Source: Aquificaceae bacterium (lineage in GTDB: Bacteria > Aquificota > Aquificia > Aquificales > Aquificaceae). From it: a stretch of 39,279 bases of DNA. Below, one piece after another: positions 1-39,279 of this stretch. Made by a program: the position numbers and the translations under genes. The stretch spans positions 1-39,279 of the forward strand of contig JALWVU010000068.1 of NCBI GenBank assembly GCA_027079305.1, in the 5' to 3' direction. How positions within the stretch are numbered: the first letter of the stretch is position 1; every line of letters begins with the position of its first letter. A model generated the notes under the pieces. It was not told the origin of the DNA, made no database searches, and saw nothing but the letters and a program-made list of their open reading frames with translations.

Positions 1-69
1 CCCGAGTCCCTTCTGGGGATAGGGGGTAGTAGCTGTGGGTTGAGCCTGAGGACTGTAGAATCTAATCAT
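1..69 (-). CDS. possible truncated gene at left edge (N-terminus only)
   Basis: On the minus strand an ATG at 69-67 opens a frame with no stop as far as the window edge (23 codons). It begins MIRFYSPQAQPT and continues with Pro, Thr and Tyr residues. I do not recognise the protein. No Shine-Dalgarno sequence precedes the ATG; a weak -10-like CAAAAT lies 8 nt upstream, inside a tandem 17-bp repeat. The plus strand is also open here (frame 1, to the TGA at 88-90), so the coding strand is uncertain. The stretch is too short for a firm decision. Confidence 0.3.
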   Translation of the reverse strand, partial: MIRFYSPQAQPTATTPYPQKGLG

Positions 70-102
70 CTGAACACATTTTGTTTCTGAACACATTTTG
101 TT
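69..102. repeat. perfect 17-bp tandem duplication
   Basis: The 17-mer TCTGAACACATTTTGTT occurs at 69-85 and again directly at 86-102, followed by a decayed start of a third unit (CCTGATTTG). It lies in the spacer between the possible left-edge minus-strand gene and the secreted protein gene at 233. Each unit, read on the minus strand, holds a CAAAAT -10-like hexamer. Confidence 0.85.
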
Positions 103-179
103 CCTGATTTGCAGTTCTCAGGCACCTACTGTTCCAGAATACTTTATTTTCCTTCCTTCTGTTTCGCCTCTCCCTTATT

Positions 180-209
180 TTGACATGCCCAGTGTGATTG
201 AAGTAAATT
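180..209 (+). promoter_or_regulatory. sigma70-type promoter of the secreted protein gene
   Basis: A consensus -35 TTGACA (180-185) is followed after 18 nt by a -10 TAAATT (204-209). A strong purine-rich ribosome site, GGGAGGGAAG (221-230), precedes the ATG at 233. This is the best -35 box seen in the window. Confidence 0.6.
192..204. repeat. 13-bp direct repeat flanking the secreted protein gene, left copy
   Basis: GTGTGATTGAAGT occurs here upstream of the gene at 233-1618. It occurs again at 1609-1621, where it overlaps the gene's last codons and stop. The two copies are 1.4 kb apart in direct orientation and bracket one AT-richer gene. They may be coincidental. Confidence 0.5.
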
Positions 210-232
210 AAAACTCAAAAGGGAGGGAAGTT

Positions 233-1618
233 ATGAAACTGGTGGTTCTCCTCCTCTTAATGATCAGCTTGTCTTTCTCAGCTGAAGTGGCCATAGGATT
301 CGGAAAACTAACTCCGGACGAAGACATAATAAAGCTACTTGAAAAATGTAATGCAAAAGTTAGAGCCATCTGGTATGAGTCTCCTTACGGTAGTGGAGGT
401 TCATACTCAAGAAAGGATTGGTCATCCGCTCATGAATTTTTCAAGGGCTTTAGAAAAACCTTATCGGATGAGTATCGCCATATGTCCTTTTCTTTGGCGA
501 TCTACTTAAAGATAATAATTGATAACCATTTGATATCCTCACAAGATTTGAAAATCTATACCCCTGTCAAAAAGTTCGTAAAAGGGTTGGTAAATGGATA
601 TTTGCAGTATTACCACGGTCACTCTTACATCAAGAGTGGTGGCCCTATAGTGTATGCGGTTCTTGCTAAAACTGATGATGTGGATTGTATAGAGAAGAGT
701 GAGCTTGTGAAAGACATCAGCGTCAACTATTTCCCTCTCTTTACAGCCTTCCTCAAATACGTCCCCTACTACTTCAGACCGAAAAGATACGGTCAGTATT
801 ACTTCTTTCCCGAAGTAAAAAACGCCAAACCTGAAGAGCTTTACAAAATGATGCAAAAAGCTGTGAAAGAACTTGAAAATAACAAAGAATTCATTCAGTA
901 TTATGAGGAGAACTATATTAAGAAGTATTACAAAGGAAAGAACTTTTATCAGCACAGATTAGAGTTTCTAAAGAAATCCATAGAACACAAAAAGGAACTT
1001 TCGGTGGAAAGTAGCAATCTCGGAACACCTCCTCCCACCTACTTTCCAAACGAAGGGGATATTGAGTATACAGGAACTACCGTAGTTAGATATAACTTGA
1101 TCCAGTGGAACAATCCGGGAGACTGGTCCGTTGATATGCCAGGATATGAACACGATCTGGTAGCAAAAAGAGATTACTTTACAGAGTGTAGGTCTTATTC
1201 CGATTTACCCAACTGGTATGACGACTGTCCTACGGCGTGTGTATCTGAAGGATCAGGTGATTACTGCGCTTTCTCTTTCGGGACTTACAACGCTTTGCTT
1301 ATTGAACCTGAATTTCCATACTGGGGACGTGTAAACCTTACAAGAGGTTCTGCTGTATCCACCAATTTCCGTCTCAACGCTCAGGAAGTATTTCACTCTC
1401 CGAAGTGTTTTGAGCTTCTGAACAGGTGGATCTGCATTCCCTGTCCCTTTGATACTTCCTGGTGCATGGGCGGAACTCCTTACAGGGATGGAAATCCATA
1501 TCTGAGATGTCCCACCAACTCTCTTATTCTCAAAACCTGCGAGTTCAGAAGGTTCCTCCCCTACGGTAGTGCATGGTCGGGCAAATACGACTGCACACCT
1601 GCAAACTGGTGTGATTGA
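233..1618 (+). CDS. secreted Tyr- and Cys-rich protein of unknown function
   Basis: I do not recognise a family. The 461-residue protein starts with a clear Sec signal peptide (residues 1-17, a run of Leu/Val ending SFSA), so it is exported. Residues about 120-260 are rich in Tyr and Lys. The last 155 residues hold 12 of its 14 cysteines, several in close pairs (CPTAC, CIPC, and a terminal pair ending WCD), which suggests a disulfide-stabilised periplasmic or outer-surface domain. The start is supported by the GGGAGGGAAG site just upstream and a TTGACA promoter. The DNA looks AT-richer by eye than the housekeeping genes that follow, and 13-bp direct repeats flank the gene, so recent acquisition is possible but unproven. 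No partner gene is adjacent on the same strand. Confidence 0.8.
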   Translation: MKLVVLLLLMISLSFSAEVAIGFGKLTPDEDIIKLLEKCNAKVRAIWYESPYGSGGSYSRKDWSSAHEFFKGFRKTLSDEYRHMSFSLAIYLKIIIDNHLISSQDLKIYTPVKKFVKGLVNGYLQYYHGHSYIKSGGPIVYAVLAKTDDVDCIEKSELVKDISVNYFPLFTAFLKYVPYYFRPKRYGQYYFFPEVKNAKPEELYKMMQKAVKELENNKEFIQYYEENYIKKYYKGKNFYQHRLEFLKKSIEHKKELSVESSNLGTPPPTYFPNEGDIEYTGTTVVRYNLIQWNNPGDWSVDMPGYEHDLVAKRDYFTECRSYSDLPNWYDDCPTACVSEGSGDYCAFSFGTYNALLIEPEFPYWGRVNLTRGSAVSTNFRLNAQEVFHSPKCFELLNRWICIPCPFDTSWCMGGTPYRDGNPYLRCPTNSLILKTCEFRRFLPYGSAWSGKYDCTPANWCD

Positions 1619-1621
1619 AGT
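1609..1621. repeat. 13-bp direct repeat, right copy
   Basis: This is the second copy of GTGTGATTGAAGT (first copy 192-204). It includes the last sense codons and stop of the secreted protein gene. Confidence 0.5.
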
Positions 1622-1656
1622 GCAGATAAGCTTATATGCATAGCAGTTGATTGATT

Positions 1657-1848
1657 CTATCTGCTGAACCTATCCCTCCAGCTTTTCCTGCAGGGTGAAG
1701 GTTTTGTAGCTCCTCTTTCGAGAGCTTCCTTTATATCTTTCAGGAGTTTCTCCCTGTATTCTCTTTCGCTCTTTTCTATTTCCTGTTCGGTCCTCTGACA
1801 CCACTCTATAAGTTTTTCCACCGTGAGCCGGAAGTCTTTCTTGTTCAT
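1657..1848 (-). CDS. small charged coiled-coil protein
   Basis: A 63-residue protein from the ATG at 1848; a TTG at 1857 would add three residues. It is dominated by a predicted amphipathic helix (residues about 5-45) rich in Glu, Lys and Arg, and ends with a basic Ser/Arg tail. No family is recognised. I prefer the ATG because the hexamer TATATT (1861-1856 on the minus strand) ends exactly 7 nt before it, and no Shine-Dalgarno sequence is present, matching the spacing at other genes in this window. It lies 45 nt downstream of the kinase-like gene on the same strand. Confidence 0.55.
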   Translation of the reverse strand: MNKKDFRLTVEKLIEWCQRTEQEIEKSEREYREKLLKDIKEALERGATKPSPCRKSWRDRFSR

Positions 1849-1855
1849 GGAACTC

Positions 1856-1861
1856 AATATA
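1856..1861 (-). promoter_or_regulatory. -10 box TATATT, leaderless-type spacing
   Basis: Minus-strand TATATT, five of six matches to consensus, 7 nt before the ATG at 1848. No ribosome site lies between. It overlaps the alternative TTG start, which argues against that start. Confidence 0.4.
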
Positions 1862-1893
1862 GTGGTAACCTTCCGGAGTTCAACATGGAAGCT

Positions 1894-2859
1894 TTAAACA
1901 CTGATTTCTTCCGCATACTCCCTTGCAAGTCTGAATAGCTTTATGGCTTTCTCCTTGGCCCTGTTCTTCTCTTCTTCAGATACGTGAGGATCCTTCAAGA
2001 GGAAGCTCGTCACCTTACCCCTTACGTAAGCTCTGTAACACTTGAAAAAGGGAAGGAATATGTCAAACTCCGGATCCTCCGTAATCTTCAAATACTCCTT
2101 TTCGTAAGCCTCCGAGAGATCCCTTCTGCCGAAGAAGTCAAGCTCCATGGAGAGGAAGCACATATCGTTCAGGACGTCCCCGTATCTGAACCTGTCGTTG
2201 AACTCTATACAATCGAATATACATATGCCTTCGTCCAGAAATGCAATATGCTCAAGCCTTATGTCCCCGTGCCCGTCCCTTATCCTGCCCTCCTCCATCC
2301 TTTTGTAAAAGAGTTCACTGTGAGCCTCGTAAAACCTGTCGGTTTTGTCTTTTATGAACTCGTAATCTTCCTCTGATATGGTTATGCCCACAAACTCTTT
2401 GGTCTGTTCAAAGTTCTCGTCCGTATTGAACTTCATCACCTCAGGCTTGCCGAACTCGTCCACCCTTTCCGCGGAGAGGTGAAACTCCGCAACCCTGCGG
2501 GCTACCTTTTTAAGGTCTTCTTTTTCAGCTTTGCTTAATCTATTGACGAGTATCCTATTCTCCAGTATCCTTCTCATCTTCACCGCGAACTCGACCACAT
2601 TGCTATCCTCTTCTAACACCCACTCGCCGTTCACCTCGCTTATAGGAACAACGCCCAAGTATACCCAGGGACAGAGTCTTCTGTTGAGAAGAACCTCCTT
2701 CTCGCAGTTCTCCTTTCTCTTTTCAAGGGTGGAGTAGTCCAGGAATCCAAAGTTCACAGGCTTTTTTATCTTGTAAACCACATCGTCCAGTAAAATCACC
2801 CAAGAGGTGTGGGTCTGAACCAGACTTCCCCCGAGTTCTTCTGCGAGCCTTTCCACCAT
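1894..2859 (-). CDS. aminoglycoside phosphotransferase-like kinase, COG2187 type
   Basis: The 321-residue protein has a protein-kinase-like (APH) fold. Visible features are an N-terminal nucleotide-lobe stretch with [21 protein letters not shown] near residues 28-48, a catalytic-loop HGDIRLEHI about residue 195, and the metal-binding [15 protein letters not shown] about residue 212. This signature (KIKKPV...FLD..T, then HGDL/I..H, then DCIEFN) is that of COG2187, which in other bacteria is often fused to a zeta-toxin/AAA P-loop kinase domain. That second domain is absent here, so this is the stand-alone form. The substrate is unknown. It is transcribed divergently from infB across a 74-nt gap. 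Confidence 0.8.
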
Positions 2860-2866
2860 CCCTGAT

Positions 2867-2872
2867 ATTATA
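2867..2872 (-). promoter_or_regulatory. -10 box TATAAT, leaderless-type spacing
   Basis: A perfect minus-strand TATAAT lies 7 nt upstream of the kinase ATG (2859). A transcript starting at the usual distance would begin at or next to the A of ATG. No Shine-Dalgarno sequence fits in the gap, and no good -35 is visible. Confidence 0.5.
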
Positions 2873-2892
2873 CGGGGGCTGTAGCATAGTTA

Positions 2893-2902
2893 GCCTGCAG
2901 GC
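2893..2902. promoter_or_regulatory. 10-bp perfect palindrome in the infB promoter
   Basis: GCCTGCAGGC is self-complementary and ends 1 nt before the infB -10 box. It sits between the two divergent -10 boxes at 2867-2872 and 2904-2909. It could be an operator acting on both genes, but it is short. Confidence 0.3.
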
Positions 2903-2903
2903 C

Positions 2904-2925
2904 TATAATATATCTCTTAGGAGGT
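2904..2925 (+). promoter_or_regulatory. infB -10 box and ribosome-binding site
   Basis: A perfect TATAAT (2904-2909) is followed by AGGAGGT (2919-2925), 8 nt before a TTG codon at 2934. The strong Shine-Dalgarno sequence is what identifies TTG as the infB start. The leader would be only about 17 nt. No good -35 is seen. Confidence 0.65.
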
Positions 2926-2933
2926 TTGAAGTA

Positions 2934-5297
2934 TTGGAAAAGAAGCGCGTTCTTGATGTTGCAAAGGAGCTCGGACTGAAACCCAAGGAGCTTATCGAGT
3001 TTCTCGAAGAGTGGGCTCCGAGGGACGACGGAAAGAACTGGTCTAACTTTCACCAGCTTGAGGACTTTCACCTCGAGATGATATACCAAGAGTTCGGTGA
3101 GCCCAAAAAGAAAGAGGAAAAGAAGGAGACAGCGGTAGCAATAGAGGAGAAAGAGGAGAAAAAGGAAGCTCCTGAAGAGGAAGAAGAGATAAAGGTAGAG
3201 GAGAAACCCATAGAGGAGGTTGTGGCGGAGGCCCTCGGGAAGGAGGTGAAAGAAAAACCCAAGGAAGAGCTAAAACCCCGCAAACCTGAGAGGAAGCCGA
3301 GGCCGGATAGAAAACCTCCGAGGGAGTTCAGAAGACCTCCGAGATTGGAAGAAAAACCCAAGGAGCCTCCTAAACCTGTAGAAGAAAAGAAGGAGGAGAA
3401 AAAACCACAGCCCGTCGCTGAGGAAAAGAAGAAGGAGAAGCTCTCCAAAGAGGAGGAGCAAATCCTCAAGAAGCTTCAACAGCAGATAGAAAGGGAGAAG
3501 AAGAAAGAAGAAAAGAAGCAGAGGGAGAAGAAAAAGGAAGACGAGATAAAGATAGTGGAGATCCACGAGGGAATAACCGTAAGGGAGCTGGCGGAACTTC
3601 TGGGCCTGCCCGCCAACAAGGTTATAGAGGCTCTCCTTAAGAAAGGTATACTCGCTACCATAAATCAGCCCGTGCCCACGGATGTGGCGGTAGAGGTGGC
3701 GGAGAGCTTCGGCTTCCTCGCGGAGGCCAAGAAGGAGGAAGAGGAAGAGGTCCTGATAGAGGAGATTCCGGACAAACCCGAGGATCTAAAGCCCAGACCC
3801 CCCATAGTCGTGGTCATGGGGCACGTTGATCACGGTAAGACTACGCTTCTGGACACTATAAGGAAAACTAATGTAGCGGAAAGAGAAAAGGGTGGTATAA
3901 CCCAGCATATTGGTGCATCACAGGTAAAGCTCCCGGACGGAAGGGTCATTACCTTCCTCGATACGCCGGGGCATGAGGCCTTTACCACGCTGAGGGCGAG
4001 AGGTGCACAGATAACAGACATAGCTGTCCTCGTGGTTGCGGCGGACGACGGTGTCATGCCCCAGACCATAGAAGCAATAAACCACGCTAAGGCCTTTGAC
4101 GTTCCCATAATAGTGGCGGTGAACAAGATAGACAAGCCCGGTGCGGACCCTATGAAGGTCAGGAGAGAGCTTTCCGAACACGGCCTCATTCCCGAGGACT
4201 GGGGAGGAGACACCATATTTGTGGACGTATCCGCCAAGACAGGTCAGAACGTGGATCAGCTCTTGGAGATGGTATCTCTGCTCGCGGATATATTGGAACT
4301 GAAGGCAAATCCAAACAAGAGAGCCAAAGGTGTGATCATAGAAACAAAGCTCGATAGGAAAAAAGGACCTACCGCCACGGTTATAGTGCAGGAGGGAACC
4401 CTTCGCGTGGGGGATGTGTTCGTTGCGGGGATAACCCACGGAAGGGTCAGGGCAATGTTCGACGATAAGGGCAGGCAGGTAAAGGAAGCGGGACCTTCTA
4501 CACCCGTGGAGGTGCTCGGCTTTGAGGATCTTCCCGAGGCTGGGGATACCCTCGTCGTTGTCGAGAACGAGAGGAAGGCGAGGGAGCTTGCGGAGAAGAT
4601 AAGGGAGAAGAGAGAGAAAGAGGAGAAACTTACCCAAAGCGTAAGACTTGAGGACATATACAAGAAGATAGAATCCGGGGAGGTAAAGGAGCTTAGGATA
4701 ATCGTCAAGGCGGACACGATGGGATCCCTCGAAGCCCTGAAGAAATCCCTCGAGGAACTCTCCACGGACGAGGTTGCGGTAAGGATAATACACGGGGCGG
4801 TCGGAGGTATAACCGAGAACGACGTTATGCTCGCCAAGGCTTCAGGGGCTATCATAATCGGCTTCAATACGAGGCCCGATCCTAAGGCGAGGGAGCTTAT
4901 AGAGAAGGAAAAGGTGGACGCCCGCATGTATGGGATCATATACCAGGTGATAGATGACGTTAAGAAGGCTCTCCAGGGACTGCTGGAGCCCGTGGAAAGG
5001 GAAGAGGTCCTCGGCTCCGCGGAGGTCAGGGCTACCTTCAAGGTCAAGAAGTTTGGGACGGTTGCGGGATGTTACGTCCTTGAAGGCAAGATAGTCAGAG
5101 GGGCCAAGGCCAGACTGATAAGGGATGGAGTTGTTGTCTACGACGGCCAGATAGAGAGCCTCAGGAGGTTTAAAGAGGACGTTCAGGAGGTCGCGAGAGG
5201 CTACGAGTGCGGAGTGAAGCTCAAAGACTTCAACGACGTTAAGGTCGGAGACATAATAGAATGCTACGAGATAAGGTTAGAACAGAGAGAGCTGTAA
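2934..5297 (+). CDS. infB: translation initiation factor IF-2
   Basis: A cytoplasmic GTPase that places initiator fMet-tRNA on the 30S subunit and promotes subunit joining. The 787 residues contain an IF2_N-like helical module at 2-55, a long Lys/Glu-rich linker (about 55-205), and a second IF2_N module at about 211-265. The G domain follows, with GHVDHGKT (near 296), [20 protein letters not shown] and SAK, and then domains II-IV (EF-Tu-like, IF-2 and C-terminal tRNA-binding). All GTPase motifs are intact. The start is a TTG with an excellent AGGAGGT site. The usual partner nusA is not upstream. The 3' end overlaps queE by 37 nt. Confidence 0.98.
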
Positions 5298-5917
5298 GCG
5301 TAAATGAAATATACGAAACTATCCAGGGTGAAGGTCTCCTCGTAGGAACTCCCTCTGTCTTTATACGTCTTCAGGGATGTAATCTGAGATGCCCCTGGTG
5401 CGACCAGCCTGAGGCCCTGGAGTTCAAGGAAAACCTTATGAGCCTGGAGGACCTAATAAGAAGTGTTAAGAAATCTCCCTTCAGGCATGCGGTCATAACA
5501 GGCGGGGAACCATTCACCCACAGCGGTTTACCGCTTCTGGTGGAATCACTTCTGGAGGAGGGCTTCTCGGTCCAGATAGAGACGAACGGGACCCTGTGGA
5601 TATCCGGCATGGAAAGGCTGGCGGAGACCATCCACATAACCTGCTCTCCAAAGGCGGTGGCCAAGTTCTTCGTCCATCCCCAAATCCTCAAGTTTGCCAA
5701 GGAGCTCAAGTTCGTTGTGGACGATGAGTTGAACACAGAGGTGCTCCTCAGGAAGGACTTTGAGCCCTTTCTCAAAAAGGATCTGGTGGTTCTCCAGCCC
5801 GAGGGGAACAAGGAGAGGTTCTTCAGAAAGGCCCTCGACATCCAGAGGGAGCTTGCCCTGAAAGGTTTCAGTGTTAGAGTCATCCCCCAGGTTCACAAAC
5901 TCCTCGGTATACCTTGA
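5261..5917 (+). CDS. queE: 7-carboxy-7-deazaguanine synthase (radical SAM)
   Basis: Converts 6-carboxytetrahydropterin to 7-carboxy-7-deazaguanine, the ring-contraction step towards queuosine. The N-terminus carries [12 protein letters not shown] and the radical-SAM cluster motif C-x3-C-x2-C (Cys40, 44, 47) in [17 protein letters not shown] binds SAM, and IETNGT, SPKA and LKFVVDDE follow as in the family. At 218 residues the length is normal. The ATG at 5261 has a GGAG site at 5247-5250 inside the end of infB, so the 37-nt overlap looks real and implies translational coupling. No other queuosine genes are in the window. Confidence 0.9.
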
Positions 5918-5923
5918 GTATTT

Positions 5924-5954
5924 ATGCCCTTTATACTTGCAATAAGCAGGGCTT
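5924..5954. promoter_or_regulatory. imperfect inverted repeat over the lysR promoter
   Basis: ATGCCCT (5924-5930) and AGGGCTT (5948-5954) form an inverted repeat with one mismatch. They flank and overlap the -35 box of the lysR gene. LysR-family proteins commonly repress their own promoters from such sites, so this is a candidate autoregulatory operator. Confidence 0.3.
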
Positions 5955-5964
5955 ATACTATAAT
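5937..5964 (+). promoter_or_regulatory. lysR promoter
   Basis: The -35 TTGCAA (5937-5942), a 16-nt spacer and a perfect -10 TATAAT (5959-5964) make a strong promoter. It ends 11 nt before the ATG at 5976. The leader would be about 5 nt and holds no Shine-Dalgarno sequence. Confidence 0.65.
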
Positions 5965-5975
5965 TAAAGTTTGAA

Positions 5976-6890
5976 ATGATCGATATATCCAAGCTCAAGA
6001 CCTTTGTCACTGTAGCAGACTTGGGGAGCTTCTCCAAGGCCTCGGAGATCCTATACATAACACAGCCCGCGGTAACCCAGCAGATAAAGGCCCTCGAGAA
6101 AACAATAGGAGCCAAGCTCTTCCAGAGACAGGGAGGAAAGATGTGTCTTACCGAGGAGGGCAAGCGCATATACGAGATAGCCAAGATACTCCTCGGAAGC
6201 TACGAGGGCCTTATGGAGGAGATAGCGAAGATAAAAAAAGATCTGAAGGATACCCTCTTCCTCGGTGTCAGCGCCACCCTAAGCGAATACATAATTCCCA
6301 CCCTCATAGCGGAGTTCCACAAGGAGTTTCCCAGCGCTACCGTCAAGATATTTACCGGAAACTCTCACGATGTGGAGGAGGGACTTCTCTCGGGTGTGCT
6401 CAACCTTGGGATAATAGAGAGGGAGCCTTCCAACAAGTTCGTCAGCGTCCCCTGGCTCGAGGACGAGATAATCTTCTTCACCTATCCCGAAAATCCCATA
6501 GCTCAGAAGGGTGAGATAGAACCTGAAGAGCTGTATGAGATAGACCTCGTCATGAGGGAGATGAACTCGGGAACGAGGAAGATTGTCAGAGAAGCCCTTG
6601 AGAAGCTCGGAATAGTTTTCGAGAGGCTGAATATAAAGATAGAGGCCAACAACAGCAGGACCATAATGAACATAGTAAAGGGTGGATACGGGGCCTCCTT
6701 CCTGTCCAAGGGCTTGATTCTCAGGGAGATAGAGAGCGGAAGCATTATTCCGGTTAACATAAAAGGCTTTAAGGTCAAGAGAAGGTTCAACATAATTTAC
6801 CCCAAGAACTCCAACATAACCTTCCTCTCCAGCAACTTCGTTAAATTCGTTCTATCCAAAACTCAAGACATCGTTCCGGAGAGGGTATGA
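5976..6890 (+). CDS. LysR-family transcriptional regulator
   Basis: A 304-residue DNA-binding protein. Residues 1-62 form the winged helix-turn-helix typical of LysR (LKTFVTVADLGSFSKASEIL, then TQPAVTQQIKALEKTIGAKLF). A periplasmic-binding-protein-like effector domain occupies about 90-300. It resembles the CysB/CbbR group, but the effector and targets cannot be read from sequence. The HAD phosphatase gene overlaps its stop by 4 nt (ATGA), so the two are co-transcribed. The promoter overlaps a candidate inverted repeat, suggesting autoregulation. Confidence 0.9.
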   Translation: MIDISKLKTFVTVADLGSFSKASEILYITQPAVTQQIKALEKTIGAKLFQRQGGKMCLTEEGKRIYEIAKILLGSYEGLMEEIAKIKKDLKDTLFLGVSATLSEYIIPTLIAEFHKEFPSATVKIFTGNSHDVEEGLLSGVLNLGIIEREPSNKFVSVPWLEDEIIFFTYPENPIAQKGEIEPEELYEIDLVMREMNSGTRKIVREALEKLGIVFERLNIKIEANNSRTIMNIVKGGYGASFLSKGLILREIESGSIIPVNIKGFKVKRRFNIIYPKNSNITFLSSNFVKFVLSKTQDIVPERV

Positions 6891-7588
6891 GAGCGATTAT
6901 CTTCGACGTGGACGGGGTAATAGTGGACGTTCGCGAAAGCTATCACATGGCCATAAAGGAGACCGCGGAGTTCTTTCTGAAAAGGGAGATTCCCCTCGAG
7001 GAAATCAAAAGGATAAAGTTCTCCAGAGGGATAAACAACGATTGGGACGCCACCTACGAGGTTATAAAGGAGTTCGGGGGAGAGGCGGACTACGAAGAGC
7101 TTGTTAGAGTCTTTACGGATATATACAATAAGTTGAAGTTCAAGGAAAAGCAGATACTTTCCAGCGAGTTTTTCAAAACGCTAAAGGAAGCGGGAGCTGT
7201 CCTCGGTATAGTTACGGGAAGACCCAAGGAAGACCTCGAATTCGTTCTCGACAGGTTTGGCATCAAGAAGTTCTTCGACTTTACGGTGGACGAGGACGAT
7301 GTGGTGGATAAGAACCTGAGGAAGCCCCATCCCTTTCCCCTGCACCTGTGTATGGAAGCCCTCGGAGCGGAAGAGGGGATATACGTAGGAGACAACCGGG
7401 CGGATATGGAGATGGTTCTATACTACAGAAAGATCTACGGGAAACCCGTTAAATTCGTTCACTTCAGGAAGGTAGTTGATCTTGACCTTCCCGCGGACTT
7501 TTCCACGGACAGCGAGGAGGATCTCAGGAATTACCTTCTTCGAGAGGTTTCCCCGAGTCGGGAAGCAGAACGGGTATCCCCTCCTTAA
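6887..7588 (+). CDS. HAD-superfamily subfamily IA phosphatase
   Basis: A predicted phosphohydrolase of 233 residues. Motif I is DVDGVIVDV (nucleophile Asp7, acid Asp9), with motif II at TGRPKED, the motif III lysine in NLRKPHP and motif IV at GDNRADME. The cap insertion with SRGINNDWDATYEV resembles the group found in archaea and cyanobacteria next to or fused with histidine-biosynthesis IGP dehydratase (TIGR01548-like); that link is from memory. It is translationally coupled to the lysR gene by ATGA. The last 65 nt overlap the 3' end of the convergent Trm112-like gene, so its C-terminal tail (Ser/Arg/Glu/Pro) is encoded opposite that gene's tail. Confidence 0.88.
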   Translation: MRAIIFDVDGVIVDVRESYHMAIKETAEFFLKREIPLEEIKRIKFSRGINNDWDATYEVIKEFGGEADYEELVRVFTDIYNKLKFKEKQILSSEFFKTLKEAGAVLGIVTGRPKEDLEFVLDRFGIKKFFDFTVDEDDVVDKNLRKPHPFPLHLCMEALGAEEGIYVGDNRADMEMVLYYRKIYGKPVKFVHFRKVVDLDLPADFSTDSEEDLRNYLLREVSPSREAERVSPP

Positions 7589-7703
7589 TCTCGTAATACA
7601 CTCCGCACTTCTCACACACGAGTCTATCCTTGTCCTTCTCGTAGTTAAGATCTCCCTTGCAAACTGGACAGGCAAGGATCTCCAGGAGCTCTTTGCTCAG
7701 CAT
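7524..7703 (-). CDS. Trm112/UPF0434-like zinc-ribbon protein
   Basis: A 59-residue protein with two Cys pairs, CPVCKGDL (residues 11-14) and CEKCGVYYEI, then GIPVLLPD. This is the Trm112p-like (UPF0434/YcaR) signature. In eukaryotes and archaea Trm112 activates methyltransferases; the bacterial role is uncertain. I start at 7703 rather than the longer frame from 7730, because GTAAAGGAGATAAGCTG precedes it and the upstream gene's stop forms TGATG with this ATG, indicating translational reinitiation. The 3' 65 nt are antisense to the HAD phosphatase gene. Confidence 0.85.
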   Translation of the reverse strand: MLSKELLEILACPVCKGDLNYEKDKDRLVCEKCGVYYEIKEGIPVLLPDSGKPLEEGNS

Positions 7704-8116
7704 CAGCTTATCTCCTTTACATACTCCCACAGCTCATTCATGAACCTTTTAAACTCGTTCAGGTCCTTTCCTTTCAGTTTCTTCGAAAGCTCCGCATCGT
7801 CAAAGATAAGATCACCGCTCGCAGGAGCGTAGTCTACATGCTGAAGGTCCGCCACATCGAGGTCAAAGATGCACATGTATCGCTGGGCTTCTTTCTTGAA
7901 CAGAACAAACTCCGCCTCGTAGGGTTCGGAAACCTTGGTTTCCCATTCGAAGGATCCACCGAAAGGGTTCAACCAGAACTCTTCCTTCTCCGCCATACAG
8001 AACTCCGCCCTCTTTACAGACATGAGATCGTCCATAAGCTCTCCATCGGGGAGCATCACCGCCCAGACTTTGTGATTTTTAAGCGGGTTCAGCAAGAACT
8101 GGGCCTTTCCGTTCAT
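7703..8116 (-). CDS. conserved-looking protein of unknown function
   Basis: The 137-residue soluble protein is acidic and rich in Phe, Trp and Glu, with no signal peptide, membrane segment or recognisable motif. Visible features are a middle stretch FWLNPFGGSFEWETKV and a helical C-terminus (KDLNEFKRFMNELWEYVKE). A good AGGGAGG site precedes the ATG. It overlaps the Trm112-like gene by 1 nt (TGATG), so the two form a pair and may function together. It is divergent from acyP across 38 nt. Confidence 0.75.
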   Translation of the reverse strand: MNGKAQFLLNPLKNHKVWAVMLPDGELMDDLMSVKRAEFCMAEKEEFWLNPFGGSFEWETKVSEPYEAEFVLFKKEAQRYMCIFDLDVADLQHVDYAPASGDLIFDDAELSKKLKGKDLNEFKRFMNELWEYVKEIS

Positions 8117-8141
8117 TAGCCTGATCCTCCCTTTCTGGTAA

Positions 8142-8147
8142 TATTAT
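8142..8147 (+). promoter_or_regulatory. -10 box TATTAT of acyP, leaderless-type spacing
   Basis: TATTAT ends 7 nt before the ATG at 8155. The AAGGGA that follows is only 1 nt from the ATG, too close to act as a normal Shine-Dalgarno sequence, so a leaderless transcript is the simpler reading. Confidence 0.4.
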
Positions 8148-8154
8148 AAGGGAC

Positions 8155-8424
8155 ATGCGCTTCAGGATATTCGTGTCGGGCGTGGTTCAGGGAGTTGGCT
8201 TCAGGGCTTTCACCCAGAGGGTAGCTGAGAGTCTCGGTCTTTCGGGATGGGTCAGGAACCTTCCGGACGGAAGGGTGGAGGTTCTCGCGGAGGGAGACGA
8301 GGAGGTCCTGTGCCACTTTGTAAAAGAGCTGTGGAAAGGACCGAGATTATCGAGGGTGGATAGGTTGGAGATAATAAAGGAGGAAGAGGATGAACCTCTT
8401 TTTGGTTTTAGTATTAGGTATTAG
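8155..8424 (+). CDS. acyP: acylphosphatase
   Basis: A small cytoplasmic enzyme of 89 residues that hydrolyses acyl phosphates. The signature is near the N-terminus: VSGVVQGVGFRAFTQ, with catalytic Arg17 after the GVGF loop, and the catalytic Asn in GWVRNLPDGRVEV (Asn34 region). The fold ends SRVDRLEI...FSIRY as expected. Its 3' 35 nt overlap the LysM/M23 gene. Confidence 0.95.
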   Translation: MRFRIFVSGVVQGVGFRAFTQRVAESLGLSGWVRNLPDGRVEVLAEGDEEVLCHFVKELWKGPRLSRVDRLEIIKEEEDEPLFGFSIRY

Positions 8425-9382
8425 CCTTTTGGTGGGGGAAGCCTATTCCGCCAAGTGCAGGCTCTACCACAAGGTCCGTCCCGGAGATAGCCTCTGGAAG
8501 ATAGCGGACAGATATAACCTTTATATAAAGGATATACTTAGGGCAAATCCCAAACTCAGAAAAAGCAAGTATCTCAGGGTAGGTCAGAGGATCTGCATAC
8601 CGCACAAGAAACGCGTTAGGAAGGTAAAGAGAAAGCGCTATAAGAAGGATTACATAGTCTACCGGGTTCGCCCCGGGGACAGCCTAAGGAAGATAGGAGA
8701 GAAGTTCGGTATAAGCTGGAGGGAGATAAAGAGATTTAACAGGCTGAGGTCTAACGTTATAAGAGTTGGTCAGAAGTTGAAGATCCCCAGAAAAAGCACC
8801 GCCAAGAGGAGGGCACGCAGGAGCTACAGAAGGAAAGACGTTGTCTACGTCAAGTACAGGGTCAGAAGGGGGGACAGCCTTATAAAGATAGCCAAGAAAT
8901 TTGGTGTAAGCTGGAGGGAGATAAAGAGGGTGAACAGGCTCAGGTCCAACATAGTCAGACGCGGACAGCTTCTTAAAATACCGGTTCCCAAGAGCGCCTT
9001 CGAGAGGAGATACCTCGACAAGCCCAGGATAAAGCTCTCCTTTCTACCCGTGGAGGGAAAGTATACCAAGGTTTCAAGGGGACTTGACATATACGCCTCC
9101 TGCGGTGATAAAGTCAGAGCGGTGGACAGCGGCAGGGTCATATACAGCGGGGACGATCTCACCCCTTACGGGAACATGATCATAGTGGAGCATCCCGGAT
9201 ATCTCTCCATCTATGCCTACAACATGCAGAACCTGGTGGACAGAGGCGATAGAGTTTCTAAAGGGGAGGTGATCGCCAAGGTAGGGCTCAAGCCCGGCTC
9301 CGGGAGGTGTGCTCTCCACTTTGAGGTAAGGACGAAAGACGGGGCGGTTCTGAACCCTCTTGAATACTTGGGAAAAAAGTAG
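8390..9382 (+). CDS. LysM-repeat protein with degenerate M23/LytM domain, NlpD/EnvC-like
   Basis: An exported envelope protein of 330 residues: signal peptide 1-20, three LysM peptidoglycan-binding repeats (about 24-67, 92-135, 153-196) joined by very basic Lys/Arg linkers, and a C-terminal LytM domain (about 220-328). The metal and catalytic histidines of active M23 enzymes are partly lost: the HxGxDI motif reads SRGLDI and the YAH motif reads YAY, while LHFEVR is kept. It is therefore probably not a peptidase but a LytM factor that activates an amidase, like E. coli NlpD. The AmiC-type gene at 25657 is the obvious candidate partner. LysM repeats 2 and 3 are near copies. It overlaps acyP by 35 nt. 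Confidence 0.88.
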   Translation: MNLFLVLVLGISLLVGEAYSAKCRLYHKVRPGDSLWKIADRYNLYIKDILRANPKLRKSKYLRVGQRICIPHKKRVRKVKRKRYKKDYIVYRVRPGDSLRKIGEKFGISWREIKRFNRLRSNVIRVGQKLKIPRKSTAKRRARRSYRRKDVVYVKYRVRRGDSLIKIAKKFGVSWREIKRVNRLRSNIVRRGQLLKIPVPKSAFERRYLDKPRIKLSFLPVEGKYTKVSRGLDIYASCGDKVRAVDSGRVIYSGDDLTPYGNMIIVEHPGYLSIYAYNMQNLVDRGDRVSKGEVIAKVGLKPGSGRCALHFEVRTKDGAVLNPLEYLGKK

Positions 9383-9388
9383 TAGAAT
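9360..9388 (+). promoter_or_regulatory. rplM promoter
   Basis: TTGAAT (9360-9365), a 17-nt spacer and TAGAAT (9383-9388) give a good promoter overlapping the end of the LysM gene. Transcription would start near 9395, leaving a leader of about 21 nt that contains the AAAGGAG ribosome site (9401-9407). Confidence 0.6.
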
Positions 9389-9389
9389 A

Positions 9390-9407
9390 CTCCTTTCCTG
9401 AAAGGAG
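9390..9407 (+). promoter_or_regulatory. perfect inverted repeat covering the rplM Shine-Dalgarno site
   Basis: CTCCTTT (9390-9396), loop CCTG, AAAGGAG (9401-9407): a perfect 7-bp stem whose right arm is the rplM ribosome-binding site, 8 nt before the ATG. In read-through RNA the stem would hide the site. In RNA started from the promoter at 9360-9388 the left arm would be mostly missing, so the repeat could instead be a DNA operator at the start site. Confidence 0.5.
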
Positions 9408-9415
9408 CGTGAAGG

Positions 9416-9850
9416 ATGAAAACATACAGGGTAAAGCCCCAAGAGGTTGAAAGGAAGTGGTTCGTTGTAGATGCGGAAGGTAAGGTCCTCGGCAGACTCG
9501 CCAGCGAAATAGCTAAGATCCTGAGGGGTAAACACAAGCCCTACTACCAGCCTGATGTGGATTGCGGAGACTTCGTTATCGTCGTAAACGCTGAAAAGAT
9601 CAGGGTGACCGGGAAGAAGCTCGATCAGAAGAAATATTACAGACACTCCAACTACCCCGGAGGCCTCAAGGAGAGATCCCTGAAATGGATGCTTGAACAC
9701 AAACCCGAAGAGGTTATAAGACTCGCGGTCAAGAGGATGCTACCCAAGAACAGGCTCGGCCACAGGATGCTCAAAAAGTTAAAGGTATACAGAGGTCCGG
9801 AGCATCCCCATCAGGCTCAGAAGCCCGAACCCCTGGAGGTTAAGGCATGA
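9416..9850 (+). CDS. rplM: 50S ribosomal protein L13
   Basis: An early-assembly protein of the large subunit. The 144 residues match the family throughout: [16 protein letters not shown] near the start, then [40 protein letters not shown], the family's [18 protein letters not shown], and a short Pro/Gln tail. The ATG has AAAGGAG 8 nt upstream. Its TGA overlaps the rpsI ATG by 4 nt, the conserved rplM-rpsI pair. Confidence 0.98.
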
Positions 9851-10284
9851 AGCTCAAGGACTTCAAGATAACCCCTGAAAACTCTCATTACGGAACCGGA
9901 AGGAGGAAGGAAGCCATAGCGCGAGTGTGGATACTGAAGGATAACCCCGATAAGTTTGTGGTTAGGGTGGATGAGACGGGGAAGGAATACGAACTCAGGG
10001 ATTACGTTCAGAGGGAAACGCTCTTTCAGAAGATAATGCTTCCCTTCAAGGTTACCGGAACCGAGGGAAAGTTCGGGATATACGCTACGGTCCGCGGAGG
10101 AGGCATATCCGGTCAGGCGGAAGCCATAATGTATGGTGTTGCCAAGGCTCTTCTCTCTCATAATCCGGACTTCAGACCTTCACTCAAAAAGGCTAAGCTC
10201 TTGACGAGGGACGCGAGGGAGAAGGAGAGGAAGAAATACGCCCAGATGGGTGCAAGGGCAAAATACAGGTGGAGCAAACGTTAA
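9847..10284 (+). CDS. rpsI: 30S ribosomal protein S9
   Basis: A small-subunit protein whose C-terminal SKR tail reaches the P-site tRNA. The 145 residues show [15 protein letters not shown], the [19 protein letters not shown] core, and the terminal [18 protein letters not shown]. It has an N-terminal extension of about 15 residues relative to the E. coli protein. The start overlaps rplM (ATGA) and the end overlaps argC by 16 nt, so all three are probably one transcript. Confidence 0.98.
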
Positions 10285-11288
10285 GGGTATCCGTATTCGG
10301 TGCAACCGGCTACACGGGCCTTGAGCTTCTTCGTATACTCTCTTCTCATCCGAAGGTCAGGATAACCGATCTAATTTCAAGCTCCACCGCCGGGAAAAGG
10401 CTCGGGGAGATTTTTTCCTTCTTCGAAGGCTCCGATCTTGGCAACAAAACGCTCGTCTCCGAGCCGGAAGAGGACTTTGATACGGCCTTCCTCTGCCTTC
10501 CCCACGAGGCATCGATGGAGCTTGTCCCAGAGCTCGTTTCTGAGGACAAGAAGGTCATAGACCTTTCCGGCGCATACAGGATAAGGGATCCAAAAGCCTA
10601 CGTGGAGTTCTACGGCTTTGAGCATTCGCATCCTGAGCTTCTGGAGAAAGCGGTATACGGTCTTCCGGAGCTTTTCAGGGACAGCGTAGAAGGTGCGGAT
10701 CTTGTGGCAAACCCAGGATGTTATCCCACCGCTACCCTGATAGCTCTCTATCCGCTGTTGAAATATGTGGAAGTCGGTGATGTTGTGGTTCACGCTCTCT
10801 CCGGAGTGTCTGGTGCAGGCAGGAAGACCAGACAGCACTTCCACTATCCAGAGATGGAGGAGAACTTCTTCGCCTACTCGGTGGAAAAACACAGGCACAC
10901 GCCGGAGATGGAGGACGTTCTCAACAGACTTCTGGGTGTAGACATAAGGCTCAGATTCACTCCGGTAGTGGTTCCTGCCTCCCGGGGCATGCTCGTTACC
11001 GTATACGCTGATACTGAAGAGAGGAATCTCATGGAATTTTATAGGGAGACCTACTCCTCCGAACCTTTTGTGAGAGTGATAGATAGACCACCGATGACCA
11101 AATGGGTTCTGGGAACCAACAACTGCCTTCTCTATCCTACCTACGATCCAAGAACTTCGAAGGCGGTGATAATATCCGCAATAGATAACCTTGGTAAGGG
11201 AGCCTCCGGGCAGGCGGTCCAGAACATGAACCTTATGTGGGGTTTCGAAGAAACCCTGGGGCTTTTCAGACAACCTTTATTCCCATAA
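10269..11288 (+). CDS. argC: N-acetyl-gamma-glutamyl-phosphate reductase
   Basis: Third step of arginine biosynthesis: NADPH-dependent reduction of N-acetyl-glutamyl phosphate to the semialdehyde. The N-terminal Rossmann motif is VFGATGYTGLELLRIL. The catalytic Cys151 lies in ANPGCYPTATL, and the family's SGVSGAGRK and a conserved His near HRHTPEM are present. Length 339 is typical. The start is GTG at 10269, within the end of rpsI (16-nt overlap). No other arg genes are adjacent. Confidence 0.95.
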   Translation: MEQTLRVSVFGATGYTGLELLRILSSHPKVRITDLISSSTAGKRLGEIFSFFEGSDLGNKTLVSEPEEDFDTAFLCLPHEASMELVPELVSEDKKVIDLSGAYRIRDPKAYVEFYGFEHSHPELLEKAVYGLPELFRDSVEGADLVANPGCYPTATLIALYPLLKYVEVGDVVVHALSGVSGAGRKTRQHFHYPEMEENFFAYSVEKHRHTPEMEDVLNRLLGVDIRLRFTPVVVPASRGMLVTVYADTEERNLMEFYRETYSSEPFVRVIDRPPMTKWVLGTNNCLLYPTYDPRTSKAVIISAIDNLGKGASGQAVQNMNLMWGFEETLGLFRQPLFP

Positions 11289-11397
11289 ACATTAGAGAAT
11301 TCTTATATGCAAAATATTTTAAATTAGATTTGATTATCTGAGCATAAGTAATAATTAAGCATTTCCTGAAAACCTTTCCTCTAAATTATTTACTGCG
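11289..11397 (+). promoter_or_regulatory. AT-rich promoter region of the sox cluster
   Basis: These 109 nt between argC and the first sox-cluster gene are strikingly AT-rich. TTGATT (11330-11335) with TAATTA (11352-11357), 16-nt spacing, is one promoter candidate. TAAATT (11382-11387), 10 nt before the ATG at 11398, is another and would fit a near-leaderless start. No Shine-Dalgarno sequence precedes 11398. No clear terminator for argC is seen. Confidence 0.4.
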
Positions 11398-11814
11398 ATG
11401 CTGAGGTTCTTGATGCTTCTAATCGTTGGAGCATCTATATTTTCCTACGCCCAGCACACAGGATGGGTGACGGACTTCAGAAAGGGTGTTGAGATAGCGA
11501 AAGCCCAGAACAAGGAGGTTCTCATATATTTCTACGGGGAGCACTGTCCCTACTGCATCCAGATGGAGGAGTTCGTTCTCGGGGATCCTGAGGTGGACAG
11601 ATTCATAAGGGAAAGGTTCGTGGTGGTCAGTATCGATGCGAGCAAATCTGAGGAACTTAACAGAAGGTTCGGTGTGTTCGGGACCCCCTACTTCGTAGTA
11701 TACGATCCCGAGAGTGATAGAATAATCCTGAAGATCTTTGGGAGCAGGGAGAGGGATGACTTTCTCAACTTGCTTATCAGAGCTTGTAAAAAATCCAGTT
11801 TAAGGAGGTGTTAG
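11398..11814 (+). CDS. periplasmic thioredoxin-fold protein of the sox cluster (SoxW-like)
   Basis: A 138-residue exported thioredoxin-like protein. It has a signal peptide (about 1-18, ending SYAQ), a redox motif Cys50-Pro-Tyr-Cys53 in YGEHCPYCIQME, and the cis-Pro loop GTPYFVVYD. Thioredoxins at this position in sox clusters (SoxW, SoxS) keep the SoxY or SoxAX cysteines in the right redox state; assigning that role here is inference from context. The start is taken as 11398; a second ATG at 11413 has GAGG upstream but would leave a short signal peptide without its Arg. It ends at the soxY ribosome site, only 2 nt before the soxY ATG. Confidence 0.85.
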   Translation: MLRFLMLLIVGASIFSYAQHTGWVTDFRKGVEIAKAQNKEVLIYFYGEHCPYCIQMEEFVLGDPEVDRFIRERFVVVSIDASKSEELNRRFGVFGTPYFVVYDPESDRIILKIFGSRERDDFLNLLIRACKKSSLRRC

Positions 11815-11816
11815 AG

Positions 11817-12278
11817 ATGATTACAAGAAGGGACCTTTTTAAGGTCGCGGGAGTGGGAGCGGTGGCACTCGTTGCTGCTCCCGGAGCGGTGAGCCAGTCC
11901 TTCGGGGCAAAGCCCAAGAAGATCTCCATTGAGGACGCCCTCAAGGAGCACCTCGGAGTAGGGTTGTCAGGTCTAAAAGAGAGCAACCTTATCAACGTCA
12001 AAGCTCCCACGATAGCCGAATCCGGAGCCAACGTTCCCGTCCAGGTTTCCGCCAACATACCCGTGGATCAAGTTCAGGCTCTTTACATATTCGCGGATGC
12101 CAATTTCAACCCCTGGATAACTACCGTAGAGTTCTCTCCTATGAACGGGGAGGTATTCTTCGCTACAAGGATAAAGCTCGCTAAAACCTCTCCTGTCAGA
12201 GCTGTTATAAAGATGAAGGACGGCTCTCTTCTTACCGCATCTAAGGAAGTCAAGGTCACCGTAGGTGGATGTGGTTAA
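11817..12278 (+). CDS. soxY: SoxY, sulfur-carrier subunit of SoxYZ
   Basis: Carries covalently bound sulfur intermediates during periplasmic thiosulfate oxidation. The 153-residue protein starts with a Tat-type signal (MITRRDLFKVAG, twin Arg4-Arg5, then a hydrophobic stretch to about residue 27). It ends in the diagnostic GGCG swinging arm, whose Cys152 carries the sulfur. I start at ATG 11817, which has AAGGAGG (11802-11808) 8 nt upstream; a GTG at 11808 lies inside that site and is rejected. soxZ follows after 34 nt. Confidence 0.96.
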   Translation: MITRRDLFKVAGVGAVALVAAPGAVSQSFGAKPKKISIEDALKEHLGVGLSGLKESNLINVKAPTIAESGANVPVQVSANIPVDQVQALYIFADANFNPWITTVEFSPMNGEVFFATRIKLAKTSPVRAVIKMKDGSLLTASKEVKVTVGGCG

Positions 12279-12312
12279 TAAAAACTTCAAAAACTTTAAA
12301 GGGAGGTAGAAG

Positions 12313-12645
12313 ATGGCAAGATTGGGAAGAGCTATAGTAAGAGTTCCGAGGAGAATCAGCAAGGGACAGGTATTCAAAGTCCAGATGGTCATCACCCACC
12401 CCATGGAGACCGGTTTCAGGAAGGACAAGAAGACCGGGAAAGTTATCCCTGCCCACTACATAACCAAGGTGGAATTCCTTTTCAACGGCAAGAAGGTGAC
12501 CACCCTGCATACCGGACCCGGTATAAGTAAGAACCCCTACTTCGCGGTTAAGATGAAGGCTACCGAGTCCGGAACTCTTACCATCAAATATGAGGACAAC
12601 AAAGGAGGCAAGTGGGAGAAGACCGTTAAGGTCAACGTTTCTTGA
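12313..12645 (+). CDS. soxZ: SoxZ, partner subunit of SoxYZ
   Basis: A 110-residue beta-sandwich protein without a signal peptide. SoxZ is exported by riding with the Tat-dependent SoxY. It shows VQMVITHPMETGFRKDKKTGKVIPAHYI, the characteristic SoxZ stretch, followed by NPYFAVKMKA. A GGGAGG site precedes the ATG. soxA begins 14 nt downstream. Confidence 0.96.
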   Translation: MARLGRAIVRVPRRISKGQVFKVQMVITHPMETGFRKDKKTGKVIPAHYITKVEFLFNGKKVTTLHTGPGISKNPYFAVKMKATESGTLTIKYEDNKGGKWEKTVKVNVS

Positions 12646-12659
12646 AAGGAGGGGTTAAG

Positions 12660-13499
12660 ATGAGAAAAAGAGTTCTGCTCACTTCAGCAGTTTTAGCCGG
12701 AGGGGCGTTTCTAACGGCGGCGGTGGCTCAGGAACAGCTCCCTACACACTTGAAGGAACTTCTCGAGCTGGGGATGCACCCCGGACATGCTTACGTGGAC
12801 GAAGGTCGTGAGATGTTCCACACACCCGGGCCCAACGGAAAGTCCTGCGCTACCTGCCACGGGCAGGATGGTGCAGGTGTAAATGGTAGGCTAAATTTGC
12901 AAGGAGCTTACGCTAAGATGCCCAGATACTACAAGGATATAGACAGGGTTGCCGACATAGACACGAGGATCCTCGCCTGTATGACCAAATACATGGGCTA
13001 CGACAAGAAGGATAAAAAGTTCATGAAGCAGTTCAAGAAGTGGAGTGGTCCTTACAGGGTTCCTCTCGCCTCTTACGTAGCATCGCTCAGCAACGGTATG
13101 AAGATAGACGTCAAGCTCGACGATCCTCAGGAGAAGGAACTTTACAAGATGGGAGAGAAGCTGTGGTATATGAGGGTAGGAGCGAGGGATTTTTCCTGTG
13201 GTATATGCCACACCGTCCTCGCTGGTAAAAGGATAAGGCTTCAGGGCTTGCCGGATCCTGTCAAAAACAAGGTCTATGCCCACTGGCCGGCCTACAGATT
13301 CGGTTCGGACAGAATGTGGACTATGGAAGATAGAGTTAGAAGCTGTTTCAAAGCTTACTTGCTCTATACTAAGCAGTGGAGTAAGAAGGACTGGGTCAAG
13401 AAGCCACCACCCTTCTCCGATTGGGTTATAGCCCTTGAACTTTATATGAAGCATGCGGCTAACGGAGCCATTATTGAAGTTCCCGGACTGCTGAGGTAA
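12660..13499 (+). CDS. soxA: SoxA, diheme cytochrome c subunit of SoxAX
   Basis: With SoxX it oxidatively couples thiosulfate to the SoxY cysteine in the periplasm. From ATG 12660 the protein has 279 residues, a Sec signal (1-23, ending AVAQ), and two heme-binding motifs, CATCH (63-67) and CGICH (180-184). It is thus the diheme type rather than the form whose first site has decayed. Cys107 (RILACMTKY) and Cys229 (DRVRSCFKAY) stand at equivalent places in the two halves and are the likely distal heme ligands; the second would be the active-site cysteine. A TTG at 12642 lies upstream of the AAAGGAGG site and is rejected as a start. Confidence 0.95.
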   Translation: MRKRVLLTSAVLAGGAFLTAAVAQEQLPTHLKELLELGMHPGHAYVDEGREMFHTPGPNGKSCATCHGQDGAGVNGRLNLQGAYAKMPRYYKDIDRVADIDTRILACMTKYMGYDKKDKKFMKQFKKWSGPYRVPLASYVASLSNGMKIDVKLDDPQEKELYKMGEKLWYMRVGARDFSCGICHTVLAGKRIRLQGLPDPVKNKVYAHWPAYRFGSDRMWTMEDRVRSCFKAYLLYTKQWSKKDWVKKPPPFSDWVIALELYMKHAANGAIIEVPGLLR

Positions 13500-13514
13500 A
13501 AAGGAGGGGCGAAG

Positions 13515-14105
13515 ATGAAAAAGATAGTTCTCGCAGGAGCTTTTGTAGGCTTGGGTCTGCTGGTGGCGTGTCAGCCCGCAGCACAGAAGGCTGAGGCTCC
13601 AAAGGCTGAGAAGAAGGCGGAAAAGAAGAAGCTGAGTTCCAAGGAGAAGTTCAAGATAGCTCTCGCCAACCAAGACAAGTGGCAGAAGGCCTGCTCCAAC
13701 CCCACACAGCTCGTTCCAGAGGGTATAGACATAGAGACCTTCAAAAAGGAGATGCTCGCCACTGTCAAGTTTCCTGAGGGCGGTGTGGTTGGTAAGAACA
13801 TCGCGAGAGGTGAGAAGCTCTTCGGAGATCCCAAGAAAGGTGGAAAGAGCAGGAGAGGTAACTGCTACGCCTGCCACTGTGGAGATCCAAAGATAATCGC
13901 CTGCGGTAACATAGGACCTTCCCTGAGAGGATACGGAAAGAGGGGTATAGATCCCAAGGAGACCTACATAAGGATCTACAACTCCTGGGCCCAGAACCCC
14001 TGTTCGGTAATGCCAAGGCTCGGCTATCATGGGGTTCTCAAGCCCGAAGAGATTGCGGATATCGTCGCTTACATGCACGATCCAAACTCTCCGCTTAACA
14101 AGTGA
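13515..14105 (+). CDS. soxX: SoxX, monoheme cytochrome c subunit, predicted lipoprotein
   Basis: Electron-accepting partner of SoxA. The 196 residues include one heme motif, CYACH (Cys117, Cys120, His121), followed by a conserved-looking C at 122 and 130, and a late MPRLGYHG that offers the methionine ligand. Unusually, the N-terminus ends in LLVAC at residue 19, a good lipobox, followed by an Ala/Lys-rich linker (20-42). SoxX is thus likely anchored to a membrane by lipid rather than free in the periplasm. An AAAGGAGG site precedes the ATG. A GC-rich hairpin follows the stop. Confidence 0.93.
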   Translation: MKKIVLAGAFVGLGLLVACQPAAQKAEAPKAEKKAEKKKLSSKEKFKIALANQDKWQKACSNPTQLVPEGIDIETFKKEMLATVKFPEGGVVGKNIARGEKLFGDPKKGGKSRRGNCYACHCGDPKIIACGNIGPSLRGYGKRGIDPKETYIRIYNSWAQNPCSVMPRLGYHGVLKPEEIADIVAYMHDPNSPLNK

Positions 14106-14110
14106 TCTTT

Positions 14111-14134
14111 TCAGGGGCCCTTCGGCCCCCCTGA
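14111..14134 (+). terminator. GC-rich hairpin between soxX and soxB
   Basis: TCAGGGGCC and GGCCCC(CC)TGA can pair around a CTTC loop, with two bulged C residues or a register shift. Only TTT follows directly; a run of seven T lies further on at 14168-14174. It may act as a partial terminator or an mRNA-stabilising 3' hairpin that separates soxYZAX expression from soxB. Confidence 0.5.
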
Positions 14135-14198
14135 TTTCCAACATAGATTCTCGTTTTGTGTTATTTCTTTTTTTATGTCTGATAGGAGGTAACGGCAG

Positions 14199-15953
14199 AT
14201 GCATCTAACGCGCAGGGACTTCTTAGAACTTGCCATCGTTACGGGCGCCTACCTGAGTACCAATCCGGTAGCTGCGCTCGCCAAGATGAAGTATGAGGAC
14301 ATAATGAGGTTTAAGCCTGTCGGAAACGTCACCCTCATATTCACAACCGACATGCACGCCCACCTGGATCCGCTCTATTTCGCTGAACCCATGAACCTTC
14401 TTGCTCCTAAACAGCTTCAGGGGAAACCGGGATACATCACCGGCATGGACTTTCTCAAATACTATAAGATCGCTCCGGGAACCCTCGAGGCCTACTTCAC
14501 CAGCTGTGTTGAATTTCCCAAACTGGCCGAGAAGTTCGGTAAGATGGGGGGAGCGGAATATATAGCCTCGGTGATCAAGCATATAGTTGAAGAGAGGGGA
14601 AGGGAAAAGTGCCTGATAATGGACGGCGGAGACACGTGGACCACCACCGCCATAGGGACCTTCACGGAAGGAAAGGCGGTAGTGGACTGGATGAACTATG
14701 TGGGATACGACTACTTCGTCGCCCACTGGGACTTCACCTTCGGTAAGGACATATTCCTCAAGAGGATAGAGGATCTAAAGAAAGGTGGTTGTGAGTTCAT
14801 AACCCACAACGTTGTAGATGAGTTGTGGGGAGAGCTTGTATTTAAACCTTACTCGATAAGGGAGGTAAACGGCGTCAAGCTCGGTATAATAGGAAGCTCC
14901 TTCCCTTACACTCCCATAGCCAACCCCAGACAGTTTGTTGAGGGATGGAGTTTCGGTATAAGGGAGGACCAGCTCCAGCAGTTCGTAAACGAGCTCAGGG
15001 AACAGCACAAGGTGGACGCGGTCATATTCCTCACCCATAACGGCTTGCCCCTCGACCTGAAGATAGCGGAGGTGGTCAAGGGTATAGATGTGATAATCTC
15101 CGGACACACCCACGACGTAACACCTCAGGCTGTCAGAGTTGGTAAAACCCTCGTGGTCATAGCGGGATCTCACGGTAAGTTCGTTGGAAGGCTCGATCTT
15201 GATATCAAAAACGGAAGGATAAGGAATTACAACTTCAAGCTCTATCCGGTCGCTTCCAACCTCATACCTCCGGACAAGGGTGCGAGGAAGGTTGTGGAGA
15301 AGTGGAGGAAGCAGGTAGCCGATAAATACAAGCTCGACGAGGAGATAGGTGTAGCGGAAGTCATGCTCTACAAGAGGGATACCTTCTTCTCCACCTGGGA
15401 CTGGCTCGTGGGAGAGGCTATAAACGATTACTACGGTGGAGATCTTGACGTAGTTCACTCTCCCGGCTACAGATGGGGGACCACGGTCCTTCCCGGTCAG
15501 AAGATCACGGTAAACCACGTTTACGACTACACCGCGATAACCTATCCTAACGTTTACGTTCTAAAGAGAACCGGTAAGGATCTGCTCAATATATGGGAGG
15601 ACGTGGCGGACAACGTCTTCAACCCGGATCCCTTCTATCAGCAGGGTGGGGACATGACGAGGATATGGAACGTGGAATACGAGATAGAGATAAACGGACC
15701 CCAATACAAGAGGATAAAGAGGGTCTGGATAGGGGGTAAACCCCTGAAGGAAAACAAGGAATACCTGATAGCGGTTTACGGTGGACCGCCACCACCCCCG
15801 GATGCCATACATCCCGACTACAAGCCCGTTCCCGTATACGACATACTCATCGACTACATCAAAAAGAAGAAGAACATAAATGTAAGAACAAAGCCCAACG
15901 TAAAGGTCCTCGACGCTCCCTACAAGACTTACGACCAGTGCTATAAGGTATGA
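14199..15953 (+). CDS. soxB: SoxB, sulfate thioesterase/thiohydrolase
   Basis: A dimanganese enzyme of the metallophosphatase/5'-nucleotidase family that hydrolyses sulfate from the SoxY-bound intermediate. The 584 residues have a Tat signal (TRRDFLELA, Arg5-Arg6, hydrophobic to about 28). Metal sites are at TTDMHAHL (Asp51, His53), DGGDTW, a later THNG, and SGHTHDV. The second domain (about 380-560) carries the family's NHVYDYTAITYPN. The start has AGGAGGT upstream. Spacing to soxX is 93 nt with a hairpin, so it may have some independent expression. The stop overlaps the first DUF302 gene by 4 nt. Confidence 0.96.
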   Translation: MHLTRRDFLELAIVTGAYLSTNPVAALAKMKYEDIMRFKPVGNVTLIFTTDMHAHLDPLYFAEPMNLLAPKQLQGKPGYITGMDFLKYYKIAPGTLEAYFTSCVEFPKLAEKFGKMGGAEYIASVIKHIVEERGREKCLIMDGGDTWTTTAIGTFTEGKAVVDWMNYVGYDYFVAHWDFTFGKDIFLKRIEDLKKGGCEFITHNVVDELWGELVFKPYSIREVNGVKLGIIGSSFPYTPIANPRQFVEGWSFGIREDQLQQFVNELREQHKVDAVIFLTHNGLPLDLKIAEVVKGIDVIISGHTHDVTPQAVRVGKTLVVIAGSHGKFVGRLDLDIKNGRIRNYNFKLYPVASNLIPPDKGARKVVEKWRKQVADKYKLDEEIGVAEVMLYKRDTFFSTWDWLVGEAINDYYGGDLDVVHSPGYRWGTTVLPGQKITVNHVYDYTAITYPNVYVLKRTGKDLLNIWEDVADNVFNPDPFYQQGGDMTRIWNVEYEIEINGPQYKRIKRVWIGGKPLKENKEYLIAVYGGPPPPPDAIHPDYKPVPVYDILIDYIKKKKNINVRTKPNVKVLDAPYKTYDQCYKV

Positions 15954-16450
15954 GGGCGATACTCTTTCTGGCGGGGGGACTCCTCGCCGTCTTCGCTTTT
16001 ATCTTTTACGTGAAGAACTACCTGATAACACCCAAGAATATGTTCTTCTTCACCGTTGAGGTGGTGGGGAAAAAGCATGAGGATGTGGTAAAGGAACTTG
16101 TTGACAAGCTCAACCAGAAGGGACTGAAGGTTATAAGAACCCTTCCCATGTCCAAGGTTATTCACGCAAGAGGTATCAAAGACTTTCCCAACTACACCAC
16201 GGTCCTCGCCTGCGACATACCCCAGAAGAAGGAGATCCTGCTGAAGGTTCCCTTCATGAGCGTCCTTATACCGTGCAGTGTTGCGGTTTACGAGAAGAAC
16301 GGCAAGGTTTACATTACATCCATGAAGGAGATGCTCTTGGTTAAGGACTACTCACAGGAACTCGGAGACAGATACGCACAGATAATAGTAGACACATACC
16401 AAAAGCTCAGGATAGCGATGGCGGAAGTGGCAGGGGGCAAGAAGGAATGA
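15950..16450 (+). CDS. membrane-anchored DUF302 protein
   Basis: A 166-residue protein with a single N-terminal transmembrane anchor (about 2-26) and a DUF302 domain outside. The signature is VLACDIPQKKEILLKVPFMS followed by IPCSVAVYEKNGKVYI, giving two cysteines about 18 apart that recur in the next gene. The function of DUF302 is not established. Its 4-nt overlap with soxB and placement inside the cluster suggest a role in sulfur metabolism, such as a sulfur or thiol carrier; this is inference only. Confidence 0.82.
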   Translation: MRAILFLAGGLLAVFAFIFYVKNYLITPKNMFFFTVEVVGKKHEDVVKELVDKLNQKGLKVIRTLPMSKVIHARGIKDFPNYTTVLACDIPQKKEILLKVPFMSVLIPCSVAVYEKNGKVYITSMKEMLLVKDYSQELGDRYAQIIVDTYQKLRIAMAEVAGGKKE

Positions 16451-16899
16451 AGAAACTCCTGCTGATACTTCTTCTAATAACCGGATTTTCGGTAGCTCAG
16501 GAGAAAAGAGAGCACCCTCTTCAGTATGAGGAGGTTATAGAAGGCCTGGACTTTGAAGACGTTAAACTCCTTCTGAAAACCGCTCTCGATGGTAGAAACA
16601 TGAACGTTCTCGGTGTCGTGGACGTTTCTACCCAGAAGCCGAGGTTCTCTTACATACTCGTCTGCAACCTCTCTTACGCAGAAAAGATCTTCAGGGAGTT
16701 CCCCCAGCTCGGTGTAATGGCTCCCTGCAGGATATACCTTTACGAGAGGGAAGACGGCTCGGTAGTTGTGGGATTTATAAATGTGGAAACACTGCTGAGG
16801 TTGTTTAAAAAAGAGTTATCCCCCACAGCCAAGGAGCTGTTCAAAAAAGCGGATCAGGACGTCAAGTCCGCCATAAAAGAGGTTAAGGGGGAGCTATGA
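16447..16899 (+). CDS. secreted DUF302 protein
   Basis: The 150-residue sister of the preceding gene. It has a cleavable signal peptide (1-17, ending FSVAQ) instead of a membrane anchor. It keeps the paired cysteines: YILVCNLSYAEKIFREFP and GVMAPCRIYLYEREDG. The two proteins probably arose by duplication and may work as an anchored and soluble pair. ATGA overlaps occur on both sides, so translation is coupled through soxB and the two DUF302 genes into the MBL gene. Confidence 0.82.
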   Translation: MKKLLLILLLITGFSVAQEKREHPLQYEEVIEGLDFEDVKLLLKTALDGRNMNVLGVVDVSTQKPRFSYILVCNLSYAEKIFREFPQLGVMAPCRIYLYEREDGSVVVGFINVETLLRLFKKELSPTAKELFKKADQDVKSAIKEVKGEL

Positions 16900-17864
16900 A
16901 GCTACTGATCCTGCTCTTTATTCTCTCCTTCTCTATGGCCTCCGAGTATCCGAAGCATGTTAAAGAGACTCTTAAAAAGATAAAGGGCAACGTCTACGGA
17001 GTCTTTGGCGTATACGAACAGGTGAGCTACGAAAACAGGGGTTTCATCTCCAACGCCTACTTCGTGATAACTGACGAGGCTGTAGTGGTAATAGACGCGC
17101 TCACCACCTACAAGCTGGGAAAGGAGCTGGTGGAGACTATAAGGAGTCTGACAAAGAAGCCTATAAAGTTCGCGGTTATAACCCACTACCACACGGATCA
17201 CTTCTACGGGGTGGGGGCTCTGAAGGAGGCGGGAGCTGTGGTGATAGCCCACGAGTGGGCTTTTGATTACATCTCTCAACCTTCGAGCTGGAACTTCTAC
17301 GAGGCGAGGAAAAAGATCTTGAAAGAGCACATGGAAGGAACCGAGATGGTGGAGCCTGACATAACCATAACCCAGGACCTCGACATCCACTCGGGCAAGA
17401 GCAAGTTCGTGGTCAGGCATTACTGCAAGGGTCACACTCCCGGGGACGTAGTGGTATGGATGCCCGAAGAGAAGGTTCTTTTCAGCGGGGATCTCGTCTT
17501 CGACGGGAGAATTCCCTTCCTTGGGTCGGGCAACTCCAAAACCTGGCTTGTGTGTTTAAAGAAGATACTCGAGCTCGATCCAGAAGTTTTACTTCCGGGG
17601 CACGGCAAACCTATGCTGAATAAGGAAAAGATAAGGGATAGGGTTAACTGGACCTACAAATACATAAGTGATCTAAGAAACACCATAAGAAGGATGATAG
17701 AAGAGGGCAGGGACATAGATTACGTAAGGGAGCACATAAACGAGGCTCTTCTGGAGATAGATCCCTCCTACGCTCAGGTCCCCGTCTTCTTCGATGTGAA
17801 CCCCGTGAACGCCTACTACGTTTACTTTGAAGTGGAAAATGAGATGCTGGAAGAGGGAGAGTGA
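16896..17864 (+). CDS. periplasmic MBL-fold metallo-hydrolase (SoxH-like position)
   Basis: A 322-residue metallo-beta-lactamase-fold protein with a short signal peptide (1-16). The dinuclear metal site is complete: HYHTDH (His97, His99, Asp101, His102), KGHTPGD, SGDLVFDG and PGHGKP. Such hydrolases sit at the end of many sox clusters (SoxH) and near quinoprotein relay systems; the substrate is not known, and a thioester or persulfide-related one is a guess. It is last in the cluster, overlapping the second DUF302 gene by 4 nt. Confidence 0.85.
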   Translation: MKLLILLFILSFSMASEYPKHVKETLKKIKGNVYGVFGVYEQVSYENRGFISNAYFVITDEAVVVIDALTTYKLGKELVETIRSLTKKPIKFAVITHYHTDHFYGVGALKEAGAVVIAHEWAFDYISQPSSWNFYEARKKILKEHMEGTEMVEPDITITQDLDIHSGKSKFVVRHYCKGHTPGDVVVWMPEEKVLFSGDLVFDGRIPFLGSGNSKTWLVCLKKILELDPEVLLPGHGKPMLNKEKIRDRVNWTYKYISDLRNTIRRMIEEGRDIDYVREHINEALLEIDPSYAQVPVFFDVNPVNAYYVYFEVENEMLEEGE

Positions 17865-17875
17865 AGCATAGAGGA

Positions 17876-17892
17876 ACCGGCGCAAGGCCGGT
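17876..17892. terminator. hairpin between convergent sox and SBBP genes
   Basis: ACCGGC (17876-17881), loop GCAAG, GCCGGT (17887-17892): a perfect 6-bp GC-rich stem in the 36-nt gap between the MBL gene and the SBBP gene. Neither side has a good T-run, so it may be a weak bidirectional terminator. Confidence 0.45.
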
Positions 17893-17900
17893 CCAGGAAA

Positions 17901-20153
17901 CTAAGATTTCTTAAATTTTCCTATTCTTCTGAGCGCTATTACAACCGGCACGAGAACAACCGCAAGTATTGTGTTCAAAGATACAGCGGAGCATCCACCA
18001 CCGGACGATTGATTGTCCTGGGCTGTGTTCTGGGCTGTGCTTCCGGAAAGATCCGCCGTAAGTTTTGATATGAACACATCATTATTCCCGGCGTTTGTAG
18101 TCTGGAAAGCTCCCTGTGTTATGGGAAAGTTGGTAGAATCTGTATTCCCAGCTATGTAAACATTACCGCTTGAGTCCAAGAGAATAGAGATAGCGCTATC
18201 TGATGTGCCACCTCCAATATAGGTTGAGGCTACCAGACCTGACATATCCGCACTTAGCCTTGTTACGAATGCGTCTCTAAGGCCACCAGCGTAGTCAGTC
18301 TGATACACATTCGGAGTAACGGGGAAATCGGTTGATTCTGTATATCCCGCAACATAGATATCTCCATTCTGGCTTAAAGCTATGGAATAGATGCGGTCGT
18401 CCGAACTACCTCCCAAGTATGTGGATGCTATAAGATTGCTCAGGCCTCCATCCAGCTTGGCTACGAAGGCATCTTCCCCTCCAGGATTTTTGTGCAGGTT
18501 TTGGTAAGGGTTTCCCGCGGTGGGGAAATCGGTTGATGTTGTATAGCCCACTATGTAAACATTTCCATTCTGATCCAGCTTTATAACCAGCCCCGCATCG
18601 TCGCCGTTTCCTCCTAAGTAGGTGGAAGCAAGGAGACTTTGCAGGCCTGAATCAAGCTTGGATATGAAAGCATCCTTCTGCCCGCCTCCGTGTGTGCTTT
18701 GATACGCATTGTTGGTGGTTGGAAAATCATTTGATAGTGTAGTTCCCGCAACGTAAATATTCCCGTTAGAGTCCACAACCATAGACGATATCTCCTCAGT
18801 TTGACTGCCTCTAAGGCATGTAGCAGCGAGAAGACTACTTAACGCGTTATCAAACTTTGCTATGAAAGCCTCCTCGTCACCTCCGCTACCGTTGCATGCT
18901 TGATAAGGAGAATATCCTTGAGGGGGGAAAGAGTTTGACTGCGTTCCACCCGCAACGTAAATGTTACCCGCTGAATCTATAGCTATGGCCTTTATCCAGT
19001 CAGCGTGAACGGTTCCAACGTATGTCGAAGCTATAATATTTGATAGATCACCGCTTAGCTTGGTTATGAACGCATCACCGCTCCCGATAGAATTCTGGAT
19101 ATACGCTCCAGATGTAGTTGGGAAGTTGTTCGATGTTGTTCTACCAGCTATATAGATATTCCCAGCTTGATCGATAGCTATCGCATCCGCACGTTCGGAG
19201 AAGCTACCCCCTATGTAAGTCGCGGAAAGCAGGTTTGTGAGATCTCCATTCAGCTTCGCCACAAAAACGTCGTTAACACCACCATTGTATGATCCCGCTC
19301 CCGGGAAGTTTTGCGATTCCGTATAGCCCGTTACATAGATATCTCCGTTAGGGTCCATGATCATTGCGGATATGAAATCTCCATTACCACCTCCCAGATA
19401 AGTGGAAGCGAGAAGCGGGTCTATAACTAAGGTTTTAGTCCTATCGTATCCGCCCACTTCAAAACTGTAAGTGTTTCTGGATAGAAGTTTATACCGCACA
19501 GAAACGTTTACCCTCCTGCCATCGATTTCTTGATAGGCCACCGGTTTTGTAAACTTGACCTCACCCAGTTCGGTTCTCACTACAAGTTCACCTGTAATAG
19601 GGTCTATTCTTAAACCTTCCCCACCTTCTACTCTTAGAATTATCCTTTCAGGATCTGCACCGGGCTCCACCTTGAATATCTTTTCAACATTATTACTATA
19701 GGCCTTCAGCTCTAAACTTATACCTTCATAAATCTCACCCAGAGATATTGATTTGAAGGTTTCTAAATTGGTCACCCACTTCTTTTTATCTTTACCTATG
19801 AAGTAACTTACCTTGGTGTTAGCCCTCTCGAGACCTTTCACTCTTTCTACCTTAGCGTTTTCAAGAACTTCCTTAAGCACAATTCCCCCGTGGATCTTAC
19901 CATCTCTAACCCTCGGCAATTTATAAACGAGCTGTCCATCTTTCGTAATGAACAGAGTTCCTCCGAATGTCTTGGCGTAGAACCTGACCCGTTTGTCAAC
20001 CTGTCCCTCATTCTTTATAAAGGGTATGGGAATGCCCTGTAAGACTTTAAAGGCTCTATCTTTGGATCCAGCACTCCAAGCGGAGATACTTACAAACATA
20101 CTAAGAAGTGCTGACGTAAAAGCTATATAAGAGAGTATTGCCCTTATCCTCAT
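17901..20153 (-). CDS. exported SBBP beta-propeller protein with C-terminal anchor signal
   Basis: A 750-residue protein with a signal peptide (1-28). An N-terminal domain follows (about 30-250: IPIPFIKNEGQ...VRFYAKTFGGTLFIT), typical of SBBP-repeat proteins. Seven repeats of about 65 residues come next, each with STYLGG, then DxxGNIYVAGxTxSxxFP, then DAFVAKL. Seven repeats fit a seven-bladed propeller. The tail is SSGGGCS, one hydrophobic helix and RRIGKFKKS: a tripartite C-terminal sorting-type signal with a single cysteine. It is probably a surface or outer-membrane-linked binding protein; the ligand is unknown. A GGAGGG site precedes the ATG. Many AT-rich codons and a repetitive coding sequence set it apart from neighbours. 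Confidence 0.88.
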   Translation of the reverse strand: MRIRAILSYIAFTSALLSMFVSISAWSAGSKDRAFKVLQGIPIPFIKNEGQVDKRVRFYAKTFGGTLFITKDGQLVYKLPRVRDGKIHGGIVLKEVLENAKVERVKGLERANTKVSYFIGKDKKKWVTNLETFKSISLGEIYEGISLELKAYSNNVEKIFKVEPGADPERIILRVEGGEGLRIDPITGELVVRTELGEVKFTKPVAYQEIDGRRVNVSVRYKLLSRNTYSFEVGGYDRTKTLVIDPLLASTYLGGGNGDFISAMIMDPNGDIYVTGYTESQNFPGAGSYNGGVNDVFVAKLNGDLTNLLSATYIGGSFSERADAIAIDQAGNIYIAGRTTSNNFPTTSGAYIQNSIGSGDAFITKLSGDLSNIIASTYVGTVHADWIKAIAIDSAGNIYVAGGTQSNSFPPQGYSPYQACNGSGGDEEAFIAKFDNALSSLLAATCLRGSQTEEISSMVVDSNGNIYVAGTTLSNDFPTTNNAYQSTHGGGQKDAFISKLDSGLQSLLASTYLGGNGDDAGLVIKLDQNGNVYIVGYTTSTDFPTAGNPYQNLHKNPGGEDAFVAKLDGGLSNLIASTYLGGSSDDRIYSIALSQNGDIYVAGYTESTDFPVTPNVYQTDYAGGLRDAFVTRLSADMSGLVASTYIGGGTSDSAISILLDSSGNVYIAGNTDSTNFPITQGAFQTTNAGNNDVFISKLTADLSGSTAQNTAQDNQSSGGGCSAVSLNTILAVVLVPVVIALRRIGKFKKS

Positions 20154-20234
20154 GGCTCACCCTCCATATAGCTTCTCAGCGATAATAAATATAGAAAGTT
20201 GGTCGTAGTTTGCATGGGAAAAATACCATCCTTG

Positions 20235-20678
20235 TTAAAAGCTAACATCTATTATTTTTAACTTTCCTTCCTCCCAACTACCTGATACGCTCATATGAAG
20301 TGTCCCTCTATCGCTATATACATTAACTTCTAATATGTAAGTGTTTCCAAACCTCTTGAATGTCTCTTCAATCCTCATCATGTTTCCAAGCAGTTCCTTG
20401 TTCTCCGAGCACATTTTCAGAAGTCCCTCCACGCCCCCCAGCTCTTGAAGAGATCTGCGATCGAAGAACCTGGCCACCTCAATCGCTCTCTCGGTTGTGC
20501 ACTCCTCAAGCCCGGCCACAAACAGGGAGACTATCCTCAGTTTGTCCTTCCACCCTATGCTTTGGCCTCTTTCCTCCACTTCTATGATGAAGGTGATTAT
20601 GAAAGGGTATAGGAAGGCAAGGAGCACAAAGGAGCCTATGAAGAGATCCTCCACCTTTGGCTTTTTCTTCAGAGCCAC
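20235..20678 (-). CDS. small membrane-anchored protein of unknown function, next to corA
   Basis: A 147-residue protein with one strong transmembrane helix near the N-terminus (about 12-33). A helical soluble domain follows, with Cys59 and Cys84 (GLEECTTERAIEVARFF, LLKMCSENKEL), and a beta-rich C-terminus (NTYILEVNVYSDRGTLHMSVSG). No family is recognised. It starts 10 nt inside the end of corA and is surely co-transcribed, so a role alongside the Mg2+ channel is possible but unsupported by motif. Confidence 0.7.
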   Translation of the reverse strand: MALKKKPKVEDLFIGSFVLLAFLYPFIITFIIEVEERGQSIGWKDKLRIVSLFVAGLEECTTERAIEVARFFDRRSLQELGGVEGLLKMCSENKELLGNMMRIEETFKRFGNTYILEVNVYSDRGTLHMSVSGSWEEGKLKIIDVSF

Positions 20679-21610
20679 CCTTTCCTCCTGACCCAGAGAA
20701 GCAGAGCCAGAGTAACAAACACCATCAGAAAGAGGGAGTAGGGGTATCCGAACTTCCAGCTGAGTTCGGGCATATATTCGAAGTTCATACCAAAGATGCT
20801 CGCTATCAGGGTGGCTGGCAGGAATATGGTGGCGAGGACGGTGAATACCTTGACAGCCTCGTTTTGTCTTATCGTGATCAGGCCGAGCAGGGAGTTCTGT
20901 ATGCTGTCTATCTTCTCCATGTAGAAGGAGGTGTAGTCCAGAAGGGTGTTGAGGTCGTCCAGAAGTATCTTCAGCTCCCTCTTTGTCTGAGCGTTGATCA
21001 GGGGACTCTTTATGAAGCGGGAGAGTATCCTTACCTTCTCGTTTATCGACTCTCTGAGCGTTATGTTAAGCTCGTCGTAGTAAGCTATGTCCTTTATAAG
21101 TTCCTCGGACTGCTCTACAAAGATCTCCTTCCATATGTTCCTTATCCTCCTTCCAAGTATCTCGAGCCTGTCCCCTATCCTGTCCACCTCGATGTTCAGA
21201 ACCTCCGCAAAGAGGGATTCCGCGAACTGGAGGTAGGATCTGCTGGCTTTGAGCCTGTTCATGAATATCATCAGACTCGGAATGTCCCTGTATCTAAGGG
21301 TCACGAAATACCTTTCCCTTATGAAGAAGAAGACCGGCTCGACTATGATCTCGTCCTTCTGCTGTATCACGAAGGACATATTTATGCTTATAGTGTCCCC
21401 CGATTCGGTGTATTTGGAGCTTATCTCTATATCTCCCATAACCTCCTTTGAGGGCATTTCAAAGTTAATGTTCTTGCTGAGCCACTCTATCTCCTCTTCG
21501 GTGGGCTTATGGACGTCTATCCAGAGAATGCCCCTCTTCCTCGCCTCCTCGAACTCCTCTACCTTCCACTCGGAGAACTCCCTTCCCGAAAGGACGTAGA
21601 GCTTTAACAC
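20669..21610 (-). CDS. corA: CorA-family Mg2+/divalent cation channel
   Basis: An inner-membrane pentameric channel. At 313 residues the length is typical. The large N-terminal cytoplasmic domain (1-about 250) has long helices (EELIKDIAYYDELNITLRES). Two C-terminal transmembrane segments follow, with the selectivity motif GMN at about residue 274 in FGMNFEYMPEL and a basic tail WVRRKGWL. The start is GTG at 21610. No Shine-Dalgarno sequence is present, but TAAAAT lies 6 nt upstream, suggesting a leaderless message. The next gene overlaps by 10 nt. Confidence 0.95.
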   Translation of the reverse strand: MLKLYVLSGREFSEWKVEEFEEARKRGILWIDVHKPTEEEIEWLSKNINFEMPSKEVMGDIEISSKYTESGDTISINMSFVIQQKDEIIVEPVFFFIRERYFVTLRYRDIPSLMIFMNRLKASRSYLQFAESLFAEVLNIEVDRIGDRLEILGRRIRNIWKEIFVEQSEELIKDIAYYDELNITLRESINEKVRILSRFIKSPLINAQTKRELKILLDDLNTLLDYTSFYMEKIDSIQNSLLGLITIRQNEAVKVFTVLATIFLPATLIASIFGMNFEYMPELSWKFGYPYSLFLMVFVTLALLLWVRRKGWL

Positions 21611-21616
21611 GTCATA

Positions 21617-21622
21617 ATTTTA
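21617..21622 (-). promoter_or_regulatory. extended -10 box of corA, leaderless-type spacing
   Basis: On the minus strand TGTTAAAAT (an extended -10 with a TG dinucleotide) ends 6 nt before the GTG start. The same GTGTTAAAAT sequence precedes pspA at 33959-33968. Confidence 0.45.
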
Positions 21623-21687
21623 ACACCACAAATTCCCTGAGGCTTCGGACAGCTTTCTTTGAGGTATCATTTTACGGGGAGGAAAAG

Positions 21688-23079
21688 ATGAAGGCTGTGG
21701 TGCTCGCAGCGGGACTCGGAACACGCTTTAAGAGTGAAAAGCCCAAGGTCCTCCACGAGATCTTAGGTAAGCCTATGCTCTGGTATGTGGTGAACACGGT
21801 CAGGCAGGGAGGGATAGAGGATATAGCCATAGTTGTAGGGCACAAGGCGGAAGAGGTTATAGAAGCTATGGGGGAGGAATACGTCTACTTTCACCAGGAG
21901 AATCCGAAAGGAGGGACCGCGGACGCGGTTCTGGCCTCGATAGAGTTCTGGAGAAACTCGGAGGACTACCTTCTGATAATAAACGGTGACTCTCCCCTCG
22001 TGAACCCGGACACCATACGCAACATGCAGAGGTTCATCTACATGGTGGAGGAGTATGAGAAGATAAGGCTCGGCGGTGTGATCCTGACTTCAATCCTCCA
22101 GGATCCGACCGGTTACGGAAGGATAGTTAAAGAGGAAGGAACGGACAGGATAATCAGGATAGTAGAAGAGAAGGACGCCACGCCCCAGGAAAGAAACATA
22201 AGGGAGGTAAATGGCGGTGTTTACATGTTCTACATACCTTACCTGCTGGAGGCCCTCTTCAAGATAAGTCCCAGCGAGAAGACGGGGGAGCTTTACCTGA
22301 CTGATGTTGTGGCTTACATGGTCTCCAAGGGATACGAAGTGAGGAGCTTTATGGCCTCGGATCCTACTGAGATACTGGGTGTGAACACCAGATGGGAGCT
22401 GAGCTTTGCGGAGAACATCCTGCGCCTTAAGCTCATAAAGTTCTGGGCGGAGAGGGGAGTTACCTTCCACACTCCCGAGACCATCTGGATAGAGCCGGAC
22501 GTTAACCTCTCTAAGAATGTGGAGATATATCCCGGTGTGATGCTAAGGGGAAGGACGAAGATAGGTGAGAAGGTGGTCATCAAGACCGGGGTCCTCCTCG
22601 AGAATACGGAGGTGGAGGAGTCCGTGGTTATAGAACCTTACTCTTACATATCCGATAGTCTGATAAAAAAAGGGGCGAAGGTGGGACCCTTTGCGAGGGT
22701 GAGGAACGATACGGTGGTCGGTGAGAATGCGGAGATAGGGAACTTTGTTGAGGTTAAGAAAAGTGAGATAGGAAAGGATGTGAAGGCAAAGCATCTTGCA
22801 TACATAGGAGATGCCACGGTGGGTGAGGGCACCAACGTTGGAGCTGGAGTCGTTACAGCCAACTACGACGGCAAGGAAAAACACAGGACGGAGATAGGCA
22901 GGAACGCTTTCATAGGTAGCAACGCCCTCCTGGTAGCACCCATCAAGCTGGGAGACTTCTCCTACATAGCGGGAGGTTCCGTGATCACCAAAGACGTTCC
23001 CGAAGGAGCTCTCGCCATAGAGAGATCCAAGATGAAGATAATGGAAGGGAAGGGCAGAAAGTTGCTGGAAGGAAAGTGA
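21688..23079 (+). CDS. glmU: bifunctional UDP-GlcNAc pyrophosphorylase / glucosamine-1-P acetyltransferase
   Basis: Makes UDP-N-acetylglucosamine, the precursor of peptidoglycan and lipopolysaccharide, in two steps. The 463 residues comprise the uridylyltransferase domain (LAAGLGTRFKSEKPKVLHEI, GTADAVL, INGDSPL, NGGVYMF; 1-about 230). A left-handed beta-helix of hexapeptide repeats (about 250-440) follows, with the acetyltransferase signature AYIGDATVGEGTNVGAGVVTANYDGK. Both active sites look intact. A GGGGAGG site precedes the ATG. Confidence 0.97.
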   Translation: MKAVVLAAGLGTRFKSEKPKVLHEILGKPMLWYVVNTVRQGGIEDIAIVVGHKAEEVIEAMGEEYVYFHQENPKGGTADAVLASIEFWRNSEDYLLIINGDSPLVNPDTIRNMQRFIYMVEEYEKIRLGGVILTSILQDPTGYGRIVKEEGTDRIIRIVEEKDATPQERNIREVNGGVYMFYIPYLLEALFKISPSEKTGELYLTDVVAYMVSKGYEVRSFMASDPTEILGVNTRWELSFAENILRLKLIKFWAERGVTFHTPETIWIEPDVNLSKNVEIYPGVMLRGRTKIGEKVVIKTGVLLENTEVEESVVIEPYSYISDSLIKKGAKVGPFARVRNDTVVGENAEIGNFVEVKKSEIGKDVKAKHLAYIGDATVGEGTNVGAGVVTANYDGKEKHRTEIGRNAFIGSNALLVAPIKLGDFSYIAGGSVITKDVPEGALAIERSKMKIMEGKGRKLLEGK

Positions 23080-23097
23080 TAGCTCTACCTCCGCCTA

Positions 23098-23103
23098 TAT
23101 AAT
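23098..23103 (+). promoter_or_regulatory. -10 box TATAAT of hemC, leaderless-type spacing
   Basis: A perfect TATAAT in the 30-nt glmU-hemC gap ends 6 nt before the hemC ATG. The six bases between hold no Shine-Dalgarno sequence, and none lies at the normal distance. No clear -35 is visible. Confidence 0.5.
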
Positions 23104-23109
23104 TGATGT

Positions 23110-24027
23110 ATGAAGGTCCGGATAGGAACGCGGAAGAGCAAGCTCGCCCTGTGGCAGGCGAACTTCGTCAAGAACTTTCTCGAGAAGAAGTGGGGTGTTG
23201 AGGTAGAGCTGATCAAGATCACCACCACGGGAGACAAGATTCTTGACTCTCCCCTTGCAAAGATAGGTGGCAAGGGCCTCTTCGTGAAGGAGATAGAGCA
23301 GGCCCTTATAGATGGAAGGATAGACCTCGCTGTTCACTCCCTCAAGGACGTTCCCATGGTGATCCCTGAAGGTCTTACCCTGGGAGCGATAACCGAAAGG
23401 GAGGATCCCTTCGACGTGTTGATTTCAAGGGAAGGAAAGAAGCTGACGGAGCTTCCTTACGGCTCCAAGGTGGGAACCTCCTCACTCAGGAGACAGGTCC
23501 AGATAAAGAGGCTCAGAAGGGATCTGGAGGTGGAGGTCCTGAGGGGGAACGTGGACACGAGGATGAGGAAGCTGAGGGAGGGATTATACGACGCGATAAT
23601 TCTCGCCTACGCGGGTGTCAAGAGGATGGGCTACGAAAACGAGGTGAGTGAAATCCTTGACTACTTCATCCCCGCGGTGGGTCAGGGGAGCCTCGCGATA
23701 GAGATAAGGGAGGAAGACAAGAAAATAGAAGAGCTTGTAAGGCCACTCGATCACTTTGAGAGCAGGATAAGGGCGGAGTGCGAGAGGGCTTTCCTGAGGA
23801 GGCTCGAAGGGGGCTGTCAGGTTCCCATAGGAGCCTACGCGGAGGTTCGAGACGGTAAGGTCTTGATAAGAGGGTTTATTTCGGACCTCGGGGGGACTAA
23901 ATTTATCGAAGGCAAGGAGGAGGGAAGTATTGAAGAAGCGGAGGCTGTGGGAGAGAGGCTTGCGGAGGGCCTTCTTGCGCGGGGAGGGAAGGAGATCCTC
24001 GAGGAGATATACGGAGGTAGATCATGA
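23110..24027 (+). CDS. hemC: porphobilinogen deaminase (hydroxymethylbilane synthase)
   Basis: Polymerises four porphobilinogens into hydroxymethylbilane for heme synthesis. The 305-residue protein has [13 protein letters not shown] at the start, the KDVPM loop with the catalytic aspartate (VHSLKDVP), TSSLRR and GNVDTR substrate-binding arginines, and Cys236 ([11 protein letters not shown]) for the dipyrromethane cofactor. It is followed with a 4-nt overlap by the HerA-like gene. Heme demand from the Sox cytochromes is a general, not a specific, link. Confidence 0.97.
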
Positions 24028-25685
24028 AGCCCATAGGTATTGTCCTGGGAACTAAGCCTTCTAACCCCCTCGAGTTCTGGGTGGGGGTTGAGAGCGGAAA
24101 CTACCTCCAGCTGGACGACGTAGTCGTTGTCAGATCCAAGGTGGATGGAACCTCCAAGGAGGTCAGGTTCTACGGCCTCGTTCACGAGGTTCAGAAGTAT
24201 CTGGAAGGCATCGAGCTCGCTTACGAGGCCCGGCTCGTTACCGACGGTATCGTTCCCGCCAACATAGCTTACATGGCCAAGGTGATGGTAACGAGGATAG
24301 AGCCCGAGATCTACATACCCCCAACTCCGGGAGATCCCGCCTACAGGGCCCAGGGCAAGGACCTGGAGAAGGCCCTATACTACGATGGTATGAGAACCAA
24401 GATCCCCGCAGGGCTCTCGAGGAGCGGGGACGTGGTGTATCTAAACTACGACTTCCTCAACGGAAGGGAGGGAGCGCACGTTTCGATCTCGGGTATGTCC
24501 GGGGTGGCCACCAAGACCTCCTACGCCCTCTTTTTGCTCTACTCCATCTTCCAGAAGGCGGACGACAGGAACAGGATCCACGGCCTAATCTTCAACGTGA
24601 AGGGAAAAGATCTCCTCTGGATAGACAAGAGGAATAAGAGGTTCAACCAAAAGTTCGAAGAGGATTTCAGAAAAATGGGCCTCGATCCCGAACCCTTTAA
24701 GAACGTAGGCTTCTTCGCCCCTCCCGAGATGCCCGGAAGCCCGATCCCGGCGACCAAAGACAGGCTCGACAGGATAAACCCCTACTGCTGGAGCATGAAG
24801 GAGTTCGCCCAGGAGGGGCTTCTGAGGTTCCTCTTCACAGAAGGAGACGAGGGGACTTCCTCCCTCCACTATGTGATAGACAGGGTTACCGACAAACTCC
24901 AGCAACTTGCGAAAGACAGCCCGCCCGACGTCCTCACCGACGAGAATGGAAGGGAGATAGAGAGTCTCGACGACCTCCTCAGAACCCTGTATGAGGTCAT
25001 AGAGGATAAGGAAAGCAAGACCGATCCCGACAGATACAGGGAGTGGTTCGGGACCGCGGCCACCTCGACCGCATACGCCTTTCTGAGGAGGTTCCACCAC
25101 GCGGTGACCCACTGCAAGCACCTCATATACGGCTCCCAGTCCAGGAGCATAGACTGGAAAGCCCACCAGCTTACCGTGATAGACATCTCGGACCTCCACG
25201 GAATAGCCAAGATGTTCGTTGTGGGATCCATGCTCAAGAGGATCTTCAAGGAGAAGGAGGAGAGCGGGAACCCCTACCCTAAAATCTTCGTGGTTCTCGA
25301 CGAACTAAATAAATACGCCCCCAAGGACAGGTGGAGCCCAATCAAGGACATACTGCTCGATATAGCGGAGAGGGGCAGGAGCTTGGGGGTGATACTGATA
25401 GGAGCCCAGCAAACCGCGAGCGAGGTGGAGAAGAGGATAGTGGCGAACGCGGCGATCAAGGTTACGGGAAGGCTTGACAGCTCGGAGGTCCTCAGCAAGG
25501 AGTACGAGTTCCTCACGGGCAACTTCAGACAGAGGGCCATAATGCTCAAGAAGGGGAGCATGATCCTCTACCAGCCGGACATCCCGAACCCCCTCATGAT
25601 CACCTTCCCCTTAGCTCCCTGGGCCACCAAGAAGGAAGAGGCTGAGGAGGAGGTCCGTGTTCCCGAAGAGTTTGATCAGTTTTAG
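24024..25685 (+). CDS. HerA/DUF87-family ATPase
   Basis: A 553-residue RecA/FtsK-like hexameric ATPase of the HerA group. The N-terminal part (1-about 100) looks like a HAS-barrel (IGIVLGT...LQLDDVVVV). The P-loop is atypical, [11 protein letters not shown] (156-166, Lys164), with Thr in place of the Gly usually before Lys. Walker B is VVLDELNKY (Asp/Glu near 425). A following [18 protein letters not shown] fits the HerA sensor/arginine-finger region. HerA proteins process DNA ends with NurA in archaea and act in some anti-phage systems; no nuclease partner is adjacent here. It lies in an operon with hemC (ATGA overlap) and amiC (29-nt overlap), so a housekeeping role is as likely. Confidence 0.82.
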
Positions 25686-26895
25686 TTTACTGCTTTTGCT
25701 CTTTATTCCGGCCTTTGCGAAGATAAAGGGTAGCAGATACGGAATATACGAGGGAAAGATAAGGATAGTTTTCAACTTAACAAAGAGCAGGGATTTTAAG
25801 GTGTTTACCCTCGAAAACCCACGCAGGATAGTGATAGATGTGTATGGGGAACGGAGAGTGTCCAGACTTAGACTGCCCGCGGACATGAGGTATAAGGTGG
25901 GAAGGCATCCCTGGGGGATAAGGATAGTTATCTACTATTCCAGGAACTTCTCCCTAAAATACTTCAAGCTCAGAAATCCCGCCCGGATAGTCCTCGATAT
26001 ATACAGGGAGGACAACGAACTCTACGCGGAGCTTCTGGAGATACTCGGAGAAACAACTCCGAAGCCAAAGGGACCAAAGGTCGTCGTCCTGGATGAGAAT
26101 AAAAAGGAGATAAAGTCCTCCAAGGATCCCATAGCGGGGCTTATAAAGAAGGCGAGATCCCAGCCCTTCGTTTACGAGGAGCGTGTCATAGTTGTGGATG
26201 CGGGGCACGGGGGTAAGGATCCGGGCGCTATCGGATACGGGGGAGTGAGGGAGAAAGATATAAACCTGGCCATAGCTCTTAAGGTCGCTGAGTATCTTAG
26301 GAGAGACGGAAGGTTTAAGGTAGTTCTTACACGTAAGGGAGATTACTTCGTGGAGCTTTACAGGAGGGCGGAGATAGCCCTCAGGAACAGGGCTGATCTC
26401 TTCATAAGCATACACTCGGACGCGGCGCCGAGGAAGGATCCGAGGGCCAAGGGAACCCAGGTCTTCGCCCTTTCCTACGAGAGGGCCATTGAAAAGAAGA
26501 GGCAGATACTCAACAGCAGGAGGTATGCGAGGCTCGTCCTCGGTGATGCTGCGGATATAAGGTCGAGGGTTGTGAAGAGAGTTCTTGCGGATCTCGCCAT
26601 AGACGTGACCCTGAAGGAGAGTGTTTACTTTGCGAAGATACTCTCTAAAGAGCTTAAGAAGGTTATAGGCAAAGATGTTTACTTTAAGGGTATAAACAGG
26701 GCGGGCTTCGCGGTTCTCAAGACTCCGGGCATACCCTCCGTTCTCGTAGAGACGGGCTTCATAACTAACCCTTCGGAGGCTAAAAAGCTCAAAGATCCCG
26801 AGTTCCAGAGGAAGATCGCCTGGTCCATATACAGGGCGATAGTGCGTTACTTCTACGGGGAGGACTTCGGCCAGAAGCTCGTCAAATACGAATAA
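25657..26895 (+). CDS. amiC: N-acetylmuramoyl-L-alanine amidase with AMIN domain, AmiC type
   Basis: A periplasmic zinc amidase that cuts stem peptides from glycan strands, chiefly in daughter-cell separation. The 412 residues contain a signal peptide (1-21, ending PAFA), an AMIN septum-targeting domain (about 22-130, two strand repeats RIVIDVYG and RIVLDIYR), and an Amidase_3 domain (about 175-405). The catalytic domain has VDAGHGGKDPGA (His184), GGVREKDINL (Glu ligand), ISIHSDA (His) and VLVETGFITN (catalytic Glu). The start is a GTG inside the end of the HerA-like gene. E. coli amidases of this kind need LytM activators; the protein at 8390 has that form. Confidence 0.92.
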   Translation: MFPKSLISFSLLLLLFIPAFAKIKGSRYGIYEGKIRIVFNLTKSRDFKVFTLENPRRIVIDVYGERRVSRLRLPADMRYKVGRHPWGIRIVIYYSRNFSLKYFKLRNPARIVLDIYREDNELYAELLEILGETTPKPKGPKVVVLDENKKEIKSSKDPIAGLIKKARSQPFVYEERVIVVDAGHGGKDPGAIGYGGVREKDINLAIALKVAEYLRRDGRFKVVLTRKGDYFVELYRRAEIALRNRADLFISIHSDAAPRKDPRAKGTQVFALSYERAIEKKRQILNSRRYARLVLGDAADIRSRVVKRVLADLAIDVTLKESVYFAKILSKELKKVIGKDVYFKGINRAGFAVLKTPGIPSVLVETGFITNPSEAKKLKDPEFQRKIAWSIYRAIVRYFYGEDFGQKLVKYE

Positions 26896-26898
26896 AAT
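26893..26898 (+). promoter_or_regulatory. -10 box TAAAAT, leaderless-type spacing, overlapping the amiC stop
   Basis: TAAAAT begins with the amiC stop codon TAA and ends 7 nt before the ATG at 26906. No Shine-Dalgarno sequence lies between (AAACTTC). It could be fortuitous, since the stop codon supplies half the hexamer. Confidence 0.35.
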
Positions 26899-26905
26899 AA
26901 ACTTC

Positions 26906-27973
26906 ATGAACCTTGAAAGGAGAGCTTCCGAACTTCTTAAGGAGCTCATCTCAATAAACAGCGTCTCGGGAAGGGAGAGAAAGATCCAGGAGTTCATAGA
27001 GGACTTCCTGAGGAGGCTCAGGATAAACGCACAGAGGCAGGAGGTCGAAAGGGACAGGTTCAACCTGATCTACAAAAGTAGAGGACCACTTCTTATATCC
27101 TGCCATGTGGACACGGTCCCTCCCGCGGGTATGAGGGGAGCCTTCAGGCCGAGGGAGACCGAAGGCAGGATCCACGGGAGGGGCGCCAGCGACGTTAAGG
27201 GAGCCCTCGCCTCGCTCCTGACAGCCGTGGAGATTTTTAAGGAGAGGTATCCGCAGGAGGAACTGCCCGTTTCCCTCGCCTTCGTGGTAGACGAGGAGAC
27301 GAACTCCGCCCTCGGTTCTGAGAAGGCTAAGGACCTCTTTCAGGATGCGGAGCTATGCCTTGTTCTCGAGCCAACCTACGGGACCTTCTGCACTTCCCAG
27401 AGCGGTGCCCTCGAGTTCTCGATAAAAGTTGAAGGGGAGAGCGCCCACGGAGCGGAGTTCGAGAAGGTGGAGAATCCCGTGAAGGTGTGCATGAAGCTGA
27501 TAGACCTGCTGGAAGAGAGACTCGAAAGATCTGTGAACGTGATCCACGTAAAAGGAGGCTCGAAGAACTATTTGGTTCCTAAGGAGTGCTACGCCCTTAT
27601 GGAGGTTAAGGTCTTCGAGGGGGAGAGATGGGAGGAGGTGGAGGAGAGGATAAAAGAAACGATAAAGGAGCTGGAGACCTCCTGCAAAGTTCTTTACGGG
27701 AGGGAGGACGCGGAGAACTTCATCAGGTTCAGGGAGAGTGAGCTTCTGGACCTTCTCAAGGAGGCCTTCAGGGAAGCTGTGGGTGAGGAGCCGAGGGAGG
27801 GGACCATGCCCTCCTGGACGGACGCGGCCAACTACCACAGGGCGGGTCTGAGCTGTGTGGTCTTCGGATACGGGAGTCTCAAAAACAGCCACACGGAGAG
27901 GGAGAGCATAAAGGTGGAGGAGCTCGGAAAGATGGCAGATTTCTTCTTAAAACTCTTCGAGAAGCTCAGATGA
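26906..27973 (+). CDS. M20-family amino-acid deacylase (ArgE/DapE/LysK type)
   Basis: A cytoplasmic dizinc amidohydrolase of 355 residues. Metal ligands and catalytic residues are visible: SCHVDTVPP (His67, catalytic Asp69), GRGASDVKG (bridging Asp), VVDEETNS (catalytic Glu and ligand), LVLEPT, and the C-terminal NSHTERE (His). The dimerisation/lid domain is in the middle (ESAHGAEFE). The substrate cannot be fixed by eye: N-acetylornithine, N-acetyl-lysine or N-succinyl-diaminopimelate are the main options. Its 4-nt overlap with proB points to amino-acid biosynthesis. Confidence 0.85.
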   Translation: MNLERRASELLKELISINSVSGRERKIQEFIEDFLRRLRINAQRQEVERDRFNLIYKSRGPLLISCHVDTVPPAGMRGAFRPRETEGRIHGRGASDVKGALASLLTAVEIFKERYPQEELPVSLAFVVDEETNSALGSEKAKDLFQDAELCLVLEPTYGTFCTSQSGALEFSIKVEGESAHGAEFEKVENPVKVCMKLIDLLEERLERSVNVIHVKGGSKNYLVPKECYALMEVKVFEGERWEEVEERIKETIKELETSCKVLYGREDAENFIRFRESELLDLLKEAFREAVGEEPREGTMPSWTDAANYHRAGLSCVVFGYGSLKNSHTERESIKVEELGKMADFFLKLFEKLR

Positions 27974-29040
27974 GGATAGTCTTCAAGGTGGGATCGAACC
28001 TCCTCCAGACGGATAAGGGAGACATAGACCTGGGGTTCGTGTCCAAACTCGCCCAGTCCTTCAAAGAGCTCAAAGACAGGGGGGATGAAGTTCTGCTGGT
28101 CTCCTCGGGGGCGGTTCTCTGCGGTGCCAAGAAGCTGGGACTGAAAGAGAGGCCCGCGGAGCTCACCTTAAGGCAGGCCCTCGCTGGTATAGGACAGGCG
28201 TATCTGATGCACCTATACGACACAGTCTTCTCCAACTACGGACTCACGGTGGGGCAGGTCCTTCTTACCAGCGATGTGTTCAAGAAGGGGAACGAGGACA
28301 GGTTTAGGAACGCCCAGAACACCTTGGAGAGGATGCTCGAGCTCGGGGTCGTCCCCGTCGTAAACGAGAACGACACGGTGGCTGTGAGCGAGCTGATCTT
28401 CGGGGACAACGACTTCCTGTCTGTCTACGTGAGCTACATGATGGGGGCGGACCTCCTCGTGATCCTCTCCTCCGCGGGAGGGCTTCTGGACAAGGAAGGG
28501 AAGGTGGTCAAGGAGGTAAAGAACCTTGAGGAAGCCTTCTCTTTGGTGAGGGGAACGGGGACAGAGTTCGGGAGCGGGGGAATGAGGAGCAAGCTCGAAG
28601 CCACGCGCCTCGCCCTCTCCATAGGCGTTCCCGTCATCATCACGGGAAAGGAGGACGACCTTGTTTCTGTTAGGGATCTCAAAACGAGGGGAACCCTCTT
28701 CAGGCCCTCGGGGAGAAGGTTGAGGAGGAAGCTCAGGACCATAGCCATGATGGAAGAGCCTAAAGGGGTGGTCTACATCGACGAGGGTGCGGTTAAAGCC
28801 CTCAGGGAGGGGAAGAGCCTCCTTCCTGCGGGAGTTGTCAAAGCTGAGGGAAACTTCTCCCGAGGAGACGTGGTTAGCGTGGTCAGCCCGCAGGGGATAC
28901 TGATAGGGAAGGGGAGGGTGAACTTCTCCAAGGAGGAGATAGACAGGGTAAAGGGAATGAAGGGCTACCAGGTGAAGGAGGTCCTCAAAACGAGCAAGGA
29001 GGAGGTGATCCACAGGGACAACCTGGTGGTCTTTCAGTAA
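27970..29040 (+). CDS. proB: glutamate 5-kinase with PUA domain
   Basis: First step of proline biosynthesis: ATP-dependent phosphorylation of glutamate. The 356 residues form an amino-acid-kinase domain (1-about 255: FKVGSNLL, LVSSGAVLCG, VVPVVNENDTVA, FGDNDFLS, GTGGM-like FGSGGMRSKLEA). A C-terminal PUA domain follows (about 270-350, GVVYIDEGAVKALREGKSLLPAGV). It is of normal length. The start is coupled to the M20 gene by ATGA. proA is not adjacent. The last 7 nt overlap the end of the convergent DUF218 gene. Confidence 0.95.
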   Translation: MRIVFKVGSNLLQTDKGDIDLGFVSKLAQSFKELKDRGDEVLLVSSGAVLCGAKKLGLKERPAELTLRQALAGIGQAYLMHLYDTVFSNYGLTVGQVLLTSDVFKKGNEDRFRNAQNTLERMLELGVVPVVNENDTVAVSELIFGDNDFLSVYVSYMMGADLLVILSSAGGLLDKEGKVVKEVKNLEEAFSLVRGTGTEFGSGGMRSKLEATRLALSIGVPVIITGKEDDLVSVRDLKTRGTLFRPSGRRLRRKLRTIAMMEEPKGVVYIDEGAVKALREGKSLLPAGVVKAEGNFSRGDVVSVVSPQGILIGKGRVNFSKEEIDRVKGMKGYQVKEVLKTSKEEVIHRDNLVVFQ

Positions 29041-29753
29041 AAGAGCCTGTAGAAGATCAGGCCCACGTACTCCCTTATCGCTATCGAGGAGTCGTAGAGA
29101 ACGCTGTATTTGGGAAAAAGGCTGTAGAGGTTGTATCTGCCCTCGAACTTGAAGTCGGTGGGATACGGGACAACCGAAAGTCCCGCTTTTTCAAAAACCA
29201 TTACCGCTCTGGGCATGTGGAAGGCGGAGGTGACGAGGACGGGTTTTCTGCATCCAACCCTTTCGCATATCCTCTTCACCTGGAGGGCGTTCTCCCTCGT
29301 GTCCCTGCTTTTTAGGTCCGCGTATATGTCCTCCTCGTCCACACCGAACTCGAGGAGCAGGTCCTTCATCACCTTCGCCTCGGGTATGGTCCCTATGGAT
29401 GCTCCCCCGGAAAGGATGAGGGGTTTCCCCGTCCTCCTGTGCAGGAGGAAGCCCGTTATAAGCCTCTTGTAGGAGCTCGCCTTGAGATACCCCGAGTTGT
29501 AGGCCCCTCCTCCGAGAACCACTATCACGTCCCCCTCTATAACCTCTGGCCTCTTGTATCTGCTCTCGAGAGGGTAGAAGAGGAGATCCTTCACGGGCTC
29601 GATGGAGATGAGGTATAGAGACAGAGCCCCAGCGTAGGCGAGAGCCGAGATAACCTTCCTCTTTCTGCTCAGAATCCCTATCAGGAGGAAGAGGAGTATG
29701 TATATCCCAGGGGGCAGAATGAGGTAGGATAGGAGCTTCTTGAGGAAGAACAT
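29034..29753 (-). CDS. DUF218 (YdcF/ElyC/SanA-like) envelope protein
   Basis: A 239-residue membrane protein. Two N-terminal transmembrane helices (about 8-28 and 33-52) precede a DUF218 domain with VIVVLGGGAYNSG, LILSGGASIG, DTRENALQV and LVTSAFHMPRAV. E. coli ElyC, with the same layout, affects peptidoglycan and undecaprenyl-phosphate metabolism, but the enzymatic activity of the family is unsettled. It is last in the minus-strand operon, 1 nt after exbD. Confidence 0.85.
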   Translation of the reverse strand: MFFLKKLLSYLILPPGIYILLFLLIGILSRKRKVISALAYAGALSLYLISIEPVKDLLFYPLESRYKRPEVIEGDVIVVLGGGAYNSGYLKASSYKRLITGFLLHRRTGKPLILSGGASIGTIPEAKVMKDLLLEFGVDEEDIYADLKSRDTRENALQVKRICERVGCRKPVLVTSAFHMPRAVMVFEKAGLSVVPYPTDFKFEGRYNLYSLFPKYSVLYDSSIAIREYVGLIFYRLFY

Positions 29754-29754
29754 C

Positions 29755-30156
29755 TCAGCTCTTCTTCCTTACCGCTATTATCACGTTCTCCACGCCCGCC
29801 TTCTTGGCTGCGTCCATCACGTAGACCACGAACTTGTGCTTTGCGTCCTCGTCCGCCTCTATTATCAGATATGAGGGCTTCCTGCTTTTTAAAAACTTCT
29901 CGATGCCCTTTACGTCCGAGGGTCTTCCCTCCAAGAGGAGAGAGCCGTTCTTTGTTATCTGGACCTTGGCGGCCCTTATCCTCTGGGTCTCTCCTTTCTC
30001 AGCCTGGGGGAGCTTCACCGCCAGGAAGGTTATGGGGGACTGGAAGGCGAGGACCGCAAGAAATAAAAATACCGCCAGGAGCGTGTCCACAAGGGGGACG
30101 ACGTCTATGTAAGCCCTCTCGTCAGCTCCGAGCCTTGCCCTTCTTCTTAAGTTCAT
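29755..30156 (-). CDS. exbD: ExbD/TolR-family biopolymer transport protein
   Basis: A 133-residue inner-membrane protein: short basic N-terminus (LRRRARLG), one transmembrane helix (about 22-42) with the functional aspartate in the VPLVDTLLAVFLFL segment (Asp28), and a periplasmic domain (45-133). With the ExbB-like partner just upstream (3-nt gap) it forms a proton-driven motor. Whether it powers a TonB- or Tol-like system cannot be told, as no TonB, TolA, TolB or Pal gene is in the window. Confidence 0.9.
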   Translation of the reverse strand: MNLRRRARLGADERAYIDVVPLVDTLLAVFLFLAVLAFQSPITFLAVKLPQAEKGETQRIRAAKVQITKNGSLLLEGRPSDVKGIEKFLKSRKPSYLIIEADEDAKHKFVVYVMDAAKKAGVENVIIAVRKKS

Positions 30157-30159
30157 CCC

Positions 30160-30789
30160 TCACTCCAGAAGGCTCAGAATGTCCTTTGCCTCCCTCTCCA
30201 CCTTGTCTATTATGTCGTTTCCCATGTTCCTGAAGATCCAGTAGGCCAGAAGGGCGGGGATCGCCACTATCAATCCCGTGGCGGCCGCGGTCAGGGCCTC
30301 ACCTATCCCAGCGGCCAGGAGCCTGGTGGCCTCCTCCGTCTGGACCGAAGCGTATGCGGAGAAGACCTTTATCAGGCCCGTTATCGTCCCGAAGAGTCCC
30401 AGGAGGGGAGCTATCGAGGCTATAGCGGAGAGGAGCATCAGGTTCTTCTCGACCGCCGGGACCACGGAGGAGAGCTCGCTCTCCATTATGGATAGGAGTT
30501 CCGCCTTTCTTTTATTCCCTCTGAGATACTCCTCCAGAACCAGGCTCAGAGCCCTCGAGAAGGGATCCCTGTTAAGGGACAGAACCTTAACCGCCCCGTC
30601 CACGTCCAGCTTCTGGAGGAGGACTTTGACCTCGCTGAGGTTCGAGGGAAGGAAGGCGGAAACTCTTAAGTTCACAAGCCTCTCGATTATGTAAACCCAG
30701 GAGATGATCGAGAGTATCACGAGGGGATACATCACTATCCCGCCTTTCCTCATCAGCTCCATCAGATCCGTTAGGACTCCCTCCATCAC
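30160..30789 (-). CDS. exbB: MotA/TolQ/ExbB-family proton channel protein
   Basis: A 209-residue inner-membrane protein with three transmembrane segments: about 15-37, about 114-138 and 155-180. The family's core pattern ASIAPLLGLFGTITGLIKVF and GIGEALTAAATGLIVAIPALLAYWIF is present. It is the pentameric stator partner of the ExbD-like protein. It overlaps the TPR gene by 4 nt. Confidence 0.92.
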   Translation of the reverse strand: MMEGVLTDLMELMRKGGIVMYPLVILSIISWVYIIERLVNLRVSAFLPSNLSEVKVLLQKLDVDGAVKVLSLNRDPFSRALSLVLEEYLRGNKRKAELLSIMESELSSVVPAVEKNLMLLSAIASIAPLLGLFGTITGLIKVFSAYASVQTEEATRLLAAGIGEALTAAATGLIVAIPALLAYWIFRNMGNDIIDKVEREAKDILSLLE

Positions 30790-33335
30790 CTCTTCACCTC
30801 ACACCTGGGTAGCTTCTTCCTCAAGATTTTAACCTTTTTGATCTCCCTCTTGGTGAGGTATCTCGGATCGAGCTTCTCCAGAAGACAGGAGGCGTCCTTC
30901 CTCGCCTTGAGGGAGATGAGTATGTCCACAGCCTCGAGGATGCTCCTGTTGTAGTAGGGCTGGGCCCCTTCCGCGGTCAGGACCACCTCCACGAAGCGCT
31001 CGAGGGCCTTCCTCTTGTCTTTTTTCTTCTCCATTCTTCCAAGGAGGTAGAGGGCTTTGGCTCTGACTTTCTTGTTCTCGCTCTCCTTGGCTATCAGGAG
31101 GTACTTCTTGCCCTTGGTTTTTTCGTAGAGCTTGAGGGCCTTCTCTTTCAGCTCCTCATCCTCGGGCCTCTCGGAGATCAGCCTCTCGAACAGATCTATC
31201 GCCTTCTGGAGGTTCTCCTCCATGTAGAGGTCCAGAGCTTTTTTCTTGTCGTCGAAGTCCCCCTGAACGAGGAAGTCCGCCAGCTTCTCGAACTCCTTCC
31301 TCTGGAGGTAAAGGCTCATCAGCATCCCCATAGCCTTCTCTTTGTCCTTTCCTTCGCTCACCTTTATGGCCTCCTTGAGGAGCTCCTCTTTCTTAGCGGG
31401 ATCCTCCTCCAGCTGGGCCAGCTTTACGAGGACCTTACCTTTGAGGGACTCGACCTTCAGAAGATCTTCAAGGATACTCCTCGCCTCCTCATCTCTCCCC
31501 TCCTTCAGGTAGAGGTTCGCCAGCTGGTATCTGAGGTCGGGCACGAGGGGGGAGTCGGGAAACTTCTTGACGAACTCCTTTATGAGGTTCTCGAGCTCGG
31601 GGCTCGGGTGCTGTAACTCTATCTGGGCGAGGGCGAGGGTGGCGTCGAGTGCCTCTTTGGAGTCCGGATAGAGGGTCAGTATCTCCCTGTAGATATTCCT
31701 TGCCTTCTCGTAGTCTCCCATGTTGTAGTAGGAGTCCGCGAGCCTGAGCATGGCCTTGCTCTTGAGAGCGTTCTCCTTAAGGAGCTTTTCGAAGTAAGGG
31801 AGGGCTTCCCTGTATCTCCCCTCTATGAAGTAGCTGAGGCCCTTGAGGTAGACCTCCTCGGGGCTCTCCTCTGTCAGGAAGCTCCTCGCCAGCCTCCCCT
31901 TCCCGAGGGATAGGGCAGCCTTGGCCTTGAGTATCCTCTCCTTGAGAGAGTTCGCCTCCTTAAGCGTGTTCAGAACCTCCTTATACCTCCCCGCGTTGTA
32001 GAGGGCGAGGGCTTTGTGGTAAGGATCTTTGAAGTACTTGTAGGCCTCGAGCCACCTCTCCTTCTTGAACATGAGCCATCCGTAGTATTCCCTGTAGAGA
32101 TCTGGGAACTTCTCCCTTATCTGGTTCAGGACCTCCTCCATCTCTTCGTCCTTCCCCAGCCAGTAAAGGACCTCCAAGAGCCAGAGGTAGTAGTCTCTGT
32201 CCCTTCTATTCGATTCTTTCAAGGATCTGTAAGCCCTCCCGTAGTCCCCCTCCTGGAGTGCGCTGAGGGCCGCGAGGAAGTGCTCCCCAGCCCTTGTGAA
32301 CTCCGCGTAGGCCAGATGGAACTTCCCCGAGTTGTAGGAGAGAATACCAGCGCTCCTGAGAACCTCCTTCGAGCCCGTTAGCTGGTAGGCTATTCTGGAG
32401 AGAAGTATGTCCCCCCTCGAGATTATCAGATAAAGGTTTCTGGAAAGCTCGGGATCCGTTGTTTCCAGGAGGGAGGCGTATCTGTAGGCGAGCTTCCTGT
32501 TTCCCTCAAGGAGGGAAACGACTCCTAAGTAGTATAGAGCCTCGTTCCTGTATTTACTGAGAGGTTTCGAGTGCTTTAGAAGTATCCTTTTGGCCTCTTT
32601 AAGGGAGTTTTCGCTTATCAGGACTATGGCTCTTCTGAGCTCCGTGCTCTCGAGGTAGTCTTCGTTTACTCTTCCCTCCGCAAAGTCCCTCACGTAGGAG
32701 CAGTAGTCCTGAAACACCGTGTCCTCGCAGGAGGGGGCCTCTACCTTCCCTTCGGTCTTTATCTGGTATACCTTCTTCCAGAGCTCTGGGCTCCCCGCCT
32801 CCACAGGATCACCGCTGAGCTTAAACTCCAGGGCGTAGTAGGCCTCACAGGCTGGGGTTTTGTAGGGATGCGGAACCTGGCAGGAGCTCTTGAAGAGTTC
32901 CAGGGCTTCTTTCTCTCTGTCGGTCTTAGCGTATACGAGGCCGAGTATATACTGGGCCTGCGGGATGAAGGGAGATTTCTGGAGTGAGAGAAGATCGAGC
33001 ATCCTGCTTTCCGCCCTCTTGAGGTCACCCTTGAGGTAATATCTGACTCCAGCCCTGTAGTAGGCCCTGTCCTTGGGCTCCCCACAGCCCTTGCCTTCGG
33101 GAGGAAGTTCTATCTGGGCTTCCTCTACGTATTGAGGAGGCTCTAAAAGCCTGTTTGAGAGGTCGAGGTAGGTTATCTCCTCCTCAATCTCAAGCCTCTT
33201 GGGAGGCAGGAGCTTGGGCTTCTCCTCCACCACCCTACCTATCACCTTTACCTTCAGACTGATGCTTTCCTTCAGGGGCTGGGCGAGGGTGAGGCCTAAA
33301 AGGACCAGACTAAAGAGCTTTGTGAGCTTCCACAT
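30786..33335 (-). CDS. large periplasmic TPR-repeat protein of the exbBD operon
   Basis: An 849-residue exported protein with a signal peptide (1-18, ending LTLAQ). Many degenerate tetratricopeptide repeats span almost the whole length; clear ones include ALPYFEKLLKENALKSKAML, SYYNMGDYEKARNIYREIL and YLKEGRDEEARSILEDLL (roughly residues 490-640). It has no catalytic motif. TPR proteins near Tol or Exb motors (such as CpoB in tol-pal) link the motor to cell-wall synthesis; given its operon with exbB (ATGA overlap) and exbD, this protein may be the motor's periplasmic partner. Its 5' end overlaps pspA by 26 nt. Confidence 0.82.
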   Translation of the reverse strand: MWKLTKLFSLVLLGLTLAQPLKESISLKVKVIGRVVEEKPKLLPPKRLEIEEEITYLDLSNRLLEPPQYVEEAQIELPPEGKGCGEPKDRAYYRAGVRYYLKGDLKRAESRMLDLLSLQKSPFIPQAQYILGLVYAKTDREKEALELFKSSCQVPHPYKTPACEAYYALEFKLSGDPVEAGSPELWKKVYQIKTEGKVEAPSCEDTVFQDYCSYVRDFAEGRVNEDYLESTELRRAIVLISENSLKEAKRILLKHSKPLSKYRNEALYYLGVVSLLEGNRKLAYRYASLLETTDPELSRNLYLIISRGDILLSRIAYQLTGSKEVLRSAGILSYNSGKFHLAYAEFTRAGEHFLAALSALQEGDYGRAYRSLKESNRRDRDYYLWLLEVLYWLGKDEEMEEVLNQIREKFPDLYREYYGWLMFKKERWLEAYKYFKDPYHKALALYNAGRYKEVLNTLKEANSLKERILKAKAALSLGKGRLARSFLTEESPEEVYLKGLSYFIEGRYREALPYFEKLLKENALKSKAMLRLADSYYNMGDYEKARNIYREILTLYPDSKEALDATLALAQIELQHPSPELENLIKEFVKKFPDSPLVPDLRYQLANLYLKEGRDEEARSILEDLLKVESLKGKVLVKLAQLEEDPAKKEELLKEAIKVSEGKDKEKAMGMLMSLYLQRKEFEKLADFLVQGDFDDKKKALDLYMEENLQKAIDLFERLISERPEDEELKEKALKLYEKTKGKKYLLIAKESENKKVRAKALYLLGRMEKKKDKRKALERFVEVVLTAEGAQPYYNRSILEAVDILISLKARKDASCLLEKLDPRYLTKREIKKVKILRKKLPRCEVKR

Positions 33336-33945
33336 ACAGCTCCCCCAGATGACAGGTTATGTTCAGCCTCTGGATCACGTTCCTCCCCTCCTCCATGAGA
33401 ACCACCGAGTAGGAGGCGTTGTCGCACCCGAAGCTCCAGAACTTGGAAAGATCCACCTCCAGAAGGGCGCAGTACATACACCTTATCGGGACCGTGTGGG
33501 AGACGACCGCCACCGTCTCATCATTGTGCTCTTCCTTGACGAAGTCTATAAAGTCCTTAACCCTCCTGTAAACCTCTTCCAGGCTCTCCCCCTTCTCGAA
33601 CCTGATCCTGTGGGGCTCTCTTATCCAGGTTTCGAACTCTTCGGGGAACTTCTCTTTTACCTCCTCCACCAGCATCCCCGACCACTTTCCGTGGTCTATC
33701 TCTATGACTCTCTTTTCCTCCTGAAGGGGAACGCCGAGCCTTTCGGAGATTATCTGAGCGGTCTGGTGGGTCCTCTTGAGGGGGGAGGTGTATATCTTCG
33801 AGATGTGCTCTTTAGAGAGCTCTCTCGCGAGAGCCTGGGCCTGTTTCCTCCCCCTCTCCGTCAGTTCTGGATCGAGGAGCCCCTGATAACGGCCCACCGT
33901 GTTCCACTCGCTCTCCGCGTGTCTGATTATTATGAGTTTGAGCAT
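33310..33945 (-). CDS. pspA: metal-independent phosphoserine phosphatase, histidine-phosphatase superfamily
   Basis: A 211-residue protein of the phosphoglycerate-mutase-like fold. The phosphohistidine motif is IIRHAESEWN (Arg8, His9), followed by GRYQGLLDPELTERG, YTSPLKRTHQTA, EIDHGKWSGMLVEEV and VVSHTVPIRCMYCALLEVDLSKFWSF. From memory it closely matches Hydrogenobacter thermophilus PspA, the unusual serine-biosynthesis phosphatase iPSP1, including the C-terminal CHLGE.YVEAHKA; an alignment is needed to confirm. Other readings are a phosphoglycerate mutase or CobC-like phosphatase. It heads the operon with the TPR, exbB, exbD and DUF218 genes. Confidence 0.85.
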   Translation of the reverse strand: MLKLIIIRHAESEWNTVGRYQGLLDPELTERGRKQAQALARELSKEHISKIYTSPLKRTHQTAQIISERLGVPLQEEKRVIEIDHGKWSGMLVEEVKEKFPEEFETWIREPHRIRFEKGESLEEVYRRVKDFIDFVKEEHNDETVAVVSHTVPIRCMYCALLEVDLSKFWSFGCDNASYSVVLMEEGRNVIQRLNITCHLGELYVEAHKAL

Positions 33946-33958
33946 TTGTGAGTTTGAT

Positions 33959-33964
33959 ATTTTA
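33959..33964 (-). promoter_or_regulatory. extended -10 box of pspA
   Basis: On the minus strand GTGTTAAAAT contains an extended -10 (TGTTAAAAT) ending 13 nt before the ATG at 33945. The interval CAAACTCACAA has no Shine-Dalgarno sequence, so the leader would be about 6 nt. Confidence 0.45.
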
Positions 33965-33985
33965 ACACAGGGGAGGTCTTTAAAC

Positions 33986-34011
33986 GGGCCAGGGATCAGG
34001 CCACCTGGCCC
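33986..34011 (-). terminator. hairpin terminator spanning the htpX stop codon
   Basis: GGGCCAGG (33986-33993) and CCTGGCCC (34004-34011) form a perfect 8-bp stem with a 10-nt loop that contains the htpX stop codon. On the minus strand a short GTTTAAAG follows. It lies between htpX and the pspA promoter and should insulate the two units, although the T-run is weak. Confidence 0.55.
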
Positions 34012-34862
34012 ATCCTCTTAGCTATCTCAACGAGCCTCGCTATCCTCTTCTCGGTGGAGGGGTGTGTGGAGAAGAGCTCCCAGAGGCCCTCCCCCTTGAG
34101 GGGGTTCTCTATGAAGAGGTGGGCCGTCCCTTCATTTACTCTTGCAGGGACCTGGGTAACGTAGTTGTGGATCTTCTCAAGGGCCCTCGCAAGAGCTAAG
34201 GGACATCCGCATATGTAGGCCCCCGTCTCGTCCGCCAGGTATTCCCTCGACCTGGATATGGCCATCTGGATTATGGCCGCTATTATGGGAGTGACGATTA
34301 TAAGGAGTATGCTTCCGACTATGGAGAGGGGGTTGCCCTCCTCCTCGTCCCTTCCCCATCCGAAGATCAGAGCCCACTGGAGCCAGTTAACTATCATCGA
34401 GATCGCACCCGCTATGGTGGCCGCTATGGAGGCTATCAGGACGTCCCTGTTCTTTATGTGGGCGATCTCGTGGGCAAGAACTCCTCTGAGCTCCTCCTCG
34501 TCGAGGATCTCAAGGATTCCCCTCGTTACCGCCACCACCGCATGCCCGGGCCCTCTTCCCGTGGCGAAGGCGTTGGGCTGTTCCATAGGAACGAGGTATA
34601 TCTTGGGCTTGGGAATCTGGGCCCTCCTTGCGAGGTCCTCGACCATCTTATGGAGCCATGGGGCCTCCTCGTAGCTTATCTCTTTAGCTCCATACATGGA
34701 GAGAACTATCTTGTCCGAGAACCAGTAGGAGAGGAAGTTCATAATCGCTGCTATTATGAAGGCTATGAGCATCCCCGTCTTTCCGGCTATCGCGTTACCC
34801 AAGAACAGAAGCAGTCCCGTGAGCAGTCCTAAGAGCAGAGCGGTCCTTATCATGTATCCCAT
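33996..34862 (-). CDS. htpX: HtpX-family membrane metalloprotease
   Basis: A zinc protease of the inner membrane involved in membrane-protein quality control (M48 family). The 288 residues have two N-terminal transmembrane helices (about 7-25 and 29-47) and the zinc motif HEIAH (His131, Glu132, His135). Two more hydrophobic helices (about 143-165 and 178-200) come next, then the downstream ligand region SREYLADETGA (Glu). All catalytic residues are present. GGAGGAAAGAAGC precedes the ATG. It is divergent from phoH. Confidence 0.94.
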   Translation of the reverse strand: MGYMIRTALLLGLLTGLLLFLGNAIAGKTGMLIAFIIAAIMNFLSYWFSDKIVLSMYGAKEISYEEAPWLHKMVEDLARRAQIPKPKIYLVPMEQPNAFATGRGPGHAVVAVTRGILEILDEEELRGVLAHEIAHIKNRDVLIASIAATIAGAISMIVNWLQWALIFGWGRDEEEGNPLSIVGSILLIIVTPIIAAIIQMAISRSREYLADETGAYICGCPLALARALEKIHNYVTQVPARVNEGTAHLFIENPLKGEGLWELFSTHPSTEKRIARLVEIAKRMGQVA

Positions 34863-34941
34863 GCTTCTTTCCTCCTCGGAGGTTGTAATCCTTTCTCCGG
34901 GATTTTATATTTATCAGAGCGACCGATAAAGTCAAGAGGGA

Positions 34942-35982
34942 ATGATAGGAGACGGAACCACCTTAGAGGAGAGGGTAGACCTCGGGAGATACGACGAGAG
35001 GTTCTACGCCATAGTAGGAAGGGGCGACGAGAATATCAAATACTTTTCCAAGGTCTTCGACGTTCGCATAGTTCCCCGGGGAACGGAGCTCATAATCAAG
35101 GGAGAGGACGAGAAGGTAAGGAAGTTCCTGTCCTTTTTAAGAGCGGTAATGTCCAGACTGGAGAGGGAAAGGCTCACCGCAAAGGAGGTTAGAGAATACG
35201 CCAAGGACTTCCTCCAGAAGACCGAAGGCCCCGAAAGTGCTCCAGAAGAGGAAGAGGTCATCCTCGTAACCCACAGGAGGAAAGCCATAGTTCCCAAGAC
35301 TCCAACCCAGAGGAGGTATATCGAAGCCATAAAGAGGAACGACGTGGTCTTCGGTGTTGGGCCCGCGGGAACAGGGAAGACGTACCTCGCTATGGCGATG
35401 GCTCTGGCGCACCTGAAAGAGCAGAAGGTGAACAAGATAATCCTCACGAGGCCCGCGGTGGAGGCTGGTGAGAAGCTGGGCTTTCTACCGGGAACGATAG
35501 CTGAGAAGGTGGACCCCTATCTGAGACCCCTCTACGACGCCCTCTACGACATGATCGACTACGACAAGGCCACCTACATGCTCGAGAGGAACATCATAGA
35601 GATAGCACCACTCGCCTTCATGAGGGGAAGGACCCTCAACGACGCCTTCATAATCCTCGACGAGGCCCAGAACGCCACGAAGGAGCAGATGAAGATGTTC
35701 TTAACCCGTATAGGCTTCGGCTCCAAGGTGGTCATCACGGGGGACATAACCCAGATAGACCTCCCCAAGAAGGAGCACTCGGGACTCGTGGAGGCTCTGA
35801 GAGTCCTCAAGGGCATACCAGGGATAGACTTCGTCTGGTTCTCCCAGGACGATGTTGTGAGACACCCCATAGTGGCTAGGATAATAGAGGCTTACGAGGC
35901 CCATGAACGAGGTTCAGATAAAGCTGAAGAGAAGGAAGCTTCCGAGGACCTGGATAGAGGAGAGGGCGAAGAGGATACTTGA
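34942..35982 (+). CDS. phoH: PhoH-family ATPase
   Basis: A cytoplasmic P-loop NTPase of 346 residues, the PhoH/YbeZ type that pairs with YbeY in RNA metabolism. The N-terminal KH-like segment (about 25-75) is followed by the ATPase: Walker A GPAGTGKTY (near 140), Walker B FIILDEAQN and a VITGDITQIDLP motif. The acidic C-terminal tail (EEKEASEDLDRGEGEEDT) is encoded across the start of ybeY, an 80-nt overlap. AAGAGGGA directly abuts the ATG. Confidence 0.93.
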   Translation: MIGDGTTLEERVDLGRYDERFYAIVGRGDENIKYFSKVFDVRIVPRGTELIIKGEDEKVRKFLSFLRAVMSRLERERLTAKEVREYAKDFLQKTEGPESAPEEEEVILVTHRRKAIVPKTPTQRRYIEAIKRNDVVFGVGPAGTGKTYLAMAMALAHLKEQKVNKIILTRPAVEAGEKLGFLPGTIAEKVDPYLRPLYDALYDMIDYDKATYMLERNIIEIAPLAFMRGRTLNDAFIILDEAQNATKEQMKMFLTRIGFGSKVVITGDITQIDLPKKEHSGLVEALRVLKGIPGIDFVWFSQDDVVRHPIVARIIEAYEAHERGSDKAEEKEASEDLDRGEGEEDT

Positions 35983-36331
35983 GATCCTCGGGATCAAGAA
36001 CTCGGAGCTCAGCGTCCTGATAACCGGCGACGAAGAGATAAGGGAGCTGAACAGAACCTACAGAGGAAAAGACAGGCCCACAGACGTTCTCTCCTTCCCC
36101 ATGGGGGATAGGATAGACGGGAAGCTCATCCTCGGGGACGTGGTGATCTCACTCGACACGGCCCAAAGGCAGGCCAAGGAGCTCGGCCACAGCCTGGAGG
36201 AGGAGGTCGAGAGGCTCCTCGTCCACGGGATACTTCACCTTCTGGGATACGACCACGAGCTTGGAGGAGAGGAGGAGAGGAAGTTCAGGAAGCTGGAGGA
36301 TGGGACCCTTGCTCGGCTCAGAGGAGGCTAA
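35903..36331 (+). CDS. ybeY: YbeY endoribonuclease / rRNA maturation factor
   Basis: A zinc-dependent protein for 16S rRNA 3'-end processing and ribosome quality control. The 142 residues show GKDRPTDVLSFPM and the metal motif H-x3-H-x5-H: His108, His112, His118 in LLVHGILHLLGYDHE. Length is close to normal, and the N-terminal strand (VQIKLKRRKL) is present, which supports the ATG at 35903 despite the 80-nt overlap with phoH. phoH-ybeY adjacency is conserved in many bacteria. Confidence 0.95.
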   Translation: MNEVQIKLKRRKLPRTWIEERAKRILEILGIKNSELSVLITGDEEIRELNRTYRGKDRPTDVLSFPMGDRIDGKLILGDVVISLDTAQRQAKELGHSLEEEVERLLVHGILHLLGYDHELGGEEERKFRKLEDGTLARLRGG

Positions 36332-36911
36332 AGAGCTCATTAGAATAGGAAGGCTCGCTGTCCTGAGTGCCTTGGAAGGTAAGGAGTTCGATGTTCCCCA
36401 AGAGTTAAAGGATAGGTTCGGAGAAAAGAGAGGTGTATTTACCACACTGCTGACACATCCCGAGAAGGAACTTAGAGGATGCGTGGGCGTCCCCCAGCCC
36501 GTGTACCCCCTCTGGAAGGCGGTGGTCCACTCTTCGCTCAGCGCCGCCTTCAGGGATCCCAGGTTCCCCCCGCTTGAACGGGAAGAGCTGGACAGGATCA
36601 CATGGGAGCTTTCCCTGCTCACTGATCTTGAGGAGATATCTAAGGAGGATCTCCCGGAAGGTGTTAGGGTTGGTATAGACGGCCTCGTGGTAGAGAAGGG
36701 AGGTTCAAAGGGCCTCCTCCTACCTCAGGTGGCTCCCAGATACGGGTGGAGCCCTAAGGAGTTTTTGGAGTTCACCTGCCTCAAGGCGGGTCTTTCTAAA
36801 GACTGCTGGAAAGATAAAGGTGTTAAAGTATACAGGTTCCAGAGTGAGATCTTCGAGGAGGTGGAGCCCTGGGGAGAGGTGAAGAGGGTAGAGAGCTTGA
36901 GGTGCGGATAG
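36300..36911 (+). CDS. AMMECR1-domain protein
   Basis: A single-domain protein of 203 residues from the ATG at 36300; a TTG at 36261 would add 13 residues of low-complexity Arg/Ser sequence and is less likely. The hallmark is [15 protein letters not shown], followed by [36 protein letters not shown] and the C-terminal [22 protein letters not shown]1 proteins often travel with Memo-type and AmmeMemoRadiSam genes, which are absent here. The biochemical role is unknown. It overlaps ybeY by 32 nt and the endonuclease V gene by 10 nt. Confidence 0.92.
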
Positions 36912-37561
36912 AGGATCTAAAGAGGATTCAGATAGAGTGCTCGAAGAAGGTGATTCAGAGGGACGACTTTGAAAAGATAGAGACAATCGGGGGCATGGAC
37001 CTGACCTTCGAGAAGATAGACGAAAACCCCACCCGCGCCTGGGCGAGCCTGGTGGTTATTGAACTCAAGACATTGAGACCCGTCTACAACCTGGTGGTGG
37101 AGGACGAGGTGAGCTTTCCCTACATACCTACCTTCTTGGCCTTCAGGGAAATGCCCCTCCTACTGAAGCTCTACGAGAAGGCCTCGGTCAAGCCAGACAT
37201 CTACTTCATCGACGGCCAGGGCGTGGCCCACCCGAGGGGATGCGGTATAGCCTCCCACTTCGGGGTGGAGACGGGAGAGGTGAGCGTAGGCGTGGCCAAG
37301 ACCAAACTCTTCGGTCACTACAGGGAGCCAGAAAGAAAGAGAGGAAGCTTTACATACCTAAGATACAGGGAGCGTATAATAGGGGCGGTGGTGAGGACGA
37401 AGGACAACACCCAGCCCGTCTTCGTGTCCGTGGGACACAGGATAAGCCTGAAGACCGCCGTGGAGCTCGTTTTGAAAACATCAAAGTTCAGGATACCTGA
37501 ACCCACCAGACTGGCCCATAATCTTCTTCAGAAGGTCAGAAGGGAGAGCCTTTTTGGATGA
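36902..37561 (+). CDS. nfi: endonuclease V (deoxyinosine 3' endonuclease)
   Basis: Repairs deaminated adenine (hypoxanthine) by nicking one base 3' of it, a lesion favoured by heat. The 219 residues show the catalytic residues Asp33 (GGMDLTF), Glu83 (FREMP) and Asp104 ([11 protein letters not shown]), the wedge motif PYIPTFL (73-79, Thr where E. coli has Gly), and GVAKTKLFG. The start is GTG at 36902 within the AMMECR1 gene. It is the last of four overlapping genes. Confidence 0.94.
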
Positions 37562-37579
37562 AAGTTAAGAAATTAAGAA

Positions 37580-37604
37580 TATATTTATATTCTGATAGGA
37601 GGTG
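37580..37604 (+). promoter_or_regulatory. promoter and ribosome site of the PDO gene
   Basis: An AT-rich stretch gives -10 candidates TATATT (37580-37585) and TATATT (37586-37591). A strong AGGAGGT then precedes the ATG at 37610. The sequence TCTGATAGGAGGT is shared exactly with the soxB leader (14178-14190). No clear -35 is seen. Confidence 0.45.
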
Positions 37605-37609
37605 TAAGG

Positions 37610-38293
37610 ATGCTTTTAGGTTTGGACGTTAGAAGTCAGATAAAGGACATATTCGAAAAGGAGTTTAAGGAACCCGTTACCGTTAAGCTCTTCTCTCAGG
37701 CCATAGGTTGTGAAAGCTGTCAAACCGCGGAGGAGCTTTTGAAGGAGCTCGTAGAGGTCGTCGGTGAGGACAGGCTGAAGTATGAACTCCACACGCCAGT
37801 TCTCGAGAAGGATATAGCTGAGAAATACGGTGTGGACAGGATACCCACCATAGTCATAGAGGGAGACAGGGACTACGGGATAAGGTATGTAGGCCTTCCT
37901 GCAGGGCTCGAGTTCAGCACCCTCATACAGGGGATACTCCAGGTCTCCAAGAGGAAGCCGAACCTCTCCGATAAGACCGTCGAGCTCCTTAAAGACATAG
38001 ACATTCCCATAGAGCTGATGGTCTTCGTTACCACTTCCTGCGGATACTGCCCCTCCGCCGCGGTCATGGCATACAACTTCGCCCTGGCGAGCGACTACAT
38101 AACCGCGAAGGTTATAGACGCCTCTGAGAACCCCGATCTGGCGGAGAGGTTCCAGGTGGTGGGAGTCCCCAAGATAGTGATAAACGAGGGCCTTGCGGAG
38201 TTCGTGGGAGCCCAGCCCGAGAACGCCTTCCTCGGCTACGTGATGGCGGTTTACGAAAAGCTCAAGAAGGAAAGGGCCGGTGATAGAGCTTGA
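37610..38293 (+). CDS. two-domain protein disulfide oxidoreductase (PDO)
   Basis: A 227-residue glutaredoxin/thioredoxin-like protein with two fused thioredoxin folds, a form typical of hyperthermophiles where cytoplasmic proteins carry disulfides. Redox motifs are Cys34-Glu-Ser-Cys37 in the N-terminal unit and Cys144-Gly-Tyr-Cys147 in the C-terminal unit, with cis-Pro loops RIPT and GVPK. There is no signal peptide, so it is cytoplasmic. Its 3' end overlaps the reductase gene by 14 nt, which suggests the reductase as its electron donor. Confidence 0.93.
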   Translation: MLLGLDVRSQIKDIFEKEFKEPVTVKLFSQAIGCESCQTAEELLKELVEVVGEDRLKYELHTPVLEKDIAEKYGVDRIPTIVIEGDRDYGIRYVGLPAGLEFSTLIQGILQVSKRKPNLSDKTVELLKDIDIPIELMVFVTTSCGYCPSAAVMAYNFALASDYITAKVIDASENPDLAERFQVVGVPKIVINEGLAEFVGAQPENAFLGYVMAVYEKLKKERAGDRA

Positions 38294-39020
38294 AAAGAAG
38301 CCCCTGATAGAGTTCACCGCTCCCGTAGTTGAGGTAAGGGAGGAGACTCCGACCACGAAGACGCTGGTCTTTGACATATCGGGGATAGATTTTGACTTCT
38401 ACCCGGGCCAGTATGTAATGCTCCAGGTCCCCTACCCTCCCACGGGGGAGGAACTAAGGCGCGCCTACTCCATAGCTTCCAGCCCCCTTCAGAAGGACAG
38501 GCTCGAGCTTACCGTGAAGAGAAAGGAAGGGGGCAAGGCCTCCGTGATACTCACCACCCAGGTGAGGGAGGGAGACAGGTTCTTCATAAAGGGTCCCTAC
38601 GGGAAGTTCTTCTGGACAGAAGGGATGTCCGACAGGCTCGTCCTCATAGGTGCGGGGAGCGGTGTGGTCCCCCTCATGTCCATACTCAGATACATAAGGG
38701 ATAAAGGTCTTGAGAAAGTTAAAGCGACTTTGCTCGTCTCATACAAGTCCCACGAGGAGATAATCTACAGGAAAGAACTCGAAGAGCTCTCCCGTCTTCC
38801 CAATATAAAGGTAAGGATAACCCTGACGAGGGAACAACCACCTGAGTGGAAGGGCCTGAGGGGAAGGATAGACAGGGAGAAGATACTCAGGGAGGTTGAG
38901 GACCTGAACTCGAGCCTCTACTACCTCTGCGGGCCTCCCAAGTTTGTAGACGATATGAAGGGTATACTTCTCAATCTGGGTGTGGATAGAAATCAGATAA
39001 AGACCGAAAGATACGATTAA
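38280..39020 (+). CDS. FAD/NAD(P)-binding ferredoxin-reductase-type oxidoreductase
   Basis: A 246-residue flavoprotein reductase without a 2Fe-2S domain. The FAD-binding barrel (about 10-105) has PGQYVMLQV and RAYSIASSP. The NAD(P) domain (about 110-246) has LIGAGSGVVPLMSILRY and YYLCGPPKFVDDM, and the protein ends in an aromatic-containing ERYD. The start is GTG at 38280 inside the PDO gene. The partner is unknown; the PDO protein or a ferredoxin are candidates. The TAA at 39018-39020 shares TTAA with the stop of the convergent gene. Confidence 0.9.
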   Translation: MIELEKKPLIEFTAPVVEVREETPTTKTLVFDISGIDFDFYPGQYVMLQVPYPPTGEELRRAYSIASSPLQKDRLELTVKRKEGGKASVILTTQVREGDRFFIKGPYGKFFWTEGMSDRLVLIGAGSGVVPLMSILRYIRDKGLEKVKATLLVSYKSHEEIIYRKELEELSRLPNIKVRITLTREQPPEWKGLRGRIDREKILREVEDLNSSLYYLCGPPKFVDDMKGILLNLGVDRNQIKTERYD

Positions 39021-39279
39021 GAGATCTCCTCCAAGAGCTCCAGGTTTCTCAAGGCTCTGAGGGTTGATCCTTCCCGCCTTCTTCCGGAGAGGAAGTCGCT
39101 TACCATTTCCCTGAGTTTGTCTCCTTCTTTCTTTCTTTTCACCTTCCCGTTTATGGCGATCTCCTCTTTCAGAAAATCCATCAGGATCTCCCCCTCCGAA
39201 GTTTTGAGAAGCCATCTCCTCACCACATCCCCTTTATACTCCCAGGCCACCCTCAGCCTGAAGGGAACCCCTCCCGCCC
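39017..39279 (-). CDS. gene truncated by the right edge, unknown function
   Basis: The frame stays open from the stop at 39017 to the window end, beyond a GTG at 39250. The codons upstream of that GTG also read like protein (GGVPFRLR before VAWEYKGDVVRRWLL), so the true start probably lies outside the window. The visible 87 residues are helical and charged, ending ALRNLELLEEIS. No family is recognised. It is convergent with the reductase gene; the stops overlap in the palindrome TTAA (39017-39020). Confidence 0.6.
   Translation of the reverse strand, partial: AGGVPFRLRVAWEYKGDVVRRWLLKTSEGEILMDFLKEEIAINGKVKRKKEGDKLREMVSDFLSGRRREGSTLRALRNLELLEEIS

Follow-up and report, generated by a model that had tools for sequence, protein, structure and literature searches.

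In truncated Sox systems, the way in which sulfur leaves the carrier protein SoxY was stated to be unknown in the available text of PMC10451225. A sox operon for thiosulfate oxidation from a heat-loving Aquificaceae bacterium, in which two DUF302 genes follow soxB, raised the question of whether the encoded proteins are involved in this step, and of what they are tied to if they are not simply present because SoxCD is absent. The locus lies in a 39,279-nucleotide stretch of DNA (contig JALWVU010000068.1), which we refer to as the window.

A first-pass annotation had described the gene order as thioredoxin-soxY-soxZ-soxA-soxX-soxB-DUF302a-DUF302b-metallo-beta-lactamase (MBL) hydrolase, with ATGA overlaps at the end of the series. 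All nine open reading frames (ORFs) were recovered in this order and named with Pfam and NCBIfam models, as shown in Table 1, and the soxB/DUF302a, DUF302a/DUF302b, and DUF302b/MBL joints were each 4 bases long and read ATGA. Judging from its sequence, the thioredoxin-like protein is probably a SoxW/SoxS-type SoxY reductase; its gene was found at the same position in 61 of 70 Aquificota loci. A promoter scan yielded one weak promoter-like site, fewer than in shuffled sequences (1 versus 5.6), and a terminator scan yielded 13 terminator-like sites (6.2 in shuffled sequences), some of them intragenic, including two overlapping ones within DUF302a.

Table 1. Genes of the sox locus, with window coordinates and profile scores
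Feature	Coordinates	Strand	Profile match
thioredoxin-like protein, exported, CPYC motif	11398..11814	+	PF13098 56.9 bits
soxY, C-terminus GGCG	11808..12278	+	TIGR04488 156.2 bits, cut-off 125
soxZ	12313..12645	+	TIGR04490 125.4 bits, cut-off 76
soxA, two CxxCH motifs	12642..13499	+	TIGR04484 193.6 bits, cut-off 110
soxX, one CxxCH motif	13515..14105	+	TIGR04485 99.1 bits, cut-off 61
soxB	14199..15953	+	TIGR04486 751.5 bits, cut-off 550
DUF302a, first paralogue, N-terminal anchor, Cys88/Cys109	15950..16450	+	PF03625 46.7 bits, cut-off 23
DUF302b, second paralogue, signal-peptide-like N-terminus, Cys73/Cys94	16447..16899	+	PF03625 42.5 bits, cut-off 23
SoxH-like metallo-beta-lactamase-fold hydrolase, exported, THYHTDH metal motif	16896..17864	+	PF00753 124.3 bits

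The window showed the features of a truncated Sox system, as SoxY, SoxZ, SoxA, SoxX, and SoxB all scored above their curated cut-offs. The first-pass annotation had also stated that soxCD was absent and had named soxCD elsewhere in the genome as evidence against its reading. In the case of SoxC, the absence was confirmed: the best match to the SoxC profile in the whole genome, which is 99.86% complete in 75 contigs so that a gap is possible, reached 46 bits versus a cut-off of 420, and this match was a 199-aa ORF, which is too short for SoxC. The profile search found no SoxC at the cut-off in any of 121 Aquificota genomes.

The sHdr-LbpA system is a known cytoplasmic route for SoxY-bound sulfane sulfur. 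The window's genome contained a cluster (L310) that, based on gene order and Pfam domains, reads hdrC1-hdrB1-hdrA-hyp-hdrC2-hdrB2 with an LbpA-like gene. This arrangement agrees with the reference order hdrC1B1A-hyp-hdrC2B2 with a lipoate-binding protein, as given in the available text of PMC6335251, and the sHdr-LbpA genes may offer the sulfane sulfur a known destination in this organism. The window shares the core genes without soxC with the truncated Sox and sHdr-LbpA system of Hyphomicrobium denitrificans, but it differs in gene order and adds the DUF302 pair and the SoxH-like hydrolase, and a YeeE/SoxT-type protein is encoded elsewhere in the window's genome. As for a link between DUF302 and SoxT, PF04143 was present in 46 of the 121 Aquificota genomes and missing from many with soxB and DUF302. 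The MBL protein and Paracoccus SoxH were 29% identical over 282 aligned positions, similar in length, and both sox-linked, but the window protein reads THYHTDH where the Paracoccus protein reads NENGQGH. We call the MBL protein only SoxH-like because it missed the cut-offs of the SoxH-related NCBIfam models (168.9 versus 280 for TIGR04559 and 143.6 versus 300 for a second model), although these were its closest models.

The proposal that the DUF302 genes belong with Sox was borne out in Aquificota, where DUF302 accompanied soxB in 70 of 71 loci, the window included. Specifically, 80 genomes had a SoxB match; 10 matches below the cut-off were left out, and 70 loci were fetched. DUF302 was located directly after soxB, at most 305 bp past the soxB frame, in 69 of these 70 loci, and in the 70th locus the contig stops at soxB. 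Outside the window's genus, the four upstream neighbors were found near soxB in 1 of 60 loci and the four downstream neighbors in 0 of 60, whereas DUF302 was found in 60 of 60. Because the flanking neighbors vanish outside the genus while DUF302 stays, the adjacency of DUF302 and soxB is beyond chance.

Two DUF302 domains were present in 64 of 69 Aquificota loci, and in 25 of the 69 they were fused in one frame of 265 to 324 aa. In an Aquificaceae tree, which was built by a quick search from the window's two copies and 25 loci hand-picked from the 64 paired loci, first and second copies formed two clades whether they were fused or separate (26 + 26 rows, one change, SH-aLRT 98). Sister genera have the fused protein; according to this tree, DUF302a is orthologous to its N-terminal half and DUF302b to its C-terminal half. 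The two genes are old paralogues that are separate in some lineages and joined in one protein in others. We used only the Aquificaceae tree because a wide DUF302 tree joined long branches (Sulfurovum and Deinococcota), and we make no claim as to whether first and second domains are orthologous across phyla. The fused and split forms occupied the same place after soxB.

The soxB-linked pair did not follow every other component of the pathway. In genus g6, all four genomes with soxYZB and DUF302 lacked a SoxA match at E ≤ 0.001, and one of them is a single contig with 100% completeness; no SoxX homologue was found in the fetched g6 loci. Matches to sHdrB1 occurred only in family f1. A link between DUF302 and sHdr was ruled out by family f2, in which the loci had the pair without an sHdrB1 match. 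Two complete genomes that have no soxB also lacked the soxB-linked type of DUF302: G026 (g6, one contig, 100% complete) had no soxB, SoxA, or DUF302, and G023 (f2, 100% complete) had no soxB or SoxA and a single DUF302 that was of the unlinked kind by length and score. The pair was kept where SoxCD, SoxA, or sHdr was absent, and it tracked SoxYZ/SoxB.

The two proteins had been described as exported, with paired cysteines; they do look exported, and the cysteine pairs are present (Table 1). By inspection, the N-terminus of DUF302a was a hydrophobic helix that looked uncleaved, and that of DUF302b was signal-peptide-like. Among 64 pairs, both copies had both cysteines in 37, one copy had both in 21, and only half a pair was present in 6. 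Thus, the C-x20-C pair was usually kept in at least one copy, and the other copy may lose it. The idea that the cysteine pair is a Sox-specific mark was rejected, as it was present in 26 of 30 unlinked Aquificota copies, which look cytosolic, and it aligned with cysteines in two solved DUF302 structures (1j3m and 1q9u). The family-wide occurrence of the pair and the 6 of 64 half pairs count against assuming catalysis, and a catalytic role for the cysteines is putative. A model of DUF302b (pLDDT 90.5) had the DUF302 fold, with Z scores of 15.6 to 17.1 over 119 to 125 residues to 1q9u (17.1), 1j3m, and 7tj1; the titles of these entries name no function, and that of 7tj1 names another family. Fold matches below these three entries had Z scores under 10 (KA1 domains, RnlA, PR-10, and others) and were taken to reflect a common architecture.

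An association of DUF302 with SoxCD-less clusters has been on record since 2016, and the pair described here is a variant of it. In the available text of PMC5037610, the SoxCD-less clusters of Acidithiobacillia and Thiohalorhabdus carry DUF302 next to soxB, as the window does, but in their case one lone gene separates soxA from soxB, whereas the window has a paralogous pair (elsewhere a fused tandem) after soxB. As in the window, sox clusters of Rhodobacterales (for example, Sulfitobacter, PMC11034169; Ruegeria, L169) encode a DUF302 protein that looks exported and has paired cysteines, and SoxH lies nearby. However, these clusters have SoxCD, their DUF302 comes after soxF, and its second cysteine is two columns earlier in the alignment (CPY instead of PC). 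The available part of PMC6515984 lists a Bradyrhizobium DUF302 gene beside ccoG, and therefore the family has roles outside Sox. Apart from the record of the query itself, plasmid searches with DUF302 yielded a single match, in Pontibacter.

We tentatively favor the reading that DUF302a and DUF302b form an exported pair dedicated to the SoxYZ-SoxB core, which they would assist by handling thiols or sulfur in the periplasm. The two proteins would act there as a hetero- or pseudo-dimer, and the cysteine pair may perform thiol or persulfide chemistry on the carrier cysteine of SoxY, by which sulfane sulfur would be unloaded from SoxY or wrongly loaded SoxY would be cleared. Resetting of the DUF302 site could fall to the co-encoded thioredoxin, with exported DsrE proteins or the SoxH-like hydrolase as possible optional partners. 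A bolder version, which we consider rather doubtful, is that the pair is the missing periplasmic persulfide acceptor from SoxY and forms, with SoxYZ and SoxB, a minimal core that runs even without SoxXA or SoxCD, as genus g6 suggests; one copy would be reactive and the other possibly a non-reactive partner.

The first-pass annotation had proposed instead that the pair takes the sulfane sulfur of SoxY specifically because SoxCD is missing and passes it toward the cytoplasm. The 70 Aquificota soxB genomes, all with DUF302 and without SoxC, agree with this proposal, as do the SoxCD-less cases in PMC5037610 and the exit of sulfur from SoxY, termed a mystery in the available text of PMC10451225; in Aquificota, lineage and the absence of SoxCD are inseparable because no genome has SoxC. 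The enrichment that the proposal called for was not seen in Pseudomonadota, where DUF302 was near soxB in 3 of 20 soxC-minus and 8 of 40 soxC-plus loci (Fisher P = 0.74; 62 SoxB matches, 60 fetched, the G396 match and a second G121 match left out). Direct adjacency (≤2.5 kb of soxB) leaned toward the proposal, with 3 of 20 soxC-minus versus 1 of 40 soxC-plus loci (P = 0.10). DUF302 was missing near soxB in 49 of the 60 loci, and therefore Sox can run without it. Among 80 named loci, which were nearly all alphaproteobacterial because they were chosen by likeness to Methylosinus SoxB (the first query row), DUF302 was found in 4 of 14 soxC-minus and 21 of 66 soxC-plus loci, split by soxC within the locus, with a genome-level SoxC search for 32 of the 80. 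Pfam alone missed locus G471, where a purpose-built HMM found DUF302, and the Sulfurovum locus L165 was kept outside the local soxB table, as no long soxB frame was found. DUF302 also occurs in SoxC-bearing clusters of Rhodobacterales and of Allomeiothermus, which has the pair, and the SoxCD-less sox operon of Thiobacillus thioparus is without DUF302 in the available text of PMC5248467. The DUF302 pair is not a replacement for SoxCD, and a role that depends on SoxCD being missing seems rather unlikely to us.

A role in activating or metal-loading SoxB, instead of acting on SoxY sulfur, would suit the ATGA overlap with soxB, the position as nearest gene past soxB throughout Aquificota, and the retention of the pair where SoxA is absent. 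However, Rhodobacterales DUF302 typically lies past soxCDEF, about five genes from soxB, and no metal-binding motif was seen apart from the cysteine pair, and we regard this role as unlikely. SoxXA heme cytochromes have a cysteine-persulfide heme ligand, and the pair could mature them, as DUF302 adjoins hemA in many Rhodobacterales clusters as well as ccoG in Bradyrhizobium. This is very unlikely and largely ruled out by genus g6, with its tandem DUF302 and soxYZB but neither SoxA nor SoxX in the searches above. The turnover of trithionate or other polythionates, a role put forward for the lone DUF302 protein of Thermithiobacillus from the lifestyle of strains with the gene (available text of PMC5037610), is highly improbable for the pair: there are no known catalytic residues, no computation supported an active site, and organisms with a complete Sox system carry DUF302 as well. 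That the two genes merely share an operon without sharing its function is barely credible, given the loss of flanking neighbors outside the genus and the constant place of fused and split forms.

The relevant comparison is between DUF302 and SoxYZ/SoxB, not SoxCD, and this redirects the first reading. The partner pair tracks SoxYZ/SoxB across distant phyla, with or without SoxCD, SoxA, or sHdr, which makes it a candidate for a general missing step, and its status as a fixed pair makes its role directly testable. Deletion in Thermus would provide such a test, as disruption of a sox regulator gene there has already been published (PMC10318464). In the available text of that article, the hypothetical gene TTHA1413 of Thermus thermophilus was upregulated 5.46-fold with the sox genes upon removal of the repressor; identified by gene order alone, TTHA1413 appears to be the position counterpart of the Allomeiothermus tandem DUF302 gene.

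All nine genes that the first-pass annotation had placed in the sox cluster were present in the order and at the positions claimed (open reading frames named with Pfam and NCBIfam). SoxY, SoxZ, SoxA, SoxX, and SoxB exceeded the curated NCBIfam cut-offs, and both DUF302 proteins exceeded the Pfam cut-off. The 4-base ATGA overlaps were read at all three joints between the last four genes (soxB/DUF302a, DUF302a/DUF302b, and DUF302b/hydrolase). The hydrolase was 29% identical to a Paracoccus SoxH. Its closest models were SoxH-related, yet it scored below the NCBIfam cut-offs and retained the THYHTDH metal motif, which the Paracoccus SoxH lacks; therefore, we named it only SoxH-like. The window's SoxY ended in GGCG, one glycine fewer than the GGCGG of the NCBIfam model name, as did the other four Aquificota SoxY sequences examined (loci L102, L105, L106, and L153).

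Features of the window and of related loci (G000, the window's genome; C, contig; L, fetched locus)
Feature	Position	Remark
Exported thioredoxin-like protein	11398-11814	First gene of nine-gene cluster
soxY (11808-12278), soxZ, soxA, soxX, soxB, DUF302a, DUF302b, in that order	Between thioredoxin-like and hydrolase genes	
Metallo-beta-lactamase-fold hydrolase, SoxH-like	Ends at 17864	Last gene of cluster
Large exported-looking beta-propeller protein	17901-20153 (-)	SBBP repeats and DUF7948 domain; adjoins sox cluster
Third DUF302, without signal peptide	L163 3093-3476 (G000:C55)	Neighbours apparently unrelated to sulfur; cysteine pair kept
YeeE/YedE-type protein	G000:C65:83168-84442	Two halves match profile in swapped order
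Tandem DUF302, Allomeiothermus silvanus	L166 13502-14356	Misannotated 'translation initiation factor 2'; within SoxC-bearing sox cluster

In a profile search, SoxB exceeded the cut-off in 70 of 121 Aquificota genomes, all 70 of which had a DUF302 gene somewhere. We compared 70 soxB loci from 69 Aquificota genomes other than the window's. In 69 of these loci, a DUF302 gene started no more than 305 bp after the soxB frame ended; the sole exception (L161) was a contig that stopped 2 bases past the SoxB match. As controls, four window genes before the cluster and four after it were sought in 60 loci outside the window's genus; the former recurred in 1 and the latter in none. The sox operon was conserved and the flanking genes were not. 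The placement of DUF302 after soxB that had been noted in the window held across the soxB loci of the phylum, and the DUF302 pair is very probably a genuine Sox component. None of the other 70 loci had a homologue of the beta-propeller protein close to soxB. Unlinked DUF302 copies (i.e., copies located away from soxB) like the third one of the window's genome were found in other Aquificota genomes.

Two DUF302 domains were present in 64 of the 69 loci; a contig end explained at least two of the five loci with a single domain. The two genes adjoined each other in the window's genus and in further genera, and 25 loci encoded a fused DUF302-DUF302 protein of 265 to 324 aa. In one Aquificota family (f2), the second of two DUF302 genes began 1.8 to 4.9 kb after soxB, and the two were separated by a porin gene and, in some loci, also by genes for exported DsrE proteins and the hydrolase. 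A tree built from first and second copies (26 each) mixed fused with separate forms but was split by a single branch (SH-aLRT 98) into first copies and second copies. Judged from this branching, DUF302a and DUF302b correspond, as orthologues, to the two halves of a single protein in other loci, which was good evidence that the two predicted proteins form one unit.

The first-pass annotation had explained these proteins by a lack of SoxCD. With regard to SoxC, that lack was borne out: no SoxC was found by the curated model in the window's genome (2.0 Mb, 75 contigs, 99.86% complete; the window is contig 68), in which the lone weak match was a 199-aa open reading frame, or in any of the 121 Aquificota genomes, so the phylum offered no SoxC-bearing genome for a contrast. 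The assignment of the window's genome to Aquificota was read from its proteins and from the genomes that it groups with. In an evenly drawn sample of 398 Pseudomonadota genomes, 60 had SoxB and 39 of the 60 had SoxC above the cut-off; 60 of 62 soxB loci were fetched. The enrichment expected in soxC-minus clusters was not seen over about 9 kb around soxB, where DUF302 was found in 3/20 loci from soxC-minus genomes versus 8/40 from soxC-plus genomes (Fisher P = 0.74). Direct adjacency (within 2.5 kb) leaned toward soxC-minus clusters (3/20 versus 1/40, P = 0.10). Among 80 named loci, nearly all of them alphaproteobacterial, DUF302 was present in 4 of 14 without a local soxC versus 21 of 66 with it. 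In Rhodobacterales, it was usually located after soxCDEF and before hemA, a YeeE-type transporter, or soxH/soxG. Thus, the Sox membership of DUF302 stood, and its explanation by missing SoxCD was not supported.

Two records titled Oceanobacillus and Stygiobacter (L198 and L193) encoded a SoxB 63 to 64% identical to that of Methylosinus and were probably mislabelled or contaminated. Three alphaproteobacterial loci without a local soxC (L200, L223, and L236) had a second kind of pair, two divergent DUF302 genes upstream of soxV/soxW.

Four genomes of one Aquificota genus (g6), including a single-contig, 100% complete one, had soxY, soxZ, soxB, and DUF302 and no SoxA match at all. The DUF302 genes were in tandem in three of them; in the fourth, the contig ended within DUF302. 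Family f2, which has the pair, gave no match to sHdrB1, our marker for the sHdr system. Two complete genomes without soxB matched expectation: G026 had no DUF302, and G023 had a single one whose length and score resembled those of the unlinked copy of another genome, G039. Therefore, the pair follows SoxYZ/SoxB, and it persists without SoxC, SoxA, or sHdr. An unsupported link, to missing SoxCD, is replaced by a testable one, to SoxYZ/SoxB.

The reduced g6 cluster (L153, L157, L159, and L160) consisted of thioredoxin, soxY, soxZ, soxB, and DUF302; where the contig extended far enough, these were preceded by genes for an exported DsrE and a porin-like protein. Between soxY and soxZ, L153 and L160 encoded a small Cys-rich TAT-like protein (without a Pfam name in L153), which may be an iron-sulfur protein that replaces SoxXA.

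The window's genome encoded an sHdr cluster (DsrE-like, DsrE-like, HdrC1, HdrB1, HdrA, hypothetical, HdrC2, HdrB2, DsrE-like, and a lipoate-binding GcvH-like protein). According to passages of PMC10451225 and PMC11582611, the corresponding Hyphomicrobium system oxidizes SoxY-derived sulfur in the cytoplasm; thus, a known destination is available for the SoxY sulfane sulfur. The YeeE/YedE-type protein with swapped halves occurred in genus g1 and in a small number of others; many Aquificaceae that have soxB and sHdr lacked it.

Both copies carried C-x20-C in 37 of the 64 Aquificota pairs, one copy only did so in 21, and 6 had merely half a cysteine pair. The cysteine pair was ruled out as a Sox signature because it was present in 26 of 30 unlinked Aquificota copies (the best-scoring ones with loci available) and because both cysteines aligned with the solved structures 1j3m and 1q9u. 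The predicted DUF302b model (pLDDT 90.5) had the DUF302 fold (Z 15.6 to 17.1 against three solved structures), with Cys73 at the end of one strand and Cys94 at the start of the next. One of the three, PDB 7tj1, matched the model over 125 residues (Z 16.1), so the title of that entry, putative fluoride transporter CrcB, was at odds with its fold.

The window encodes an exported-looking pair, by orthology one unit, that is tied to SoxYZ/SoxB. We tentatively suggest, at somewhat less than even chances, that DUF302a and DUF302b would pair as a hetero- or pseudo-dimer, that their cysteine pair would act on SoxY through thiol or persulfide chemistry, and that the co-encoded thioredoxin would reset them. 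The SoxY step might unload productive sulfane sulfur or might clear wrongly loaded SoxY. A general service role is favoured over a SoxCD substitute because SoxC-bearing systems carry DUF302 too.

The association of DUF302 with sox is itself already known, and the Aquificota pair is a variant of it. According to passages of a 2016 report, DUF302 lies between soxA and soxB in the clusters of Acidithiobacillia and Thiohalorhabdus that lack SoxCD (PMC5037610; position also in PMC5248467), whereas the window's pair follows soxB; trithionate oxidation was the guessed function (PMC5037610). A 2023 paper mentions DUF302 as a sox operon protein in Acidithiobacillia (PMC10512742), and Sulfitobacter clusters are described with DUF302 between soxF and soxH or soxG (PMC11034169). 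The Thiobacillus thioparus operon is given without DUF302 in the relevant part of PMC5248467. In the portions consulted of the DUF302 literature outside subscription journals, neither the Aquificota pair nor its fusion into a single protein was described, and nothing was said of its being independent of SoxCD and SoxA.

Outside Aquificota, tandem DUF302 genes were also found on two plasmids. In Sulfurovum, soxXYZA and soxB were followed by hydrolase, thioredoxin-like, DsrE, tandem DUF302, and DsrE genes; in Allomeiothermus, the SoxC-bearing cluster had the tandem between rhodanese and soxF-like genes. Each tandem had one Cys-bearing and one Cys-free domain. Gene order suggests that the Allomeiothermus tandem has a counterpart in TTHA1413 of T. 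thermophilus, a gene listed as hypothetical that, in the part of PMC10318464 cited here, was upregulated 5.46-fold (SD 2.31, p 0.031) with sox genes on removal of the repressor TTHA1953.
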